DNA of 64,000 nt from Thermofilaceae archaeon (GTDB lineage: Archaea; Thermoproteota; Thermoprotei; Thermofilales; Thermofilaceae), in NCBI GenBank assembly GCA_038731975.1, contig JAVYQJ010000001.1:62001-126000 (forward strand), written 5' to 3'. The notes below the pieces were generated by a model. The model was not told where the DNA came from. It saw only the letters and a program-made list of their open reading frames with translations, and made no database searches. The first letter of the stretch is position 1. Every line of letters begins with the position of its first letter. This document shows positions 1-64,000 of the stretch, piece after piece. A program made the position numbers and the translations under genes.

Positions 1-122
1 GAATGGTACTCGCGCTAGCCTGGAGCGAGGACGCGGGAAAAGTCGCACAAGCGCTCTCTAGACTATCGGAGCGAGTAATCGTAGCTACCATAAGCCAGGA
101 GGGAGCAAGATTAGAAGCCTAG
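1..122 (+). CDS. C-terminal fragment of an unidentified protein
   Basis: An open frame enters from the left edge and runs through 39 visible codons to a TAG at 120-122; the gene begins outside the window. The visible end (…ERVIVATISQEGARLEA) has a short hydrophobic stretch but no motif I recognise. An in-frame ATG at position 3 is probably internal. No function is proposed. Confidence 0.5.
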   Translation, partial: MVLALAWSEDAGKVAQALSRLSERVIVATISQEGARLEA

Positions 123-192
123 GTGGGATTTCCCAGACGTGGGCGAACGAATAGGGCGCTGCTTAAACTTTTTTGCTAAGGGAAACCGATGG

Positions 193-286
193 TGCGGCCG
201 CCGGGATTCGAACCCGGGTCCTCCGTGCGGTGTCCCCGCTCTCCGGCGTGGCAGGCCGGCGTCCTACCAGACTAGACTACGGCCGC
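193..286 (-). tRNA. tRNA-Gly (GCC) with a 20-nt intron-like insertion in the variable region
   Basis: Read on the minus strand, a 7-bp acceptor stem (GCGGCCG / CGGCCGC) closes a cloverleaf with anticodon stem CCGGC/GCCGG, loop CTGCCAC and anticodon GCC (plus positions 250-252), and a T arm with TTCGAAT. Between the anticodon stem and a normal AGGAC variable loop lie 20 extra bases (plus 223-242) containing a 4-bp hairpin, GCGG-ggaca-CCGC. Removing them leaves a standard 74-nt tRNA. The insertion is best read as a non-canonical archaeal tRNA intron removed by the splicing endonuclease. CCA is not encoded. Confidence 0.9.
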
Positions 287-445
287 TCTCAAGGGATTGC
301 CGCTGGGAACGCTTTAAGGCTTTCGCGCCTTCCAGCGCCATCTGTACGCTGCCGTATTCGTCTGATGTTTGGCTATGAGTGCTCCTACGCGCCGTTTTCT
401 AGGCTAGCGAAGAGTTTAAGTGGGCCTGTGCAACTTCTCTCCCTA

Positions 446-564
446 GCCGGGGTCGCCTAGCCTGGTCGAGGGCGCCGGACTCATAATCCGGGCCCGGGAT
501 AGGATATCCGGTTAGCGGAAGTCCCGCCCGGAGAACCCGGGTTCAAATCCCGGCCCCGGCACCA
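446..564 (+). tRNA. tRNA with CAT anticodon (elongator Met or Ile2), 40-nt intron-like insertion, encoded CCA
   Basis: Acceptor stem GCCGGGG (446-452) pairs with CCCCGGC (554-560), followed by discriminator A and an encoded CCA. The anticodon stem CCGGA/TCCGG encloses CTCATAA, giving anticodon CAT at 482-484. After the stem come about 40 extra bases (492-531) before AGAAC and the T arm. They fold with CCGGG/CCCGG and CGGGA/TCCCG helices separated by short bulges, as in a bulge-helix-bulge splice site. G1-C72 and the stem sequence argue against initiator tRNA. The choice between elongator Met and agmatidine-modified Ile2 is open. Confidence 0.9.
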
Positions 565-697
565 CCTCAAAAACTCGAGTCCAATCCACTAGTGTTTCAG
601 CCCACCTTGTGCAGTACTCTGGCTCGGCAGGGTTTTCCGAGTAACGTGTTTGATATTGAATTGCTTATAATTCAGTTAGATTATTTAAACTTAATAG

Positions 698-1690
698 TCA
701 ATCAAGCTCTCTTCTAATTATCTCGCAGATCCTCTGCAGTAATGCATCACCCGCAGCAGCTGGTACGCGTAGCGCGGCAGCTTTAGGATGCCCTCCTCCC
801 CCTCCACCGTGCTCGACAGCCGCGGGAATGAGCTCTTTGAGTGCGTCAAAGTCGAGGTCGCGTGGGACTCTACATGTTGCGACGACACTCTGCTCGCTGG
901 GTGCGAAGAGCAGCACTGTTACCTTGCGTTTTGCTTGGGCTATGCTGGCGGCGAGGCGGCCGGCGAGACCCGCGAGCTTCACATCCCTCGCGTCGATCAC
1001 TAAACCTTTCTTGGTTTCAAGAACAATATTTTCGTTAACCTTCTTGAGTTTTTCAGTGAGGATCTTTTCTGATTCCTCAGCCAGCAGCGCTACATCGTCG
1101 TTGACAAGCCTCTTCTCCTTCACCCACATATTGACGATAGCCTTCTTGTACTCGTCCTTCACCGATGGCGCGCTCAAGGCGGCAGAGAGCGAGTCAGCTA
1201 ACACTGCCAGCTCCGCGTCGCCTTCAGCGACACCGTCGCCAATCTCGCCGAGCTTTGCCAGTTTGGAGTAGAAGGCTGGGTCATCCGTCGCGTCTGCAAA
1301 TGCTTCCCTCACGATCGTTGAAGCACTACCATTGCTCGTGTACAGCAGCGAGACGCCGAGTGTTGTCAGCTCGAAAGCGCGCTTGACTGTAGCGGGGTGG
1401 TGGTCGATCCACAGGATCCTGCATTTCTGCTCCACTAGAGCCTTCACAGCGCTCTCGAGCGTGGGCCATGCTGCGCTGTCCACGCCCAAGTCCACGATCA
1501 CTATCATGCGAGGCTTCACAGCGCTCAACTTGAGCAACGTTCTGGCGAGCGTGTAGGGTTGAGCGATCTCCAGGCTCACCTTCTCTCCTTTCCTCCTAAG
1601 AGCAGCCATTACGACGGCCGCTGATGCCAGCCCATCTAGGTCCCCATGCGCAACGACGATACTCACGCTGGTAAAGTGCGGGTAGAACAT
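698..1690 (-). CDS. DHH family phosphoesterase (RecJ/oligoribonuclease-like)
   Basis: A 330-residue protein with the DHH superfamily signatures: HGDLDG at residues 15-20 (metal ligands), a VDLG segment near 66-69, WIDHHP with DHH at 96-98, and a C-terminal DHHA1-type glycine run followed by HPKAA near 299-308. The family hydrolyses phosphodiester bonds in single-stranded DNA, short RNA or cyclic dinucleotides using Mn2+. Which substrate applies here cannot be read from sequence. It is transcribed away from the ASCH gene; the ATG at 1690 fits a TATA-like element about 22 bases upstream. Confidence 0.85.
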   Translation of the reverse strand: MFYPHFTSVSIVVAHGDLDGLASAAVVMAALRRKGEKVSLEIAQPYTLARTLLKLSAVKPRMIVIVDLGVDSAAWPTLESAVKALVEQKCRILWIDHHPATVKRAFELTTLGVSLLYTSNGSASTIVREAFADATDDPAFYSKLAKLGEIGDGVAEGDAELAVLADSLSAALSAPSVKDEYKKAIVNMWVKEKRLVNDDVALLAEESEKILTEKLKKVNENIVLETKKGLVIDARDVKLAGLAGRLAASIAQAKRKVTVLLFAPSEQSVVATCRVPRDLDFDALKELIPAAVEHGGGGGGHPKAAALRVPAAAGDALLQRICEIIRRELD

Positions 1691-1728
1691 TTAAACCATT
1701 AGACCGAGAGTATTTGAGCGCGACGGCG

Positions 1729-2271
1729 ATGCCGACGGTGGTCAGGCAACTTAACGAAAGCCTATCCTTCAAAAAGGTGTACCTAGAGAAGGTTTTCGCG
1801 AATGGCAAGACGATCACTATTCGATGGGGTTTGGTGAAGCCGACGAGGCACCACGTTTTCATTGAGTGCCGGGGCTTGATATACGCTAGGGCCCGCATTA
1901 AGGGCTTCAAGCATCTCCGCTTCCGCGAGCTGAGGAGTGAGTCATTGGCCAGCATGGACGGCTTCTCGAGCTACCACGAGATGCTTCGCGACCTCCGCCG
2001 CATCTACCCATTCGTGAAGGATGACGACTGGGTCACAGTGATCGAGTTTGAAGTGCTGGAGAGACTGGAGAAACCGGTTTCAAAGGAGTGGTTGACAAAG
2101 ACAGCTGCAACAGCATCTCGGGAGGCTTTAGCGAGGGGCGTGTACAGGGATCCCCGCGAGCGCGTTGCGCTAGCCAATGTAGCCGCGGGCAGGGGGATTC
2201 TTGAAGCGCTGGAGGTGAGCGGCGTCTCCCTTGCGAGATTTATCGAGATTTTAGCTTCCCTTAGGCTTTGA
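1729..2271 (+). CDS. ASCH-domain protein, putative RNA-binding
   Basis: From the chosen ATG the protein has about 180 residues. Its N-terminal half has the ASCH (PUA-like) pattern: a start strand, a basic TITIRWG turn, a VFIECRGLIYARARI strand pair, then DGF and a DDWVTVIEFEV strand. ASCH domains bind RNA or act on modified nucleosides. The C-terminal helical part is unassigned. A TATA-like atttaaac at 1689-1696 favours the ATG at 1729, although a TTG at 1714 is also in frame. The gene converges on topoisomerase with a 21-base overlap. Confidence 0.65.
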   Translation: MPTVVRQLNESLSFKKVYLEKVFANGKTITIRWGLVKPTRHHVFIECRGLIYARARIKGFKHLRFRELRSESLASMDGFSSYHEMLRDLRRIYPFVKDDDWVTVIEFEVLERLEKPVSKEWLTKTAATASREALARGVYRDPRERVALANVAAGRGILEALEVSGVSLARFIEILASLRL

Positions 2272-4101
2272 GCGTGAGCCGTAGACAGCGTTCACCCCTT
2301 GCAGCAGTATGGGGGTTATCTTGTGCTCAGACTCCCTCAGTTTTATGAAGTGCCTCATGAACTCCGCTTTCACACTTTCAATGACTCGATCTGGATCGGC
2401 TGTACCTTCAGCTATCTTACTGAGCTCGGCCTCCATTCTACCGCGCACCTCCGGTAGCACGGTCTCAGGCGCGACCTCGGATAGTGCGAGGATTAGCGCT
2501 TTACCGAGTGGGGTGGGTATGCACTGCTTTCTTACAACCTCGAAGTACTTCCTCTCGATGTTCGTGTGTATGTGCTCCTGCATCGTTGCATCGGTACCAA
2601 TACCGTAGCGCTTCATCAGTCGAAGAAGCTCAGCTTCGCTCAAGTAGGGGGGTGGTTTGGTCTCCAGCTCGGCGATCTTCGCTTCGATGAGATCGACTCG
2701 AAGCCCCTTCTCAAGGCGCGGGAGAACAGTTTCACGGGGTCTTTCGAAGGGGTACACTATAGTGTAGCCCGGGTCTAGGATCCTTAAGCCCTCGGCTGTC
2801 AGTTTTATGCCGCCCACTTCGACTGCGATGAGCTGATCTTCAATCCTCATGGGAGGGCTAAGGGTGGCTAGGAAGTGCCTAACGACCAGGTCGTAGAGCT
2901 TGAATCCCTCTTCGCCGAAGCGCTTCACCACCTCCTCTCGCTTAACGTATCGGAGCGGATAGATGGGCGGGTGCGCGCCATCATCCTCTCTACCCTGCCT
3001 CACTCTAAGTGTAGGTTTTGAGAGAATAACGCTGCGTACAAAGGGTCCCAGATCCTCGTGAGTCGTGAACAACGAAGCTATGGCCCGAAGGTTGAGGGTT
3101 GGAGGGTATATCGTGGTGTCAGTGCGCGGGTAGGAGATCAACCCCTCCTGGTAGAGGTCCTCAGCTATGTCCATCGCGCGCTTGGGACGAATGTTCAGGA
3201 ACCTACTAGCCCTTCGCTCCATCTCTACCGTGGCTAGGGGCTCGGGAGGCTCGATTACCCTCTCCTTGTACGCGGCCTCCACTACGACTCCTATCGGTTT
3301 CTTAAGGAGTTGAGAAGCTGCTGCCTGAGCCTCCTCTCTACTATCGAACTTCCTCTCGCTCTTAACTCTAAGCTTGTGTTCTGAGATCTTTACGGTAGCG
3401 ACGATTTGATAGTACTTTTTCTTTTTGAATTGCTCCCTTTCAATCGCCCGCTTGACGACTAGGTAGAGCACCGGCGTCTGGCAAGGCCCGTAACTTATGA
3501 AACGCCCACGAGGGAGACCTCCGTTCTGCTTCTCCACGGCTAGCGTCAGCAGGCGTGTGAAGGCCGCTCCGATCGTTAAATCTAGCACCATGCGCGCGAA
3601 AACCTTGTTGGCCCAGCGGGGGTTAGGTTGGCGGGGTTGCATAATCGCATTGAGGAGATCCTCCTTCGTAACAGCTGCAAACCAGGCTCTCTCAAACCGC
3701 AGGCTCGGGTTAGCTCTTCTCATCACCTCCATGACCTCGAAGGCTATAGCTTCTCCCTCAGTGTCCGCATCGAGGGCTAGAACCACGGTGGTCGTCTGCT
3801 TGGCCAGCTGTTGCAAGGCTTTAACGTACTTCAGCATCCCCTCTCTGAGCGTCATAACCGGTTTCAGCTTGAACAACTCAAGGGGGTCCACGCTGTGCCA
3901 CTTGTTGTACTCGGGTGGGAAATCGAAGTCCATCAAGTGACCGCGAATACCTATTGAAGCCCAAATACGGCCATCCCGCTTGAACGTGTAAACACGGGTC
4001 CCCGAGATCTCCGTTATCGATGGTCGACCTTCGGCTAAGTATACCGCGAAGGCTCGGGCAACACCGGGTTTTTCAGCGACGATTACCTTGTGAAACTTCA
4101 T
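2251..4101 (-). CDS. topA: Type IA DNA topoisomerase (topoisomerase I/III-like)
   Basis: A 616-residue type IA topoisomerase that relaxes negatively supercoiled or single-stranded DNA. The TOPRIM domain shows VAEKP (Glu10) and DADTEGE at 111-117. The active-site tyrosine is Tyr324 in SYPRTDTT. A PCQTP element near 206-210 belongs to the central fold. It is shorter than bacterial TopA: after the catalytic domain there are no CxxC zinc ribbons, only a basic helical tail. It lies 9 bases downstream of the PhoH-like gene in the same direction, so the two may be co-transcribed. Confidence 0.93.
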   Translation of the reverse strand: MKFHKVIVAEKPGVARAFAVYLAEGRPSITEISGTRVYTFKRDGRIWASIGIRGHLMDFDFPPEYNKWHSVDPLELFKLKPVMTLREGMLKYVKALQQLAKQTTTVVLALDADTEGEAIAFEVMEVMRRANPSLRFERAWFAAVTKEDLLNAIMQPRQPNPRWANKVFARMVLDLTIGAAFTRLLTLAVEKQNGGLPRGRFISYGPCQTPVLYLVVKRAIEREQFKKKKYYQIVATVKISEHKLRVKSERKFDSREEAQAAASQLLKKPIGVVVEAAYKERVIEPPEPLATVEMERRASRFLNIRPKRAMDIAEDLYQEGLISYPRTDTTIYPPTLNLRAIASLFTTHEDLGPFVRSVILSKPTLRVRQGREDDGAHPPIYPLRYVKREEVVKRFGEEGFKLYDLVVRHFLATLSPPMRIEDQLIAVEVGGIKLTAEGLRILDPGYTIVYPFERPRETVLPRLEKGLRVDLIEAKIAELETKPPPYLSEAELLRLMKRYGIGTDATMQEHIHTNIERKYFEVVRKQCIPTPLGKALILALSEVAPETVLPEVRGRMEAELSKIAEGTADPDRVIESVKAEFMRHFIKLRESEHKITPILLQGVNAVYGSRSKPKGS

Positions 4102-4110
4102 AACTGATCT

Positions 4111-5250
4111 TTATTTTCTCTCTTTTTTCTTTCTAGTTTCCTTTTTCTCTAATTCAACGCTCTTTACTTTAACTCCTATACCCAAAAGATTATGGAAAGT
4201 TTCATCGAGGAATCTGATGAAAGCGCCCTTCTGCCCGACAAACGCACCAAGGTTTTCCGAGTCTACTTCCACTTCCAAGTTTGTCGCGATGATGTCAACC
4301 CCACCTATGTACCTTCTAATCCACCCGACTGGGTGTATCGCAGTGATCAGCTGTTTAAGGTCGAGCGTAAGTTCTACACCCCGTAGTGATAAGCCGCTCT
4401 CCTTTTCGATCCTTTCGATGCGCTCACCACCCTTGCCTATCAGGCGGCCCAGGTAACCCTCCTTCGATATCAGAATAGCGTCCGGCGATGTCTTGATCGA
4501 GTACTTCTCCTTGAAGGGCCTTAGATCCACGACGCTCACCAGTTGTGCGTCGGGTGCATGGGTGTAAGCCAGACTGAGCAGTTTTTTCTCCTCCTCGCTC
4601 AACGCCCTCGCCCTGACGCGAGCCTCTAACGCAAGCTTGAACGCCCTTTTAGCTCCAGGTCTCACGATGTCATGGATGCCAAAGTCCACCACAAAGGTTC
4701 TATCGAGTCCCAACAGCAGCTCACGAGCCACGGCTGCTCCATTGGAGGCGCTCCACGCTTGGAAGACCGGATCCCCGGCGATCACAAGCTTGGACGAGTT
4801 GCCTAACCTCAGTAGAGCCTCGTGCACCACTTCTGGCGGCACGTGTTGAGCGTCGTCAAGGAAGAGCAACGTATTATCGAAAGTTCTACCAAACAGGAAG
4901 CTGGGGTCCGCTAAAAGTATCTTCCCCTCATTGAGTAGCCTCCTAACATGCTCGCTGCCGTATATGCCGCCCACTAGATCGTACAAGTATGAAGCCGCCA
5001 GATCGAAGAAGAGGTTGCCGAGCTCAATGGCTGTGTACCTCTTCCCGCTGCTCACATCGACGAGAGGGCGCACTATGACGAAGCGCGAGTACTTACCCTC
5101 ACTGATCGCTTTTATGGCGAATAAGCAGGTTATGAAGCTCTTTCCAGTCCCGCTCGGCCCAAAAGCTCCCACAACGTCGACGTCACGGCTCTCAAGTGCG
5201 GCCAGGAACTGCTTCTGTTTTTCGTTAGCGGGGACTACCTCACCACTCAT
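4111..5250 (-). CDS. PhoH-like ATPase fused to KH-type RNA-binding domains
   Basis: 379 residues. An N-terminal PhoH-type P-loop ATPase has Walker A GPSGTGKS at 31-38, Walker B LFLDDAQ at 129-135 and a sensor-like VIAGD near 156-160. It is followed by a KH domain with GxxG loop IGKGG at 271-275 and a second KH-like GQKG loop at 339-342. The tail is lysine- and arginine-rich. The combination points to an RNA-dependent ATPase or helicase acting in RNA processing. It lies just upstream of topoisomerase on the same strand. Confidence 0.85.
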   Translation of the reverse strand: MSGEVVPANEKQKQFLAALESRDVDVVGAFGPSGTGKSFITCLFAIKAISEGKYSRFVIVRPLVDVSSGKRYTAIELGNLFFDLAASYLYDLVGGIYGSEHVRRLLNEGKILLADPSFLFGRTFDNTLLFLDDAQHVPPEVVHEALLRLGNSSKLVIAGDPVFQAWSASNGAAVARELLLGLDRTFVVDFGIHDIVRPGAKRAFKLALEARVRARALSEEEKKLLSLAYTHAPDAQLVSVVDLRPFKEKYSIKTSPDAILISKEGYLGRLIGKGGERIERIEKESGLSLRGVELTLDLKQLITAIHPVGWIRRYIGGVDIIATNLEVEVDSENLGAFVGQKGAFIRFLDETFHNLLGIGVKVKSVELEKKETRKKKERK

Positions 5251-5385
5251 ACTCTCCGAGTCTTTCGAAAACCTTTAAAGAGTTATTCTGAGTTTTGCTG
5301 CGCAGGGTGACGGCTTCCGGAGTATGCGCTAACTTTATAGATGTACAATGAAGGCATAGTGTACACTAAGCGGCAGGGGTCGACC

Positions 5386-5763
5386 GTGGCTAAGCCGTAC
5401 CTCGTGAAGGTAAAGAGTGTCGAAGATTTGGTTAACGTAGCTGTTGCTGCGCAGCTTTTCATCGTACATCGAGTAAACGTTGATGCCAGAAGCGTTCTCT
5501 ATGTGCCTTTCCCAGCTTACGATGCTGTATCGATATACTACTGCGAAACCGAGGGCGTGATTGCAGGGAAATACCTGTTGTTCAACAGGTTCACCGGGGA
5601 AGTTCAAGTAAGTGAAAGTTACGTTAACGATAGCAAATACATCGTGATACCTATAGTCGAGGTGCTAGAACAGGAGATCTTACCGAAGGAGCTCCTCGAA
5701 AGGAGCCGGCAAAAGAAAGGAAAGAAGAAATCGAAGGAGAAGCAAACGGTTGTTTTACATTAA
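5386..5763 (+). CDS. Hypothetical protein
   Basis: No recognised domain. The frame is open from an ATG at 5341, but a TATA-like actttata lies at 5331-5338, directly before that ATG. A start at the GTG at 5386 (M-AKPYLVKVKSVEDL, 125 residues) therefore fits leaderless transcription better. The protein is beta-rich in its middle and ends in a strongly basic tail with a lysine cluster (RQKKGKKKSKEK), suggesting nucleic-acid contact. It converges on the metallophosphoesterase gene 13 bases downstream. Confidence 0.65.
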   Translation: MAKPYLVKVKSVEDLVNVAVAAQLFIVHRVNVDARSVLYVPFPAYDAVSIYYCETEGVIAGKYLLFNRFTGEVQVSESYVNDSKYIVIPIVEVLEQEILPKELLERSRQKKGKKKSKEKQTVVLH

Positions 5764-5776
5764 GTTTAGTACAGGT

Positions 5777-6499
5777 TCAGAAGAACTCTTCTAAGCCAAT
5801 CTTAGTAGGCAGCTCTATCGAAGTGACCCCTTTAACGGTGGGAAGAGCCACATTGTAGACTTTAGTTATGCCGATCTGCGTAAAAGTACTCGTGCTATTG
5901 TGAGCGTGCCCGTGAATTACCAGCTCCGGCTGGTAGCGTAGGATCGCTTCTGTTAACCGTCGCGATCCCATCTGGGTCCAAATGCTCGGGCGTTCGCCAT
6001 TCAGCGTTGAGCAGATAGGGGCATAGTGTGTAAGCAGGATGGTGTAGCGGGCTCTCTTCTTAGCCTCGACGAGCAAGTTGACGATTGTCTTGAGACGCTG
6101 CTCGTAGATGGCCTTGATGTTCGGTATGTTCCTCCTTTGCCAAGCAGTCGGTTCGTCTAAAACGCCGCGCGTGCCGATGATGGAGAATGAGAAGCCCTTT
6201 ACTTCAAGGCTGACCAACTCGTCCTTAAGCCATAATACTTCGGAGCAAATGCTTCTCAGCTCTTTTTCAATCTCATCGTACTCCTCGTTACCGAAGATAG
6301 CGTATACAGGCCCCCTATAGACGGAACGAACAACATCCATGACGAGACGGCAATGCTGAGGAGCACCTTTATCTACGATATCGCCAGCAACTAGCACCAA
6401 GTCTGCTTGCTCGATGGCCGCAATCGAATTCTTCAGGTACTGCAGGTGTCTAGGTCCATGAACGTCGCTAAAGGCCGCGATGACGATCGAACGCCCCAT
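5777..6499 (-). CDS. Calcineurin-like metallophosphoesterase
   Basis: 240 residues with the metallophosphoesterase motifs in order: SDVHG (11-15), GDIVDK (39-44), GNEE (70-73), LLTHYAP and HGHAHN near the C-terminus. These supply the ligands for a two-metal centre that cleaves phosphomono- or diesters. The third motif has Glu where GNH[DE] is usual, a substitution that may affect activity. The substrate is unknown. It shares a short intergenic region with the divergent HTH gene. Confidence 0.85.
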   Translation of the reverse strand: MGRSIVIAAFSDVHGPRHLQYLKNSIAAIEQADLVLVAGDIVDKGAPQHCRLVMDVVRSVYRGPVYAIFGNEEYDEIEKELRSICSEVLWLKDELVSLEVKGFSFSIIGTRGVLDEPTAWQRRNIPNIKAIYEQRLKTIVNLLVEAKKRARYTILLTHYAPICSTLNGERPSIWTQMGSRRLTEAILRYQPELVIHGHAHNSTSTFTQIGITKVYNVALPTVKGVTSIELPTKIGLEEFF

Positions 6500-6633
6500 T
6501 CAATGGCTTAAGTTGCACGGCCAATTTATCTTTGTTCTCTGGTAGAGCGACGCTTGCGCGATGCTTAACTGAACGCTGCGAAAGTTTCGAGGTTTTTCGC
6601 GGAGCCCAAATACCGTCGCTCCCCATAGTCTTT

Positions 6634-7047
6634 GTGGAAGGTTTAACGAGGACGGAAAGCCTGATCGTGGCGAGGTATTCGTCCAGGTATCCTCCGCCTA
6701 AGGCTAAGGAGCTCGCTAGCGAACTTGGAGTCTCCATCAAAACCGTCTACAAGGCACTCTACAAGTACAGGAAGCTGTACGGGCGCTTACCTTCCTCAAC
6801 AGAAGATCCCTCGACTAGCGGTGGTAGGGCTTCGGTGAAAACGATGGAAGATGCCGAGGCACTACTCGAGGCGATATACGAGTTGAAAGCATCCATAGAC
6901 AGGCTGAACGAAACCTTGAACAGGCTTTTAGCCACCCTATCCTCTGCAGGTACGGCGCAATGGGATCACGAGGGCTTCACAGAACTACCCAGCTTCGTCA
7001 AGGACAACCCGTGGCTTCAAATTATCGGGGATCGATCAGGGATTTAA
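6634..7047 (+). CDS. HTH protein with C-terminal coiled coil, putative transcription regulator
   Basis: From the GTG at 6634 (137 residues) the protein opens with LTRTESLIVARYSSRYP, then KELASELGVSIKTVYKALYKY, a helix-turn-helix like sigma-70 region 4 or MarR-like recognition helices. A heptad-like stretch (LEAIYELKASIDRLNETLNRLL) predicts dimerisation. An in-frame TTG exists at 6532 but coincides with a TATA-like aatttatc (6523-6530), so the GTG is preferred. Targets are unknown. The end overlaps the convergent oxidoreductase by 12 bases. Confidence 0.6.
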   Translation: MEGLTRTESLIVARYSSRYPPPKAKELASELGVSIKTVYKALYKYRKLYGRLPSSTEDPSTSGGRASVKTMEDAEALLEAIYELKASIDRLNETLNRLLATLSSAGTAQWDHEGFTELPSFVKDNPWLQIIGDRSGI

Positions 7048-8247
7048 CTCGCCTGTCAGGCGCTGCGAGGTTCTGGCTAAGCTCCGCAGTATCGCCTTCC
7101 TCAGGAGAGCCTTGAACGCCTTATCGAATATGCCTTCGAAAGATGGGTTTTGCAACTCGATGGGGCTAATCGCTCGGGAGACTTCGTGGAGCTTCGCTCT
7201 CGATAGTACGATGAAGTAGAGTAAACCTAGAATCCAAGCGAATTCCTCATTGATAGCTACTTGCAGTCCCAAAACGTGGCCCTCGCGGGAGGCGATAGCC
7301 TTCAGTAAAACGTCGCTGCAGCGGCCCCACCCCCTAATTCTCGTTGCTGCTGCGTCGTAGCCTACACTTTCGGCCTCACCCATGGTGAGTCCGAAAGACG
7401 CGTAAACGCGGCCTCCGAATCTAGCGACGAAGTAACGCCTCAACAGAGGGAAGGGAGCCTTCACCTCAAACGCAGCGAAGTTCATAGCCTGTAGTAGCAC
7501 CTCCTCTTCGCACGCGACACGGTGCTTAAAGCCTTCGGGCTCAACAACCTCCGTAGCTAAACCAATAGCATGCAAGTCTGATCCCACAACTCTACAGCTA
7601 GAATCGACAGGTATGAAGCCTTCCGCCGTTACTCTCCCGAGCGGTAGGCTGGGTGGATCGCCGCCGCCAAAGTTGATCAGCACAGGAGCATCAGAGGGAG
7701 GCTCGGAGACGAGTCTCACGTTTCCACCCTTTTGGAGCTCGTTGATCAGTACGGACTCTACGTCGCTATCGAACTCTTCGCAGTTCCACGTTAGCGAAAC
7801 CTTCCACCCGGCCGTGGCAAGAGCGTCTACTACGGGTAGCGCAGCGACGCCACCAGTGACGAATGCTTCCTTCGCAGCCTGTAAAGCATCTCGGAGGGCT
7901 TCCGCGTCTTCAGGCTTAAGAAGGTTGACTGCTCCTCTACGATTGAGCAGCGGCCAGGCGGACACCAGCACAGCCGGCTTAGCGATCTGCCTGCCATCCA
8001 CCGTTAGGTAACCATCGTCGTATGATATGGCCTCGCTCGAGGCAATGGTCACCAGGTCTGCGATCTCTAGCAGCTCTCCCGGAATCAACTCCGCTCTCTC
8101 CACGAGACCAGCGGCGTAGTAGGGCAGCAGCCGGCGTGAGTATCCAATGCTCCTGCTTGACCGGACGATTATAACCTCTTCCCGTCTGTTGATTTTTCGG
8201 ATCTCGTGGGCTGCCAGGCAGGCTGCTAAATCCTCGCCGAAGATCAC
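7036..8247 (-). CDS. Divergent FAD/NAD-dependent oxidoreductase-like protein
   Basis: About 403 residues. The N-terminus resembles the Rossmann entry of pyridine nucleotide-disulphide or CoA-disulphide reductases, but the dinucleotide loop reads FGEDLAA rather than GxGxxG. A second segment (FVTGGVAALPVVDALATAGW) resembles the NAD-binding repeat, and a VVGSDLHAIGLA stretch resembles the second FAD motif. No redox-active Cys pair is seen. The start is uncertain: a GTG at 8247 lies about 26 bases from a TATA-like aatttatc shared with the divergent GTPase; a TTG at 8310 would overlap that gene. Confidence 0.6.
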   Translation of the reverse strand: MIFGEDLAACLAAHEIRKINRREEVIIVRSSRSIGYSRRLLPYYAAGLVERAELIPGELLEIADLVTIASSEAISYDDGYLTVDGRQIAKPAVLVSAWPLLNRRGAVNLLKPEDAEALRDALQAAKEAFVTGGVAALPVVDALATAGWKVSLTWNCEEFDSDVESVLINELQKGGNVRLVSEPPSDAPVLINFGGGDPPSLPLGRVTAEGFIPVDSSCRVVGSDLHAIGLATEVVEPEGFKHRVACEEEVLLQAMNFAAFEVKAPFPLLRRYFVARFGGRVYASFGLTMGEAESVGYDAAATRIRGWGRCSDVLLKAIASREGHVLGLQVAINEEFAWILGLLYFIVLSRAKLHEVSRAISPIELQNPSFEGIFDKAFKALLRKAILRSLARTSQRLTGELNP

Positions 8248-8272
8248 AATTGTCGTTGAGACCCACCAAACT

Positions 8273-8280
8273 GATAAATT
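8273..8280. promoter_or_regulatory. Shared divergent TATA-like element
   Basis: The sequence gataaatt reads as a TATA-like box on both strands. It sits about 25-30 bases from the ATG of the YchF-type GTPase (8304) on one side and the GTG of the oxidoreductase (8247) on the other. This spacing matches leaderless archaeal promoters. The assignment rests on spacing and composition only. Confidence 0.4.
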
Positions 8281-8303
8281 GCGGTAAAAACCTAAGCCTA
8301 TGG

Positions 8304-9518
8304 ATGGCAAGACCCAGCGTACAGCTCGGTATCGTGGGGAAGCCTAACACTGGGAAAAGCACGTTCTTTGCGGCGGCCACGCTTCAAAGTGTCAAAATCG
8401 CTCCCTACCCATTCACCACTATTGAACCGAACGTGGGCATCGGTTACGTGAGGTTCGAGTGCGTGTGCAAGGAGTTCGGTGTAATCGATAATCCCGTTGG
8501 CTCCTTCTGCGTTAACGGTTGGCGCTTTGCGCCGGTTGAGCTGCTAGACGTGGCCGGCCTCGTGCCAGACGCGTGGCAGGGCCGTGGTTTGGGGAACAGG
8601 TTCCTCGATCACCTGAGGAGAGCCGATGCGTTAATCCACGTGGTTGATGCAGCCGGGTCGACTGACAGCGAGGGTAGGCCCGTTGAGCCGGGTAGCCACG
8701 ATCCTCTCGAGGACGTCCAGTTCCTCGAGCGCGAGCTCGACATGTGGATTCTCGACATGCTCGAGAAGGATTGGAGGAGGTTTGCCATGACTATTGAAGC
8801 TACAGGGTCAAAGGTGGAGGATGAGCTCTACAAGAGGTTGAGCGGTTTAGAGGTGAGCCGAGCCTCGATAGTGGAGGCGATAGAGCACGCCGGGCTGCAC
8901 AGCAAGAAACCCACTTCGTGGACGAGAGATGACCTGATCACTTTTATCCGCGAGATGAGGGTGAGAGCTAAACCGATGGTGATCGCAGCCAACAAAGCCG
9001 ATTTAGCGGTTGCGGCATCTAACATCGAGAGGATGAGGGAGGCTCTTAAGAATCGCTACGTGGTCATACCTACGTCAGCCGAGTCGGAGCTGGCGCTCAG
9101 AAGGGCTGCGGCAGCGGGGCTAATAAGGTACCTCCCTGGAGACAGGGATTTCGAGGTGATCGGGAAGCTGACGGCTAAGCAGGAAGCGGCCCTCGAGTAC
9201 ATAAGGAAGAACGTCCTGAAAGTATGGGGCTCAACGGGTGTTCAGGAGGTGCTCAACACCACGGTCTTCAACGTTCTCGGCCGCGTAGCCGTATTCCCCG
9301 TCGCCGACGAGCAGACGCTAACGGATAGTGAGGGCAGGGTTCTTCCAGAGGTATACCTGATGAGAAGGGGGTCGACAGCAAGGGACTTAGCTTATGCTAT
9401 CCACACTGATCTCGGCGACAAGTTCATAGCAGCGCTGGATGTGAGGACAAAGAGGAGGCTAGGCGCTGACGCTGTACTGCAGAACAGGATGGTCGTAAAG
9501 ATTTTTGCCGGCCGCTGA
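8304..9518 (+). CDS. ychF: YchF/Obg-family GTPase (archaeal redox-regulated ATPase YchF type)
   Basis: 404 residues from the ATG at 8304. The G domain has G1 GKPNTGKST (12-20), a G2 region with PYPFTTIEPN, G3 DVAGLVP and a later NKADL (G4). The C-terminal part has the TGS-like ending seen in the archaeal YchF/DRG-related subfamily. These proteins associate with ribosomes and hydrolyse ATP or GTP. An upstream in-frame start at 8250 would overlap the divergent gene and its promoter, so it was not used. Confidence 0.9.
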   Translation: MARPSVQLGIVGKPNTGKSTFFAAATLQSVKIAPYPFTTIEPNVGIGYVRFECVCKEFGVIDNPVGSFCVNGWRFAPVELLDVAGLVPDAWQGRGLGNRFLDHLRRADALIHVVDAAGSTDSEGRPVEPGSHDPLEDVQFLERELDMWILDMLEKDWRRFAMTIEATGSKVEDELYKRLSGLEVSRASIVEAIEHAGLHSKKPTSWTRDDLITFIREMRVRAKPMVIAANKADLAVAASNIERMREALKNRYVVIPTSAESELALRRAAAAGLIRYLPGDRDFEVIGKLTAKQEAALEYIRKNVLKVWGSTGVQEVLNTTVFNVLGRVAVFPVADEQTLTDSEGRVLPEVYLMRRGSTARDLAYAIHTDLGDKFIAALDVRTKRRLGADAVLQNRMVVKIFAGR

Positions 9519-9560
9519 GCACTTTAGTTTTATAAGCGGAGCTTATTCGAGGGCAGCAGT

Positions 9561-10406
9561 GTGGCTGTCATAGAGCTGAACGATGTCTACTTCAGGTACC
9601 AAGGGAGTGACGAGTACGCATTGAGAGGGGTTACGCTCTCCGCCGATAGAGGAGAATTCATAGTTCTAGTGGGGCCCTCGGGCTGCGGGAAGAGCACCCT
9701 TCTTAGAGTGCTGAACGGACTGATACCCCACTTCTACGAGGGCGAGTTTCGGGGGGAAGCTCGCGTTGCCGGCCTCGATGTGAAGCGGACACCAACACAC
9801 ATCCTCGCTAGGCATGTAGGGATGGTCTTTCAGGATCCGGAGAACCAGCTGTTCCTATCTAGCGTTGAGAGGGAGATCGCTTTTGGCCTGGAGAACATGG
9901 GGTTGCCCAGGAGTGAGATAAAAAGGAGAGTTGAAGAGGCACTAAGGCTCTTCGGTTTAGAGGAGCTGAGAGATAAGGCGCCTTACGAGCTAAGTGGGGG
10001 CCAGCAGCAGAAGGTGGCTATCGCCTCTGTAATGGTATTGGAGCCCGAAGTCCTAGCGATGGATGAGCCCACGGCCAACCTAGACCCTCTGAGCGCGCTC
10101 GAGATACTCTCACTGGTAAGAAGGCTTGTGGACGAGAGGAAGATTGTAGCCATAGTTGTTGAGCACAGGATGGAGCTCGCGCTGAAGTTTGCCACACGCT
10201 TGATCGCCATGGTTAGGGGGGAGATAGTGGTCGACGACGAGCCTCATGCTGCTGTGGACAAGGTTCTAGGGCTTGTGGGAGCACCACCAGTCGTTTTGGC
10301 CCACGAGCTGTTAAAGAGGAGAGGATTGGTGCAGGGCTACCCACCCCTGACGCCCGAGGACCTCTCAAAGGAGGTTGTCGAGGTGATAAGGAGATGGAGG
10401 CGATAA
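9561..10406 (+). CDS. ecfA1: Energy-coupling factor transporter ATPase EcfA1
   Basis: 281 residues, an ABC ATPase of the ECF (CbiO-like) type: Walker A GPSGCGKST (38-46), Q-loop FQDPENQLF, signature LSGGQQQK, Walker B VLAMDEPTANLDP and switch His in VVEHR. It powers uptake of a vitamin or metal with EcfA2 and EcfT. The GTG start follows a TATA-like ttttataagc at 9529-9538. It overlaps ecfA2 by 13 bases, so the three genes form one operon. Confidence 0.93.
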   Translation: MAVIELNDVYFRYQGSDEYALRGVTLSADRGEFIVLVGPSGCGKSTLLRVLNGLIPHFYEGEFRGEARVAGLDVKRTPTHILARHVGMVFQDPENQLFLSSVEREIAFGLENMGLPRSEIKRRVEEALRLFGLEELRDKAPYELSGGQQQKVAIASVMVLEPEVLAMDEPTANLDPLSALEILSLVRRLVDERKIVAIVVEHRMELALKFATRLIAMVRGEIVVDDEPHAAVDKVLGLVGAPPVVLAHELLKRRGLVQGYPPLTPEDLSKEVVEVIRRWRR

Positions 10407-11233
10407 GAGTAGAGAACGTCTACTTCGCCTACGATTCGCAGCCTGTCTTGAAGGGAGTATCACTGCTCCTGCGGACAGGCGAGGTTCTCGCGTTAATGGG
10501 AGAGAACGGTGCAGGTAAAACAACTCTGGTGAAGCACTTCACAGGCTTGCTGAAGCCGCAGCGAGGAAGGGTCCTCGTTTTCGGCGTGGACACGAGGGAA
10601 GCCTCTGTAGCCCAGTTGGCTAGGCGAGTAGGTTTGGTCTTCCAAAACCCTGATCATCAGCTTTTCGCGGAAAGTGTAGAAGAGGAGATCCTGTTTACTC
10701 TGCGAAACATGGGTTACACGCTTGACAGGGCGCGCGAGATCAGCGAGCGAGTGCTGAAGGCGTTCGATTTGGAGCGCTACCGCGATAAATCGCCCTACAG
10801 CCTAAGCGTGGGGGAGAGGAAGCGTCTCGCGCTCGCTGCCGTGCTCTGCTACGAACCGGACGTGCTCGTACTCGACGAGCCCACAGCGGGACAGGACTAC
10901 TACAACAAGACGAAGATCTCGAGACTGATACTCGGCCTGAAGCGCCAAGGCAAGGGTGTGGTACTAGTGACGCATGATGTTGAGTTCGCAATTCAGGTGG
11001 CCGACCGCGTTGCGCTCATGGCAGACGGCAAAATCATACGAGAGGGTCCCGCGTGGGAGGTACTGACGGACTCTGAAGCTTTAAAGTCAGCCCGTCTACT
11101 TATGCCCCAGATCCCCGCTGCAGCTTCCGAGCTAATGGGTAAGGGGATAAAGTTTCAGAAAACCCCCTTACTACCAGGAAGCTTGTACGCGGAAGTGCTG
11201 ATGCTGTTAAATCACTGCGGTGGTAAGCGTTGA
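10394..11233 (+). CDS. ecfA2: Energy-coupling factor transporter ATPase EcfA2
   Basis: 279 residues. Walker A GENGAGKTT (36-44), Q-loop FQNPDHQLF, Walker B VLVLDEPTAGQD, switch His in VTHDVEF. The signature is LSVGERKR, with Val and Glu replacing the usual Gly and Gln of LSGGQ; this degeneracy is common in one partner of an asymmetric ABC pair. Its overlaps with the flanking genes (13 and 4 bases) indicate translational coupling to EcfA1 and EcfT. Confidence 0.92.
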   Translation: MEAIRVENVYFAYDSQPVLKGVSLLLRTGEVLALMGENGAGKTTLVKHFTGLLKPQRGRVLVFGVDTREASVAQLARRVGLVFQNPDHQLFAESVEEEILFTLRNMGYTLDRAREISERVLKAFDLERYRDKSPYSLSVGERKRLALAAVLCYEPDVLVLDEPTAGQDYYNKTKISRLILGLKRQGKGVVLVTHDVEFAIQVADRVALMADGKIIREGPAWEVLTDSEALKSARLLMPQIPAAASELMGKGIKFQKTPLLPGSLYAEVLMLLNHCGGKR

Positions 11234-12012
11234 GCCAGGTTCTCGACATCTTCAGATTCAGGCGCAAGAATACGCCACTACACGCGCTCGACCCGCGCGC
11301 GAAGTTCGTCATGCTCCTAGCACTGAGCGCAACTTCTCTCGCTCTCAACGATGTGCTCTCACTAGTCGTGCTCCTGTTGATTGAAGCTTTCCTGCTGAAG
11401 TTAGGCCGATCACTCAAGGAGTGGGTTCAAGCCCTTAAGGGCCTCTCCTTGCTCCTCGCGATGATTTTCACGCTAAACTACCTAACGCTACCCTCCCACA
11501 AGCTCTTCACTTCAACAACAATGACCCTGCGGTTCCTCTGCTTGACAACTGCCTTCTCGATCTTCTTCCTCACGACGACTGCCGACGAGCTGGCTGCAGC
11601 GCTAGAGCTTTCGGGGGTCCCACGTGAGTACAGCATAATGTTCACCATGTCACTGCGCTTTGTCCCCTCCCTAGCTAGGGATCTCCAGACAATATCCGAT
11701 GCTTTAAAGTGTAGGGGTCTAGAGCTGGAGAAGGGAGGGTTGAAAGAGCGCATACGAAACTACACCTATCTTCTCGTGCCACTCATAATTTACGAGCTGC
11801 GGCGCAGTCTCATGGTAGCGGAAGCGCTCGAAGCCCGCGGGTTTGGAGCTGTGAAGGAGGTGCAACCATACATAGAACTGAAGCTGAAGAAGAGAGACTA
11901 CATCGCCGTGGCAGCTAGCTGTGCGCTGATAATCGTCCTCGCATGGACGCTTATCTCAGGTGCCTACTCCAGCTTTGTAAGGTGGCAGCAAGGGCTCTTC
12001 GCAAACCTGTAG
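11230..12012 (+). CDS. ecfT: Energy-coupling factor transporter membrane subunit EcfT
   Basis: 260 residues with several hydrophobic segments (near 28-55, 65-90, 95-110, and one near the C-terminus) and the EcfT coupling helices with small-Arg-Gly motifs, here KCRGLELEKGG and EARGFG. These connect to the ATPases. It starts at a TTG overlapping the ecfA2 stop (TTGA). No substrate-binding S subunit follows, so substrate specificity is supplied from elsewhere and cannot be deduced here. Confidence 0.88.
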   Translation: MSQVLDIFRFRRKNTPLHALDPRAKFVMLLALSATSLALNDVLSLVVLLLIEAFLLKLGRSLKEWVQALKGLSLLLAMIFTLNYLTLPSHKLFTSTTMTLRFLCLTTAFSIFFLTTTADELAAALELSGVPREYSIMFTMSLRFVPSLARDLQTISDALKCRGLELEKGGLKERIRNYTYLLVPLIIYELRRSLMVAEALEARGFGAVKEVQPYIELKLKKRDYIAVAASCALIIVLAWTLISGAYSSFVRWQQGLFANL

Positions 12013-12048
12013 CGTTACTGTTTTAGACGGCAGCGAGGGGCTGTATCC

Positions 12049-12981
12049 GTGAAAGTGCTCATAACAGACCCCATGCCCGCCGATTTCATCGCCGAACTGA
12101 AGAAACACGGCTTAGAAGTCGTCCAAGTTCGCACACCTCCTCCAGAAGTTCTAAAGGAGGTCGTTAGGGGCTATGATGCGATTGTCGTTAGGAGTGCGAC
12201 AAGGGTCACAGCCGACGTCATAATGGCTGCCGACGCACTAAAAGTGATCGCACGTGCCGGCGCGGGCTTGGACAACATCGATGTTGAGGCAGCCACCAGA
12301 AGAGGTATCAAGGTAATCAACGTCCCGGAAGCTGTTGCAAACGCCGTAGCCGAACTAACGATAGGCCTAGCCTTCTCCCTCCTACGGTCGATCCCGCAGG
12401 CCGTTGAAAGCTTGAAATCCGGGAGGTGGGAGAAGGGGGGCTTCATCGGTCGAGAACTATCGGGCATGAGAGTCGGCGTCATCGGCCTAGGGACAATAGG
12501 CTCGCTGGTAGCGCGAAAAATGGTTGCTTTGGGGGCTCACGTTGTCGTGTATAGGAGGAATAGGGAGCTGCTGATGCGCGAAGCGGCGGGCATAGGCGCT
12601 GAACCCGCTACAGATCTAGAGAAGCTATTGAAAACCTGTGAGCTAGTGACACTGCACGTCCCCTACACGGCTGAAACGCACTGTCTACTGAACGAAGGGA
12701 ATCTACGCTTGATGCCCAGAGGGTCGTTTTTGATTAACACGTCCAGAGCATGGGTCGTGGACGGGAAGGCACTCCTTAGAGCGTTAAACGAAGGCATACT
12801 GGAGGGTGCTGCCCTCGATGTGCACTACAATGAGCCGCCGCGCGAGGATTGGGAGTGGGGGTTGATCAAGCACCCTAAGGTGATTGCGACCCCGCACATT
12901 GGGGCTCAGACTAGGGAAGCTGGTGCAAGGGTATCCCGCTTGCTGGCTGAGCGGCTGATTACCGCTCTCAAGGGTGAATAA
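12049..12981 (+). CDS. serA: D-3-phosphoglycerate dehydrogenase-like 2-hydroxyacid dehydrogenase
   Basis: 310 residues, the compact archaeal form without an ACT domain. The NAD-binding loop is GLGTIG (146-151). The catalytic triad of the D-2-hydroxyacid dehydrogenase family is visible as Arg in NTSRAWVVD, Glu in HYNEPP and His in TPHIGAQT. The likely reaction is oxidation of 3-phosphoglycerate to 3-phosphohydroxypyruvate for serine synthesis, but glyoxylate or hydroxypyruvate reductase activity is possible in this family. It overlaps no conserved partner; L15e follows after its own promoter. Confidence 0.8.
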
Positions 12982-13054
12982 CAGCGGGGGTTACGGAGCG
13001 CTTCGGGGCATCATCGGGTTTAAAAAGTGGTCTCGGGAAGGTTTCAGGAGAGCT

Positions 13055-13615
13055 ATGGGGTACTACAAGTACGTTGCAGAGCTTTGGAAGCGACCAACGA
13101 AGGGGCCGCTAGCAGAGGTGTACAAGAAGAGGCTTCTTGAATGGAGGAGGCAGCCGACGGTAGTGAGAGTTGATAAACCGACCCGTATCAATAGGGCGAG
13201 GGCTCTGGGCTATAAAGCGAAGCAAGGCTTCGTCATCGTTAGGGTGCGGGTAAGGAAGGGAGGGCTCAATAGGCCTCGCCCCCGTTCCGGCAGGAGGCCG
13301 AAAAGGATGGGTGTGCACGGTTACTCGCCGCATAAAAGCGCGCAGTTGATCGCCGAAGAGAGAGCTGCAAGGAAGTATCCAAACCTGGTTGTCCTCGGTT
13401 CCTACTGGGTGGGTGAGGACGGCATGTACAAGTGGTACGAAGTTGTCATGGTAGACCCCCACCACCCATCCGTTCAGAACGACCCGGAGAGAAACTGGGT
13501 GTGTGGCTTCACGAAAAAGGTGGATTACAAGAGTAAAGTGGAAAAAGTTCTCGAAAAAATACGGAAAATGTATGGCCAGCAGAAGCAGGATGAGCAAGGG
13601 AGCACTTCATCTTGA
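13055..13615 (+). CDS. rpl15e: Ribosomal protein L15e
   Basis: 186 residues, a eukaryote-like large-subunit protein. The ATG at 13055 gives the family N-terminus ([14 protein letters not shown]), and a TATA-like gggtttaaaaag at 13018-13029 lies about 30 bases upstream. An in-frame extension to 12974 is therefore rejected. It heads the conserved archaeal cluster with the COG1325 protein, Rpp30, Pop5 and the proteasome alpha subunit. Its end overlaps the next gene by 26 bases. Confidence 0.95.
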
Positions 13616-14042
13616 GGCAACGGTGTTCTGCCACGCAACTGAGAGCTTAGACAAGGTAAGGACTGCCCTCTTGAACCTCTTTCCCAGCGATCTGCGACAC
13701 GTAGTAGAGGAAGAGATCAAAGTGTCGATGCTTCAGGGCTTCTATGGGAACGTAATATACGTGTTAAAGCTAGTGGTGGACGAGCCTGAACTAGCGAGTA
13801 CGCTGCTTAAAGCGATTCTAGAGAAACTCCCTCACGAAGATTTAAGGAGAGTTGAAGCCACTCTGGAACAGCGCATAGACTCCTCTGGGAACCTCCACGT
13901 GAGATTTGATAAGCAGAACGCCTACCTTGGTAGGATGAGAGTTTACGATGGTGACGACGTGATAAAGGTGAAGGTGAAGCTATCCCGCCACGTCTTAAAC
14001 GAGGTTCGAAGTAGGGGGCTTGACGTACTGAGGCAGGTATGA
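13590..14042 (+). CDS. COG1325-family RNA-binding protein (predicted exosome-associated)
   Basis: About 150 residues from the ATG at 13590; an in-frame ATG at 13572 is an alternative. The N-terminus ([22 protein letters not shown]) and the later [10 protein letters not shown] match COG1325, a small archaeal family repeatedly encoded between L15e and RNase P subunit genes and proposed as an exosome or RNA-processing factor. The function is inferred from position. It overlaps rnp3 by 4 bases. Confidence 0.82.
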
Positions 14043-14788
14043 GGAAGTTCTACGATTTGCTTGTTTCTGCCGATCTACTAACCCCGGAAACTCTAAGCTA
14101 CATGCGTGAGCTAGGTTTCTCCGGCGTAGGAGCCTCGATCAGCGCTCAACTTTTCCTGAAGTCGCCCGAAGCCGCAATGAAGATGTTCGAGCAGTTGAGG
14201 GAGCGGGGGAGGGAAGAGGGTTTAGATGTTGTTACGAGACTGAGCATCGATGTGCCAATGAAGGAGAGTCTCGCGAAGAAAATCTTGAGAAGGTGGCGTA
14301 CGCGCGTCGAACTAATAACCGTTCACGCCATGAATAGGCAGCTCACAGCTTTCGCGTGCAGAGATACTCGCGTGGATATCCTCACTCTCGTTCCCGGAGC
14401 TCGCTTACTCAAGGGGGATCTAATGTATATGAAGGAATACGGAAAACGAGTGGAACTACTCTTAGCACCTCTCCAGGAGGGTGATGTGCGAGTGAGAGCT
14501 AGTACCCTTTCTTACTACTTGGCAGTTCTAGGGAAGCTCACTAGGGGGCGGAGGCCCGATATCTCGCTGTTGTTCTCTTCGGGCGCAACGGAAGTAAGAA
14601 GCCTACGCGACGCTAGGTCGATGGCAGCCTTACTTCACACTATGGGCGTACCGTACGAGTACGCGTTGGATGCACTGTCAAAAAACGCTTTAGATCTAGT
14701 TACCGAAAACCGCGAGAAGCTGGCAGGCATCATCCCAGTGCGCGGTGTAAAGATTATCGGGAAGGAGTCCACTGGTGGCTTTCAGTGA
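14039..14788 (+). CDS. rnp3: RNase P protein component 3 (Rpp30)
   Basis: 249 residues of a TIM-barrel-like fold. [14 protein letters not shown] at the N-terminus, a central VDILTLVPGA strand and a later SGATEVRSLRDARSMAALLHTMG match archaeal Rpp30. It works with Pop5, Rpp21 and Rpp29 on the RNase P RNA that matures tRNA 5' ends. It is coupled by 4-base overlaps to the gene on each side, which includes its direct partner Pop5. Confidence 0.9.
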   Translation: MRKFYDLLVSADLLTPETLSYMRELGFSGVGASISAQLFLKSPEAAMKMFEQLRERGREEGLDVVTRLSIDVPMKESLAKKILRRWRTRVELITVHAMNRQLTAFACRDTRVDILTLVPGARLLKGDLMYMKEYGKRVELLLAPLQEGDVRVRASTLSYYLAVLGKLTRGRRPDISLLFSSGATEVRSLRDARSMAALLHTMGVPYEYALDALSKNALDLVTENREKLAGIIPVRGVKIIGKESTGGFQ

Positions 14789-15090
14789 AAGGCACTTACA
14801 GGTATTTAATCGTTGCCACAAACAGGCTTCAGAATCTTGAAGAAGTTCTCACACGAGCCGTGATGGAGCTTTGGGGGTTACGAGGGTTGGCGGAAGTCGG
14901 AGTGAGCGTGATAGAGGTAAAAGAAGACAAGAAGTTGGCGATAGTGAGGGTGAAGAGAGAAGGTTTACCTCTTTTTAGAGCCGCTGTTGCCGTTTATCCA
15001 GAACCTATAGTTAAAGTATTGAAGGTGACGGGTACATTGAAGAAGGCTAGAGAAATTCAGAGCTCGATTGTGAATCGCTTGAGATCCTAG
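14785..15090 (+). CDS. rnp2: RNase P protein component 2 (Pop5)
   Basis: 101 residues. The TYRYLIVATNRLQNLEEVLTRAVM start and the GVSVIEVKEDKKLAIVRVKRE centre match archaeal Pop5. Pop5 and Rpp30 form a heterotetramer that activates the RNase P RNA catalytic domain, which agrees with adjacency and a 4-base overlap with rnp3. The gene is followed by a 129-base gap containing the promoter for psmA. Confidence 0.9.
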   Translation: MKGTYRYLIVATNRLQNLEEVLTRAVMELWGLRGLAEVGVSVIEVKEDKKLAIVRVKREGLPLFRAAVAVYPEPIVKVLKVTGTLKKAREIQSSIVNRLRS

Positions 15091-15219
15091 TCCGCTACGC
15101 TTACACGTGGATCCTTCCTAAGTTCGAACGGTTGCTTCAATGAATCAGGAGTTCGAGGGGGTGGGAGCGGTACTGTCAAGCTTTTTAAGCACATACTCCC
15201 CCCTCACTGTGGTGGTCAC

Positions 15220-15939
15220 GTGTTCACGCCACCAGGAGTCGGGTACGATAGAGCTGTAGCCCTCTTCTCCCCTGATGGTAGACTGTTCCAAGTTGAGTAC
15301 GCGCACGAAGCTGTTCGGAAGGGGTCGATAACTATCGGTATTAAGACGGCCGAAGGTGTTATTCTGGCCGCCGAGAAGCGCCAACCATCCCTGCTCGCCG
15401 AGAGTGCTGAGAAAATAAAGAGAGTGGACGACCACATAGGCCTCGCCTTCTCGGGCCTCTTCGGTGACGCTAGAGTCTTGATAGACGATGCGAGGGTCTA
15501 CGCGCAGATTTACAGGCTCACTTATGGTGAGAAAATACCTGTTGAGCTACTGGCTAAAAGGATCTGCGATATAAAGCAGGTTTACACCCAGCATGGGGGG
15601 GTTAGGCCTTTCGGCGTAGCCTTCCTTATAGCCGGCGTCGACAGGAGGGGTGTTCACCTCATCATGACCGACCCTGGCGGCAGCTACATGAGCTACAAGG
15701 CAGCAGCAGTGGGAGCCAACTCTCAAGCAGCTATGGAAATCCTCGAGCAATCGTACGATGGGCGGATGACGCTTGATGAGGCAACTCTCCTAGCTCTTAA
15801 GGTGCTAGATAAGACGGTGGAGGGTGGGATAACTCCCGCGAAAGTGGAGATGGGTATCATAACTGTGAAGGACCAAGTCTTCAAAGTGCTGCAGCAGGCC
15901 GAAATCGCAAATTTAATAAGCGGACTCAAGCAGCTGTAA
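15220..15939 (+). CDS. psmA: Proteasome subunit alpha
   Basis: 239 residues. The alpha-subunit N-terminal gate helix (GYDRAVALFSPDGRLFQVEYA) is complete, and there is no catalytic N-terminal threonine. Seven copies form each outer ring of the 20S core and control substrate entry. The GTG start lies about 30 bases after a TATA-like ctttttaagc (15181-15190). The SBDS/Rrp4/Rrp41/Rrp42 genes that often follow in archaea are absent here. Confidence 0.95.
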   Translation: MFTPPGVGYDRAVALFSPDGRLFQVEYAHEAVRKGSITIGIKTAEGVILAAEKRQPSLLAESAEKIKRVDDHIGLAFSGLFGDARVLIDDARVYAQIYRLTYGEKIPVELLAKRICDIKQVYTQHGGVRPFGVAFLIAGVDRRGVHLIMTDPGGSYMSYKAAAVGANSQAAMEILEQSYDGRMTLDEATLLALKVLDKTVEGGITPAKVEMGIITVKDQVFKVLQQAEIANLISGLKQL

Positions 15940-15989
15940 AGTTGGAATGAAGAGGGTTTCGCGCGATTGACGGGTGAAAGAAGGCCCTT

Positions 15990-17873
15990 GTGCTCCCAAC
16001 TGACCGCCTGAAACATGGGCTAGGGGCTCGCGCCCACCGAATCCTAGCACGCGTAGGAGCCAGAATATTCTGGTGCGATAACTGCAACGTACCCCTTTTA
16101 ACACGCTTCTGCGGCCTCTGCAAGCATGAGGGTCGACCAGTTAAGGTGACGCCGCCAGCCGATGCTCGACCCGCCTTGGGGGTCGACTACGTTCATTTAT
16201 GGGAGCTGATACGTAGCGAGCTGGGTTCGATCCCCTACCCCAGGCGCAGGATAGTTCTGCTTAACAAGATTCCCTACCCTGACGTTGCGGAAGAAGTGGT
16301 GGTCGACGGTTACGTACTTGGTCACAGGTTTTACGATGTGGTGGAGAAAAAGTGGAGGTTCAAGCCGATCTACGTTGGCGTCTCAGCTCTCGTTAAAGAG
16401 AGGATGGGGTATTACGCTATTGTTGATTTACCGACTTTAGTCAGAAACTACGAGATTCATAGGGATAAGATCATTGAAGCGAATCTTCCCTCGAGACGAG
16501 AGAGGCGATTCATAGCATTAGCGACGCGTTCGGGTGTTGAAGGCGTCGGGGTACTAACGGAAAGGGGTTGGATCAGGGTTTTAAAAAGTTGGAAAGCAAA
16601 ACGTTACCAGTGGAACGGTTCCAACCCCACGTGGCTTGACGCTGTCAAGGCAAACGAGTCCCGCCTCTCTCTCCTCGAGCAGGAAGCAGTCGATTTCTTG
16701 CGCGGCGTGGCATCAAAGACCGGCCTCAAACCGATCGTCAGCTTCTCTGGAGGCAAGGACAGTCTCGTCGCGTATAGACTGGCTGAGAAGGCCTTCGGGA
16801 AAGTTCCATTACTCTTCAACGACACAGGCTTAGAGCTGCCAGAGACTGTCGAGTACGTAAAGAGCTTCGCCAAGCGTGTGGGGGCAGAGCTTTTGCTAGC
16901 CGATGCAGGTAAAGCCTTCTGGAGTGCGCTCGACGTGATGGGCCCACCCGCACGCGACTACAGGTGGTGCTGTAAGGTCTGCAAGCTGGTGCCGACAGCG
17001 CGCGCAATCAAAGAACGTTTAGGGGGAGAAGTGCTAAGCATAGTGGGTCAGCGGCGCTACGAATCTGCCGCGAGAGCTCTGAGCCCGAGAGTTTACAGGA
17101 ACAAGTGGATACCCACGACCCTGGTAGCGGCTCCCATACACGATTGGTCGGCTCTCGATGTCTGGCTCTACATCTTCAAGGAAAAACTCAGGGTGAATAT
17201 CCTCTACTTCAAGGGGTTCGATAGGCTTGGCTGCTGGCTTTGCCCCGCAATTGAGTTAGGAGAGATCGATCGGCTGAAGAAGGTGAAGCCAGAACTCTGG
17301 GAATCTTGGGAAAAGGTACTCGATGAGTATGCTAAGGTCTGCGGGTACGGTGATGATTGGGTAAAGCTGGGTCTTTGGCGATGGGTTAATCCACCAGGTG
17401 ATATAATTCGCCTAGCCGGGAGTGAAACGCGAGCAGAACGCGCGAAGCCGATTGCAGTTAAAGTTAGGGAAGGGGGGTTCACTGTTGAAATCAGGAAGCC
17501 CAATGCGAGCGCGGACTTAGCCACTCTACTGGGCTTGCTTTCAACGATAGGCGAGGTTGAATACTCATCATCCGGTTTCGCGCTCGGCAATGCGTTAATC
17601 AAAGTTCTTCAGGTACACGATAGGCTTACGGTCGAAATCGAGGGTGAGGCCGACGTCTGGAAGATCGCTTCTTCTGTGGCGAGAGCTTTCCTGTGCTTAA
17701 ACTGCGGCTCATGCGTGCTTTGGTGCCCCACTAGCGCAGTGAAGCTGGAGGAAGGGCGGTTAAAGGTCGATGCTTCAAAGTGCACAAAATGCGGAATCTG
17801 TCACAACGTTTGCCCTCTCTCCGAGTATCTAATCCGCCCGCTCCTTAAATCTAAGCAGGTTCAAGAGGCGTAA
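15990..17873 (+). CDS. PP-loop (PAPS reductase-like) protein fused to zinc-binding, PUA-like and ferredoxin domains
   Basis: 627 residues in four parts: a zinc-binding segment with WCDNC and CGLC (about 29-44); a PUA-like region (about 95-215); a PP-loop ATP-pyrophosphatase domain with SFSGGKDS near 251-258, plus WCCKVC (about 326) and CWLCP (about 414); and a C-terminal 2[4Fe-4S] ferredoxin with CLNCGSCVLWCP and CTKCGICHNVCP. PAPS reductases activate sulphate, but fusion to an RNA-binding PUA domain and ferredoxin points instead to thiolation or another modification of RNA. It starts at GTG and overlaps a small convergent zinc protein by 23 bases. Confidence 0.8.
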   Translation: MLPTDRLKHGLGARAHRILARVGARIFWCDNCNVPLLTRFCGLCKHEGRPVKVTPPADARPALGVDYVHLWELIRSELGSIPYPRRRIVLLNKIPYPDVAEEVVVDGYVLGHRFYDVVEKKWRFKPIYVGVSALVKERMGYYAIVDLPTLVRNYEIHRDKIIEANLPSRRERRFIALATRSGVEGVGVLTERGWIRVLKSWKAKRYQWNGSNPTWLDAVKANESRLSLLEQEAVDFLRGVASKTGLKPIVSFSGGKDSLVAYRLAEKAFGKVPLLFNDTGLELPETVEYVKSFAKRVGAELLLADAGKAFWSALDVMGPPARDYRWCCKVCKLVPTARAIKERLGGEVLSIVGQRRYESAARALSPRVYRNKWIPTTLVAAPIHDWSALDVWLYIFKEKLRVNILYFKGFDRLGCWLCPAIELGEIDRLKKVKPELWESWEKVLDEYAKVCGYGDDWVKLGLWRWVNPPGDIIRLAGSETRAERAKPIAVKVREGGFTVEIRKPNASADLATLLGLLSTIGEVEYSSSGFALGNALIKVLQVHDRLTVEIEGEADVWKIASSVARAFLCLNCGSCVLWCPTSAVKLEEGRLKVDASKCTKCGICHNVCPLSEYLIRPLLKSKQVQEA

Positions 17874-18027
17874 GGCAGATCTGGCACTTGCCGTGCAGCT
17901 TCTTGTGGCAGATGGGGCAGTACAGTATTTCGCATTTTGAGCACTTGTACATTTCATCACCCCTGTAAAGCTTCTTCCCGCACCGCACGCATCTACCTAT
18001 GACCAGTACCTTGGGTATGTGAGCCAC
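17851..18027 (-). CDS. Small zinc-ribbon protein with four CxxC motifs
   Basis: A 58-residue frame, GTG to TAG. It carries CVRC (13-16), CSKC (29-32), CPIC (37-40) and CQIC (48-51), enough for two zinc-binding knuckles, with interspersed lysines. Such proteins usually bind RNA or support larger complexes; no specific family is claimed. It has no upstream in-frame ATG before a stop, so the GTG is the only standard start. The short gap to rps26e contains tttatata at about 18083-18090, which may serve both directions. The end overlaps the PP-loop gene. Confidence 0.75.
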   Translation of the reverse strand: MAHIPKVLVIGRCVRCGKKLYRGDEMYKCSKCEILYCPICHKKLHGKCQICLTPLEPA

Positions 18028-18122
18028 GAAGGGGGCTGTGAGTAATGACTTTTTGAGTGTTTCGTAGAATTAGGGTTAGATCGCTTTATATAGTGGAACT
18101 GTAGGGCTTCCTGCGAGGAAGG

Positions 18123-18410
18123 ATGCCGAAGAAAAGGAAAAGCAGAGGTAGGCACAAGGGGGACAAGGGGAAGGAACCTCTGGTTCAGTGCGACGAATGC
18201 GGAGCGCTTGTACCTCGCTCGAAAATCGTGAAGGTAACAAAGAAGTACGCTCCAATAGACCCTCAGCTGGCGAATGAGCTGCGCAGCAAGGGAGCGATCA
18301 TACCGACGTACGAGGTCACGAGGAACTTGTGCATACGGTGCGCCATCTTTAGAGGCATCATAAAGATACGGCCCGAAGATGAAAGGAAAAAGAAAGTTCC
18401 ATTAAGCTAA
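18123..18410 (+). CDS. rps26e: Ribosomal protein S26e
   Basis: 95 residues. The zinc-binding pattern VQCDECGALVPRSK plus LCIRCAIFRGIIK is diagnostic of S26e, a small-subunit protein at the mRNA exit channel found in eukaryotes and Thermoproteota. A TATA-like tttatata lies about 30-40 bases upstream. It is directly followed, without a spacer, by trmY. Confidence 0.92.
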   Translation: MPKKRKSRGRHKGDKGKEPLVQCDECGALVPRSKIVKVTKKYAPIDPQLANELRSKGAIIPTYEVTRNLCIRCAIFRGIIKIRPEDERKKKVPLS

Positions 18411-19040
18411 ATGTCTCTTCAACAAGAAGCTATTCTTAGCGGAATTGATAGAGGCTTGAAGAAGAAAAGGGTTTTCATTGTAAAGGCATCTCAAGCCTAT
18501 GTTGATAAGTCGATGAACATTAACGCTCTCTCCTCATACGGGCGCCTCGATGTGGTTGCTAGATCGGCTATAGCTGCCCTAATCGTTAGGGGGGGTGTTC
18601 GCAAGGATACGGTGTTCTATGCGGTACTCGAAGGACGATCTAGACCTTTCGTGCTCGAGCTTGATGGTGAGAATTTGGGCGTGAGGTTCGAGAGCGAGGC
18701 AGAGTTTGGCATGCTTGTGCGCCAAGCGGTTTTCGGGACTCCTATGAGAGGCGTAGTTGTCTACGACTTTACGTTCGAGGATCTCGTTTTGTCATTGCTT
18801 AGGGTGTACGGGAAAGAAAAGGTGTACTACCTACACGAGCTGGGGTTAGACGTCTCAAGGCTGAGATTAGAGAAGGGGTTAGCCTTCATCTTAGGCGATC
18901 ATAGAGGCGTTGATGCGCAAACAGAGAGATGGTTGAAGTCGCAAGGCATTGCGTGGCTAAGCTTGGGATCCACGCCATACTTCACAGAAACATGTATAAC
19001 GTTCATACATGCAGTGCTTGATGGATTTATTCCGCTCTAA
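18411..19040 (+). CDS. trmY: tRNA (pseudouridine(54)-N1)-methyltransferase TrmY
   Basis: 209 residues of the DUF358 SPOUT class. The C-terminal trefoil-knot region is clear: LAFILGDHRGVD, then WLSLGSTPYFTETCITFIHAVLD. TrmY methylates N1 of pseudouridine 54 in the T loop of archaeal tRNAs using S-adenosylmethionine. It begins at the base after the S26e stop, so the two are probably co-expressed. It converges on the PINA gene. Confidence 0.88.
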   Translation: MSLQQEAILSGIDRGLKKKRVFIVKASQAYVDKSMNINALSSYGRLDVVARSAIAALIVRGGVRKDTVFYAVLEGRSRPFVLELDGENLGVRFESEAEFGMLVRQAVFGTPMRGVVVYDFTFEDLVLSLLRVYGKEKVYYLHELGLDVSRLRLEKGLAFILGDHRGVDAQTERWLKSQGIAWLSLGSTPYFTETCITFIHAVLDGFIPL

Positions 19041-19052
19041 CCGGTCTAATGT

Positions 19053-20615
19053 TTAAGCGAAGCGCGGTATTATCTCGAGCTCCAGTCCAAGCCTTCGGGC
19101 CATGCGTTCAAGCTTCTTGCGCGGCTTACCGACAACGTAGTTGTAATACTCTTCATCCACTAGAAGGACTACACGGCGTTCCTCAACCTTGACTTCAAAA
19201 TCGGCGTCGGGGAGGTACTTTCTGAGCATGGTGATGATGCGCGACTTAGCGACCTCATCGGTCCGTTTCTCCCTCTTAATCGGTACAACGAAAGTCCTTT
19301 CACCGAACACGTAGAGTTCGTACTCCGCTTCACCCGTCATGAAATCCTTCACCACCACTACTGGCCGCGCTAGATCCTCTTCCCTTAGCCCATACGGCAC
19401 TTTGACCAGCGTTTCGAGTTCGTACACTTTCTTCACTTCTCCATTTTCGATGAATATTACAGTGTCGATAATTGATGGTATCATCCCGAGCTCCACTCGA
19501 CCAATGAACCGCTGTATAGCATCTATTGGGCTTGTAGCGTGAACGACGCCTACCATTCCGACGCCAGCTAGTCTCAGGTCAGCGTAAAGCTCGAAGTCCT
19601 TCGTATCCCTCATCTCGTCGAAGAACGTATAGTCGGGTCTCGAGAGGAGCAGGACGTCGTGGAGCTCTTCAGAGGTCGCATAAGCCTTTGAGTACTGAGT
19701 TACATCGGCGGGAAGCTGCATATCTCGGGGCGACTCGATCGTTTTGATCACCTTCCCCCGAGATCGGTAAAATTCAGCTAGCGCTTGAGCAAAAGTGGTC
19801 TTCCCCATGCCGGGTGCCCCTGCGATGAGTATTCCTTCCGCCTGCCTTTCCAGCCTGACGAGCAGCTTCGGCGGCAAATTGTAATCTTCGAGTGAGAGCT
19901 TGGCTATCGGTCGTACGGCTGTGATTTCCATACCATCAGAGAGCGGCGGCCTGGTAATGACTATCCTATACTTCTCTATTTGGACTATGGTAGAACCGGG
20001 GTGCTCGCTCTCGATGAAGGCGTTGCTGTTGCCCTTAGCTCGCTCTACTATCTCGTTCGCAATTGCCTCCAGCTCCTCGCGCGTTAGAGGCTCGTCTCTG
20101 AGCGGGGTGAAGTGCCACTTACCCGGACGCCCAACCTTAGCGTAGGGCTTCGCCCCCTCCTTTAAATGTACGGAAAGGGTGTCGTCGCTGAAAAATTCAT
20201 CCAGGATAAAACGAGTCCTCTTCTGGGGCTCTAGGAGCACTACGCTGACGCCCGCCGCCCGTGCCGCTTCCATAGATATCTGATCTGCTGTGACCAACGT
20301 AGCGTTCAGGTCCAATGCTAGTTCGCGAACGACCTCGTCAACGTCGATTTCGCGCGACCAACGTAAACCTTCTGGAAGGTCTCTCACGTACTCTACGTCT
20401 ATCGATAGCCTTTCACAGATCTCCCTAATACGCTTAATCTCCCTAAGCCCGACGAAGCCTCGGTAAGCCCCCTCTCGAGCAAGGCGCTCAAAGTGCGATA
20501 CTAGCAGCGAGTGTAAGATTAGCTTGCCCTTTATCCCTCCCTCCTCGAGGGCTTTGCGGAGAGCTCCGCTAACTATTGATGACGTATCGGCTATGAATAG
20601 CCTCTCCTCCTCCAT
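19053..20615 (-). CDS. PINA: PIN-domain hexameric ATPase with C-terminal KH-like domain
   Basis: 520 residues. An N-terminal PIN domain (about 1-140) keeps acidic residues (IADTSS at 8-13, DVDE at 91-94, TADQ at 109-112). A PilT/VirB11-type ATPase has Walker A GAPGMGKTT (266-274) and FFDEMRDTKDFELYADLRLAG. The end carries a basic GKPRKKLERMARRLG KH-like segment. The Sulfolobus homologue PINA promotes Holliday-junction branch migration with Hjc/Hjm, so a role in recombination is likely. The promoter overlaps a perfect palindrome at 20636-20657. Confidence 0.88.
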   Translation of the reverse strand: MEEERLFIADTSSIVSGALRKALEEGGIKGKLILHSLLVSHFERLAREGAYRGFVGLREIKRIREICERLSIDVEYVRDLPEGLRWSREIDVDEVVRELALDLNATLVTADQISMEAARAAGVSVVLLEPQKRTRFILDEFFSDDTLSVHLKEGAKPYAKVGRPGKWHFTPLRDEPLTREELEAIANEIVERAKGNSNAFIESEHPGSTIVQIEKYRIVITRPPLSDGMEITAVRPIAKLSLEDYNLPPKLLVRLERQAEGILIAGAPGMGKTTFAQALAEFYRSRGKVIKTIESPRDMQLPADVTQYSKAYATSEELHDVLLLSRPDYTFFDEMRDTKDFELYADLRLAGVGMVGVVHATSPIDAIQRFIGRVELGMIPSIIDTVIFIENGEVKKVYELETLVKVPYGLREEDLARPVVVVKDFMTGEAEYELYVFGERTFVVPIKREKRTDEVAKSRIITMLRKYLPDADFEVKVEERRVVLLVDEEYYNYVVGKPRKKLERMARRLGLELEIIPRFA

Positions 20616-20635
20616 CAGCTTCAGCGTCGACTGCA

Positions 20636-20657
20636 GAAAACCTTTTTAAAGGTTTTC
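20636..20657. promoter_or_regulatory. Perfect inverted repeat overlapping the PINA promoter
   Basis: Two 10-base arms, GAAAACCTTT and AAAGGTTTTC, flank a 2-base centre. The centre also forms the TATA-like tttttaaa, about 27 bases before the PINA ATG at 20615. A dimeric repressor, or simply a symmetrical promoter, could explain it. The symmetry is directly visible; a regulatory role is inferred. Confidence 0.5.
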
Positions 20658-20699
20658 ATTCGCTGTGGCCTACACTCTAGCGAATAGGTTGATTCGAGG

Positions 20700-20738
20700 C
20701 CCCTCCACCCCCCTGCATTGAGCAGAGGAGTTGAGGGG
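20700..20738. other. Imperfect hairpin in the PINA upstream region
   Basis: CCCCTCCA…TTGAGGGG encloses an inner stem CCCCTGC/GCAGAGG with loop ATTGA, giving a near-continuous hairpin of about 39 bases with a few mismatches. It lies in a 234-base intergenic region with no other gene. It could be part of an untranslated leader or a small RNA. I see no box C/D or H/ACA arrangement. Confidence 0.3.
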
Positions 20739-20849
20739 TAGAGTAGTGTCTTAATGGTGGGTTTACGCATAAAATATGCCAATCATCATTAGCGTTACAT
20801 CACTAGAGCTGGCTGGCGCCGCTATAACCTCGAGTTAAGCGGATCTATC

Positions 20850-21212
20850 GTGAATGCGCATCGCTTTAACCCCGAGATCTATAGGGATTATGCTCGCCTC
20901 CAGAAGATAGTCGTCGAAACGCTGGCTAACATGATCTCCGCAACGAAGGGGTCCATGCTCACCTTCAACGCTAAGAAGATAGCTAGTGAAGCAGGTCTAC
21001 CGACGCACCCAGTTGTTCTCACGCTAATAAAGGAAGTAATAGAGCAGCTTCACGCACAGGGGCTAGTTAGAAGGCTTTCGAAGACAGCGCACGGCGTTAA
21101 GTACGCTGTGAATAGGGAAAGCCCCCTGTGGTTCCTGGCGAAGCAGGGGGAATTGACAGGAAATCTAGAGTCTGTACTTGCCAAGATTAAGCTCGTAACG
21201 TACGTCAAATGA
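20850..21212 (+). CDS. Hypothetical protein, possible winged-helix
   Basis: 120 residues, GTG start. The pattern of helices (LQKIVVETLANMI, AKKIASEAGLPTHPVVLTLIKEVIEQLHAQGLVRR) followed by a short strand pair (GVKYAVNR) resembles a winged helix-turn-helix. No family name is justified. A TATA-like ctataacc lies about 30 bases upstream. The next gene follows after 35 bases in the same direction. Confidence 0.6.
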   Translation: MNAHRFNPEIYRDYARLQKIVVETLANMISATKGSMLTFNAKKIASEAGLPTHPVVLTLIKEVIEQLHAQGLVRRLSKTAHGVKYAVNRESPLWFLAKQGELTGNLESVLAKIKLVTYVK

Positions 21213-21247
21213 ATAAAATTAGTTAGTGGAGAAGCGGATTACACCAT

Positions 21248-21619
21248 GTGGGGATAGAGGAGCGGGAAGAGCGCCGGCTGAATCGTGTTGTTAGGAGGAT
21301 GATCAGCTTACTTGAGGGGCTTGCGATATCAAAAGGCCTTGAGACCCCCACCGTATATGGCGTAGTGCTTTTTCGCGACCTCCGAGAGATTAATGTAGAG
21401 GGGTTACACCGTGTGTCCGACGATGTTTTCATCGACGAGCGGGGCATGATAATCGTGAGGTTCACCGATGTCCTACCCCTTCTCGTAGAGAGAATCTCTA
21501 CCGGCTACTACGCGCTTTGCCTCTTTAAGAGCGGAATGGCCCCTAAGGTAGATGAAGCAAGACGCCTCGCAGTAAGTGATCTCATAGAAGTTCTCTCCTT
21601 ATTGGCTAACAGCGCTTAA
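21248..21619 (+). CDS. Hypothetical protein
   Basis: 123 residues from a GTG. The N-terminus is a charged helix (EEREERRLNRVVRRMISLLEG). The rest alternates strands and helices with no recognisable catalytic motif. It may be co-transcribed with the preceding winged-helix candidate. The last 21 bases overlap the 3' end of the convergent S3ae gene. No function is proposed. Confidence 0.55.
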   Translation: MGIEEREERRLNRVVRRMISLLEGLAISKGLETPTVYGVVLFRDLREINVEGLHRVSDDVFIDERGMIIVRFTDVLPLLVERISTGYYALCLFKSGMAPKVDEARRLAVSDLIEVLSLLANSA

Positions 21620-22228
21620 GGTTTGCACCAATTCTGCTATCTCGAAGGGTCTGGTTAGAACTTTCACTTTCCGTATTTCAGCCTTCCGGAGGGGGTAGAT
21701 CTTCTTCGCGGCTACCTCGATTTCGGTAGCTAGCTTACCTAGGACGATCTCCTGGATGAATTCGTCAAACTTCATGGACGATGCCTTACCGGCTATCAAG
21801 TCAAACATCACCTTCCTTATAGTTTTCTTCTGCGAGGTTTTCACCCTTCTTTGAGTCACCGCTAAGCCCATCACTCTGAGTCGAACGCCGTCGGCCGTTT
21901 CAACGTCCACCACTGCGTCAATCCTTGAGGTCCCCCGTCTAACCAAGCTCCTTATGTAGTCCCTGGTCAACTCTATCTGCTTAAGCTGCGTGTACGCTGT
22001 ATCGCCATTCACACTCACTATCTGAAATTTCAGCTTTGTCGGAAGCTGCGAGACGTCTTTCGTAATATCGAAGAAGCTAATCTCCACCGTGCGACCGATT
22101 AGCGCGGAAGCATCCTTCGCCGGTACGAGAGCTATCTCGGCAAACCCAAATGCACTGGGTGCTAGCACTCTGAACCACTTCTTCGCCTCCCATTTGCTAC
22201 GAGCTTCTCGCGAAATCCGCTCGCTCAT
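21599..22228 (-). CDS. rps3ae: Ribosomal protein S3ae
   Basis: 209 residues. KWFRVLAPSAFGFAEIALVPA at the N-terminus and the central ELTRDYIRSLVRRGTSRIDAVVDV are characteristic of S3ae (eS1), which binds near the mRNA exit and Shine-Dalgarno cleft of the 30S subunit. The ATG follows a TATA-like tttataaatg about 25 bases upstream on the minus strand. It is monocistronic here. Confidence 0.93.
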   Translation of the reverse strand: MSERISREARSKWEAKKWFRVLAPSAFGFAEIALVPAKDASALIGRTVEISFFDITKDVSQLPTKLKFQIVSVNGDTAYTQLKQIELTRDYIRSLVRRGTSRIDAVVDVETADGVRLRVMGLAVTQRRVKTSQKKTIRKVMFDLIAGKASSMKFDEFIQEIVLGKLATEIEVAAKKIYPLRKAEIRKVKVLTRPFEIAELVQTLSAVSQ

Positions 22229-22349
22229 AACGCCGCCCGTAGCATCACCATCATTTATAAAATTTGGTTTTAGTCCGCCAGTGCGGTTCTAAGGGTTCGG
22301 GCCTTAGTTAGCATCAAATTAAAATCGGCGCGCACTCACTCCCACCAAT

Positions 22350-22850
22350 ATGGATATCCTCTGGGCGCCCTGGCGGATGAAGTACATCGAGTACGCTAAA
22401 ATAGAGAAGGACGCGGAATGCTTTATCTGTAAAGCTTTCACCGCAGCCGACCCCAATGAGCACCTCGTTCTCTTTAAGACACCTAGAACGATTGTCGTGA
22501 TGAACAAGTACCCGTACAACACTGGCCATTTACTGGTTGCGCCAGCGCGTCACGTACCGGACTTCTCGTCTCTCACTAAAGATGAGCTCCACGAATTGGT
22601 TGAAGTTCTTAGGGAGAGCGTTGATATACTCAAGAGGGCTTTAAATCCGGACGGCTTCAACATCGGTGTCAATCTGGGGCGGGTTGCCGGCGCAGGGCTA
22701 GAATCCCACCTCCATGTTCACGTGGTGCCCCGTTGGTTAGGTGATACTAATTTTATGCCAGTTATCTCAAATACTAAAGTTATCCCAGAGAGTCTTCAGG
22801 ATACATTTATAAAGATAAAGAAATATGTAAATTACCATAACCGAGCATAG
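22350..22850 (+). CDS. HIT-family nucleotide hydrolase/transferase
   Basis: 166 residues. The histidine triad is HLHVHVVPRW near 126-135; upstream ECFICKA gives a Cys pair common in Ap4A-phosphorylase-like HIT proteins. PYNTGHLLVAPARH is the conserved strand before the active site. These enzymes act on diadenosine polyphosphates or adenylated substrates through a covalent histidine-AMP intermediate. A TATA-like aaattaaaat precedes the ATG by about 30 bases. Confidence 0.88.
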   Translation: MDILWAPWRMKYIEYAKIEKDAECFICKAFTAADPNEHLVLFKTPRTIVVMNKYPYNTGHLLVAPARHVPDFSSLTKDELHELVEVLRESVDILKRALNPDGFNIGVNLGRVAGAGLESHLHVHVVPRWLGDTNFMPVISNTKVIPESLQDTFIKIKKYVNYHNRA

Positions 22851-22895
22851 TTTCCTGCACGCTACACATAATAGACTTGGGAGAGGGGCTCCACG

Positions 22896-23111
22896 ATGCA
22901 CAGGAGCTTTGGGTGTCCCTACTACTGTCTGACCAGCACAGGTGTGCGTTGCGTTTTTCTTTCGCCAGAAGAGTGGAGGATGCGTCAGCACGCATTGAGA
23001 GACTACTGCACAAGGGGCGGGAGCGGTTGTACGGTGCGCATGCACGTTCTAATGCGGGCTTCGCACGGCAGGTTCTTGAACAGAGTTGAAAATGGTAGTA
23101 GCGTTGAGTGA
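22896..23111 (+). CDS. Small cysteine-rich protein
   Basis: 71 residues with five cysteines: CPYYC, GVRC, then YCTRGGSGC, plus several histidines and arginines. The spacing could bind zinc or an iron-sulphur cluster. The stop codon overlaps the start of the next gene in a GTGA arrangement, which supports translation and coupling to that large membrane protein. An overlapping frame at 22877 is open but lacks these features. No family is claimed. Confidence 0.6.
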   Translation: MHRSFGCPYYCLTSTGVRCVFLSPEEWRMRQHALRDYCTRGGSGCTVRMHVLMRASHGRFLNRVENGSSVE

Positions 23112-24730
23112 TTGCGATGAGAGGAGCGTTCGTGGTTGCCGCTGCTCTAACGCTTGGATCGGGCATAGGCCTTATTCTCGGAGATTTTGTCTCGCCTGCC
23201 AATCCCGACGTGGGTAACCTGCCGGTAATCGTTCAACCGGTTGTGTTTTCCATCTTGATAGTTTTCGCCCACGCAGTAAAGCCGCGTAGCGAGTACTGGG
23301 CGTCGGCATTAGCTCTCAGTGTAACATCTGCCATGACGGCCGCTGCCCTACGCATCGCAGCAACAGCGCTAAGAATGATGGGTACACCCAGTGCATCGTT
23401 GCCACAGCTGCTGACCTCGTTAAGCTATCCCCAGAGCGTATTCGATCAAAGCATGATTGTGCTACTCGGCCTATCCCTTGTCCTGTCACTAGGTCAAATG
23501 CTGTTAACCGAGGGTTTTGTGAGGTTGTTTTCCCCGCTTTGGTTGGGTGTCGAAGCACTTCCCACGTCGATCTCCCTCCCGTCAAGAGTCAACTTGAAGG
23601 AGTACGCTATCGGAGCACCGCTAGGGGCGCTCCTGGCTTGGGCTGATTTAGGCAACGGTCCCTTTTCTCCTAGAGTAGTGCCGTGGGCGTTCACGCTTCT
23701 ACAGGCACTGATCCTCCCTGCTTCGACCTCTATAACGCTTTCAACGCACTTGCTCCTCCAGCACATTTTAGCCGTTTTCAGCGAACCCACCATCGAGATG
23801 CTGTTCAGCATAAGAACCGGCGTTCAGCTGGGCTTGGTGGTATCAACTGCTGCAGCGGTTATCCTCTTGTACGTTGTAAGAGGGGCTACATTGTATCCAA
23901 AAAAGATGGCCAGCTTAGCCGTGAGCATGCTGGGTATTCTGCTCCTCCTCCTGGGTTATATCGTTGTTGGAACTGTCTACGCTATCTATCTTCTCTTGAA
24001 CACCGTCGTAATGCTTCTGCTCACGATCTTCGTCGTGATTAGGCTGGAAGGTGGGACGTTTGTAGTCCTCCATCCCGCCCACCCTCTTATGCCGGAGCTC
24101 CTTCAGCTCGCCTGGATTTCGTTAACAATTTTTAGTGAAAAAGTACTCTCGCTACAGAACGTAGAGCCGTTGATGAACCTGGTCCTACACCCTTCATTGA
24201 TACTAACCCTTGTAGTGTTGACCCTCTGGGACTGCAAGCTTGTTGGTAGCGTAAGCAGTGCGACCCTCCTACCGCTTTCGCTGGGCATGCCGTTACTTCT
24301 GCTTCTAGCTAGAGCTGCGACTCTTCAGGGAGATTATGCTTCACTTTCCCGCTTCACTGACTGGAGCTTGAGATTACAGAAAGTTAGCACATTACCGCCC
24401 GTGAATGTGATCTTGATGGTGATCGTAGCAATCATAGTAGCCGTGATAACTTTCTTGACTTACTACACACCTTTGACGTCTTCATGGCTACGTTACTTTA
24501 AGCTAACCCTCGATCCCAACGGATTGATGTTCGCGTACAGCATAGGTCAAGTTCTTCCTGCCGAGCCGCTAGTCATAGGAATCCTAATTTTACTCGTAGT
24601 TCTGAACTTGGTAAGAGTCTACCTAGTAACCTTGGGCAGATGGAGTAGAGCAAAGAACTACCTTTATGGGACAAATGTGGCATACGGGATAGCCTCCATT
24701 GTCTTACTCTACCGCCGGTTTTTAAAATAA
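23108..24730 (+). CDS. Polytopic membrane protein of unknown function
   Basis: 540 residues, overwhelmingly hydrophobic, with roughly ten to twelve predicted transmembrane segments spread over the length, separated by short loops and a few charged stretches. There is no ATP-binding motif or transporter signature I recognise. The start may be the GTG at 23108, overlapping the cysteine-rich gene, or the ATG at 23117. The arrangement with the flanking small genes suggests a membrane complex, which is inference. Confidence 0.7.
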   Translation: MIAMRGAFVVAAALTLGSGIGLILGDFVSPANPDVGNLPVIVQPVVFSILIVFAHAVKPRSEYWASALALSVTSAMTAAALRIAATALRMMGTPSASLPQLLTSLSYPQSVFDQSMIVLLGLSLVLSLGQMLLTEGFVRLFSPLWLGVEALPTSISLPSRVNLKEYAIGAPLGALLAWADLGNGPFSPRVVPWAFTLLQALILPASTSITLSTHLLLQHILAVFSEPTIEMLFSIRTGVQLGLVVSTAAAVILLYVVRGATLYPKKMASLAVSMLGILLLLLGYIVVGTVYAIYLLLNTVVMLLLTIFVVIRLEGGTFVVLHPAHPLMPELLQLAWISLTIFSEKVLSLQNVEPLMNLVLHPSLILTLVVLTLWDCKLVGSVSSATLLPLSLGMPLLLLLARAATLQGDYASLSRFTDWSLRLQKVSTLPPVNVILMVIVAIIVAVITFLTYYTPLTSSWLRYFKLTLDPNGLMFAYSIGQVLPAEPLVIGILILLVVLNLVRVYLVTLGRWSRAKNYLYGTNVAYGIASIVLLYRRFLK

Positions 24731-24761
24731 TAGTTAAATCGGATGTGGTGACAAGCATCAC

Positions 24762-25148
24762 ATGCTGCGGAGCACCCAGATACTAAGGTCGGCTGAACAA
24801 ACGCTTCGAAGGGCTACTCCACTGTTCGTAATTAATGCCCTGATTCCGCCCCTAATGCTATGGCTGCTTCCCAGAATTATCGGTGAAAGTATCTACATGC
24901 TCCTCTGGCCCCTAATAGCCTATTTTGTAGCATGTACGCTATCCCTCGCTCTGCTTCTAGCAAGCCGAAGCGCGCTATCTGAGCGCTCGTTGGAGTCGGC
25001 GCAGAGACTTTTGCTCGTAACGGGCGTTCTCGGCCTCTTCACGGGGCTTATTGTTGGAGGCTTGCTAGCTCTCCGTGCCCGTTCGATAGCGCTAAAGGCG
25101 ATAGAGGCGAAAAGTGTTAAAAGGCGCACTGCCAAAGGGGCTTCGTGA
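24762..25148 (+). CDS. Small membrane protein
   Basis: 128 residues with about three hydrophobic segments (near 21-40, 42-66 and 83-103), a basic N-terminal helix and a basic tail (KSVKRRTAKGAS). It follows the large membrane protein by 31 bases and overlaps the L13e start by 4 bases (GTGA), placing it in the same operon. No function is recognised. Confidence 0.6.
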   Translation: MLRSTQILRSAEQTLRRATPLFVINALIPPLMLWLLPRIIGESIYMLLWPLIAYFVACTLSLALLLASRSALSERSLESAQRLLLVTGVLGLFTGLIVGGLLALRARSIALKAIEAKSVKRRTAKGAS

Positions 25149-25603
25149 GTAGTGCGCAAGGACCTCCTCCGCCGATAGTCAAAGCCCCACTGCTCAGGCA
25201 ACACGGGGGTGTCCCACCGAGAAGAGAACGAGTGGGTAAGGGCTACTCTGAAGCAGAGGTTAAAGCTGTCGGCCTCACTGTGCATGAGGCGCGACTGCTC
25301 GGTATCTACGTTGATAAGCGTAGGAAATCCCTGCATGAGGAAAACGTCCAGAGGTTAGCCAGCTGGTTAAAAGCACTAGCCTCAGGCGAGGTACAGCTAA
25401 CCACTGTTAAGCTCCCGAAGGTTGTTACTGTCAAGCCTGACAGGGGGCGCGTTTTTAAGGGAAAGACAATGGCTGGCAGGAAGGTGCGCGGGTTACTCAG
25501 CACCAAATACCGCTATACGCACAACTACAAGTGGGCGCGTAAACAGCGCGAGAGAGAACTGAAGAAGCGTCACGAAGCAACAAGGCATAAGGGCGGGGAT
25601 TAA
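25145..25603 (+). CDS. rpl13e: Ribosomal protein L13e
   Basis: 152 residues. GKGYSEAEVKAVGLTVHEA followed by LGIYVDKRRKS and HEENVQRL match L13e, present in eukaryotes and Thermoproteota but not in most Euryarchaeota. The C-terminal third is extended and strongly basic (YKWARKQRERELKKRH), longer than some archaeal versions. It starts at a GTG overlapping the membrane protein gene and ends directly against the convergent zinc-ribbon gene. Confidence 0.9.
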   Translation: MSSAQGPPPPIVKAPLLRQHGGVPPRRERVGKGYSEAEVKAVGLTVHEARLLGIYVDKRRKSLHEENVQRLASWLKALASGEVQLTTVKLPKVVTVKPDRGRVFKGKTMAGRKVRGLLSTKYRYTHNYKWARKQRERELKKRHEATRHKGGD

Positions 25604-25792
25604 TCACCCTTTTGGCTTAACATCGAATCGAATGATGCCTTTCCTTTCCAGCTCCTTCAGCTGCTCCTGTATGTGTTCCTGTACGATTCTGCGCCCGCAT
25701 TCGTAGCAGTAGTATTTTCCTGCGATTTTTGCGAGCGGTTTCGCGCGTCCGCAGCCCTCGCATACTAGGGGTCTGTCCTCCCCCTTCATCAT
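25604..25792 (-). CDS. Small zinc-ribbon protein with C-terminal helix
   Basis: 62 residues from the ATG at 25792. A zinc ribbon is formed by CEGCG and CYECG about 18 residues apart, followed by a charged helix (EHIQEQLKELERKG). The ATG lies about 25 bases from a TATA-like tttaaa shared with the divergent Sm gene. A TTG at 25807 is in frame but too near that box. It may be a translation- or transcription-associated accessory protein; no family is claimed. Confidence 0.7.
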   Translation of the reverse strand: MMKGEDRPLVCEGCGRAKPLAKIAGKYYCYECGRRIVQEHIQEQLKELERKGIIRFDVKPKG

Positions 25793-25810
25793 ATAGCTGC
25801 AACGCACTCA

Positions 25811-25824
25811 AAAGTTTAAAAAGG
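25811..25824. promoter_or_regulatory. Shared divergent TATA box (zinc-ribbon gene / Sm protein)
   Basis: aaagtttaaaaagg contains a symmetric tttaaa core usable in both directions. Its distances to the ATG at 25792 (minus) and the ATG at 25859 (plus) suit a leaderless transcript on one side and a short leader on the other. Confidence 0.45.
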
Positions 25825-25858
25825 CTGTTTGGAGCGCACAATCGCCCCGGTGCTAGGC

Positions 25859-26110
25859 ATGAGCGCGAAGTCCCCCCTGGATCTATTAGAGAGGCTGAAG
25901 GAGCGCAACACTGAGGTTTACGTCAAGCTTAAGGACAGTAGCGAATACAAGGGTGTGATAGAGGATTTTGACCGATCAATGAACATCATACTGGGTGAAG
26001 CGATGCAAGTGAACGAGGATGGAACTCCGCTCGTGAAGTATGGAAGAATCTTCATACGCGGAAGCAACGTCGTGTACATCTTCACGCGAGAGGTTGGCAT
26101 CACCCTTTAA
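25859..26110 (+). CDS. Sm-like archaeal protein (LSm)
   Basis: 83 residues from the ATG at 25859. Sm1 motif: VYVKLKDSSEYKGVIEDFDRSMNIILG. Sm2 motif: GRIFIRGSNVVYI. Archaeal Sm proteins form heptameric or hexameric rings that bind U-rich RNA and tRNA-derived or guide RNAs. An upstream TTG at 25829 would lie almost on the TATA box, so the ATG is preferred. Confidence 0.92.
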   Translation: MSAKSPLDLLERLKERNTEVYVKLKDSSEYKGVIEDFDRSMNIILGEAMQVNEDGTPLVKYGRIFIRGSNVVYIFTREVGITL

Positions 26111-26177
26111 GCTATCGATAAATGCGTAAATTCATAGGACAATTCACTTTAAATAAGGTTTGATCGAGGGCCGAGCG

Positions 26178-27404
26178 ATGGCATTGGAGAACATCGTAGT
26201 CGAGCGATTCGAAGGTCTTCCAATGGAAAAGAGGAATATAGAGTTTGTTGAAAGAAAAGGTCTGGGCCACCCTGACTACATCGCTGATGCGATTGCCGAA
26301 GCCGCTAGTGTCGCGTTGTGCAAGGAGTATCTCAGAAGGTTTGGCGAGGTGCTGCACCACAACGTAGACAAGGTTCTAGTAGTGGGAGGGCAAGCGAGGC
26401 CGAAATTCGGCGGGGGCGAAGTTTTAGCACCGATTTACGTAACGATCGCGGGGCGCGCTACTACTGAGGTAAAAACAGAAAGTGGTGCAGTAGAAATCGT
26501 ACCTATAGGGCCGATACTACTAAACGCTTCGAGAACGTGGCTGAAAAGCAACTTTCGCTACTTGAACCCCGACGAGCATGTAATCATTGACTACAAAGTT
26601 GGAAAGGGGTCAGCTGACTTAGTGTCCATATTCAAGCGACGGAAAGAGTACCCTGGCGCCAACGATACCTCATTGGGCGTAGGTTTCGCCCCGTTAAGCG
26701 AAACAGAAAGGCTTGTCCTAGAGGTTGAACGCTTCCTCAACTCGCTCAAAGTGAAGAGCGAACTACCGATGGTGGGAGAAGACGTGAAGGTGATGGCGGT
26801 CCGGGTCGGTACTCGAATAGATCTAACTGTGGCCGTAGCCTTCGTCTCACGCCACATCGCGAACAGGTATGAGTATCTAAGTGCCAAGGAGGAGGTTAAA
26901 CGTAGAATCGAGGATCTCGCTGCTAAGATCACAAGCAAGGAGGTTAGGGTTTACATTAACACGGGAGATGATCCAAGCGCGGAAGATGAGAGTGGGTATT
27001 ACCTCGTGGTAACAGGTACCTCAGCCGAGCACGGTGACGATGGTGCTACTGGCCGTGGCAACAGGGCAAATGGACTTATCACACCGATGCGTCCAATGTC
27101 AATGGAGGCAGCAGCGGGAAAGAACCCCATTAACCATGTGGGGAAGTTGTATAACGTTCTAGCTCAAATTATAGCCCGAAGAATCGTGGAGGAGACTGAT
27201 GCTGATGAGGCGTATGTAAAGCTTTTGAGCCAGATAGGTAGACCTATAAACGATCCTCTGATAACGTACCTAGGCATCGTTGTCGAGAGGGAAGAGGACT
27301 TCAAAGCAGTTAAAAGAGAAGCTGAAGGAATTGCTAGAGAAGAACTGAATAGGGTGAATAAGTTACTTTACGATTTCATAGAAGGTAAGTTAGTTCCATT
27401 TTAG
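26178..27404 (+). CDS. mat: Archaeal S-adenosylmethionine synthetase
   Basis: 408 residues from the ATG at 26178, the archaeal-type methionine adenosyltransferase (COG1812) that condenses methionine and ATP into S-adenosylmethionine. Conserved segments visible are [13 protein letters not shown] near the N-terminus, [18 protein letters not shown] and [24 protein letters not shown]-like ctttaaataag at 26148-26158 precedes it by about 25 bases. Its product feeds the methyltransferases encoded in this window. Confidence 0.95.
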
Positions 27405-27410
27405 TGCAAA

Positions 27411-27433
27411 GCTAACTTTTTGCTAACTTTTTT
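27411..27433 (+). terminator. T-rich tandem repeat after the SAM synthetase gene
   Basis: GCTAACTTTTT (27411-27421) is repeated immediately as GCTAACTTTTTT (27422-27433), giving two T-runs just after the mat stop. T-runs are the normal archaeal termination signal. The second copy also encodes the last codons and stop of the convergent DUF460 gene. Confidence 0.55.
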
Positions 27434-29399
27434 CAGTTTGAATCAAAGCTTTAGTTCTTTCAATCTTATAACTTTCAATAATATTTTTTACTAAATCCTT
27501 CATCAATCTTCTAGTCCTATTATCTAAGCTTTTAAGTTTGCATTCAATCTGATCCTCCAGGTACTTCTTATCGAGTACGTAAACATCACCAATTACAGCA
27601 AGGGGTTTAACCTCATCGCGCGAGAAGGCAACAACGCCATCGCAGGCAAGGGTTTCGATCAATTGTTCGGGTAGGCGTTGTTCGGATATCACGGCTCTGA
27701 GAGCGAGCTTCCTTACTTTTTCTCTCACGAGTGGGAGGTCTGAAGGAGATATCGCGCCAAACACTACAACCCCACCCGTGATTGCGTGCTCCAACATCGT
27801 GTGGGGGCTACTGAACCTTGGCGCTAGCACGATTTCGCCTACTGCAGCTTTCATTAGAAACGTTTGAAGGGTTTCTTTCTCCTTTTTCAGGTCTTCCACT
27901 TGCTGCTGAATCAGGTTATAGTCCCTTAGAAGATTTTCCAATCTGCTCCTTAAAGCTTCAACTTCCCTATCCCTTCTAACCTCAAAACTTTGAATCTGCA
28001 GGAGTCTTTCCAGCTGCGTTTCTAGCTCCTTTAGCCTGTTGAGAATCATTTTCTTTTCCTCCTCAAGCTCGCGCACCCTTTTGTACAGCTCATCGACTTT
28101 TTCTCGCGTTAATTCAACAGGTTGGGTAGCAGCCTGCGGAGTAACCGGTAGTGATGGCCTTTGGGTGGGAACCAAATACTCCTTTGAAACCTGCCTAATA
28201 GCATCCCAGATCGGGACCCCTTTTACAACAAGAGCAAATACTTCATCCAGCGGGATGCTCAATCCTAACCTTTCCACTTTTTCCCTGGCTTCTGAAAACT
28301 TCGGTTTGAAGTGTCGCATAGCAAATAGGGCTGCGGCGAGCGCGTCCCGCTGGTGCGAGTCCCTCACTTTTACGCAATGTTCTACGGAGGTCGCGAATTC
28401 GCTCACCAGATTCCGCTTATCTTCTATCGATAGCGGGCGCGGTGGATAGATGAGAACCGCGCTGAGCATTGCTGCCAACTTTTTCACGTAGCCGGGGGGC
28501 GGCGAAACATCCGTGCAGATGACAAGCGGCGTTCCAACTTCAAGCAATGTCCTAGCTACCTGTCCTCTACTGAGCTCTTTACCAGAAATCAGGAGCTTTA
28601 ACCTTCCGTCAAGGGTTAGGGCTGCGACGCCAGTTGAAACCCCGGGATCAACCCCCACTATCAGGTACTCAGATGATTTCCGTTGGCGTTGAGCATGGCT
28701 TGTCAGAGGCACAAAAAACGGGTCGCGCCGCGCAACCGGCTCGATTACAACCTGGATATCGTGATCTTTGACTGGCCTCACAATTCCATATATCCGTTCC
28801 CGCGGTGCGTAAATAACAAACACGCTCCTTTCTACGCCGTAAGCAGTTCTGGTGATGAAAAGATCATAATCGAGACCTCTCTCCCTTAACAATTCTTGCA
28901 CCTCCCTAGTTTTCTTTAGGAGTCTACTCTCAATGCTTCTCTTGTATCGTTCAACGCTCATCCCGCCCTGGACTGGGGTTCGCCCCTTGGAGATAACGAC
29001 GCGTGTTTCATCGCTTTCGAACAACTGGAGCTCTGAGCCAATCCCCATGTAACACAGCCTCGCTGCCACCTCCGCAGCCTGCTGCGGGCTTAGTTTGTTG
29101 CCAGCTAATCCAAGAGAAGCAGCAATTGATGCTAGCGGGTAAGCGCGCTCACCTATCATCGTCACTTGCACAAGTCGTGGCGAGTGCGTTAACGAACCCA
29201 TCATGCTCTGGAGCTCGCTGATGGAAGGTGCGAGCTCGTAAACATTGTCGACAGCTATCGCCTCTACGCGCTCCCTTTCGATAAGAGCGAAAATCTCGCG
29301 CAGTTTAGCGACACCTCTCTCTTTAACGTTACCATCGTAGAGCAGAACATACGCTACAAAAGGCTCATGCAGAGCTGCGGGGGATTCGCCCGGTAGCAA
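27423..29399 (-). CDS. DUF460 (COG2433) protein: RNase H-fold domain plus coiled coil
   Basis: At least 658 residues. A RuvC/RNase H-like core is visible as LIVGVDPGVSTGVAALT near 247-263, with ICTDVSPPPG and a later RDSHQRDALAAALFA. Then comes a long coiled coil (about 425-525) and a C-terminal alpha/beta domain. COG2433 is a conserved archaeal family with predicted nuclease fold and unknown role. The TTG used here cuts into the conserved N-terminal motif: in-frame codons upstream encode FRKIIGIDLL before PGESP. The true start is probably at or near the CTG at 29426. Confidence 0.82.
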   Translation of the reverse strand: MLPGESPAALHEPFVAYVLLYDGNVKERGVAKLREIFALIERERVEAIAVDNVYELAPSISELQSMMGSLTHSPRLVQVTMIGERAYPLASIAASLGLAGNKLSPQQAAEVAARLCYMGIGSELQLFESDETRVVISKGRTPVQGGMSVERYKRSIESRLLKKTREVQELLRERGLDYDLFITRTAYGVERSVFVIYAPRERIYGIVRPVKDHDIQVVIEPVARRDPFFVPLTSHAQRQRKSSEYLIVGVDPGVSTGVAALTLDGRLKLLISGKELSRGQVARTLLEVGTPLVICTDVSPPPGYVKKLAAMLSAVLIYPPRPLSIEDKRNLVSEFATSVEHCVKVRDSHQRDALAAALFAMRHFKPKFSEAREKVERLGLSIPLDEVFALVVKGVPIWDAIRQVSKEYLVPTQRPSLPVTPQAATQPVELTREKVDELYKRVRELEEEKKMILNRLKELETQLERLLQIQSFEVRRDREVEALRSRLENLLRDYNLIQQQVEDLKKEKETLQTFLMKAAVGEIVLAPRFSSPHTMLEHAITGGVVVFGAISPSDLPLVREKVRKLALRAVISEQRLPEQLIETLACDGVVAFSRDEVKPLAVIGDVYVLDKKYLEDQIECKLKSLDNRTRRLMKDLVKNIIESYKIERTKALIQTEKS

Positions 29400-29580
29400 G
29401 TCAATACCGATTATCTTCCTAAACAGGCTTGACCCCCTCGATAATGTGAGACTACACCCCTCATGGTTTTAAGCCTTTTTGAATGAACTTTCCTTAGCAT
29501 CTTTACGGCATGAGCAAAAACGAGCAGCGGGGTGAGACTCCTACGCAAAATGACGGCGATTTTAATCTATTTTAACTTTT

Positions 29581-30453
29581 TCAATTTAATTTTTGTAAAA
29601 ATTCTTCTAAGTTATATGATATGTCATACTTTCTTTTAAAAAACTTTAGTAAATTTTCTAGATCTCTTCTCAAATAGTAATGCGCTGAGGGATGATTTCT
29701 TGAAACCCACTGTGGCCAATCGAAAATTACGGGACCTCTATGCGAAACTATGATGTTGTATTCGCTCAAATCCGCATGAATTATTCCTGCTGAGTATGCT
29801 TTCTCGATTTGGCTGAGCAGTTCCTCCAGAAATTTCTTGGGGTCGGGTAGCGGTGGTACTTCACTGAGTTCAACACCCTCTATATACTCGCACACCACTA
29901 TGTGCCTGTTCCAATCTATCGGTTCGGGGACAGAAACTCCAGCTTCGTAAAGTATCTTTAAGGCTTCGAACTCATTCTTGGCCGCAAGTCTAGATTGGTA
30001 CAACCACGAGATGTGATGTCGATCACCGACGTATGTCCTGTAACGTCTCGTCCCTCTAAACGAGGTCCTTCCAACACGGTGGAATTTGACGGCAACTGGT
30101 CGACCGGCTGTTGTGATACCCTGGTAAACATCGGCTTCTTTCCCCCGCCCAATGGGTGAAGCCGAGATGCTCTTCAGAGTCCCCCTTTTTGCTAGAGCGT
30201 CCAGTGCAAGGCAATCGTAGCCTCTTGTAGTTAGCACGTAACCGGTGTAGCTGCCAATCCATCTCCGCAGAAGACCTAAGGCATTCAGCTTCTTAGTAAC
30301 GATTAGCGTTTCGTCCAGGTCCAAGCCCGTGAATCTGCTTATTTCTTCGAGGGGAACGTATTGGAACTTAGCCATGCCTCGTTCAACTGCGTTGAGAACC
30401 CTGAGGTCTCGCTGGTCTAGCTGTTGAAGAGCCTCCAGAACTTCTTTAACCAT
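29581..30453 (-). CDS. rio2: RIO2-type serine/threonine kinase/ATPase
   Basis: 290 residues from the ATG at 30453. A winged helix occupies about 1-85. The kinase domain has the flexible loop IGRGKEADVYQG, catalytic HADLSEYNII and metal-binding IFDWPQW. Rio2 acts in late 40S/30S maturation as an ATPase that releases assembly factors. The C-terminus is AT-rich and short. An in-frame start at 30507 overlaps the TATA box and was rejected. It is divergent from rps5. Confidence 0.92.
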   Translation of the reverse strand: MVKEVLEALQQLDQRDLRVLNAVERGMAKFQYVPLEEISRFTGLDLDETLIVTKKLNALGLLRRWIGSYTGYVLTTRGYDCLALDALAKRGTLKSISASPIGRGKEADVYQGITTAGRPVAVKFHRVGRTSFRGTRRYRTYVGDRHHISWLYQSRLAAKNEFEALKILYEAGVSVPEPIDWNRHIVVCEYIEGVELSEVPPLPDPKKFLEELLSQIEKAYSAGIIHADLSEYNIIVSHRGPVIFDWPQWVSRNHPSAHYYLRRDLENLLKFFKRKYDISYNLEEFLQKLN

Positions 30454-30510
30454 CCTCCATCTACCCTGCGCGCACCGTAGCGAACGGCATCTTTGGCATC
30501 GTTCCACAAA

Positions 30511-30520
30511 GCTTTAAAAA
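30511..30520. promoter_or_regulatory. Shared TATA box between rps5 and rio2
   Basis: gctttaaaaa lies about 23-25 bases before the S5 ATG at 30536. Read on the other strand it is the nearest box to rio2 (ATG at 30453). The symmetric core could drive both. Spacing is the only evidence. Confidence 0.45.
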
Positions 30521-30535
30521 GTCGTTGCTGCAGCC

Positions 30536-31144
30536 ATGGGTGTGTCCTCGCTCCAGGAATGGACCCCCCGTACGGTAGCCGGAGTGCTGGTGAAAGAGGG
30601 TAAGATAACGAGCATAGACCAGCTCTTCGAGATGAACCTGCCGATTAGAGAAGTGGAGATCGTTGATGCGCTGCTCCCAGGGCTTAAGCACGAAATAGCA
30701 TCAATAAATCTGGTGCAACGACAAACGGACGCGGGCGAGGTAAGCCAATTCCAAGCTACAGTGGTCGTGGGGAACGAGGACGGTTATGTGGGATTGGGGA
30801 TGGGGAAATCGCGCCAGATACGGCTAGCGATTGAGAAGGCCATCATACGGGCAAAGCTGAACATAATTCCCGTCAGAAGAGGTTGCGGCAGCTGGTACTG
30901 CCTGTGCGGTGAGGCTCACAGCGTCCCCGTAAAGGTTAGGGGGAAGAGTGGAAGCGTTGAGGTGGTACTACTTCCCGCCCCCAAGGGCGTGGGTCTAGTA
31001 GCTGCGGAAAGCGCAAAGATAGTCCTCAGGTTAGCCGGGATACAGGATGTTTGGACTCGCACCAAGGGGGAAACACGAACCACCCATAACATGGCCAAGG
31101 CAGTTTTCGAGGCTCTCAAGCAAACATACGCTTTAAACGTGTGA
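30536..31144 (+). CDS. rps5: Ribosomal protein S5
   Basis: 202 residues. The double-stranded RNA-binding-like N-terminal half (NLVQRQTDAGEVSQFQATVVVGNEDGYVGLG) and the VPVKVRGKSGSVEVVLLPAPKGVGLVA strand series define uS5. A GCGSWYCLCGEAHSVP insertion has three cysteines, usual in archaeal S5. S5 and L30 here form a two-gene unit cut off from L18 on one side and L15 on the other. Confidence 0.95.
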   Translation: MGVSSLQEWTPRTVAGVLVKEGKITSIDQLFEMNLPIREVEIVDALLPGLKHEIASINLVQRQTDAGEVSQFQATVVVGNEDGYVGLGMGKSRQIRLAIEKAIIRAKLNIIPVRRGCGSWYCLCGEAHSVPVKVRGKSGSVEVVLLPAPKGVGLVAAESAKIVLRLAGIQDVWTRTKGETRTTHNMAKAVFEALKQTYALNV

Positions 31145-31617
31145 TAACTATGGCCTTGATAGCTGTAGTCAGAGTTAGGGGGATCCCTGACAGAAACCCA
31201 GACGAGCGTAAAACTCTAGAGCTTCTCAGGCTCCACAGAGTACACCATTGTGTGCTTCTGCGTGATACGCCTAGCGTAAGAGGGATGTTGAAGAAAATCG
31301 AGTACGCCGTTACTTATGGAGAGATCGAGAAGGATACTCTGGTCGAGCTGTTGAAAAAGAGAGCTAGGCTTCGCGGTAACAAGGCTCTGACTGACGAGTA
31401 TCTGAAAAGTGCAGGTTTCGGCAGCATCGAGGAGCTAGCTGATGCGTTGCTTGAGGGAAGGGTTGAGATAAACGAAATACCGGATTTAAAGCCAGTCTTT
31501 CGGCTTCACCCTCCCAAGGGAGGCTTTAAGGGTAGCTTGAAGAAACATGTAAGCGAGGGCGGCGAGCTGGGATATAGAGGTTCCGCAATCAACGAGTTAA
31601 TAAAACGTATGATATGA
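31141..31617 (+). CDS. rpl30: Ribosomal protein L30
   Basis: 158 residues, the archaeal/eukaryotic long form of uL30. LIAVVRVRGIPDRNPDERKTLELL at the N-terminus and the FRLHPPKGGFKG region are family-specific. The GTG at 31141 overlaps the S5 stop by 4 bases; the ATG at 31150 is also possible. It converges on L18. Confidence 0.93.
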   Translation: MITMALIAVVRVRGIPDRNPDERKTLELLRLHRVHHCVLLRDTPSVRGMLKKIEYAVTYGEIEKDTLVELLKKRARLRGNKALTDEYLKSAGFGSIEELADALLEGRVEINEIPDLKPVFRLHPPKGGFKGSLKKHVSEGGELGYRGSAINELIKRMI

Positions 31618-31626
31618 TCTGCAGAG

Positions 31627-32223
31627 CTACTTTGAGGGGGTTGTTACCATCGACCAAGCTGCCTTGATAGCTTCTTTAACTTCATCGAAATGCTTCGGGA
31701 GATCCGAGGGGTTCAATCCTCTTTCAATGTACCTAGAGAAAATATGGCTCTTCTCTGAGAGTGTGGAAGCATAATTGGCTATGTGCTCACCCCGCACGCG
31801 CTCATCGCTAGGTAAGACCTCATCCCCGATCGGGATGCTTAAGCCAGCATCAACCGCCCCTTTTGCCACGGTAAAGACGCGCGAGCCGGGTACGGTGCGG
31901 TGCAAACCTATGTCCAGGATTGCCTCAGTGATGCCAGCTCTAAGGGCTTTAAAGCCGATCAAAAGCCCAAGCAGGTACGCCGAGGGCGTGTTCTTAGTAC
32001 CTCCCTTCCATCCGTATTTCTTGAGCTCTCCTGAGTGAGCTGACACAAGCGTTACATCGCCGTGGGGTTCTGCTTTCACTATCTGCGCTATAATGTACCT
32101 GTTAGTCCTTCTTACAACTAACCTTGGCTTCCCAGACAGTATTAGCCGTCTTCGCTTGTAGTAGTTGGTTACACCCTCACGCCGTCTCCTGAAAGGAACT
32201 TTATATCTACCACTTCTAGCCAT
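31627..32223 (-). CDS. rpl18: Ribosomal protein L18
   Basis: 198 residues, the archaeal/eukaryote-like uL18 that binds 5S rRNA with L5. [22 protein letters not shown] at the start and [16 protein letters not shown] are characteristic. It follows L19e by 12 bases. In other archaea S5 comes next on the same strand; here the unit stops and S5-L30 lies beyond in opposite orientation. Confidence 0.95.
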
Positions 32224-32235
32224 ACCGCGCTCCCA

Positions 32236-32688
32236 TCAGCTCTTTGTTAATATCCCCTGCTCCTTCAGGTAGGTCTTTAAATGGCGTACGCTGGAGAAGG
32301 TTCCACCCTTCACTAAAGATCTGAGGCGCCTATACGTTGACGAGTCGATCAATCCCCTCTCCTTAAGCAGTTTGAGGAACCTTCTCTGAGCGCGTACCCT
32401 TGATATCCAAACTCTCTTTTCATCTATGCGTGGACCTTTTTTACTGCCTGGACCCCTGCCCCTTCCCTTCTTACGTTGAGCGTGAACCTTCCTCCATCTA
32501 CCTCTGCTCGGTGTTGAAGGAGGAATCTTGTAGATCACCCCATCCTTAATTAGACGCTTTACATCCTCCCTCGTGATTGCGGTCTCCACTTTATCAAGCG
32601 CATCTGGCTTTATGCGAATCCTAGATACGCCTACCTTCAATATGCTAGCCGCTAATCTTTTTACTGTTCGGGTTGCTGCAGTGCTCAT
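32236..32688 (-). CDS. rpl19e: Ribosomal protein L19e
   Basis: 150 residues. KRLAASILKVGVSRIRIKPDALDKVETAITREDVKRLI and the glycine-rich KKGRGRGPGSKKG segment define L19e. The ATG at 32688 follows a TATA-like ctttttaaac (minus strand, about 32718-32727), so L19e-L18 have their own promoter, separated by 65 bases from L32e. Confidence 0.95.
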   Translation of the reverse strand: MSTAATRTVKRLAASILKVGVSRIRIKPDALDKVETAITREDVKRLIKDGVIYKIPPSTPSRGRWRKVHAQRKKGRGRGPGSKKGPRIDEKRVWISRVRAQRRFLKLLKERGLIDSSTYRRLRSLVKGGTFSSVRHLKTYLKEQGILTKS

Positions 32689-32753
32689 CGGCTTTCACCA
32701 CATGCCCTCCGCCAAACGTTTAAAAATGCAATCCCTTCGCTACTGCGCGCAAA

Positions 32754-33143
32754 TTACGGGTTAGCAATCTTCAAGCCTTTCTCTTGTGCGAGTCTGATGA
32801 TTTCTGCCCTCTTTTTCTTACCCACTGATGATGCTATCCTGACGATGTGCAGATGTGGATTTAGCTCCTTTAGCTGGGAGGGTGTAGATACCAAAACTTC
32901 AGTTAAGCCGCTCGGATGCAGCCCTCTAACCTCGCTTGGACCCCTGTACCCGATCTTCACACGCGGGGGAAAGCCTTTACGCTCTAAACGGATTTTGTTA
33001 TCCAAGCTGTGGCGTGGGCTACGCCATGAGTCATCAAGCCGTTTTAGCATCCAACTGTTCATCCTGACAAACCGTGGTCGTCGTCGATTCATCTCTTGGC
33101 GCAATTTGAGAAGACGGTTAAGTTTCCCAGGCATCATTGGCAC
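32754..33143 (-). CDS. rpl32e: Ribosomal protein L32e
   Basis: 129 residues. RPRFVRMNSWMLKRLDDSWRSPRH and PPRVKIGYRGPSEVRGLHPSG are diagnostic of L32e. The start is a GTG at 33143 with an in-frame ATG two codons later. It follows S8 by only 9 bases; L6, which normally separates them, is not there. Confidence 0.95.
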   Translation of the reverse strand: MPMMPGKLNRLLKLRQEMNRRRPRFVRMNSWMLKRLDDSWRSPRHSLDNKIRLERKGFPPRVKIGYRGPSEVRGLHPSGLTEVLVSTPSQLKELNPHLHIVRIASSVGKKKRAEIIRLAQEKGLKIANP

Positions 33144-33152
33144 CCCCGTGCT

Positions 33153-33545
33153 TCAGTACACGTAGGCCAAAAGAATCCCTCCTAAACCTTTCGCTTCTGC
33201 GTCTCTGTCGCTCATTACGCCTTGTGAGGTCGATAGTATCAGTATTCCAGCATCTCTCGAGGGCAGGAGCTTTTCACGCCATTTAGTGAAATCGGTCTTT
33301 TTAGCCGGAAAACGCGGTTTAACAACGCCACAGTCGTTGATTCTACCTATGAGGGTTACCCGTATTTTCCCTCCTCTTCCATCCTCTATGTATTCGAAGT
33401 CGCCAATGTAACCGTACTGCTTCATCACGCTCAGCACGGCAATCGTCAGTTTTGAGCTTGGGTAGATTATGCACTCACTTTTACCACGAGCTTCATTGTT
33501 CTTTATCGTTGTCATCGCGTTTGCGAGGACGTCTACGACGACCAT
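33153..33545 (-). CDS. rps8: Ribosomal protein S8
   Basis: 130 residues from the ATG at 33545 (MVVVDVLANAMTTIKN), with an in-frame GTG three codons earlier. The C-terminal ILILSTSQGVMSDRDAEAKGLGGILLAYVY is the uS8 RNA-binding core. S8 organises the central domain of 16S rRNA. It is in the L24-S4e-L5-S14-S8-L32e series. Confidence 0.95.
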   Translation of the reverse strand: MVVVDVLANAMTTIKNNEARGKSECIIYPSSKLTIAVLSVMKQYGYIGDFEYIEDGRGGKIRVTLIGRINDCGVVKPRFPAKKTDFTKWREKLLPSRDAGILILSTSQGVMSDRDAEAKGLGGILLAYVY

Positions 33546-33554
33546 GGTTAACAC

Positions 33555-33719
33555 CTAGCTGAACTTTTTAAAACCGAGTTCTTGAGCAACCTCTCTGAAA
33601 CATCTTCTGCAAAGGTAAAGATCGTACTTCCTTATGATTGCTTCGTGAGTGCCGCAGCGCCTGCACCTCATCGATCCTTTACCAAACTTCCTCTTTCTTG
33701 GAGGCCGAAGCTTAGCCAT
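33555..33719 (-). CDS. rps14: Ribosomal protein S14 (zinc form)
   Basis: 54 residues from the ATG at 33719 ([16 protein letters not shown]). The zinc ligands are in [10 protein letters not shown] and [12 protein letters not shown]. An extension to 33737 would overlap L5 and was not used. It lies directly between L5 and S8, its usual position. Confidence 0.94.
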
Positions 33720-33720
33720 A

Positions 33721-34254
33721 TTAAACCACCTTGGCACCGAGAACCTTGGTTATGAACTCTATGGCCTCCCTCTTTGTGACGTAATGGTTCTTCCCTACTC
33801 TCGATTTTTTACGTCGTCTTCGCGATACACGGTAACCGGGCCTCTCTAGAGCTACAATGACATCCATGCCGAAAATTCCGACAGCGGGATCGTATTTGAC
33901 ACCCGGGATTTGAATATGCTCCCTGATGCCGAAAGAGAAGTTTCCATGCTCGTCGATGCTCGATTCCTTGATCGTATAGTTGACTGCTGCTAAGGCACGC
34001 TTGAGGAACTCGTAGGCTTTTACTCCCCTAAGCGTAACCATGCACGCTATGTTCTCACCCCGTTTGATGCCGAACTCCTTTATCGTTTTGCGAGCCGGTC
34101 TAAATGTGGGTTTCTGACCAGTCAGCATTTCAAGAATCTTCCCCGCGTTTGCCAGCCGCACACCCGATTCGCCCACAGCGATGTGAACCACTACTTTGCC
34201 TATGAACACCTTCCTCATGGGGTGGTCGCTCTCCAAGTACGGCACTTCAGGCAC
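33721..34254 (-). CDS. rpl5: Ribosomal protein L5
   Basis: 177 residues from a GTG at 34254 ([25 protein letters not shown]). A TATA-like acttttaaaatg lies at 34276-34287, on top of an earlier in-frame ATG at 34278, so a leaderless start at the GTG is favoured. [22 protein letters not shown] and the [16 protein letters not shown] region are characteristic of uL5, which contacts 5S rRNA. It is separated from S4e by about 150 bases with its own promoter. Confidence 0.92.
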
Positions 34255-34409
34255 GGCTAGCGGTTGCAACTGGAGCATTTTAAAAGTGTTTGGTGGCGTT
34301 TGGCACATGTCATGAGAAATTGTTTTTCAAGGCTACGAGGGTCTCCTTGACTCGCTGATACCCTTTAAGGGATCTCGTTTTCCCTTTCCTTTCTAGGTTT
34401 CGTTAACCG

Positions 34410-35216
34410 CTATAGCTGCTCTCTTTGGCTTAATCTCTCTTCCCACGCGTTTATCTCCTCAGAAGTTGGTAGCGAGATGACTGGTTTTTCTGCGCCAATC
34501 GTGAAAACATAGTCGAGGATTGTTCTAATGACATCGTTGCCGTCAAGGCTGCGTAGTTCGGCTAACGCTCGTGCCCGCTTAAACGCCGTCTGCTGAATTG
34601 TCTCTATGCGACCAACAAAACCGACGTTCCTACCGTTTATTACATAAGCAATGAAACCTTCACTGATAGGTATGTGCTGCATGATGCTTTTCGATTTTAG
34701 GTTGAAAACAATGGTATCTAACGTTCTTACAGTTTTGTAAAGGTCCGCCTCCCTATCCTTCGATAAAAGATACGTTCTACCGTCGTGGAAGGTCAACTGG
34801 ATGTTGCCGCCCTTCACCGTAGTCTTCCTCTTGACTCTCAATAGCTTGATCTCGCTCTCTCGCTCACTTATCGAGTGAAGCATGAAGAATTTTGAGGGGT
34901 GTGGGAGAACCCTGTAGTACTCCTCAACCCCCTTGAGGTAAATAACGTCCATGACGCCGACGGGGTACTTGTAGTCGGTGACTACTTTCCAATCTACGTA
35001 TACCTTTCTCTCAGAGAGTATTCGTCGCGCCTCCCTAAGCGTGTATGCGTAACCGAGAACGTCGCGTAGGATCACTGAGATGGGAATGGAAAGGGAGGCT
35101 GGGTGGGGCCCAGGTGAGGGCTTAATAGCCCATACGAACCCTTTCCGGGTGATGGGCCAGTGGCGGGGAGCTGTACTGCGGCGTAAATGCCTTAGGGAAC
35201 CCTTACTTTCACTCAT
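34410..35216 (-). CDS. rps4e: Ribosomal protein S4e
   Basis: 268 residues, longer than the usual archaeal 235-245. S4-like KH and KOW-type regions are present: [28 protein letters not shown] near the start, [28 protein letters not shown], and [11 protein letters not shown] late. The extra length is a C-terminal tail after the [14 protein letters not shown] segment. It overlaps the L24 stop by 4 bases. Confidence 0.94.
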
Positions 35217-35611
35217 TTAGCGGTCACCTCCTCTATCTTACCGCTTTTCCTTTGCAGAACTTTCTTTCTAGACTCGTCTGAGAGATCAAGCTTGGTTACG
35301 ACAACCTTTGAGGGGTGAATAGGGACGTAGATCTCTCTGCCATCCGATCGTACACGCGTTGCGCCTTCTACGAAGATTCTTCCTTTCTTTACGAGAACTT
35401 TAACAACTTTACCTTCGTGCCCCCTGAAGCTGCCCCTAACGATAAGCACAGTATCGCCAGTTCGAACCCGTACTCTTTTAACACCGTATTCCTTTCTGAG
35501 CTCCTCCGATAGGGGGGCTACGAGCTGCTTGGATTTGATGTGAAGCGGTGCCCTGTACAATTGCCGTTTTCTCACCTTGCGCGGTTGACTCGATACAGCT
35601 TTGCTGCCCAT
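35213..35611 (-). CDS. rpl24: Ribosomal protein L24
   Basis: 132 residues. A KOW motif is visible ([23 protein letters not shown]), preceded by the eukaryote-like [26 protein letters not shown]. uL24 is an early 50S assembly protein. It overlaps S4e by 4 bases, and a hypothetical gene precedes it by 64 bases. Confidence 0.95.
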
Positions 35612-35675
35612 AGTTGCGCCTCCGCGGGGATTCAGCTTAAAAACTTACCCTATGAACGGACGTAAAAAGCCTAAC

Positions 35676-36074
35676 TTACGCTTCCGGTGGAGGACTGCTA
35701 GCAGCTGCAGCAGCTGCTGCCTTTTCCCTCTCTATCTGCTTCTTCGTTTCTTCAACGATTTTGCGCCAATCGATGTGTCTTTTTATTAGGGTTTGAAGAT
35801 GCTGTCGTAGTAGATCGTTCGCTCTTTCCTTACCCATCCTAGCGACGTTCCATGTAACGAAGGGTGAATAGAAAGTAGCTTTCTGTATCTTAGGCTTATC
35901 ATCCTCTAAGGTAAACTGAATAAATCCTAGCTCTCTCAGGTAGCACGTGTCATTAGGGCAGAGGATGTCGAGTTCTCTGTTTTCTTTCTTTATGTATACG
36001 ACCTTATACTCCGATGGATCCTTTATAACCCTTCCACATACGCACTGAATGTACTCGCTTTCGCCCAATTTCAA
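35676..36074 (-). CDS. Hypothetical zinc-binding-like protein upstream of L24
   Basis: 132 residues from a TTG at 36074, chosen because a TATA-like cttaattatg lies about 30 bases upstream; the frame is open to 36137. Cysteines occur as CVCGR (near 11-15) and CPNDTC (near 38-43), a possible zinc site, followed by an LGFIQFTLED strand, helices, and an alanine/proline-rich acidic tail. The family is not recognised; position at the head of the L24 unit suggests a link to ribosomes or translation. Confidence 0.6.
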   Translation of the reverse strand: MKLGESEYIQCVCGRVIKDPSEYKVVYIKKENRELDILCPNDTCYLRELGFIQFTLEDDKPKIQKATFYSPFVTWNVARMGKERANDLLRQHLQTLIKRHIDWRKIVEETKKQIEREKAAAAAAASSPPPEA

Positions 36075-36279
36075 CCCCCTCGCAGAACCTGGCGAACCCG
36101 CATAATTAAGTTCTTCGCTACGGGCTCGTTTCAGCAATCGAAGGTTTACATCATGGATCAGATGCGAGCTGCCTCATCCCTGCCTCACCGTTCGCGCGAT
36201 CTATTAAAAACTCTGCGGCCATCGGCTTGCACGTCATTTTTATAATAACGTAATTAACAGGCTGTCGGTGGCATCGTAA

Positions 36280-36735
36280 GTGGTGGTGCGGAGGGAGAAG
36301 AAATCCAGGTACTACCGTGGATCAAGAACTTGCGGCTGGGGAAGAGTAGCCCAGCACAGAAGAAGCGGTAGGAAAGGTGGACGAGGCAGGGTAGGATACC
36401 ATAAGCACAAGTGGAGTTGGGTAATGGTGTACGCCCGAGACTGGTACGGGAAACACGGCTTCACTCGTCATCCTTCACTAATTCCTGAGAAAAGAGTGTT
36501 AAATGTGGGCGAGCTTGATGAGAGAGTGGAGGAGCTGATCAAGCGGGGGGTGGCCCGGGTGGAAGGCGATACTGTACACATCGACATAACGCAGCTAGGC
36601 TACAACAAGTTGGGTGGTCGCGGTAGGGTGACCAGAAAGCTGGTGGTAGTGGGGATTGAAGCCACCGAAGGTGCGATTCGCAAGCTTAAAGCTGCCGGAG
36701 GCTCCTTCCTAACGAAGAAGGGTGAAGCCCTTTGA
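36280..36735 (+). CDS. rpl15: Ribosomal protein L15
   Basis: 151 residues. SRYYRGSRTCGWGRVAQHRRSGRKGGRGRVGYHKHKW is the loop-rich N-terminal part of archaeal uL15. The GTG at 36280 follows a TATA-like tttttataata (36236-36246). It overlaps the SecY start by 4 bases, keeping the ancestral L15-SecY pair although S5-L30 have been separated from it. Confidence 0.94.
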   Translation: MVVRREKKSRYYRGSRTCGWGRVAQHRRSGRKGGRGRVGYHKHKWSWVMVYARDWYGKHGFTRHPSLIPEKRVLNVGELDERVEELIKRGVARVEGDTVHIDITQLGYNKLGGRGRVTRKLVVVGIEATEGAIRKLKAAGGSFLTKKGEAL

Positions 36736-38168
36736 GCGTGACGGGGACGTTGCTAGCGTTATTCAAGATTATACCTGAGGTCCCCAAGCCGCCCAGGAGG
36801 CTTAGGCTAGGCGAAAGAATGTTCTGGACAGCTCTTGTCCTACTGCTCTACTTAGCGCTAGGCCAAGTGCCTCTTTACGGAATACACTGGACGGAACAGG
36901 GGTATCAACCGATGTGGCTCGTTCAAATCATCATGGCCTCTAGACGTGGTACGCTTCTGGAGCTGGGCATCGGCCCCCTCGTGACAGCCGGTATAGTTTG
37001 GCAGTTGCTCGTGGGCAGCGGGATAATTGAGCTAGATCTTACGACAAGGGAGGGTAGGAGGATCTTCGCTGGCGTTCAGAAGCTTCTTACAATCCTCTTC
37101 GCCTTGGCGGAGGCTTTAGCCTTCATATGGGGAGGGGTTTACGGACCCCTCTCCCCTGCAGCTCAGATGGTGGTTCTAGGCCAATTGATGGCTGTTAGCG
37201 TGTTGATTCTGCTCATGGATGACATGCTTGAGAAGGGTTGGGGCATCGGTAGCGCGGTTAGCCTCTTCATACTGGCCGGAGTGGCTCAGCAGGTATTCTG
37301 GGAGATTTTCTCTCCCGTTGGTCCAATGAAGGATGGCTTATACGTGGGCTTCATCCCCTCACTTATCCACGCAAGCATCGTGTATGCGACTACTGGGAAT
37401 TCTACGTTGCTGCATGAGGTGTGCTTTCGTAGGAGCGGCTTCCCAGACTTGATCGGCCTGATATCAATGGTCGGCTTCGTGCTCGCACTTACCTACCTTG
37501 AGAGCATGAGGGTGGAGATACCTATCTCGGCCCCCCGATACGGAGGTATCAGGGCGCGAATACCCTTGAAGTTCCTCTACGTTTCCAACCTTCCGATAAT
37601 TCTCGTTTCTGCTCTTATGGCCAACATCCTCATCATAGGCAGAGCTGCATGGACTCGCTTTAACCCGGATAACTCAAACCCATGGCTGAACTGGTTCGTG
37701 ATGTACAATGCTACGACCATGCAGCCACTAAAACCATCGTTGATCTACTACATGACTGCGCCGCGGGGTTTAATGTCCGTGATAAACGACCCAATCCACG
37801 TGGCTGTATACGCCACCATGTTGATCGGGCTTTCGGTGGCCTTCTCTCTCGTATGGGTTGCAGCAACTGGAATGGATCCTAAAGGTCAAGCGGAGGAGTT
37901 CGCTAAAGCCGAGCTACATGTCCCAGGGTTTAGATCTTCGGCTAAAGTTCTCGAGCATCTTCTAAGCCCTTACATCTGGGCTCTCACGATCCTCAGTGGA
38001 GCCATTGTAGGAGCATTAGCAGTCATAAGCGACATTCTAGGTACGATTGGTACGGGGATAGGTTTACTGCTCGCGGTGGGAATCATCCTCCAGTACCAGC
38101 AACTACTAACAAGGGAGCAGCTGCTGGAGATGCACCCAACCCTAAGCAAGCTACTAGGTGCAAGGTAG
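36732..38168 (+). CDS. secY: Preprotein translocase subunit SecY
   Basis: 478 residues with ten hydrophobic segments. PVYGIHWTEQG-like plug region, TREGRRIFAGVQKLLTI, the ESMRVEIPISAPRYGG loop contacting the ribosome and the GMDPKGQAEEFAKAELHVPGFR cytosolic loop are all SecY features. It is the channel of the Sec pathway, working with SecE and Sec61-beta, which are encoded elsewhere. The start is a TTG overlapping the L15 stop (TTGA). Confidence 0.95.
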   Translation: MSVTGTLLALFKIIPEVPKPPRRLRLGERMFWTALVLLLYLALGQVPLYGIHWTEQGYQPMWLVQIIMASRRGTLLELGIGPLVTAGIVWQLLVGSGIIELDLTTREGRRIFAGVQKLLTILFALAEALAFIWGGVYGPLSPAAQMVVLGQLMAVSVLILLMDDMLEKGWGIGSAVSLFILAGVAQQVFWEIFSPVGPMKDGLYVGFIPSLIHASIVYATTGNSTLLHEVCFRRSGFPDLIGLISMVGFVLALTYLESMRVEIPISAPRYGGIRARIPLKFLYVSNLPIILVSALMANILIIGRAAWTRFNPDNSNPWLNWFVMYNATTMQPLKPSLIYYMTAPRGLMSVINDPIHVAVYATMLIGLSVAFSLVWVAATGMDPKGQAEEFAKAELHVPGFRSSAKVLEHLLSPYIWALTILSGAIVGALAVISDILGTIGTGIGLLLAVGIILQYQQLLTREQLLEMHPTLSKLLGAR

Positions 38169-38343
38169 CAGTCTGTAGAGTCAAGGTTACAACCCGCAGA
38201 GGAAAGCACTAGCCCGTGAGCTTGGGACCAGTTTTAACTCAATTAACCATTCAGCCCTTAAAGCGTTAGATAATCGTTCTACCATCAGATAGTGGTGGGT
38301 GTTAGGAAATAGTTTTTAACGTGTTACAGAGAAGGTTCTTGCA

Positions 38344-38556
38344 ATGCCGAGGCGATCTACAGCACAGGTTGCTGATCGGAAGCATAAGGTCATAGAATTC
38401 TTAAAAACCCATGGAGAAACCCCCACTTCAACCCTCGTCAGAGAGCTGGGGCTTACGCACTCTCAAGCGTTCTACGTACTGAGGCTACTCTTAAAAGAAG
38501 GTAAGGTGAGAGAGGTTAAGCGAGGTAAAGTAGCTTACTGGGTAGCCGTAGAGTAG
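38344..38556 (+). CDS. Small winged helix-turn-helix protein
   Basis: 70 residues: HKVIEFLKTHGETPTSTLVRELGLTHSQAFYVLRLLLKEGKVREVKRGKVAYW forms a complete three-helix plus wing fold. It resembles small archaeal transcription regulators and also the winged-helix fold of ribosomal S25e, although the S25e basic N-terminal extension is missing. A TATA-like tttttaacgtg lies about 25-30 bases upstream. The target is unknown. Confidence 0.7.
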   Translation: MPRRSTAQVADRKHKVIEFLKTHGETPTSTLVRELGLTHSQAFYVLRLLLKEGKVREVKRGKVAYWVAVE

Positions 38557-38613
38557 ATACAACGGTCGCAAAACATAAATTGGGGTACCCGGTCTTCGCT
38601 TCCGCGAGCGGGC

Positions 38614-38721
38614 ATGGGAGGAAGGCAGAGGACATCCATATTCTTCGATGTGGAAAAGAAGGAGACCGAGTCTCAAAGCTCAAGAAGCAGCGCTAGGGAG
38701 AAGGAGAAGAAGCAGAAGTGA
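38614..38721 (+). CDS. Possible 35-residue basic/acidic peptide
   Basis: An ATG-to-TGA frame of 35 codons: an ordered start (RTSIFFDVEKKE) followed by a serine-rich and a lysine/glutamate-rich tail (SSAREKEKKQK). A TATA-like acataaatt lies about 35 bases upstream, and no other gene occupies the gap 38557-38843. Codon composition looks plausible, but the length makes chance hard to exclude. Confidence 0.35.
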   Translation: MGGRQRTSIFFDVEKKETESQSSRSSAREKEKKQK

Positions 38722-38843
38722 AGGCGCACAGTGACGCATGGGGCTCAATGCCTTTCAGCGAACCTAAGTAAAAATATAATCTCTCTTCAAGCATTCCTTC
38801 GGCTCTGGTACCGAACAGTGGCAGAGTTTAAGACGTCCCCTCT

Positions 38844-39707
38844 TTGAGACCAGACTCGGTGTCGTTTACAAGAGTAGAGGGGGGTGTAACGAGAAGGCCG
38901 CCTCCCAGCCCGGCAGTGAAACGTAGAGTCGCCATCCCTTCATCGCTTTTCGTGGGTGAAGATCGTAAGCTGGCCACGCTACGATTAGGTCTAATTGCCC
39001 GCTATCTTTCAATTTTCCGGGTGGAGGAAGTATTGGTGTTCGGAGTTGACAACGAGTTCGTGGTAGATGTCCTGAGATACGCTGAAACTCCACCCTACTT
39101 GAGGCAAAAGCTGATACCGCTGAAGAGCACGTTGAGGTACTGTGGTGTCATCCCCCCACTCCAGAGCCCTCACCACCCCCCATCACCTAAGGGCCGCGGC
39201 TTTGTATGCGAGTATAGGGAGGGGGTTGTTCTAAGAACGTTTACGGATGCTGTGTTGGTAGATGTAGGTTTGAAGGAACCGGTATTGGTGCGGGGGAGAG
39301 CGAGACCTCGCGAGAGAGTAACGGTAATAATCGATGATGAACCCCGGCTGGTTCATAGGCAGGAAGTGCCTTTCTATTGGGGGTACGAAGTATCTACAGC
39401 ACCCAATCTGCGTGCAGCGGTGTTAGCGTGCGAGGGTTATGTGAAAGTGGCAACGTCGAGATTAGGCGATCCTGTGAGAAATGTTGCGGAAGAACTGGTA
39501 AGGGAAGCTAAGCGTAAGGGTGGAATTGCTGTGTTCTTTGGTGAAAGGGAGCGGGGGCTGCTCGATATAGCTCTTGAAGAGGGTTGGGATCCCAAAGAAT
39601 CATTTGACTTTATCGTCAACCTTGTGCCTAATCAGGGCACATTCACTATAAGAACGGAGGAGGCGATACCGATCACCCTAGCTATCCTCGACTTTTTGCT
39701 TGACTGA
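38844..39707 (+). CDS. SPOUT-class RNA methyltransferase (COG2106 family)
   Basis: 287 residues. A core begins at VAIPSSLF with LATLRLGLIARYLSIFRVEEVLVFG, followed by an OB-like insertion (about 125-170), then the knot region GIAVFFGERERGLLD and VNLVPNQGTFTIRTEEAIPITLA. COG2106 proteins are S-adenosylmethionine-dependent SPOUT enzymes conserved next to ribosomal L3 in archaea. The start may be TTG 38844 or GTG 38859. It lies 75 bases before L3 in the same direction. Confidence 0.82.
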   Translation: MRPDSVSFTRVEGGVTRRPPPSPAVKRRVAIPSSLFVGEDRKLATLRLGLIARYLSIFRVEEVLVFGVDNEFVVDVLRYAETPPYLRQKLIPLKSTLRYCGVIPPLQSPHHPPSPKGRGFVCEYREGVVLRTFTDAVLVDVGLKEPVLVRGRARPRERVTVIIDDEPRLVHRQEVPFYWGYEVSTAPNLRAAVLACEGYVKVATSRLGDPVRNVAEELVREAKRKGGIAVFFGERERGLLDIALEEGWDPKESFDFIVNLVPNQGTFTIRTEEAIPITLAILDFLLD

Positions 39708-39782
39708 GCCGCCGAAGGGTTCACGGTAGGTTTAAAAATCTCTTAGGCGACTGCGCGTGCAGCTGCAACTAGGGGGGTTAGA

Positions 39783-40793
39783 GTGGTTAAGGATCATAAA
39801 CCACGACGAGGGAGCATGGCTTACTACCCGCGGAAGAGAGCTCGCAGTATAGTGGCTCGTGTAAGAACGTGGGTTGATGTCGGAAAGGCCAAGCTTCTGG
39901 GCTTTGCTGGCTACAAGGTGGGCACCTTACACGTAGTGAAAATTGAGGATAACCCCAATAGTCCTCTTTACGGACAAGAAGTCGCAAAAGTTGCCACGGT
40001 GATCGAAGCTCCACCATTAATCGTGTTAGCAGTCAGAGCCTACGAGCGAACGCCCTACGGGCTTAAGAGTATTGCTGAGGTCTGGGCTAAAAGTATCCCT
40101 AAAACTCTAGAGCGAGTCTTTACGATCCCCAAGAAGGACTCCTTTGATGAGCAGATGAAGAAGCTCGTAGAAATGAAGAGCAAGATCGCTGAGGTGAGAG
40201 TGATAGTTGCTACACAGCCGAAGAAATCTGGACTTGGTAAGAAAAAGCCAGAGGTTTTCGAAATCAAAGTAGGCGGAAAACCTAACGAAGCGCTGGAGTA
40301 CGCGCTGAGCGTACTGGGGAAGGAAGTGAACGTTACAGAGGTGTTTGAGCCAGGACAGTACGTTGACGTGCTGGCAGTAACGAAGGGTAAAGGTTTCGGG
40401 GGGGTTGTTAAGAGGTTCGGAGTGAAAATCCTCCCCCGTTGGCATAAGCATAGGAAGGGTAGCAGGAGGATTGGTACAGTGGGTCCTCAAGCTCCAGCTA
40501 TAATGTTTACAACGCCGTTTGCCGGCCAGCTAGGTTTTCATCAAAGAACAGAGTACAACAAGCGTATACTGAAGATTGCTGATCCTCAAACCGAAAATAT
40601 CAATCCAGTTGGCGGATGGCCTCATTACGGGCTTGTCAGGAGCACATACCTGATAGTGGAGGGGACTATACCGGGTCCGCCCAAGAGGCTTGTAAAACTG
40701 AGGTTCGCTGTGAGGCCTAGAAGGGAGAAGAGGGAGCCGCCGAAACTGGTCTATGTAAGTACGCAACCCTTAGGAGGTGAGGGTAGTGGCTAG
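39783..40793 (+). CDS. rpl3: Ribosomal protein L3
   Basis: 336 residues. HKPRRGSMAYYPRKRARSIVARVRTW at the N-terminus and KGFGGVVKRFGVKILPRWHKHRKGSR are archaeal uL3 signatures lining the peptidyl-transferase region. The GTG at 39783 follows a TATA-like ggtttaaaaatc at 39729-39740. It is the first ribosomal gene of the L3-L4-L23-L2-S19 unit and overlaps L4. Confidence 0.95.
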   Translation: MVKDHKPRRGSMAYYPRKRARSIVARVRTWVDVGKAKLLGFAGYKVGTLHVVKIEDNPNSPLYGQEVAKVATVIEAPPLIVLAVRAYERTPYGLKSIAEVWAKSIPKTLERVFTIPKKDSFDEQMKKLVEMKSKIAEVRVIVATQPKKSGLGKKKPEVFEIKVGGKPNEALEYALSVLGKEVNVTEVFEPGQYVDVLAVTKGKGFGGVVKRFGVKILPRWHKHRKGSRRIGTVGPQAPAIMFTTPFAGQLGFHQRTEYNKRILKIADPQTENINPVGGWPHYGLVRSTYLIVEGTIPGPPKRLVKLRFAVRPRREKREPPKLVYVSTQPLGGEGSG

Positions 40794-41586
40794 GTTAGTC
40801 AACGTTTTCGACTTGGAGGGCAACATCGTGGGAAGCATAGAGCTCCCAGCAGTTTTTGACACCCCTGTAAGAGTCGATCTCATCAGGAGAGCCGTGCTAG
40901 CACTAATGACATCAAAGCTGCAGCCGAAAGGCACTGACCCCTTAGCTGGCTTAAGGACTACAGCGGAGAGCTGGGGTGTTGGTCACGGCGTAGCTAGGGT
41001 TCCCAGGGTGAAGGGCAGTAGCAGAGCAGCTAGAGTCCCACAGGCTGTAAAAGGTAGGAGGGCTCATCCACCCAGGGTGGAAAAGAAGATTCGTGAGTTT
41101 ATAAACGAGAAGGAAAAGAGGTTAGCGACCGTTTCAGCTCTCGCGGCCACGGCGAACTTAGAGTTCGTGCGGGCCAGGGGTCATCGCGTGGATCGTGTAA
41201 AGCAAATCCCCCCAGTCGTGGTCGATGATTTCCAACGTTTAACACGGACTAGCGATTTAAGAAAGGTGCTGGAAGCTCTAGGTCTATGGGACGATGTTGA
41301 AAGAGCGGCAGATGGGACAAGGATTAGGGCTGGAAAGGGTAAGATGAGGGGGAGGCGTTATAAAGTGCCTAAAAGCCTGTTGATTATTGTGGCTGAGAAC
41401 GATGGTATAGTATGGGCTGCGCGGAACCTCCCTGGAGTAGAGGTCGCAACGGCCAGGCTAGTCAACGTAGCTCAGCTGGCTCCCGGTGGACACCCGGGGA
41501 GGTTAACTCTTTACACGCTTTCATCACTTAAAATTCTTGCTGAACGCTTCAAGGGTGTAACCGTATGGAACCCGATGGCGTTATAG
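40786..41586 (+). CDS. rpl4: Ribosomal protein L4
   Basis: 266 residues from a GTG at 40786 (M-ARLVNVFDLEGN); another in-frame GTG lies three codons earlier. RRAVLALMTSKLQPKGTDPLAG, GVARVPRVKG and the long extended arm are typical of archaeal uL4, which lines the exit tunnel. It overlaps L3 by 8 bases and L23 by 22. Confidence 0.95.
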   Translation: MARLVNVFDLEGNIVGSIELPAVFDTPVRVDLIRRAVLALMTSKLQPKGTDPLAGLRTTAESWGVGHGVARVPRVKGSSRAARVPQAVKGRRAHPPRVEKKIREFINEKEKRLATVSALAATANLEFVRARGHRVDRVKQIPPVVVDDFQRLTRTSDLRKVLEALGLWDDVERAADGTRIRAGKGKMRGRRYKVPKSLLIIVAENDGIVWAARNLPGVEVATARLVNVAQLAPGGHPGRLTLYTLSSLKILAERFKGVTVWNPMAL

Positions 41587-41825
41587 TTAGATTGCACGTG
41601 ACAGAGAAATCTCTGATGCTAGCGGAGCGCCACAACGTAATGACCTTTATCGTCCTCAGGACCGCTTCGAAACCTCAGATAAAGAAGGCTGTTGAGAAAA
41701 TGTACGGCGTGAAGGTGGCGAAGGTAAACACTCTCATTACTCCAACAGGCGAGAAAAAAGCATATGTAAAGCTCGCAGAGGGGTACAACGCAATGGATGT
41801 GCTCAGTAGGCTGGGTGTGCTCTAA
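41565..41825 (+). CDS. rpl23: Ribosomal protein L23
   Basis: 86 residues. VTEKSLMLAERHNVMTFIV and KPQIKKAVEKMYGVKVAKVNTLITPTGEKKAYVKL define uL23 at the tunnel exit, where SRP and nascent-chain factors dock. The ATG lies inside the L4 coding region, indicating translational coupling. Confidence 0.95.
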   Translation: MEPDGVIVRLHVTEKSLMLAERHNVMTFIVLRTASKPQIKKAVEKMYGVKVAKVNTLITPTGEKKAYVKLAEGYNAMDVLSRLGVL

Positions 41826-41836
41826 GGTGATCTAGT

Positions 41837-42580
41837 ATGGGCAAGCGTTTGCTCGTTCAACGAAGGGGTCGTGGAAGTAGTGTGTTTAGGAATCCGGGTT
41901 GGAAGCATGAAGGGCCGGCTGAGTACAGGGTGTACGATCCGGAGTCTATCTCCAACACGGTCATAACTGGGGTAGTGACGGAGCTGCTTCACGATCCGGG
42001 GAGGGGGTGCCCCCTAGCCCGAGTGAAGTTCGAGGATGGTGTTGAAATGCTGATGGTAGCTCCCGAAGGGCTATCCGTGGGGCAAAAGATATACTATGGG
42101 GCGAAAGCCCCGATTAGCTTAGGTAACATCCTTCCGCTTGCTAGTATTCCGGAAGGGACCCTAGTTTGCAATGTTGAGATAAGGCCTGGTGATGGAGGTA
42201 AGCTTGCGCGCTCATCCGGCACTTATGCTGTAGTTCTGGCACACAGGGATGGAAAGACCCTCCTGCAACTACCATCAGGTAAGGTCAAAGAGGTTAGTTC
42301 TCAATGCAGAGCAACGATCGGCATCGTCGCCGGAGGCGGTAGAGTTGAGAAGCCCATGCTAAAGGCTGGGAAAATGTATCACTTGTCGAAAGCTAAATCA
42401 TTCAAGTATCCGAGAGTCAGAGGTAAAGCGATGGGTGCGTACGCGCACCCCGCAGGCGGAGGCCATCACCCCAAGGGTCTCACGCCGGTTCCAAGAACAG
42501 CGCCACCTGGGCAGAAGGTGGGGCATATTGCTCCGAGGAGGACGGGGCGGAAGAGAGGTGGTACTCAATCCTCCAAGTAA
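41837..42580 (+). CDS. rpl2: Ribosomal protein L2
   Basis: 247 residues. RLLVQRRGRGSSVFRNPGWKHEG at the start and the invariant AHPAGGGHHPKGLTPVPRTAPPGQKVGHIAPRRTG end are characteristic of uL2, essential for subunit joining and peptidyl transfer. It starts 11 bases after L23. Confidence 0.96.
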   Translation: MGKRLLVQRRGRGSSVFRNPGWKHEGPAEYRVYDPESISNTVITGVVTELLHDPGRGCPLARVKFEDGVEMLMVAPEGLSVGQKIYYGAKAPISLGNILPLASIPEGTLVCNVEIRPGDGGKLARSSGTYAVVLAHRDGKTLLQLPSGKVKEVSSQCRATIGIVAGGGRVEKPMLKAGKMYHLSKAKSFKYPRVRGKAMGAYAHPAGGGHHPKGLTPVPRTAPPGQKVGHIAPRRTGRKRGGTQSSK

Positions 42581-42633
42581 CTTATCGCATCGCGATGCTT
42601 TTATTACTTGAAGTTGTAGCCCCCCGAGGTTAA

Positions 42634-43053
42634 ATGAGCTCATCGGGAGGGTTCCTCTACAGGGGGTACACGCTCGAACAATTGGCCGCAATGCCTCTCG
42701 ACAGACTGGCGGAAGTACTCCCAGCGAGGCAACGGAGAACGCTTCGCCGGGGCTTAGGGAAGGAGCATAGGAAACTGCTGGAGAAGATAAGGAGGGTTAA
42801 GCAGATGATGGAGGAAGGGAAGGTCAAGAAGCAACCAGTGATAAAGACCCATCTAAGGGACATGATAGTGCTCCCCGAGATGGTTGGCCTGACGCTGCAC
42901 GTCTACAACGGGAAGGAGTTTGTACCGGTAGAGATCAGGCCGGAGATGATCGGGCACTATCTGGGGGAGTTTGCTCCAACGTGTAAAAAGGTTGAACATG
43001 GAGAACCCGGCCTTAAAGCAACACGGTCTTCGATGTTCCTACCCTTAAAGTAG
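42634..43053 (+). CDS. rps19: Ribosomal protein S19
   Basis: 139 residues. [42 protein letters not shown] is the uS19 core, with an archaeal N-terminal extension ([22 protein letters not shown]). A TATA-like cttttattac lies upstream. The L22-S3-L29-S17-L14 genes that usually follow are absent; the L11 operon begins instead after 45 bases. Confidence 0.95.
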
Positions 43054-43098
43054 GTTTTTAAACGGCTTTTAAGCCAGCTCACGGCGAGGTGTCACGAG

Positions 43099-43611
43099 GT
43101 GTCTGCATCGACGAAGACATTCCAGTTCCTGGTTGAAGGTGGAAAGGCTACTGCAGGTCCACCGATAGGCCCAGCGCTCGGGCCTCTTGGAATCAACGTC
43201 TTAGAGGTTGTCAGGAGGATCAACGAGCTGACTAAAGACTTCAGTGGAATGAGAGTACCAGTTACAGTACGAGTCGATGTTGAGAAGAAGAGCTTTGATG
43301 TTTCAGTTGGAACTCCCACCACTGCCGCACTGATAATAAAGGAGTTGAAGGCGGAGAAGGGGTCCGGGCAACCGGCACGCGAATACATAGGTAACCTTTC
43401 CTTTGAATCGGTAGTGAAGATAGCGATGATGAAGAGGTCCGATATCGGTGCTAAAACTCTGAAAGCGGCCGTTAAGTGCGTAATAGGGACATGTCAGAGC
43501 ATGGGGGTCAAGATCGAAGGTAAAACACCTAAGGAGGTGTTAAAGGAGCTCGAGAGAGGGGTATACGACGAGATACTGAGGAAATTCGAGCTTGGAGGTG
43601 GGATGCGGTGA
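43099..43611 (+). CDS. rpl11: Ribosomal protein L11
   Basis: 170 residues. FLVEGGKATAGPPIGPALGPLGINV and the C-terminal RNA-binding IAMMKRSDIGAKTLKAAVKCVIGTCQSMGVKIEG define uL11, the base of the GTPase stalk. The GTG start follows a TATA-like ggtttttaaac at 43055-43065. It overlaps L1 by 4 bases. Confidence 0.95.
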   Translation: MSASTKTFQFLVEGGKATAGPPIGPALGPLGINVLEVVRRINELTKDFSGMRVPVTVRVDVEKKSFDVSVGTPTTAALIIKELKAEKGSGQPAREYIGNLSFESVVKIAMMKRSDIGAKTLKAAVKCVIGTCQSMGVKIEGKTPKEVLKELERGVYDEILRKFELGGGMR

Positions 43612-44258
43612 GCGTGAAAATCGATGCGTTGGTAAAATCGGTTGAAGAAGCAAAATCTAAGGCAAAGCCGCGCAGGTTTGTGCAGAGCTACGAAATAATA
43701 GTGAAGCTTCGAGACGTCGATGTGAAGCAGAGCGAGAACAGGTTTGTCGAACTGATCACCCTCCCGCATCCACCGCCCAATAAGCTGTCCACGGTCGCGG
43801 TGATCGCGGAGGGGGATCTAATGCTCAGGGCCAAAGAAGCGGGCGCCGACATCGTACTCTCTAGAGCGGATCTTGAGAAGATTGCCGCGAGCAAAAAGGA
43901 GGCTAAGAAGCTCGCTAAAAAGTATGACGTATTCTTGGCGCAAGCTGACTTAATGCCGCTGGTAGGTAGACTCTTGGGACGCTACCTTGGTCCGCGAGCA
44001 AAGATGCCGCAGCCAATCCTACCCGGCACCGATCTAGCAGCTGCTATTGATCGAGCGAAGAAGTCGGTGCGAATTAAACTGAGAGATCAACCCCAAATCG
44101 CGTGTAGGATAGGTAGCGAGATTCAGAGCCCTAAGGAAGTAGCAGAAAATGCTGCTGCTGTGCTGACCTTTTTACTGAGCAGATTCAAACCTTATAACAT
44201 CGAGAAGGTCTACTTGAAGTTAACTATGGGCCCCCCTGTTGAGGTGGCGGTAGTATGA
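43608..44258 (+). CDS. rpl1: Ribosomal protein L1
   Basis: 216 residues. The two-domain uL1 fold is recognisable: RFVQSYEIIVKLRDVDVKQSENRF, LAKKYDVFLAQADLMPLVGRLLGRYLGPRAKMPQPI and KLTMGPPVEV at the end. L1 forms the mobile stalk near the E site and in archaea can repress its own operon. It is coupled to L11 and L10 by 4-base overlaps. Confidence 0.95.
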   Translation: MSVKIDALVKSVEEAKSKAKPRRFVQSYEIIVKLRDVDVKQSENRFVELITLPHPPPNKLSTVAVIAEGDLMLRAKEAGADIVLSRADLEKIAASKKEAKKLAKKYDVFLAQADLMPLVGRLLGRYLGPRAKMPQPILPGTDLAAAIDRAKKSVRIKLRDQPQIACRIGSEIQSPKEVAENAAAVLTFLLSRFKPYNIEKVYLKLTMGPPVEVAVV

Positions 44259-45145
44259 GAGCGCTAACCAGTTTAAGGGTAAGGGCTAGTCCGCCCAGTA
44301 AGGTTGCGAAGTTACAGAACTACTCTGAGCTCCTTTCAAAGTATAACTTCTACCTCGTAATAGATGTGACGGGAATCCCCGCATCAGCGCTGCACATGCT
44401 ACGCCGCAAACTCATGGAGCGCGGGGCTGTCTTAAAGGTAATTAAGAACAAAGTTTTCCTGAAAGCTTTGCAGAATCTTAGAAGAGGAACACCCGATAAG
44501 CTAGTTACCAAATTAACTGGTCAGAACGCCGTGATTTTCACCAACGAAAACCCCTTCTCTCTCGCACTCTTCCTGCTTAAGGAGTATAAAATGACGCGTA
44601 AAGCCATGCCTAACGATATAGCCACAAGCGATATCGTCGTGCCCTCAGGAAATACGGGAATAGCACCAGGCCCTTCAATGAGCCTCTTTGGCAAGCTCAA
44701 GATTCCGATCAGAGTTATGGAAGGAACAATTTGGGTAGTCTCCGACACCATTGTCGCTAGGAAGGGTGATATCATCACCCCGGAGCTAGCTGAGCTACTA
44801 GGCAAACTCAACATCAAACCAATCGAGATAACCATCCCGATAAAAATGATCAGCATCGATGGGCGCATAGTCGAGCCCGGCGAGGTATCGTTTGAACCGG
44901 AGTACTACTCCAAATTGCTTGCTGAAGCTCAACAGGAGGCGATCAACCTAGCCATCAACGCCTACTTGCCTCTCCCAGAAGTCATCCACGTGTTGATTTC
45001 AAGGGCTGTTGCACAGGCTGACGCATTAGCGGTAGCGCAAGCGCTTCCGCTGCCAGGAGTGATCGAGCGCAGTTTATCCAAGGCTTATCTGCAGGCTTCA
45101 GCCCTTTACAACCTCCTTAAGCAGCAGAACCCCAATTTCGCGTAA
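44255..45145 (+). CDS. rpl10: Ribosomal protein L10 (P0) without the usual acidic tail
   Basis: 296 residues. The rRNA-binding part (KYNFYLVIDVTGIPASALHMLRRKL, GNTGIAPGPSMSLFGKLKIPIRVMEG) and the following L12-binding helices are present. It stops at LLKQQNPNFA: the highly charged tail ending in a hydrophobic motif that closes most archaeal P0 proteins is lacking. L12, normally next, is absent; alaS follows after a T-rich gap. Confidence 0.93.
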   Translation: MRALTSLRVRASPPSKVAKLQNYSELLSKYNFYLVIDVTGIPASALHMLRRKLMERGAVLKVIKNKVFLKALQNLRRGTPDKLVTKLTGQNAVIFTNENPFSLALFLLKEYKMTRKAMPNDIATSDIVVPSGNTGIAPGPSMSLFGKLKIPIRVMEGTIWVVSDTIVARKGDIITPELAELLGKLNIKPIEITIPIKMISIDGRIVEPGEVSFEPEYYSKLLAEAQQEAINLAINAYLPLPEVIHVLISRAVAQADALAVAQALPLPGVIERSLSKAYLQASALYNLLKQQNPNFA

Positions 45146-45189
45146 GCAAGCAAAAGGTTATTTTTGTTCAAGCTACAACCCTGAGCAGC

Positions 45190-47913
45190 ATGGGAGAGGA
45201 AGAGTTCCTGCATCTGCCATTCTTCAAGGAGAACGGCTTTCTTCTGAAGAAGTGTAAGTTATGCGGGAAAAGTTTCTGGACACTAAATCCTGAGCAAGAT
45301 GTCTGCGGGGATCAGCCGTGCACCGATTACGAGTTCGTCGGCGAAGGTCTTGTCTCATTGTTCAATGAGCCCAGAAACGTTAGAGAAGCTTTTCTAACCT
45401 TCTTCGAGAAGGAGGGGCACGCTCGGATTAGTCGATATCCTGTGGTAGCGAGATGGAGAGACGATGTGTACTTGGTCGGAGCTTCGATCTACGACTTTCA
45501 ACCGTGGGTAACCGAGGGGATCGTAGAACCACCAGCTAATCCGCTCGTAATATCGCAACCCAGTATAAGGTTGACGGACCTTGAAAACGTCGGTAGAAGC
45601 GGTCGTCACTTGACAGGGTTCGAGATGATGGCCCATCACGCGTTTAACATAGGCGATAAAACTGTATACTGGGCCGACGAAACTGTCCGCTACGCGTTCA
45701 GGGTCTTGACCGAGGTATTCAAGATACCGCCCGAGCAAATATCGTTCAAGTTCGATTGGTGGAGCGGTGGGGGTAACGCCGGTGAAGACTACGAGGTGCT
45801 AGTCAAAGGGTTGGAAGTTGCAACACTAGTCTTCATGCACTACCGCGTTGTAGGAGAGAAGTTCGTACCCATGCCGAACAGGATCGTAGATACCGGCTAC
45901 GGCCTGGAGCGCCTTCTCTGGCTCCTAAAGGGAACACCAACGGTTTACGACGCGGTATTCCCGAGCATCATAGATCAATTGATGAGGGAGGCGGGCCTTA
46001 AGCCCCTAGACCCGAAGATTGCTCTAGCGGTTGCTAGGAAGTCCGGTAAGTTGGACTTTAAAAGACCTTTAGAGGCTCAGCGTCAGTTAGAACAGATCGC
46101 AGAAAGCCTCGAGGTAAGCCTGGAGGAGCTCAAAGGCGCGATAAGCCCGTACCACGATCTCTTCGCCCTGGTTGATCACACCCGCACGATCCTCTGGATG
46201 ATCGGTGACGGTGTAGTACCCTCAAACGTTGGCGCCGGCTACCTGGCAAGACTGCTGATACGTAGAGCGCTTCGGCATTTATGGAAATTAAGGATCGAAA
46301 AGCCTCTCGCCGAGATTGTAGCGCGACAGATTAGACACTGGAGTTTAGACTTTCCTGAATACCGCGAGATCGAAGATGAAATCATTGATATCGTGAGCTA
46401 TGAGGAGAAAAGATTCTTAGAAACTCTTCAGCAAGGCAAACGAACGCTGGCCAGGCTTGCCAGGGAATTGAAAGCTAAGGGTCGCAGCGAACTTCCAGCG
46501 AATCTGCTCGCCGAGCTGTACGAGTCCCACGGCCTACCCCCGGAAATTGTTGCGGAGGAGCTCTCGACGCACGGCTTGGTGGTCAACGTGCCAGTCGACT
46601 TCTACCTCACGCTAGTATCGAAGCACCAGGAGGCGAAGCGGCTGGAGGAGCGAGTAGGAGTGGAGCTAGATAAATTGATCGAGGGGCTCAAGCCGACCGA
46701 GAAGCTCTATTACATTGATCCCCGAATGCTACAGTTCGACGCTATTGTGCTGCGATCTGAGGGTAATAGGGTCATTTTAGATCGAACGGCCTTCTACCCG
46801 GAGGGTGGGGGGCAGCCTCACGACCTTGGGATTTTAAGCTGGGAGGATGGCATGTGCCATGTCGTTAGAGTGCTTGACGTGAGAGGCATTGTGATTCACG
46901 AATGCGAGGGGCCAGTACCCCCGACCGGTGCTAAGGTGAAGGGCCTAGTCAACGCTGAGAGGAGGTTTGCGCTCATGCGCAACCATACTGCCACGCATAT
47001 AGTCCTGGGTGCTGCTAGAAGGGTTCTCGGAAAACACGTCTGGCAGGCAGGCGCACAAAAAGGTATAGAGCAGAGCAGGTTGGATATAACCCACCACAAG
47101 AAGATTACACCGGAGGAATTGAAGCAGATCGAACGCCTAGCGAATCTAGTAGTTATGGAGAACAGGCCTGTGCGAGCGTTCTTCGAGGACCGCTCTAAGG
47201 CAGAGATGAAGTACGGCTTCACCCTCTACCAAGGTGGTGTGGTACCGGGCGCTAGGCTAAGGATCGTTGAGATCGAGGGTTGGGACGTAGAGGCCTGCGG
47301 AGGGGTTCATTGCTCGAGCACAGGGGAAGTCGGATTCATAAAGATCATTAAGGCGGAGAGGATCCAGGATGGGGTATCACGTCTCATCTTCAAAGTGGGT
47401 AGCGCAGCGGTTGAGTACGCTCAACAGCTCGAAGAAAGCTTAAGCAAGATCGCTGATATTCTGGGAACTGAGCAGAGCAGGGTTGTAGACTCGGTGAGTG
47501 AGCTTTTGAAGGAGCGCGACGCGCTGGCTAAAGAGCTCAAGGAGCTAAAGGGTAGGCTTCTAGACGCTGAAGCGGCAAGAATCGCGTCGCAGGCGGAGCA
47601 GATAGCGGGCTTCAATTTCGTTGCCATCCTAGTGGAAGAGAATGACGTAAAAGAGTTCGCGCTCCGAGTCGCCAAGAACCTAAAACGTGCCGTCGTGGGA
47701 GTTGTCAACAGGAAAGGCAGCTACGCTATAAAGGTCAGCGATGAGTTAGTGGGAGAAGGTTTAGACGCCAGAAAACTGAATGAGGAACTCCTCCGCAGGG
47801 TGAATGGGAGGGGAGGTGGAGCACCCGATCTGGTGTCAGGCAAGGTGGAGGAGCCGCTAGCGTTTTGCTCAGCTTTGAGAGATGCGCTACTACTCAAAGC
47901 CCAGCCCCATTAG
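45190..47913 (+). CDS. alaS: Alanyl-tRNA synthetase
   Basis: 907 residues, archaeal type. An N-terminal zinc-binding segment (CKLCGKSFW…CGDQPC) precedes the class II aminoacylation core. The editing domain has RNHTATHIVLGA and CGGVHCSSTGEVG. The C-terminal part is the DHHA1-like oligomerisation region with a heptad-rich helix. It charges tRNA-Ala and hydrolyses mischarged Ser/Gly. Its last 32 bases overlap the DUF434 gene, continuing an operon with aNAC. Confidence 0.96.
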   Translation: MGEEEFLHLPFFKENGFLLKKCKLCGKSFWTLNPEQDVCGDQPCTDYEFVGEGLVSLFNEPRNVREAFLTFFEKEGHARISRYPVVARWRDDVYLVGASIYDFQPWVTEGIVEPPANPLVISQPSIRLTDLENVGRSGRHLTGFEMMAHHAFNIGDKTVYWADETVRYAFRVLTEVFKIPPEQISFKFDWWSGGGNAGEDYEVLVKGLEVATLVFMHYRVVGEKFVPMPNRIVDTGYGLERLLWLLKGTPTVYDAVFPSIIDQLMREAGLKPLDPKIALAVARKSGKLDFKRPLEAQRQLEQIAESLEVSLEELKGAISPYHDLFALVDHTRTILWMIGDGVVPSNVGAGYLARLLIRRALRHLWKLRIEKPLAEIVARQIRHWSLDFPEYREIEDEIIDIVSYEEKRFLETLQQGKRTLARLARELKAKGRSELPANLLAELYESHGLPPEIVAEELSTHGLVVNVPVDFYLTLVSKHQEAKRLEERVGVELDKLIEGLKPTEKLYYIDPRMLQFDAIVLRSEGNRVILDRTAFYPEGGGQPHDLGILSWEDGMCHVVRVLDVRGIVIHECEGPVPPTGAKVKGLVNAERRFALMRNHTATHIVLGAARRVLGKHVWQAGAQKGIEQSRLDITHHKKITPEELKQIERLANLVVMENRPVRAFFEDRSKAEMKYGFTLYQGGVVPGARLRIVEIEGWDVEACGGVHCSSTGEVGFIKIIKAERIQDGVSRLIFKVGSAAVEYAQQLEESLSKIADILGTEQSRVVDSVSELLKERDALAKELKELKGRLLDAEAARIASQAEQIAGFNFVAILVEENDVKEFALRVAKNLKRAVVGVVNRKGSYAIKVSDELVGEGLDARKLNEELLRRVNGRGGGAPDLVSGKVEEPLAFCSALRDALLLKAQPH

Positions 47914-48652
47914 AATTCACTTAACGAGAAGGCTTTTAGAAGCCGGTGTTGATTTCCTTTATCTCCTCGAAAGAGGGTACAACCGGGATGCTGCACTAAA
48001 CATGGTAACCGCGCGGTGGAACTTAAGCAGGCTAGAGAGGCTCACTCTCTACCGCGGGGTTTTTGACAGAAGCACATCTCGCGAACGGGCTTCAAAGCTT
48101 CTTCAGAACCCCTCAAGCCTAGCCATCGACGGTTTCAACGTTCTCTCCACAGTTCAATCCGCGCTCGTAGGCGATAGCTTGATCCTAGCTACGGACGGTT
48201 TTGTCAGGGATCTCTCTGCCACCGTTAGAAAAGTGAGAGTGAGTCCTCTACTCGCATCCGCGCTCTCTATCGTGCTACACTACATCGCGAGGTTGGGAGC
48301 CCACGAAGTGTTCATCGTGTTCGACGCCCAAGTCAGCAGAAGTGGTGAACTATCTCGGTTAACTCAGGAACTAATGAGGAACTTTAATCTGAAGGGCTCG
48401 TCGATCACGAGCAGCAAAGCCGACAGTTTCCTCATCTCCTGTAGCGATGAATACGTAGTGGCTACCAGCGATTCCCTGCTGCTTGATCGCGTCGCTCGTG
48501 CAATCGATCTTGGGGGGCTGATCAGTTGCCACATAGCTGAGGAAAACATAATTAATCTGAAGACTCTCATCGAGGAGGGGGTGAAGAGAGTTGCGGAGAG
48601 TATCGCCGAGGGAGCTCGAACGTATGATGAGAAAACTGGGGATGAAAGTTAA
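47882..48652 (+). CDS. DUF434/COG2454 family protein with a PIN-like part
   Basis: 256 residues. The N-terminus (LLEAGVDFLYLLERGYNRDAALNMVTARWNLS) matches DUF434. The rest includes AIDGFNVLSTVQSALVGD, VFIVFDAQVSRSGELS, KADSFLIS and ATSDSLLLDR, with aspartates spaced as in a PIN-like nuclease. The role is uncharacterised; the active-site-like residues suggest RNA or DNA cleavage. Overlaps with alaS and aNAC show tight translational linkage. Confidence 0.78.
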   Translation: MRYYSKPSPIRIHLTRRLLEAGVDFLYLLERGYNRDAALNMVTARWNLSRLERLTLYRGVFDRSTSRERASKLLQNPSSLAIDGFNVLSTVQSALVGDSLILATDGFVRDLSATVRKVRVSPLLASALSIVLHYIARLGAHEVFIVFDAQVSRSGELSRLTQELMRNFNLKGSSITSSKADSFLISCSDEYVVATSDSLLLDRVARAIDLGGLISCHIAEENIINLKTLIEEGVKRVAESIAEGARTYDEKTGDES

Positions 48653-48953
48653 CCAGCTAGCTTGCGAGAGGGTCATCTTCGTCCTAACCGACAAGGAAAT
48701 CGTAATCGAAGACCCTACGGTGACGCTTATCGAAGTGCAGGGTGAACGAATGTACCAGGTAGCGGGACGCGAGGTGGAAAAGCCTCGAGAGGAGCAAGTG
48801 ATCCTGGAGTTCTCGGAAGAGGACGTGAAGCTGGTGGCAGAACAAGCGGGAGTCTCGATGGATGAGGCCAGGAGTGCCCTAAGGGAAACTGGCGGGGATC
48901 TGGCTCAAGCTATCATCCTCCTCCAAGCTAGGAAAGGGAGTACTAATGTTTAA
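48591..48953 (+). CDS. nac: Nascent polypeptide-associated complex protein (aNAC)
   Basis: 120 residues from a TTG (family-like start M-RRVSPRELERMMRKLGMKV). The NAC dimerisation barrel is visible at EIVIEDPTVTLIEVQGERMYQVAG, and a C-terminal UBA domain at DVKLVAEQAGVSMDEARSALRETGGDLAQAI. Archaeal NAC homodimers bind nascent chains at the ribosome exit. It overlaps the DUF434 gene by 62 bases and the next gene by 8. Confidence 0.93.
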   Translation: MRRVSPRELERMMRKLGMKVNQLACERVIFVLTDKEIVIEDPTVTLIEVQGERMYQVAGREVEKPREEQVILEFSEEDVKLVAEQAGVSMDEARSALRETGGDLAQAIILLQARKGSTNV

Positions 48954-49524
48954 TAAGGCTCGAGGAAGCCTTGAAAAGTTGCTAGATGCATTGGGGGTTG
49001 CGAAGATCCCCCTGAAGCCGAACACGATAACGATAACCGCGCTAGCCCTCTCTCCTATTGTTCCTGCCATGGCATACTTAGGAGCCTCCCCCTCCCTCGT
49101 TGCTGTAGTGCTGCTTGCCTCAGCGTCTCTAGACGGGCTCGACGGGTACATAGCCAAGAAGAAGGGGATGCAAAGCACGTTCGGCGCATTCCTTGACTCA
49201 ACTGCGGATCGGGTGAGCGACTCCCTCTATACGTGCGCGCTCGCGGCGGCGAATATAGTGGATTATCCCTACGCGCTCGCGCTCTTGACGGCGGAGTTCG
49301 TTGTGAGCTACACGAGAGCAAGGGCTGAAAGCCTAGGTGTGAACCTGGCTGGGGTGGGATTAATGGAAAGAGGGGAAAGGACGATCTTTAAAGCCATCAT
49401 ACTCTTCTCTGCATCCTTCCACGTTGGTGTGGCGAGAACATTGACCTTCCTCTTGCTCGCTCTTACGGCTGCAACAGCGCTACAGCGCGTAGTGGCAGTA
49501 AAAAAGGCGCTTGAAGGCAGGTAG
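48946..49524 (+). CDS. CDP-alcohol phosphatidyltransferase (archaetidylinositol phosphate synthase-like)
   Basis: 192 residues with about five to six transmembrane helices. The catalytic motif LDGLDGYIAKKKGMQSTFG followed by LDSTADR fits the CDP-OH-P family (two Asp-Gly pairs and GxxxDSxxDR). It transfers an archaetidyl group from CDP-archaeol to an alcohol, probably inositol phosphate, in polar lipid synthesis; the acceptor is inferred. The start overlaps aNAC. Confidence 0.87.
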   Translation: MFNKARGSLEKLLDALGVAKIPLKPNTITITALALSPIVPAMAYLGASPSLVAVVLLASASLDGLDGYIAKKKGMQSTFGAFLDSTADRVSDSLYTCALAAANIVDYPYALALLTAEFVVSYTRARAESLGVNLAGVGLMERGERTIFKAIILFSASFHVGVARTLTFLLLALTAATALQRVVAVKKALEGR

Positions 49525-49535
49525 GGGTGACAGGT

Positions 49536-50594
49536 ATGATAGTCATTGATGGTTCATACGGCGAAGGTGGAGGCCAGTTGCTGCGTTACAGCGTGGCTCT
49601 CGCGTCGCTCATGGGTATAGACGTGAGAGTCGTGAACATCCGTGCGAAGAGATCTCCTCCCGGCTTAAGACCCCAGCACCTGGCGGCGGTTAGAACGATC
49701 GCGCAGCTCGTGGGTGCGAACGTTGAAGGATTGTTCATCGGGTCGATGGAGATAGTCGTAAAGCCTAGAGGAAGGCCAAGAGGAGGCAAGCTTGAAGTGG
49801 ATATCGGCACTGCGGGTAGTATTTCGCTACTACTTCAAGCCGCGCTTCCCGTGCTAGCGGCCGCAACCGATATGGTGGCCTTACGCGTGAGAGGGGGGAC
49901 GGACGTTAGCTGGTCCCCTCCGATCAACTATTTCGAGCATGTCCTCATACCCCTATTGAGAAAGTTCGGCTTAAGGGTTGAATTGAAGGTGGTACGCAGA
50001 GGTTTTTACCCGCAAGGGGGAGGGATTGTGGAGGTTAATGTATTTCCCTCTTACCCGCTAAAGCCAGTTGAGATCGAGAGGGCGGGAGAACTGAAGGAAA
50101 TTAGGGGCATCTCGTACGCCGCTAACCTGCCGCGGCACGTTGCCGAAAGGCAGGCAGCCTCGGCTCGAGATGCGCTAAGGCTCGCTGGCTTCGGGGATTA
50201 CCTTGGCGAGATCGTTATTGACGTGGAAACTCCTGCGATCGGTCCAGGCAGCGGGATAGTCCTTTGGGCGGAGTACGAGAACGGTGTTGTGGGGGCAGAC
50301 GCGCTGGGGGAGAAAGGGAAGAGGGCGGAAGTTGTGGGGCGCGAAGCGGCTGAGAAGCTCATCAGCGTTCTGCGCAGTGGGGCTCCCATTGACGCTCATG
50401 CTTTGGATAACATTGTAATCTATATGGCACTAGCAGAAGGTCGATCAACAGTGGTATCAAACGAGCTCAGTAGTCATGCTGAAACGGCTATATGGCTTTG
50501 CGAACAGCTCACCCGTACTAAATTCACCGTTTCGCACGAGAAGGTGGGCGTGAGAGTTGCAGCGGAAGGCGTCGGTTACCGTGCGTTAACTTGA
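49536..50594 (+). CDS. rtcA: RNA 3'-terminal phosphate cyclase
   Basis: 352 residues from the ATG at 49536 (MIVIDGSYGEGGGQLLR), with a GGGGTGA Shine-Dalgarno-like element just upstream. Family features include RPQHLAAVR, GTAGSISLLLQAALP, GGTDVSWSPPINYFEHVLIPLL and the late SSHAETAIWLCEQL with the nucleophilic histidine that is adenylated. RtcA converts 3'-phosphate ends of RNA to 2',3'-cyclic phosphates. It is only 11 bases from the CDP-alcohol transferase gene. Confidence 0.94.
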   Translation: MIVIDGSYGEGGGQLLRYSVALASLMGIDVRVVNIRAKRSPPGLRPQHLAAVRTIAQLVGANVEGLFIGSMEIVVKPRGRPRGGKLEVDIGTAGSISLLLQAALPVLAAATDMVALRVRGGTDVSWSPPINYFEHVLIPLLRKFGLRVELKVVRRGFYPQGGGIVEVNVFPSYPLKPVEIERAGELKEIRGISYAANLPRHVAERQAASARDALRLAGFGDYLGEIVIDVETPAIGPGSGIVLWAEYENGVVGADALGEKGKRAEVVGREAAEKLISVLRSGAPIDAHALDNIVIYMALAEGRSTVVSNELSSHAETAIWLCEQLTRTKFTVSHEKVGVRVAAEGVGYRALT

Positions 50595-50603
50595 AGGGGC
50601 TCT

Positions 50604-52406
50604 CTACTCGCTTTCCTCGGCGAGAATGGCCGTATAATAGTACTCGCCGAGACTTTTCAAGTACCTGTCCAGCCTCGAGTCCTCTTTATTGACCCTGGGG
50701 CGTAGAGTGTCTGGATCTCTCCTGAACGTCACGCCCAGCTCTCTGAGGAGGGCGTTGAAGCCGTTGCGCAAGCTTAGTGGGGAAGAAGCCTCACCCTTTA
50801 AGCTCGGCTCACCCCTAAAAACCATGAGGGAATCGGCTATGAAGTCCTGTATCATGAGGTCGTGCTCTACGACTATAGTGGCGACACCGCGCTCTTGGGT
50901 TAACCGCCTAACTACGCGTGCAACCGCGTAGCGTTGCTCAACATCCAGGTAGGCCATGGGCTCGTCAAGCAGGTAGATGTCGGCCTCTCTGCCCAAAGCA
51001 GCAGCGATCGCAACTCGCTGAAGCTCGCCACCACTTAGCTCCTCCACATCCCTCTCCATGAGTTTATGTAGACCGAGGGGCTGGATCAGCTCACTCCAGG
51101 TGATGCTCGCGCTGAGGTCGACGCCGGCCTTCTCGAGAACCTCCCGTACAGTGCCCACCATCGATTCGCGGGGTACCATCTGGGGCTTGTAGCTCAACCT
51201 CGAGCCGGGCTTTATCTCGACCCAACCATTGTCCGGTTTTAACTCTCCAACAAGCATCCTCACGAAAGTTGTCTTCCCGATGCCGTTTGGACCCACAACC
51301 CCGACAATTTCTCCCGCGTAGATTTCACCAGCCTCGACCTCCAGCTCAAAACCGTCAAGGCGCTTGATCAGCGTGCTCCAACTAGCGACTATTGCCCCGG
51401 GGCGGGTCACACGCTCTGGCGGCTTAACGTGGAACCTGATTTCATGATCCCTGAATCGTATGTTCTCCTCTTTCAGGACCCCCCTTAGGAACACATTGAT
51501 GCCGGTCCTCACGCTCCTCGGTAAGCTAACAATTCCATAGGCTCCCGGCTCTCCATAAAGCACGTGGACGTAATCAGACATGTAGTCAAGCAAAGCCAAG
51601 TCGTGTTCAACCACTAAAACGTACTTCCCCCTCCTGGCCAACTCTCGTATGGTGCGAGCAACCCTCAACCTCTCTCTCACGTCGAGGTAGCTCGAAGGTT
51701 CATCGAATACGTAAACGTCAGCGTTGCGGCACATGGCGGCCGCTATGGCTAGCTTCTGCAACTCGCCGCCGCTCAATTGGCTGACCGTTCTATCGAGCAC
51801 CTTCTGGAGCGCTAAAGACTCAACGATCTGATCCATTACACCGTTTTCGTCTACACGCTTTAGAACGTCCCTAACGGTGCCCTTCACGTACTTCGGTATA
51901 ACGTCGATCTCCTGAGGCTTACGTACGGCGATAAACTGCCCGTTGGCCAGCTTCTGGAAGTACGTCTGAAGCTCCGATCCCCTGAAGTAGCGGATGATCT
52001 CATCCCAATCAACGCCCTCAAGCCTACCCAAATTGGGCTTGATCTCACCAGACAGTATCTTGAGCGATGTCGACTTTCCAACACCGTTGCTTCCAATAAT
52101 ACCTACTACCGATCCTTGCTTAGGTATGGGAAGTCGAAAGAGTTCGAAGCCGCTTGGGCCGTACCTGTGTACAAGCTCCTCGCGCAATTTCTCAGGGAGG
52201 TTAACAATGTGTATGGCGCTGAAAGGGCACTTTCTTACGCATATACCACATCCTACGCAGAGCTTTTCATCGATAACAGCGCGCTTCAAGTTTTCATCGA
52301 TCCAGACGCACTTAGCACCAGACCTATTGATGGGGCAAAAGCGGACACACTCCTGGCCGCACTTGCTGACTCTGCAGAGGTTACGTTCAACCACCGCTAC
52401 GCGCAT
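50604..52406 (-). CDS. Ribosome recycling ATPase ABCE1 (Rli1)
   Basis: 600 residues. Two N-terminal [4Fe-4S] clusters are indicated by CRVSKCGQECVRFCPINRSG and CVGCGICVRKCPFSAI. Two ABC domains follow, with Walker A SNGVGKST and GPNGIGKTT, signatures LSGGELQKL and LSGGELQRV, and Walker B VFDEPSSYLD and LLDEPMAYLD. ABCE1 splits post-termination ribosomes with aRF1/Pelota. It is followed in the other direction by rtcA and preceded by a TFS-like gene on the same strand. Confidence 0.97.
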   Translation of the reverse strand: MRVAVVERNLCRVSKCGQECVRFCPINRSGAKCVWIDENLKRAVIDEKLCVGCGICVRKCPFSAIHIVNLPEKLREELVHRYGPSGFELFRLPIPKQGSVVGIIGSNGVGKSTSLKILSGEIKPNLGRLEGVDWDEIIRYFRGSELQTYFQKLANGQFIAVRKPQEIDVIPKYVKGTVRDVLKRVDENGVMDQIVESLALQKVLDRTVSQLSGGELQKLAIAAAMCRNADVYVFDEPSSYLDVRERLRVARTIRELARRGKYVLVVEHDLALLDYMSDYVHVLYGEPGAYGIVSLPRSVRTGINVFLRGVLKEENIRFRDHEIRFHVKPPERVTRPGAIVASWSTLIKRLDGFELEVEAGEIYAGEIVGVVGPNGIGKTTFVRMLVGELKPDNGWVEIKPGSRLSYKPQMVPRESMVGTVREVLEKAGVDLSASITWSELIQPLGLHKLMERDVEELSGGELQRVAIAAALGREADIYLLDEPMAYLDVEQRYAVARVVRRLTQERGVATIVVEHDLMIQDFIADSLMVFRGEPSLKGEASSPLSLRNGFNALLRELGVTFRRDPDTLRPRVNKEDSRLDRYLKSLGEYYYTAILAEESE

Positions 52407-52447
52407 GCTGAAACCCGCTGATAGAGCTCGGAGATAACTACTTCGCT

Positions 52448-52723
52448 CTACTCAGTCTCCCCGCTCTCCATGGACTCCAGGAAGATCTCGTAGTACTCTT
52501 TCAGCAGCTCTCTTTCCTCCTCCACCTTTTCCTTCTCCCTCTCCTTCACGCCCTCTATAACCACGAGCTTCTCCCTCTTGTCTTTACCCACTTCCTCCCT
52601 TACAACGTAGCCTCGCTTAGCCGTAGCCTCCCTCTTGTACCCACATTTTCTGCATACTAAGTAGGACTTCCCCTCTGAAACCAGAGGAACTAAGATAGAG
52701 CCACACTTTGGGCAAAACTCCAT
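52448..52723 (-). CDS. RPB9/TFS-like protein with only the N-terminal zinc ribbon
   Basis: 91 residues. The N-terminal zinc ribbon (FCPKCGSILVP…LVCRKCGYK) is like archaeal transcription factor S and RNA polymerase subunit RPB9. The C-terminal catalytic zinc ribbon, with its Asp-Glu pair that stimulates transcript cleavage, is missing; the tail is a charged helix (KEREKEKVEEERELLKEYYEIF). It may be a truncated paralogue that binds polymerase without cleavage activity. It lies 41 bases upstream of ABCE1. Confidence 0.75.
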   Translation of the reverse strand: MEFCPKCGSILVPLVSEGKSYLVCRKCGYKREATAKRGYVVREEVGKDKREKLVVIEGVKEREKEKVEEERELLKEYYEIFLESMESGETE

Positions 52724-52849
52724 CCCTACTCCTCACCTACGCGGCTCCTTCTCCCCCAGAAGCTCTCTATTAAGCATTACGGTAAGCACACATCCAACAT
52801 ATTTGCAACACATTTTAATAGCAGAGCCTGGAAGACTCCACGAGCAAGT

Positions 52850-53584
52850 ATGGCTGAGAAACCTGAGCACGTAGTTGTGACCGAGGATCTACACAAGTAC
52901 TACATGCTGCGGGGAGAGGTTGTAAGAGCGTTACGCGGCGTAAACCTGAAAATAAGGTATGGCGAGTACGTGTCAATCCTGGGGCCCTCCGGCTCCGGGA
53001 AGACGACCTTATTCAACATGATCGGAGGCCTTGATAAACCCACAAAGGGTAGAGTGCTCCTGGACGGTCGAGACTTAGCTTCACTAACTCCAAAGCAATT
53101 AGCCTGGGTTAGATGCCACCGTGTTGGTTACATCTTCCAGACTTTCAACCTAATCCCCGTACTAACTGCGCTAGATAATGTGATGGTACCAATGATCTTC
53201 GCCGGCGTTCCTAGGAAGGAGAGGGAAGAGAAGGCGAAAAAACTGCTTGAGCGCGTTGGGCTTGGGGATCGGCTTTACCACCGGCCGACGGAGTTGAGTG
53301 GTGGTCAGCAGCAGAGGGTTGCAATCGCTAGAGCCCTCGCCAACGACCCCGCAATCATACTCGCCGACGAGCCCACCGGCAACCTCGACCTGCAGACCGG
53401 CCTGAGGATCGTGCAGCTACTCAAGGAGCTGAACGTGGAACGGGGGGTAACGGTCATCACTGCGACACACGACCTGAAGATGATCGACGTTAGCGACAGG
53501 ATCGTGTGGATTCGAGACGGAGTGGTTGAAAGAGTTGAAGAGAGAGCTGCTATCGAGCTTGGAGCTGAAGAGCTAGAACTCTAA
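52850..53584 (+). CDS. LolD/MacB-type ABC transporter ATPase
   Basis: 244 residues. Walker A GPSGSGKTT (about 45-53), Q-loop FQTFNLIPVLTALDNV, signature LSGGQQQR, Walker B IILADEPTGNLD and switch His in TATHDLKM. The FNLIP and TALDNV pattern is that of the LolD/MacB/FtsE branch, usually paired with an FtsX-like permease. No permease is adjacent, so the substrate is unknown. A TATA-like cattttaatag precedes it. Confidence 0.88.
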   Translation: MAEKPEHVVVTEDLHKYYMLRGEVVRALRGVNLKIRYGEYVSILGPSGSGKTTLFNMIGGLDKPTKGRVLLDGRDLASLTPKQLAWVRCHRVGYIFQTFNLIPVLTALDNVMVPMIFAGVPRKEREEKAKKLLERVGLGDRLYHRPTELSGGQQQRVAIARALANDPAIILADEPTGNLDLQTGLRIVQLLKELNVERGVTVITATHDLKMIDVSDRIVWIRDGVVERVEERAAIELGAEELEL

Positions 53585-53588
53585 AGCA

Positions 53589-54143
53589 ATGTTAAAAAAG
53601 TTTAACCTTTTAGCTTCAACTTACCGTAGAAGAGAGAACGATTTATTAAGCGAGCTCTGGTACTTTCTCAGGGATCTAGGAGATATTGAAGTTAAGGCAA
53701 GCCCCACAGGCCTTCCCGGGCTAGTTGTTCTGTACACGAAACTGGATCCATTCAAAGTGGTTGAGGAAGTTGCTAGTAGAATCAATAGTGAGCCGTGGTA
53801 CTTCCGTTTTCTGCTGAAGATCGAGCCGATAGAGGTTTGCACACAGGTGGATCTGGAGGAGATTAAGCGGGAAGCTCTTAACTTAGCTGCTAAAAAGCTC
53901 AACCTTAACGACAGGTACCGTATCGAAGCACGCATCAGGCTATCCGCGTTAACCCGAGACGAGGTGATATCGGCGATCGCACCTAACATTCCGAATAAAG
54001 TGGATCTCGAGCACCCCGACAAGATCGTTCTCGTGGAGGTAATAAGGGATGTAGCAGGTATCGCCATCGTCGAGCCCAAGCATATAGTCTCCGTCCAGCG
54101 TCTTAGAAGGGCTGCCCGCGCGGAGACTGAAGGGGAGGGTTAG
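53589..54143 (+). CDS. THUMP-domain RNA-binding protein (Tan1-like)
   Basis: 184 residues. The N-terminus (NLLASTYRRRENDLLSELWYFLRDLGDIEV) and the THUMP core (YRIEARIRLSALTRDEVISAIAPNIPNKVDLEHPDKIVLVEVIRDVAGIAIV) match archaeal Tan1-type proteins. These help acetylate cytidine 12 in tRNA or assist other tRNA modification. No catalytic domain is attached. It starts 4 bases after the ABC ATPase and ends in a 4-base overlap with the convergent Cgi121 gene. Confidence 0.82.
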   Translation: MLKKFNLLASTYRRRENDLLSELWYFLRDLGDIEVKASPTGLPGLVVLYTKLDPFKVVEEVASRINSEPWYFRFLLKIEPIEVCTQVDLEEIKREALNLAAKKLNLNDRYRIEARIRLSALTRDEVISAIAPNIPNKVDLEHPDKIVLVEVIRDVAGIAIVEPKHIVSVQRLRRAARAETEGEG

Positions 54144-54721
54144 CGGGATAGAAACTCGAGTGCCATCCTTGATAATAGGCATTTTTCAACCGCGCTCGCA
54201 AAGTCGGTCGAGTACGTAGCCCGGATCTCCTTCTCTTCGATCCTCAGCTTCTGCGCGAGCAACCGTGCAGCCTTTTCGCTGTAACCAATGGGGCTTACGC
54301 TCGCTTTAACGCGCTCACACAGAGCTACAACACCCTTGATGCAGGCCTCCGCGCTATCCGCTACAAGAACCGCTACCGCCCGCTTTTCGTTCGCGTCCGG
54401 TTGAAAGAGCTCTAGAGCCTTCGAGATTTCCCTCGTAGCTGCTGCGTAGAGGAACGCTTCGATATGCAAGCTCCTAGCGGTGTTGAGACCTAAGCGAAAA
54501 CTCGTTACAGCGTAATCGACAGCGGTAATCACGTGAACGGGGCCAACTACAGCATCCGGATTGAAGAGGATGATGCGTAAACCAGGCGTCGCTTCACTCA
54601 TGCTGAGCAGCTTAGCGATACCTTCTTCGCAATACACTTCGAAAGCAAGAGCGTAAGCCCTACCACCATCTATCGGGTGCGGCACCAGATCCCGCGGTGC
54701 GACGGTACTTATCCGGCACAT
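54140..54721 (-). CDS. cgi121: KEOPS complex subunit Cgi121
   Basis: 193 residues from the ATG at 54721; a GTG at 54730 is in frame. PVHVITAVDYAVTSFRLGLNTARSLHIEAFLYAAATREISKALELF has the Cgi121 pattern of an internal His followed by helices ending in R-I-x-x-A. In KEOPS (Kae1-Bud32-Cgi121-Pcc1), which makes t6A in tRNA, Cgi121 binds the tRNA 3' end. A TATA-like aagtttac lies about 30 bases upstream. Confidence 0.82.
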   Translation of the reverse strand: MCRISTVAPRDLVPHPIDGGRAYALAFEVYCEEGIAKLLSMSEATPGLRIILFNPDAVVGPVHVITAVDYAVTSFRLGLNTARSLHIEAFLYAAATREISKALELFQPDANEKRAVAVLVADSAEACIKGVVALCERVKASVSPIGYSEKAARLLAQKLRIEEKEIRATYSTDFASAVEKCLLSRMALEFLSR

Positions 54722-54740
54722 GGAAGCCACTGTAGGGCTT

Positions 54741-55883
54741 CTAGCTGTAAACTTTCAGCCTAGCTACCTCCCTTAAGGCTCCGTCCAAGTCACCTTGTAC
54801 GCCCAAGCGCTCCAGCTCGAGGCCTAGAGCCGTAACTAAGGCGAGGATATCGGCGTGCTTAATCGGGCCCATGACGCCGAGCCTTATTATGCGATCCTTC
54901 AGTGCACCCATGCCGCTCGCAACCTCGATGCCGTAAGCCTCTGCAAGCCGTCTTCGAAGCTCACTCGCGCTCACGCCATCCGGCGTTGCGAAAGAGAGCA
55001 CGGTACGAGACCTGTAAATTTCCCTCACGAAAGGCCTGAGGCCAAGCTTCTGAATAGCGTTGTAAAGCACGACGGATCTCTCAACGTGCATTTTCACCCA
55101 TTCATCGACCCCGAACCTGAGTATCCTTTCCAACGCCTTACTCAGAGCGGTGAAGAGCGTCACCGCGGGCGTAAATGGTGTCTCGGATCTACGGTTAAAC
55201 TCGATGTACCTCCGCAGGTCGAAGTAGACGGTCACCGGCGGCCTTACGATCTTCTCCTTCGCCTCTTCGCTCAAAACTACAAAGGAAAGCCCGGGAGGGG
55301 CTGCGAGACACTTTTGCGAAGCAGCTGCCAAACCATCGATCCCCCACGAATCGATGTCGAGCTCGTCACCGCCCGCAGCCGAAACGGCGTCAACTAAGGT
55401 TAGCGCGCCGTGCTCCTTTGCCACCTTGCACAGCTCACGGATATAGCTCAACCTGATGCCGGGAGAGGTATCGTTGTAGACGAACGCCACGATGTCGGGC
55501 TTCTCAATCTGGATCCTCTCAGCAACTTGCTCGAGGCTGGGGGCATCACCCAGTTGGGCTGTAACCTCAACAACGTTTGCGCCATACGTCTTTAAAGCCT
55601 CCGAGAATCTTGCGCCGAACTCCCCCGCGTTAATCACGACGGCTTTTCGACGGGGGCCGAAATTCGAAGCTAACGCTTCGACCGCTCCCGAACCTGAAGC
55701 CGTAAAGATCACTACCTCGTTCTCGGTGCGCAAAACCTTCCTTAAGCGTTCGACAACCTCTTCAAAGATCTCGTGGAAGCGTTCTCCCCGGTGGTTTACG
55801 ACAGGTTTCGCGGACTCCAAAAGGACGTCTTCCTCCACCATCACGGGTCCAGGTATGAAGAGCAGCCGGTCCTGGCGTTTCAC
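54741..55883 (-). CDS. Class V aminotransferase (serine-pyruvate / alanine-glyoxylate type)
   Basis: 380 residues. FIPGPVMVEEDVL and HRGERFHEIFEEV start the fold; VDAVSAAGGDELDIDSWG supplies the PLP-contacting Asp; SQKCLAAPPG contains the Schiff-base Lys. The family transfers amino groups between serine, alanine, glyoxylate and pyruvate, and in archaea can serve serine synthesis with a SerA-type dehydrogenase such as the one at 12 kb (inferred). The GTG at 55883 follows a TATA-like gtttaataatg by about 25 bases. Confidence 0.88.
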   Translation of the reverse strand: MKRQDRLLFIPGPVMVEEDVLLESAKPVVNHRGERFHEIFEEVVERLRKVLRTENEVVIFTASGSGAVEALASNFGPRRKAVVINAGEFGARFSEALKTYGANVVEVTAQLGDAPSLEQVAERIQIEKPDIVAFVYNDTSPGIRLSYIRELCKVAKEHGALTLVDAVSAAGGDELDIDSWGIDGLAAASQKCLAAPPGLSFVVLSEEAKEKIVRPPVTVYFDLRRYIEFNRRSETPFTPAVTLFTALSKALERILRFGVDEWVKMHVERSVVLYNAIQKLGLRPFVREIYRSRTVLSFATPDGVSASELRRRLAEAYGIEVASGMGALKDRIIRLGVMGPIKHADILALVTALGLELERLGVQGDLDGALREVARLKVYS

Positions 55884-55983
55884 GGAGGTTTTGCGGGCTC
55901 GGCATTATTAAACTTTCTTTCGCTCTCTCAAGCCGTACTCTTATCAGTGAAGAAATAAAAACCTAAAATCGAATAATCTGTAC

Positions 55984-56796
55984 ATGCTTAAAAATCCTGT
56001 AATTACTCTGCTTACAGATTTCGGGGCTCGTGATCACTATGTTGGGTCAATGAAGGGTGTAATCCTGTCAATAGCCCCACATGCGGTGATCATCGACATA
56101 ACGCACTGCGTACCTAAGTTTGATGTGAGAGCTGGTGCTTTCCTCCTAAAAGCCGCGTACAAGTACTTCCCCCCGGGCACGATCCACGTAGCAGTCGTGG
56201 ATCCAGGTGTGGGGACGCAGAGGCGCAGCATCGCAATTAAGACAAACAGCTACATCTTCATCGGGCCTGACAACGGCCTACTAGCTCCAGCAGCCCTCGA
56301 AGACGGCGTGCAGGAGGTTAGGCTCATCGAGAACCCCCGATTGACGAGGGATAAGGTCTCCCGTACGTTCCACGGCCGCGACATCTTCGCACCAGTGGCC
56401 GCTTACCTAGCCTGCGGGCTCCCCTTCGAAGAGGTAGGCCCTCTGATCGAGGACGGGTTGAATGTACCATCGTTTGCCCACCCTGAGGTTAGAGCAGGGT
56501 ACTTAGCGTGCGAAGTGATGTACATTGACGATTTCGGCAACGTTGTTCTTAACGCCACTGCAAACGACGTCGAAAGAGCCGGTCTCACTTACGGAACCAT
56601 GTGCAGGATAGAGCTGAAGGGATCGTTGGAAATCGTGGCTCCCTTCCTACCCACTTACGGTTACGTGGCAGAGGGCGAGACTCTGCTGCTGATCAATAGC
56701 GAAGATCACCTAGAACTGGCGGTCAACAAGGGTAACGCTGCAACCCGTTACGGACTGGCCACCGGGGATCGAGTCGCGGTTAAGGCTCTCCCCTAG
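55984..56796 (+). CDS. S-adenosylmethionine hydrolase family protein (DUF62)
   Basis: 270 residues. LLTDFGARDHYVGSMKGVILSIAP, HVAVVDPGVGTQRRSI, GPDNGLL and TFHGRDIFAPVAAYLACG are the conserved blocks of the DUF62 / fluorinase-like family. Archaeal members hydrolyse S-adenosylmethionine to adenosine and methionine using an activated water. A TATA-like aaataaaaacc lies about 30 bases upstream. Confidence 0.9.
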   Translation: MLKNPVITLLTDFGARDHYVGSMKGVILSIAPHAVIIDITHCVPKFDVRAGAFLLKAAYKYFPPGTIHVAVVDPGVGTQRRSIAIKTNSYIFIGPDNGLLAPAALEDGVQEVRLIENPRLTRDKVSRTFHGRDIFAPVAAYLACGLPFEEVGPLIEDGLNVPSFAHPEVRAGYLACEVMYIDDFGNVVLNATANDVERAGLTYGTMCRIELKGSLEIVAPFLPTYGYVAEGETLLLINSEDHLELAVNKGNAATRYGLATGDRVAVKALP

Positions 56797-56905
56797 CTTT
56801 GGGAAGCGGCCTCGCTACGACAAAGCGGGGTGCGCCCGTTGAAGCCCCAAGGAAAGAATTTTAATAGAGTTAGGTGAAAGGGGGTTTGCCCAAAGGTGGA
56901 TTAAA

Positions 56906-57184
56906 ATGGCAACGGCCGAGGGAACGATACTCATCGGTCAGAAAGCTGTCGCCAACTACGTACTAGCTGCAGTGACGCAGTTTACGCTGGGCAGCAAGAG
57001 GGTCATACTGAAGGCCAGAGGACGAGCCATTTCGAAGGCTGTTGACGCAGCTGAAGTGATAAAAAGGTTTATGGGCGATCGAGTGACTATCGCTAACGTA
57101 AAGATTTCCAGCGAGAAGGTAGGTGAACCAGGCAAGGAGCGCCTCGTCTCAGCGATCGAAATAGTACTTGAAAGGAAGGAGTAA
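56906..57184 (+). CDS. alba: Alba-type DNA/RNA-binding protein
   Basis: 92 residues. NYVLAAVTQFTLGSKRVILKARGRAISKAVDAAEVIKRF is the Alba core. In the DNA-binding loop the usual IGKKPVMNYV reads IGQKAVANYV: the first Lys (Lys16 of Sulfolobus Alba, a known acetylation site) is Gln, while the second Lys is kept. This may be an Alba paralogue with altered affinity. The ATG follows a TATA-like gaattttaatag at 56857-56868 after a leader of about 35 bases. Confidence 0.92.
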   Translation: MATAEGTILIGQKAVANYVLAAVTQFTLGSKRVILKARGRAISKAVDAAEVIKRFMGDRVTIANVKISSEKVGEPGKERLVSAIEIVLERKE

Positions 57185-57196
57185 ACAGCCAAGCCA

Positions 57197-57526
57197 GTGC
57201 CTCAAAGAAGGGAATGCAACCTTTCTTCTTTCGAGCTTACTAACCTTTCAGTCTACCGCAAATCGGGTAGTAAGTGGTTTCTAAAAATAGAAATACGCGT
57301 CCCTCAACCGTGCCCAGACCTTTCTCTATACGTTGAGCTCTACGACTGCGAAGAGAATATCGTGGCTGTTGCTTACCTCGATGATGTGAAGGTTGAAGGC
57401 TCTAGCATGATCGTAGAGATACCTCTCCAGCGCGTAGACGGTTTAGGCAAAGCTAGAGTAATACTGACCTCAAACCGCGAGGAGCTGGGGACGGTTGAAG
57501 CCGGAATAAATGCGCACAATTATTAG
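57197..57526 (+). CDS. Hypothetical protein downstream of Alba
   Basis: 109 residues from a GTG 12 bases after the Alba stop. The sequence alternates short strands (KWFLKIEIRVPQ, LSLYVELYDCEENIVAVAYLDDVKVEG, MIVEIPLQRVDG, ARVILTSN), as in a small beta-sandwich. No motif or family is recognised. Proximity suggests co-transcription with Alba. Confidence 0.55.
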   Translation: MPQRRECNLSSFELTNLSVYRKSGSKWFLKIEIRVPQPCPDLSLYVELYDCEENIVAVAYLDDVKVEGSSMIVEIPLQRVDGLGKARVILTSNREELGTVEAGINAHNY

Positions 57527-57547
57527 CAGGTAAGCGTAGGTACACCG

Positions 57548-58603
57548 ATGCTTGAAAACCTAATTAATCTGAAAGATTATAGAATGAGATTCGTTTCAAG
57601 CACCCATAAATTGACTGAGGAGGAAAGGAAGTTCTTGCTCCCGAGAATCCCACTAGATTGGTTAGACCATTGGAAAAGGAAGGGGGTGCTGAAGAGTGTC
57701 GAATCTGAGTCCCGCTTGGATTATTACAGTATCGAGCCTGGCCAGAAGTTGACGATGTTCACCAGCGATGAACCGGGGATCATAGCTAGCATTTGGATAA
57801 CAGTGAGCGCATCCGATCGGAGGTTTCTCAGACACACGATTCTGAGGGCGTACTGGGACGGCGAGCCTGTACCGAGCGTTGAGGCGCCCATTGGAGACTT
57901 CTTCCTTCAGGGCCACCGGGCGTTTAGCCCCAAGCCCAGTCTAGCCTCGAGCGCCTACTCCGCGCTAGTCGGCCTCAGTAGCGGCGGCCTATTCTGCTTC
58001 TTTCCGATGCCTTTCAGCAGGGCCCGTGTAGAGGTTGAAAACCTAGGCAACGAAGAGATCCAATCCTTCTATTTCATCATCGGTTACTACGTTGGAGTAG
58101 ATACGAGCAATCGACCGCGCTTCCACGCGCTTTGGAGAAGGGAAAAGGAGGTTAAGGCTGGCGAACCATACTGCGTGTTAAAGGGTAGAGGGAGGGGGCA
58201 CTACGTTGGAACGTACCTTTACATGAGGAGCTTGAGCTTGAAACCCCCGATAATCGGTGGTCTAGGCTACCTCGAGGGAAATATTGCGATAATCGCTGAT
58301 GGGGAACCCAGCTACGTTTCAACGGGTACTGAGGACTACTTCCTTTCAGGCTGGTACTTTTCCGGTGGGCCTTTTACAGCCCCCTTCCACGGGCTGATCC
58401 ACAAGGACGAGGAGAAGGGCGAAATAGCAGCCTACAGGTTTCACGTGCTGGACCCCATTCCATTCAGGGAAAGCATAGAGGTTTACGCGCCCCACGGTGA
58501 GTTCAACGAGGTTGAAGCTGACTACAGCAGCGTTGCGTACTGGTACCAGCTGGAACCTCACGATGGCAGCCTTTACGGGATCAGGAGGGAGGACCTCTCC
58601 TAA
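57548..58603 (+). CDS. DUF2961 / GH172-like glycoside hydrolase
   Basis: 351 residues without a signal peptide. DEPGIIASIWITVS, LRAYWDGEPVPSVEAPIGDFF, MPFSRARVEVENLG, STGTEDYFLSGWYFSGG, AYRFHVLDPIPFRESIEVY match the DUF2961 double jelly-roll family, reclassified as GH172 (fructo- and arabinofuranosidases). The STGTED segment carries a probable catalytic Glu. The protein is likely cytoplasmic; substrate unknown. It starts 21 bases after the hypothetical gene behind Alba. Confidence 0.78.
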   Translation: MLENLINLKDYRMRFVSSTHKLTEEERKFLLPRIPLDWLDHWKRKGVLKSVESESRLDYYSIEPGQKLTMFTSDEPGIIASIWITVSASDRRFLRHTILRAYWDGEPVPSVEAPIGDFFLQGHRAFSPKPSLASSAYSALVGLSSGGLFCFFPMPFSRARVEVENLGNEEIQSFYFIIGYYVGVDTSNRPRFHALWRREKEVKAGEPYCVLKGRGRGHYVGTYLYMRSLSLKPPIIGGLGYLEGNIAIIADGEPSYVSTGTEDYFLSGWYFSGGPFTAPFHGLIHKDEEKGEIAAYRFHVLDPIPFRESIEVYAPHGEFNEVEADYSSVAYWYQLEPHDGSLYGIRREDLS

Positions 58604-58663
58604 TCTGGGTTAGTCCATTGCCGATTAGAATTCCTTTTAAAGTCTTAGGATCGTAGTATCTGG

Positions 58664-59278
58664 ATGCAGTCTAGCATCACCGCCTTCGAAGCCGTTGAGA
58701 GGCTCGAGGATCAGGGTCTAGAGGTGTTAAACGCCTTCGATGCTCGAATAGTCCAGGAAGCGGAAGGGAAGGAGAAGTTCCTCTGGGCGGCTTCCAACGC
58801 TTTAGTCGATAACCCCATCTTCCACCCGGCTATCCGAGTGGAGGGGCGACTCGAAGTAAGAGCTCGAACCCCGACGCTAGCCGCTGTCACAGGCAATGCC
58901 GTCATTCGTGCGGGAGGTAGGGTCTGTAAGCCTTGGAGGGCGCTACCCCTGTATGCTGGGTGCAGCATGGTTGTGGAAGCGGTGGAGGCTCCAGTCTATG
59001 TATCCTTCAGCGGTTTGCGCGCGTTGGCCTCGCAGCTTAAGGCTGGGTTAAGGCTCGTTGTCAAGCGCGTCTCGGAGATCGACGGTGATATCATAGCTAG
59101 ATTCATACCGCAATCGCTCGTTCAAGCCTGCCTGAACAACGGTGAACCCTGCGATAAGGCGGTGCAGCGTGTGCTCCGCCACCTCCGCTACGCTTGCGAG
59201 ATGGCTAGGAGCGGCGCGAGGCTGGTGAGAGTTAAGATCGGAAACACGGTCTACGAGATGTGGGTTAAAGAGGTGTAG
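58664..59278 (+). CDS. KipA/PxpC-like domain protein in a carboxyltransferase cluster
   Basis: 204 residues. The stretch ASNALVDNPIFHPAIRVEGRLEVRARTPTLAAVTGNAVIRAGG, then LPLYAGCSMVVEAVEAPVYVSFSG, resembles the first half of KipA/PxpC (biotin-dependent carboxylase-related, 5-oxoprolinase subunit C), including the VTG turn. The protein is much shorter than the usual 300 or more residues and its C-terminal third (QSLVQACLNNGEPCDKAVQRVLRHLR) is unlike KipA. It precedes the carboxyltransferase by 18 bases. The relationship is by eye and moderate. Confidence 0.5.
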   Translation: MQSSITAFEAVERLEDQGLEVLNAFDARIVQEAEGKEKFLWAASNALVDNPIFHPAIRVEGRLEVRARTPTLAAVTGNAVIRAGGRVCKPWRALPLYAGCSMVVEAVEAPVYVSFSGLRALASQLKAGLRLVVKRVSEIDGDIIARFIPQSLVQACLNNGEPCDKAVQRVLRHLRYACEMARSGARLVRVKIGNTVYEMWVKEV

Positions 59279-59296
59279 CGAAGGGAACCTGAGGGT

Positions 59297-60856
59297 ATGC
59301 CCGCTGACAGATTTGAGGAGTTGCAGCGTCTAAGGGAGCTCGCCAAGCTTGGTGGCGGCGCTGAGAGGATCGCTGCCCAGCATAAAGCGGGCAAGCTTAC
59401 TGCCTGGGAGAGGATAGAACTGTTGCTGGATAAGGGGAGCTTCGTAGAGCTGGGGCGCTTCGTCAAGCATAGGGCGACAGAGTTTGGGATGTCCGAGAGG
59501 GTAGCTTACGGGGACGGGGTTGTAACTGGGATAGGCGAGGTCGAGGGGCGCAAAGTGGCAGTGTACGCGCAGGATTTCACTTTCATGGGTGGTAGCGTAG
59601 GTGAGATGCACGCTCTGAAGATAGCCGCCTTAATCGAGATGGCGATGAAGCTGGGTGTACCGATAGTAGGCCTCAACGACTCAGGGGGCGCGCGGATCCA
59701 GGAGGGCGTTGATTCGCTGAAGGGTTACGGCGAGATATTCTACAGGAACGTGCTGGCTAGCGGAGTGGTACCGCAGATCGTGGCCATCATGGGTCCCTGC
59801 GCTGGCGGTGCAGTATACTCGCCCGCTCTCGCCGATTTCATAGTGATGGTGAGGAAGACCAGCTATATGTTCATCACCGGGCCTAAAGTCGTTAAAGCCG
59901 CAACCGGGGAGGACGTCACGTTCGAGGAGCTGGGGGGACCCGACGTTCACGCGACGAAGAGTGGCGTAGCCCACTTCGTTGTGGATAGCGACGAGGAGGC
60001 GATAAGGCTGATAAAAAGGCTCCTGAGTTACCTACCCTCGAACAACGTTGAGGACCCGCCGTTTGTCGATACGAGCGATGACCCATACCGGGAGGACGAG
60101 ACGTTGAACAGCATTGTCCCCGATGATCCGGAGGAACCGTACGACGTGAAGGAGATAATCTCAACGGTCTTCGACCGGGGGACATTCCTCGAGGTGCACG
60201 AACACTTTGCGCCAAACGCTGTTGTCGGTTTCGCGCGGCTCGCCGGCCACGTTGTTGGAGTTGTGGCCAATCAGCCAGCCTTCATGGCCGGAGCTTTGGA
60301 CATCAACAGTTCCGATAAGATCGCTCGCTTCGTAATGTTCTGCGACGCGTTCAACATCCCAATCATAACGCTGATGGACGTTCCAGGCTTCCTACCGGGA
60401 ACCGTGCAGGAGCATGGAGGGGTCATCCGCCACGGTGCGAAGATAATATACGCTTACGCCAGCTCCACTGTTCCGAAGATCACCGTAATCATGAGGAAGG
60501 CGTACGGGGGCGCCTACATCGCGCTTGGCAGTAAGCATTTGGGAGCGGACGTCGTTTACGCCTGGCCAACAGCGGAGATCGCGGTTATGGGGCCAGAGGG
60601 CGCAGTAGAGATCATCTACAGGGACGCAATCGCGGCAGCAAAACCCGAGGAACGGGATGAGTTAGTGAGGAACTTCGTTAGAGAGTACAGGAGGAAGGTC
60701 ACCACGCCCTACTTTGCGGCGGGCAGGGGTTATGTTGACGACGTCATCATGCCCAGCGAAACGAGAAGGGTGCTAGCTCAAACGCTTAATTACCTCTTGT
60801 CCAAGCGGGAGAGGAAGCCCAGTCCGCCCAAGAAGCACGGGATACCACCGGTGTAA
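59297..60856 (+). CDS. Biotin-dependent carboxyltransferase (acyl-CoA carboxylase beta / methylmalonyl-CoA decarboxylase alpha type)
   Basis: 519 residues. Both crotonase-fold halves are present: GLNDSGGARIQEGVDSLKGYGE and MGPCAGGAVYSPALADF in the N-terminal half; DVPGFLPGTVQEHGGVIRHGAKI and RKAYGGAYIALGSKHL in the C-terminal half. It moves CO2 between carboxybiotin and propionyl-, acetyl- or methylmalonyl-CoA. Direction is ambiguous because no biotin carboxylase or membrane decarboxylase subunit is next to it. It is clustered with a small subunit and a biotin carrier. Confidence 0.93.
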   Translation: MPADRFEELQRLRELAKLGGGAERIAAQHKAGKLTAWERIELLLDKGSFVELGRFVKHRATEFGMSERVAYGDGVVTGIGEVEGRKVAVYAQDFTFMGGSVGEMHALKIAALIEMAMKLGVPIVGLNDSGGARIQEGVDSLKGYGEIFYRNVLASGVVPQIVAIMGPCAGGAVYSPALADFIVMVRKTSYMFITGPKVVKAATGEDVTFEELGGPDVHATKSGVAHFVVDSDEEAIRLIKRLLSYLPSNNVEDPPFVDTSDDPYREDETLNSIVPDDPEEPYDVKEIISTVFDRGTFLEVHEHFAPNAVVGFARLAGHVVGVVANQPAFMAGALDINSSDKIARFVMFCDAFNIPIITLMDVPGFLPGTVQEHGGVIRHGAKIIYAYASSTVPKITVIMRKAYGGAYIALGSKHLGADVVYAWPTAEIAVMGPEGAVEIIYRDAIAAAKPEERDELVRNFVREYRRKVTTPYFAAGRGYVDDVIMPSETRRVLAQTLNYLLSKRERKPSPPKKHGIPPV

Positions 60857-60859
60857 GGC

Positions 60860-61063
60860 GTGACGGAGGAGATAGAGCCCGAAAAGAGGCTAGCGGTGCT
60901 AGCAGCCTGCGTGATGCTGCTAAGCTTGAAGCGCAATAAAGCTAGGGTTAACGCAGCGGCTCGCGGGGAGAGGATCTCAAGCTGGGTTATTGCAGCCAGG
61001 TTGGACGCTCCTTCGGAGATTTGGTGCACGCTCGAAAGGGGTCGACATGAGAAGGAAGTTTAG
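60860..61063 (+). CDS. Small OadG/MmdD-like subunit
   Basis: 67 residues from a GTG 3 bases after the carboxyltransferase stop. A hydrophobic helix (KRLAVLAACVMLLSLKR) is followed by a basic linker and SSWVIAARLDA, reminiscent of the conserved Trp-x-x-x-x-Arg-Leu end of the small delta/gamma subunits of biotin-dependent decarboxylases. It overlaps the biotin carrier gene by 17 bases. The identification rests on position and this short pattern. Confidence 0.6.
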   Translation: MTEEIEPEKRLAVLAACVMLLSLKRNKARVNAAARGERISSWVIAARLDAPSEIWCTLERGRHEKEV

Positions 61064-61412
61064 AGTGGTTTTAGACGGGGAGCTCTACGAGGTTGAAGTA
61101 GAGCTCGCCGAACCGGGTGATATTGAGGCTCTGCTCCAGGCTTTCCAGACTGGCGTTGTAAAGCGCGTTACTACGGAGATCCCCGCGGCAAAGATGGTCG
61201 AGGGGGGAGTACCCGCGCCAATAACGGGGCGTGTGGTCGAGGTTAGAGTGAAGCCTGGTGATGAGGTTAAACAGGGGACCCTAATAGCTGTGATGGAAGC
61301 GATGAAGACCAGAGTGGAGGTTAGAGCCGGCAGGAGCGGCATCGTTAAGGACGTGCTAGTCAAGGAGGGAGCGACCGTTAAACAGGGTGAGCCGCTTGTC
61401 GTAATCTTATAG
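61047..61412 (+). CDS. Biotin carboxyl carrier protein
   Basis: 121 residues from the ATG at 61047. A biotinyl domain occupies about 52-121, with VPAPITGRVVEVRVKPGDEVKQG and the biotinylation site EAMKTRVEV (Lys in AMK). The usual Met after Lys is Thr, a tolerated variant. The N-terminal FRVVLDGELYEVEVE segment is common in carriers of methylmalonyl-CoA decarboxylase and pyruvate carboxylase-like systems. It ends the carboxyltransferase cluster. Confidence 0.92.
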   Translation: MRRKFRVVLDGELYEVEVELAEPGDIEALLQAFQTGVVKRVTTEIPAAKMVEGGVPAPITGRVVEVRVKPGDEVKQGTLIAVMEAMKTRVEVRAGRSGIVKDVLVKEGATVKQGEPLVVIL

Positions 61413-61454
61413 CTACCGCGCCGGGCGCACATCCTCCTTCTTCATAGTTTTCCT

Positions 61455-61778
61455 CGAGGGACCGGCTCTTCGGCCCTCCGGCTTCTAGCCGTGGATGGCC
61501 GGCGGGCGTCATGGGGTCGGCCGCCACCGCTCGTCGACAGCCTTAGGTGGCCTACACCCTCTCCTCTCAGTGTCCCGTTGCCGGAGCGCGGCCCGGAGGG
61601 GGATTCCCAGCCCGGTTGGCCCAGACCGGGCTGGGGAGTGGATCCTCCATCAAGCGCGCGGGAGGGGGGTGCACAGTTCTAGACCGGCTGAAGGGAGGCT
61701 GGCTGAAGGCCTACATAGCCGCAGCTCTCGAGCGAGCCCGGAGAACGGAGCGCCTTATCCCCTTCGTTCTACTTTTTT
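61455..61778 (+). ncRNA. Candidate structured RNA of about 320 nt, unassigned (SRP-like rod shape)
   Basis: This 389-base gap is very GC-rich and codes for nothing convincing. Nested pairings are visible: CTCCGG 476-481 with CCGGAG 738-743 (add 61000 throughout); GTGG 491-494 with CCAC 524-527 and GGCCG 497-501 with CGGCC 518-522; CGCTCG 528-533 with CGAGCG 729-734; about ten pairs between 555-564 and 661-671 with one bulge; GCGCG 586-590 with CGCGC 655-659; GGAGG 595-599 with CCTCC 644-648; and an 11-bp hairpin 606-616/625-635. A T-run at 61773-61778 could terminate it on the plus strand. The rod shape with a hairpin near the ends recalls archaeal SRP RNA, but the SRP54-binding motif is not seen, nor are RNase P RNA core motifs. 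Boundaries are estimates. Confidence 0.55.
61773..61778 (+). terminator. T-run after the structured RNA candidate
   Basis: A run of six T residues follows the last paired segment of the GC-rich region and fits an archaeal terminator for a plus-strand transcript. The convergent EF-1 beta gene ends at 61802. Confidence 0.45.
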
Positions 61779-61801
61779 GCTTAACTCCAAACCGTAAGGT
61801 G

Positions 61802-62080
61802 TTATTCGAGAAGCCTGGAGACGGTAATCACGTCGAACTGGCTGATCTCTGGCATGTTGGACAGCCTGCTCTCCAGATCGTACGTGCCCCCCTCAAGATT
61901 CTCAGGCATGGCGATCCACAGGTATATCGCGGTGATGCCGAAAGCTATGGGCTCAGTCCTACTCCTAAGGACCTCGTACGTGTCCTGGGGGAGGCGACTC
62001 CTGACGAGCTCTACGATTTGCTCTGGAGGTGCTTCAGCGTCTGCCGGTAGAACCCTCACAACAGCCACTACGCGGGCCAT
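61802..62080 (-). CDS. ef1b: Elongation factor 1-beta (guanine nucleotide exchange factor)
   Basis: 92 residues from the ATG at 62080 (M-ARVVAVVRVLPADAEAP), with GGTGA as a Shine-Dalgarno-like element just upstream; a GTG three codons earlier is less likely. TEPIAFGITAIYLWIAMPENLEGG and the ISQFDVITVSRL ending match archaeal aEF1B, which recycles EF-1 alpha from GDP to GTP form. It follows its usual zinc-finger partner by 9 bases. Confidence 0.9.
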   Translation of the reverse strand: MARVVAVVRVLPADAEAPPEQIVELVRSRLPQDTYEVLRSRTEPIAFGITAIYLWIAMPENLEGGTYDLESRLSNMPEISQFDVITVSRLLE

Positions 62081-62089
62081 ACTAGTCAC

Positions 62090-62266
62090 CTAAGGGCCGA
62101 CGAAGCCGCACTTAGGGCACACGTATTGTATTACGAGCTTCCTGCACTTCTCGCAGCGCCAGATATCGACTTCCCCGCAGTTAGGGCAGCGAAACCTGAC
62201 ACCTCGGCTGTACGGCGCTATTGGTCTCCTGCACGACGAACATACAGGTAACCTCAACTCGCTCAT
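62090..62266 (-). CDS. Archaeal zinc-finger protein preceding EF-1 beta (HVO_2753/DUF1610-like)
   Basis: A 58-residue frame, ATG to TAG. Four CxxC pairs are visible: CSSC (9-12), CPNC (27-30), CEKC (38-41) and CPKC (50-53), forming two zinc-binding halves. Small proteins of this pattern commonly sit immediately upstream of aEF1B in archaea. A TATA-like gtttaataacc lies about 25-30 bases before the ATG on the minus strand. The function is unknown; a role in translation is inferred. Confidence 0.85.
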   Translation of the reverse strand: MSELRLPVCSSCRRPIAPYSRGVRFRCPNCGEVDIWRCEKCRKLVIQYVCPKCGFVGP

Positions 62267-62334
62267 GAGGCCCCTGCAATGAAATAGGTTATTAAACCCT
62301 TCTGAAGAGTGTAAGCGGTACCGGAGCGCCCGAG

Positions 62335-62392
62335 ATCTAATGATGAAGCAGAGTTACGGTGAGCCATGAACGGAAGGCATTTGACTGAACAA
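62335..62392 (+). ncRNA. Candidate box C/D sRNA
   Basis: Box C ATGATGA is at 62340-62346 and box D CTGA at 62385-62388, 49 nt end to end, the usual archaeal size. Internal GTGA (62359-62362) and CATGAAC (62365-62371) are plausible degenerate D' and C' boxes. Guides would be AGCAGAGTTACG before D' and the 12-13 nt before D. It lies in an intergenic gap before tRNA-Leu. No promoter was identified. Confidence 0.5.
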
Positions 62393-62436
62393 TAGTTCAG
62401 CATGATTTTTAAAACTGGTACGCTAACCCCAACACG

Positions 62437-62524
62437 GCGGGGGTGCCCGAGCTAGGACAAAGGGGGCGGACTTAGGCTCCGCTGGCGTAGGCCTGCCCGG
62501 GTTCGAATCCCGGCCCCCGCACCA
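62437..62524 (+). tRNA. tRNA-Leu (TAG), encoded CCA
   Basis: Acceptor stem GCGGGGG (62437-62443) pairs with CCCCCGC (62514-62520), followed by A and encoded CCA. Anticodon stem GCGGA/TCCGC with loop CTTAGGC gives anticodon TAG, reading CUN codons. A 13-14 nt extra arm marks a class II tRNA. No intron is seen. The encoded CCA abuts the stop codon of the convergent methyltransferase gene at 62525. A TATA-like ttttaaaac at about 62407-62415 lies upstream. Confidence 0.95.
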
Positions 62525-63694
62525 TCATACTTTTTCCAGGAGCGCTATGAAGAAACCGGGCGAATCGTGAATGTCGGGCTCAAACCGCTGCACTAGAGAT
62601 CCGAGCCCGGCAAAGCCGGACGAGCCCAGGAACACAGGTTGGCTCCGCAGCTTGAACCCCAGCTCCTTCACAGCCCAAAGCACGTTCAACTCGTTCTCCT
62701 CCAGCGTTAAAGTGCAAGTGGAGTACAGCAGAAGGCCACCCTTTCTCAGCAGCCTTGCAGCTACCCTGAGGAATTGGCGCTGGTACTCGCTGAGCGTTTG
62801 AAACTCCCTCTCACCTCTCTCGTAGTAGAGGGTCGGCCTAACGCCAAGAGCGCTGCAGGGAGGGTCCAGTATCACGGCATCTGAGCCTACAAGATCCTCC
62901 GCGTCAACGTCCAAGTACCTGGAATCCGCAACTCTAACCTCGATGTTACCTAGACCCAACCTCCTAGCGTTCTCCTCGATCTTCGCGACCTTACTCCTCG
63001 ACCTATCGACGGCAACGACGCGGCCACTACCCCCCATCAGTTGCGCAGCGTGCGTAGCTTTACCGCCCGGTGAAGCGCACATGTCGACAACGAGCCAGTC
63101 TGGCTTCGGGTCTAAGACGTGCCCGGCGACGATGGCCGGGAGGCTCTGATCGTAAACGAGGCCTCGCCTGTAGACGTCCAACTCCCTTATCGACGGTACT
63201 TTGAATACCGAGACTTCTACCCGAACCGCTAGGCCTTGCTTGCGGGCCACCATTTCCTCGCCATCCATCTCCGCTACGCCCTCCGCTACGAGGTCCCCGC
63301 GAGGGCTGACAACGTTGACCCGCTCCCCCTCCTTCACGCCTTTTGCACTTAGAACTCCCGGAGCATAGAGGTGCGCCCCCTGGTAGACGGACTCCGCGGC
63401 CTCCTTCTTAGCCACAACGGTTTTCTCAAGCCGCCTAACGTAGAAAGGTCCCTTTACGGGTAGAAAGATCGCGTCGCTTAAAGCCTCAAAAACATGCGCC
63501 TCAAACCCTTGACGTCTCAACTCCTCGACGACTTCCGCTGGGGTGGCCTTCAGAGTGTTGACCCTAAGAAAGTAGCGCCTAGCAGGTGTTCTAAGCGACG
63601 CTAGTATACTCTCTACCCTATCTGAGTACAGCTCAGCCAGTCTTTTAACAGCCGCAGGAGAGAAACCGTAACTGGCAGCTAGGGTCTCTAGCAT
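62525..63694 (-). CDS. NOL1/NOP2/Sun RNA m5C methyltransferase with internal PUA domain (NSUN6-like)
   Basis: 389 residues. An N-terminal RNA-binding part (about 1-90) is followed by a PUA domain (about 105-180: GAHLYAPGVLSAKGVKEGERVNVVSPRGDLVAEG). The methyltransferase fold has MCASPGGKATHAAQLMGG, DPPCSALG (motif IV Cys) and STCTLTLEENE (catalytic Cys). The PUA placement matches NSUN6-type enzymes that methylate C72 in the tRNA acceptor stem. The target is inferred. Confidence 0.92.
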   Translation of the reverse strand: MLETLAASYGFSPAAVKRLAELYSDRVESILASLRTPARRYFLRVNTLKATPAEVVEELRRQGFEAHVFEALSDAIFLPVKGPFYVRRLEKTVVAKKEAAESVYQGAHLYAPGVLSAKGVKEGERVNVVSPRGDLVAEGVAEMDGEEMVARKQGLAVRVEVSVFKVPSIRELDVYRRGLVYDQSLPAIVAGHVLDPKPDWLVVDMCASPGGKATHAAQLMGGSGRVVAVDRSRSKVAKIEENARRLGLGNIEVRVADSRYLDVDAEDLVGSDAVILDPPCSALGVRPTLYYERGEREFQTLSEYQRQFLRVAARLLRKGGLLLYSTCTLTLEENELNVLWAVKELGFKLRSQPVFLGSSGFAGLGSLVQRFEPDIHDSPGFFIALLEKV

Positions 63695-63815
63695 CTGGAC
63701 GCGATGCGCCCTTCCTCCCCTTCAACTTTTCGCGGCAAGCATACTTGAATGAGTTACCCCAGAGAAATCCGAAAATCCCATTATTCAAGCACCAAGGTTT
63801 GGTAAATAAAAGAGG

Positions 63816-64000
<185 letters not shown>

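Follow-up and report, generated by a model that had tools for sequence, protein, structure and literature searches.

A GC-rich spacer between two convergent genes of a Thermofilaceae archaeon is probably the decayed remnant of a mobile element of the TnpB-encoding kind

We analyzed a 64,000-nucleotide stretch of DNA from a Thermofilaceae archaeon (the window) and focused on a GC-rich spacer within it, at positions 61413 to 61801. This spacer is most likely a decayed, nonautonomous derivative of a TnpB-encoding mobile element that is of the IS200/IS605-superfamily type and apparently TnpB-only. We base this assignment on the existence of dispersed copies, on right ends of such copies that lie 3' of TnpB genes, on a boundary common to the copies, on a covariance model match in the window, and on the short spacers found at the same junction in congeners. 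By analogy with characterized systems, we infer that the right ends of related elements give rise to an RNA that serves as a guide. The assignment strikes out what had looked like an unassigned structured RNA; a decayed omega-RNA locus without tnpB can mimic a lone GC-rich RNA gene.

The spacer separates two convergent genes. On the plus strand, at 61047 to 61412 (stop at 61412), lies a gene with orthologues in congeners, which we take to encode the biotin carboxyl carrier protein (BCCP) from its biotinyl motif EAMK and the neighboring carboxyltransferase. On the minus strand, at 61802 to 62089 (stop at 61802), lies the gene for archaeal elongation factor 1-beta (aEF-1beta), which matched NCBIfam NF001670 at 70.2 bits (cutoff, 67). 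The same convergent genes occur in three congeneric genomes, RSNS8 (L108), KUA_Bin21 (L109), and SKYB99 (L110), where spacers of 4, 8, and 18 nt separate them. Since the spacer measures 389 nt here, about 378 bp are inserted between the BCCP and aEF-1beta genes. Taking the element as 61416 to 61793 leaves 11 nt of host spacer, which falls inside the range of the relatives, and all three congeners present the empty site of an insertion polymorphism. The sequence-only reading had described the spacer as GC rich and noncoding, with a perfect 11-bp hairpin and a T-run, and these observations held. G+C reaches 66 to 73% over approximately 61450 to 61750, exceeding nearly all surrounding 100-nt windows, and none of the tested open reading frames (ORFs) inside 61413 to 61801 matched Pfam; protein-coding ORFs in the region were ruled out for want of a family match. 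The hairpin pairs 61606 to 61616 with 61625 to 61635 around an 8-nt loop, and the T-run is found at about 61773 to 61778.

A DNA search with the stretch returned seven further partial matches in the archaeon's own genome (G000) and six in G014, a Thermofilales genome of the same family and a different genus; 39 other relatives gave no match. The stretch is a dispersed repeat. Its right boundary is sharp: the copies have the end ..GGCGCGG in common, and their flanks are unrelated. The whole inserted element (about 378 bp) is read on the minus strand, from a left end at 61793, a boundary that we give tentatively, to the right end at 61416. The terminal part of the right end is an omega-RNA (reRNA)-like sequence in degenerate form, at 61416 to 61586 of the minus strand. 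The 5' part of the right end, at 61587 to 61675 on the same strand, is defined by alignment with three G014 copies; in the TnpB-bearing copies of that genome, its counterpart shares sequence with the open frame encoding the TnpB C terminus. In the G014 copies, the place of the perfect hairpin (61606 to 61635 in the window) is taken by a related, shorter sequence. The left-end remnant, at 61680 to 61793 of the minus strand, matches the own-genome copies C8, C1:190k, C1:136k, C23, C26, and C7. It includes, on the plus strand at 61688 to 61732, 15 codons of the C terminus of a small ORF named ORF1; they read 'LKGGWLKAYIAAALE', and the C8 copy (L017) reads 'LRGGLLKAYIAAALE' followed by a stop. Through this C terminus, the left end, which is common to the own-genome copies, is also related more weakly to the left ends in G014. 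In the C8 copy, about 506 bases with an ORF within separate the two matched parts, compared to a gap of 111 bases in the window copy. IS200/IS605-type elements usually lack terminal inverted repeats, and none were found in the window element. The tetranucleotides before the left end, where a target motif (TAM) would be expected, include TTAC, TCAC, TCGC, and CCGC, among others, at a left boundary that is itself uncertain.

The link to TnpB comes from the copies in G014 and in the congener G001. Long ORFs on the matching strand of G014 are followed immediately, on their 3' side, by the GC-rich part and have left-end sequence on their 5' side. Right ends with a common CCCCATGAC core likewise lie 3' of TnpB ORFs in G001. 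Against PF07282 (Cas12f1-like TNB domain, TnpB zinc-ribbon), the best of the ORFs scored 38.6 bits and the others 18 to 32 (cutoff, 26.3). A profile of the ORFs searched against the PDB matched a TnpB-like protein (E value of 8.4e-5), and the predicted structure (pLDDT 72) matched Cas12 and Fanzor structures, AsCas12f being the best (E value of 7.5e-9). As judged from these profile and model comparisons, the predicted product of the G014 ORFs is a divergent TnpB/Cas12f-like protein. On the minus strand, the window copy therefore consists of a left end (61793 to 61680) followed by a right end (about 61675 to 61416), and no tnpB intervenes; the right end is common to it and to TnpB-encoding copies. 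In the G014 and G001 copies, this end is placed at the 3' end of tnpB and runs to the boundary; the window copy has the boundary and the homology only. No match to a TnpA transposase, either Y1 (PF01797) or serine (PF00239), was obtained in G000, G001, or G014; TnpB-only elements are known. A search of the open-access literature found no paper naming both 'Thermofilum' and 'TnpB', and the present data add a divergent TnpB family and its right ends for Thermofilales. In the RuvC-II motif of the G014 family, 'IAVDxPDPESL', the proteins encoded at L078:2526-4205, L079:2073-3641, L081:2263-3825, L082:3396-4901, and L085:1895-3463 have Asp at the position that aligns with Glu in the PDB relatives. 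Near the start of contig C3 of G014 (L079:1899-3765), the right end and a 20-nt flank occur twice, inverted, around a TnpB copy, which is an inverted duplication or an assembly artifact.

We built a covariance model, R1 (144 positions), from ten G014 right ends only, leaving out the window and the other own-genome copies. R1 matched the window at 61416 to 61586 on the minus strand with all of its positions aligned (1 to 144 of 144), at 61.2 bits and an E value of 1.3e-8, a rough figure because calibration was short. The match stops at the boundary common to the copies. Across 41 genomes, under strict filters, R1 matched at six sites in the own genome and at 21 in G014, and in no other genome; the more distant right ends of G001 are beyond its reach under these filters. 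A second match in the window, at 57912 to 58022 on the minus strand (17.9 bits; E value of 0.2), is probably due to chance.

The right ends of the other copies have a recurring predicted fold: two hairpins, the second of them before CCCCATGA, are followed by a long rod, then by a further, small hairpin, and finally by a tail that runs to GGCGCGG. Fold z-scores range from -0.9 to -3.4 for these copies, and the minus strand of the window copy scored -1.14. Among the copies, 93% of cells pair, compared to 39 to 53% when slid; only three pairs changed on both sides, a number within that of shuffles, and hairpins of unequal length align poorly. The window copy kept 20 of 26 counted consensus pairs, compared to 26 to 30 of 29 to 30 in the TnpB-linked G014 copies. 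We give little weight to an arm-swap energy test, as its arms were hand-picked. The right-end sequence matched no Rfam family.

The arrangement resembles that of ISDra2, in which the 3' end of tnpB together with the right end yields the omega-RNA, and the guide comes from flanking DNA. The right end of ISDra2 encodes RNA, adjoins the 3' end of tnpB, and terminates with the element (PMC8612924, PMC10097598). The putative RNA-encoding right end of the relatives is placed in the same way, and their protein is predicted to adopt the Cas12f/TnpB fold. Unlike ISDra2, the window copy has no tnpB, and the three genomes searched yielded no TnpA; the TnpB family is also divergent, with Asp at the RuvC-II position noted above, and its right ends fall in no Rfam family. 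Omega-RNAs associated with IS200/IS605 elements have been seen as RNAs in haloarchaea and other archaea (PMC12558985). They share with our elements an archaeal host and a noncoding RNA position adjoining tnpB, whereas the window copy is a relic known here from its sequence. The short, ORF-free copies spread through the genome, both ends of which are as in protein-coding elements, also recall MITE-like nonautonomous IS derivatives (PMC10969869); in contrast to those, the window element showed no terminal inverted repeats. On the ISDra2 analogy, the right end of the relatives would be cotranscribed with the tnpB 3' end, the resulting RNA would form a scaffold to which TnpB binds, and the guide would be taken from the DNA just beyond the boundary. 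The minus-strand right end in the window is the counterpart of this putative omega-RNA locus. On this reading, the element entered the junction of the convergent BCCP and aEF-1beta genes and has lost its protein gene, and its right end is now joined to its left end with no ORF between them.

The sequence-only reading had instead favored an RNA gene, either a strongly diverged and possibly permuted signal recognition particle (SRP) RNA or another RNA; we weighed this as a plus-strand RNA gene and included RNase P RNA among its possible identities. High G+C and one strong hairpin speak for such a gene, and archaeal SRP RNA (RF01857) and RNase P RNA (RF00373) are likewise GC rich and of comparable length. 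However, searches with both covariance models, which that reading had proposed as a check, gave no match in the region and placed the two genes on contig C23 of the own genome: the SRP RNA at G000:C23:7134-7449 (100.6 bits; cutoff, 96.5) and the RNase P RNA at G000:C23:6638-6954 (149.6 bits; cutoff, 84). Both identities fail because these RNAs sit elsewhere, which was part of what the reading itself had named as evidence against it. At gathering scores, Rfam found only tRNAs in the 64-kb window, and the best subthreshold matches in 61413 to 61801 were far under their cutoffs. One of these tRNAs, at 446 to 561 on the plus strand (53.2 bits), is absent from the ARAGORN output; its length of 116 nt suggests an intron. 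The nested long-range fold on which the proposal rested did not survive comparison with shuffled sequences: the plus strand of the whole region had a z-score of -0.22, with 40 of 100 shuffles at least as good, and the minus strand a z-score of 0.45, so we discarded this fold as a sign of an RNA. Moreover, the spacer is almost missing in congeners. Taken together, the probability of a stand-alone plus-strand RNA gene is negligible. The suggestion of another RNA was right insofar as the region is homologous to TnpB-element right ends, in the omega-RNA position, and wrong in that this locus lies on the minus strand and is a degenerate copy. Another possibility is that the minus-strand RNA is still made and acts in trans with a TnpB-like protein encoded elsewhere. 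A PF07282 search of the own genome gave no match, and a protein search found a single TnpB relative, with an open frame, at G000:C4:124010-125257 (L053), a candidate partner. This protein reads 'GVSVNNRTG' where its relatives read 'DVNS', with Ser at the RuvC-I aspartate, and we found no recognizable right end at its locus; as judged from its sequence, it is probably inactive, and we regard it as a dead or repurposed TnpB-like protein. In addition, the window copy has damaged helices and a fold score of only about -1.1. A trans-acting RNA is thus very improbable. The favored reading remains the TnpB-element relic. The window copy encodes no TnpB, for which reason we class it as a derivative and not as a full element; it carries no ORF and its stems are damaged, and it appears to be dead.

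The remaining alternative concerns the history of the element and leaves the verdict of a mobile-element relic unchanged. In some copies, the common ends enclose ORF1, on the strand opposite to tnpB. ORF1 encodes 186 amino acids from the chosen start in G014 (G014:C1:398125-398682; L006:1836-2393) and occupies a 117-amino-acid frame in the C8 copy (L017:2532-2885), the best copy of the own genome, which carries ORF1 and not TnpB; the two are 35% identical over about 113 residues. The element family could be centered on ORF1; its ends would then have passed to TnpB elements or come from them, and the GC-rich part would be a promoter, leader, or end recognition sequence for ORF1 and not for TnpB. 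Consistent with this, ORF1 lies between the common ends both in the C8 copy and at G014:C1:398k, and the window retains the ORF1 C-terminal peptide. Conversely, in another species, G001, where ORF1 has no match, TnpB ORFs are followed by right ends that contain this core, and the position and boundary of the right end suit an omega-RNA layout. We consider an ORF1-centered family unlikely and keep the TnpB-element relic as the preferred explanation. ORF1 itself matched neither Pfam nor NCBIfam; a PaREP-type repeat protein was considered and dropped, as no Pfam match appeared at E values of up to 1. Its structural model is poor (pLDDT 43), and nearly all of the best PDB matches were DNA sliding clamps (best E value of 6.5e-3), so that a sliding-clamp-like fold is a lead only. 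The same ends around a small, possibly clamp-like protein are an oddity of these elements. It is conceivable, and in our estimation quite unlikely, that Thermofilales elements kept TnpB-type ends and the omega-RNA locus while swapping tnpB for a clamp-like ORF1, and that the window holds a relic of such an element. If so, the ends, and perhaps the RNA, would work with a clamp in place of an RNA-guided nuclease. In several G014 copies (L030:1453-2142, L036, and L034), ORF1 is followed by a second repeated frame, 'MERLA.GEGRK.L..RLEEWVEKRGAELQELFGEYG'.
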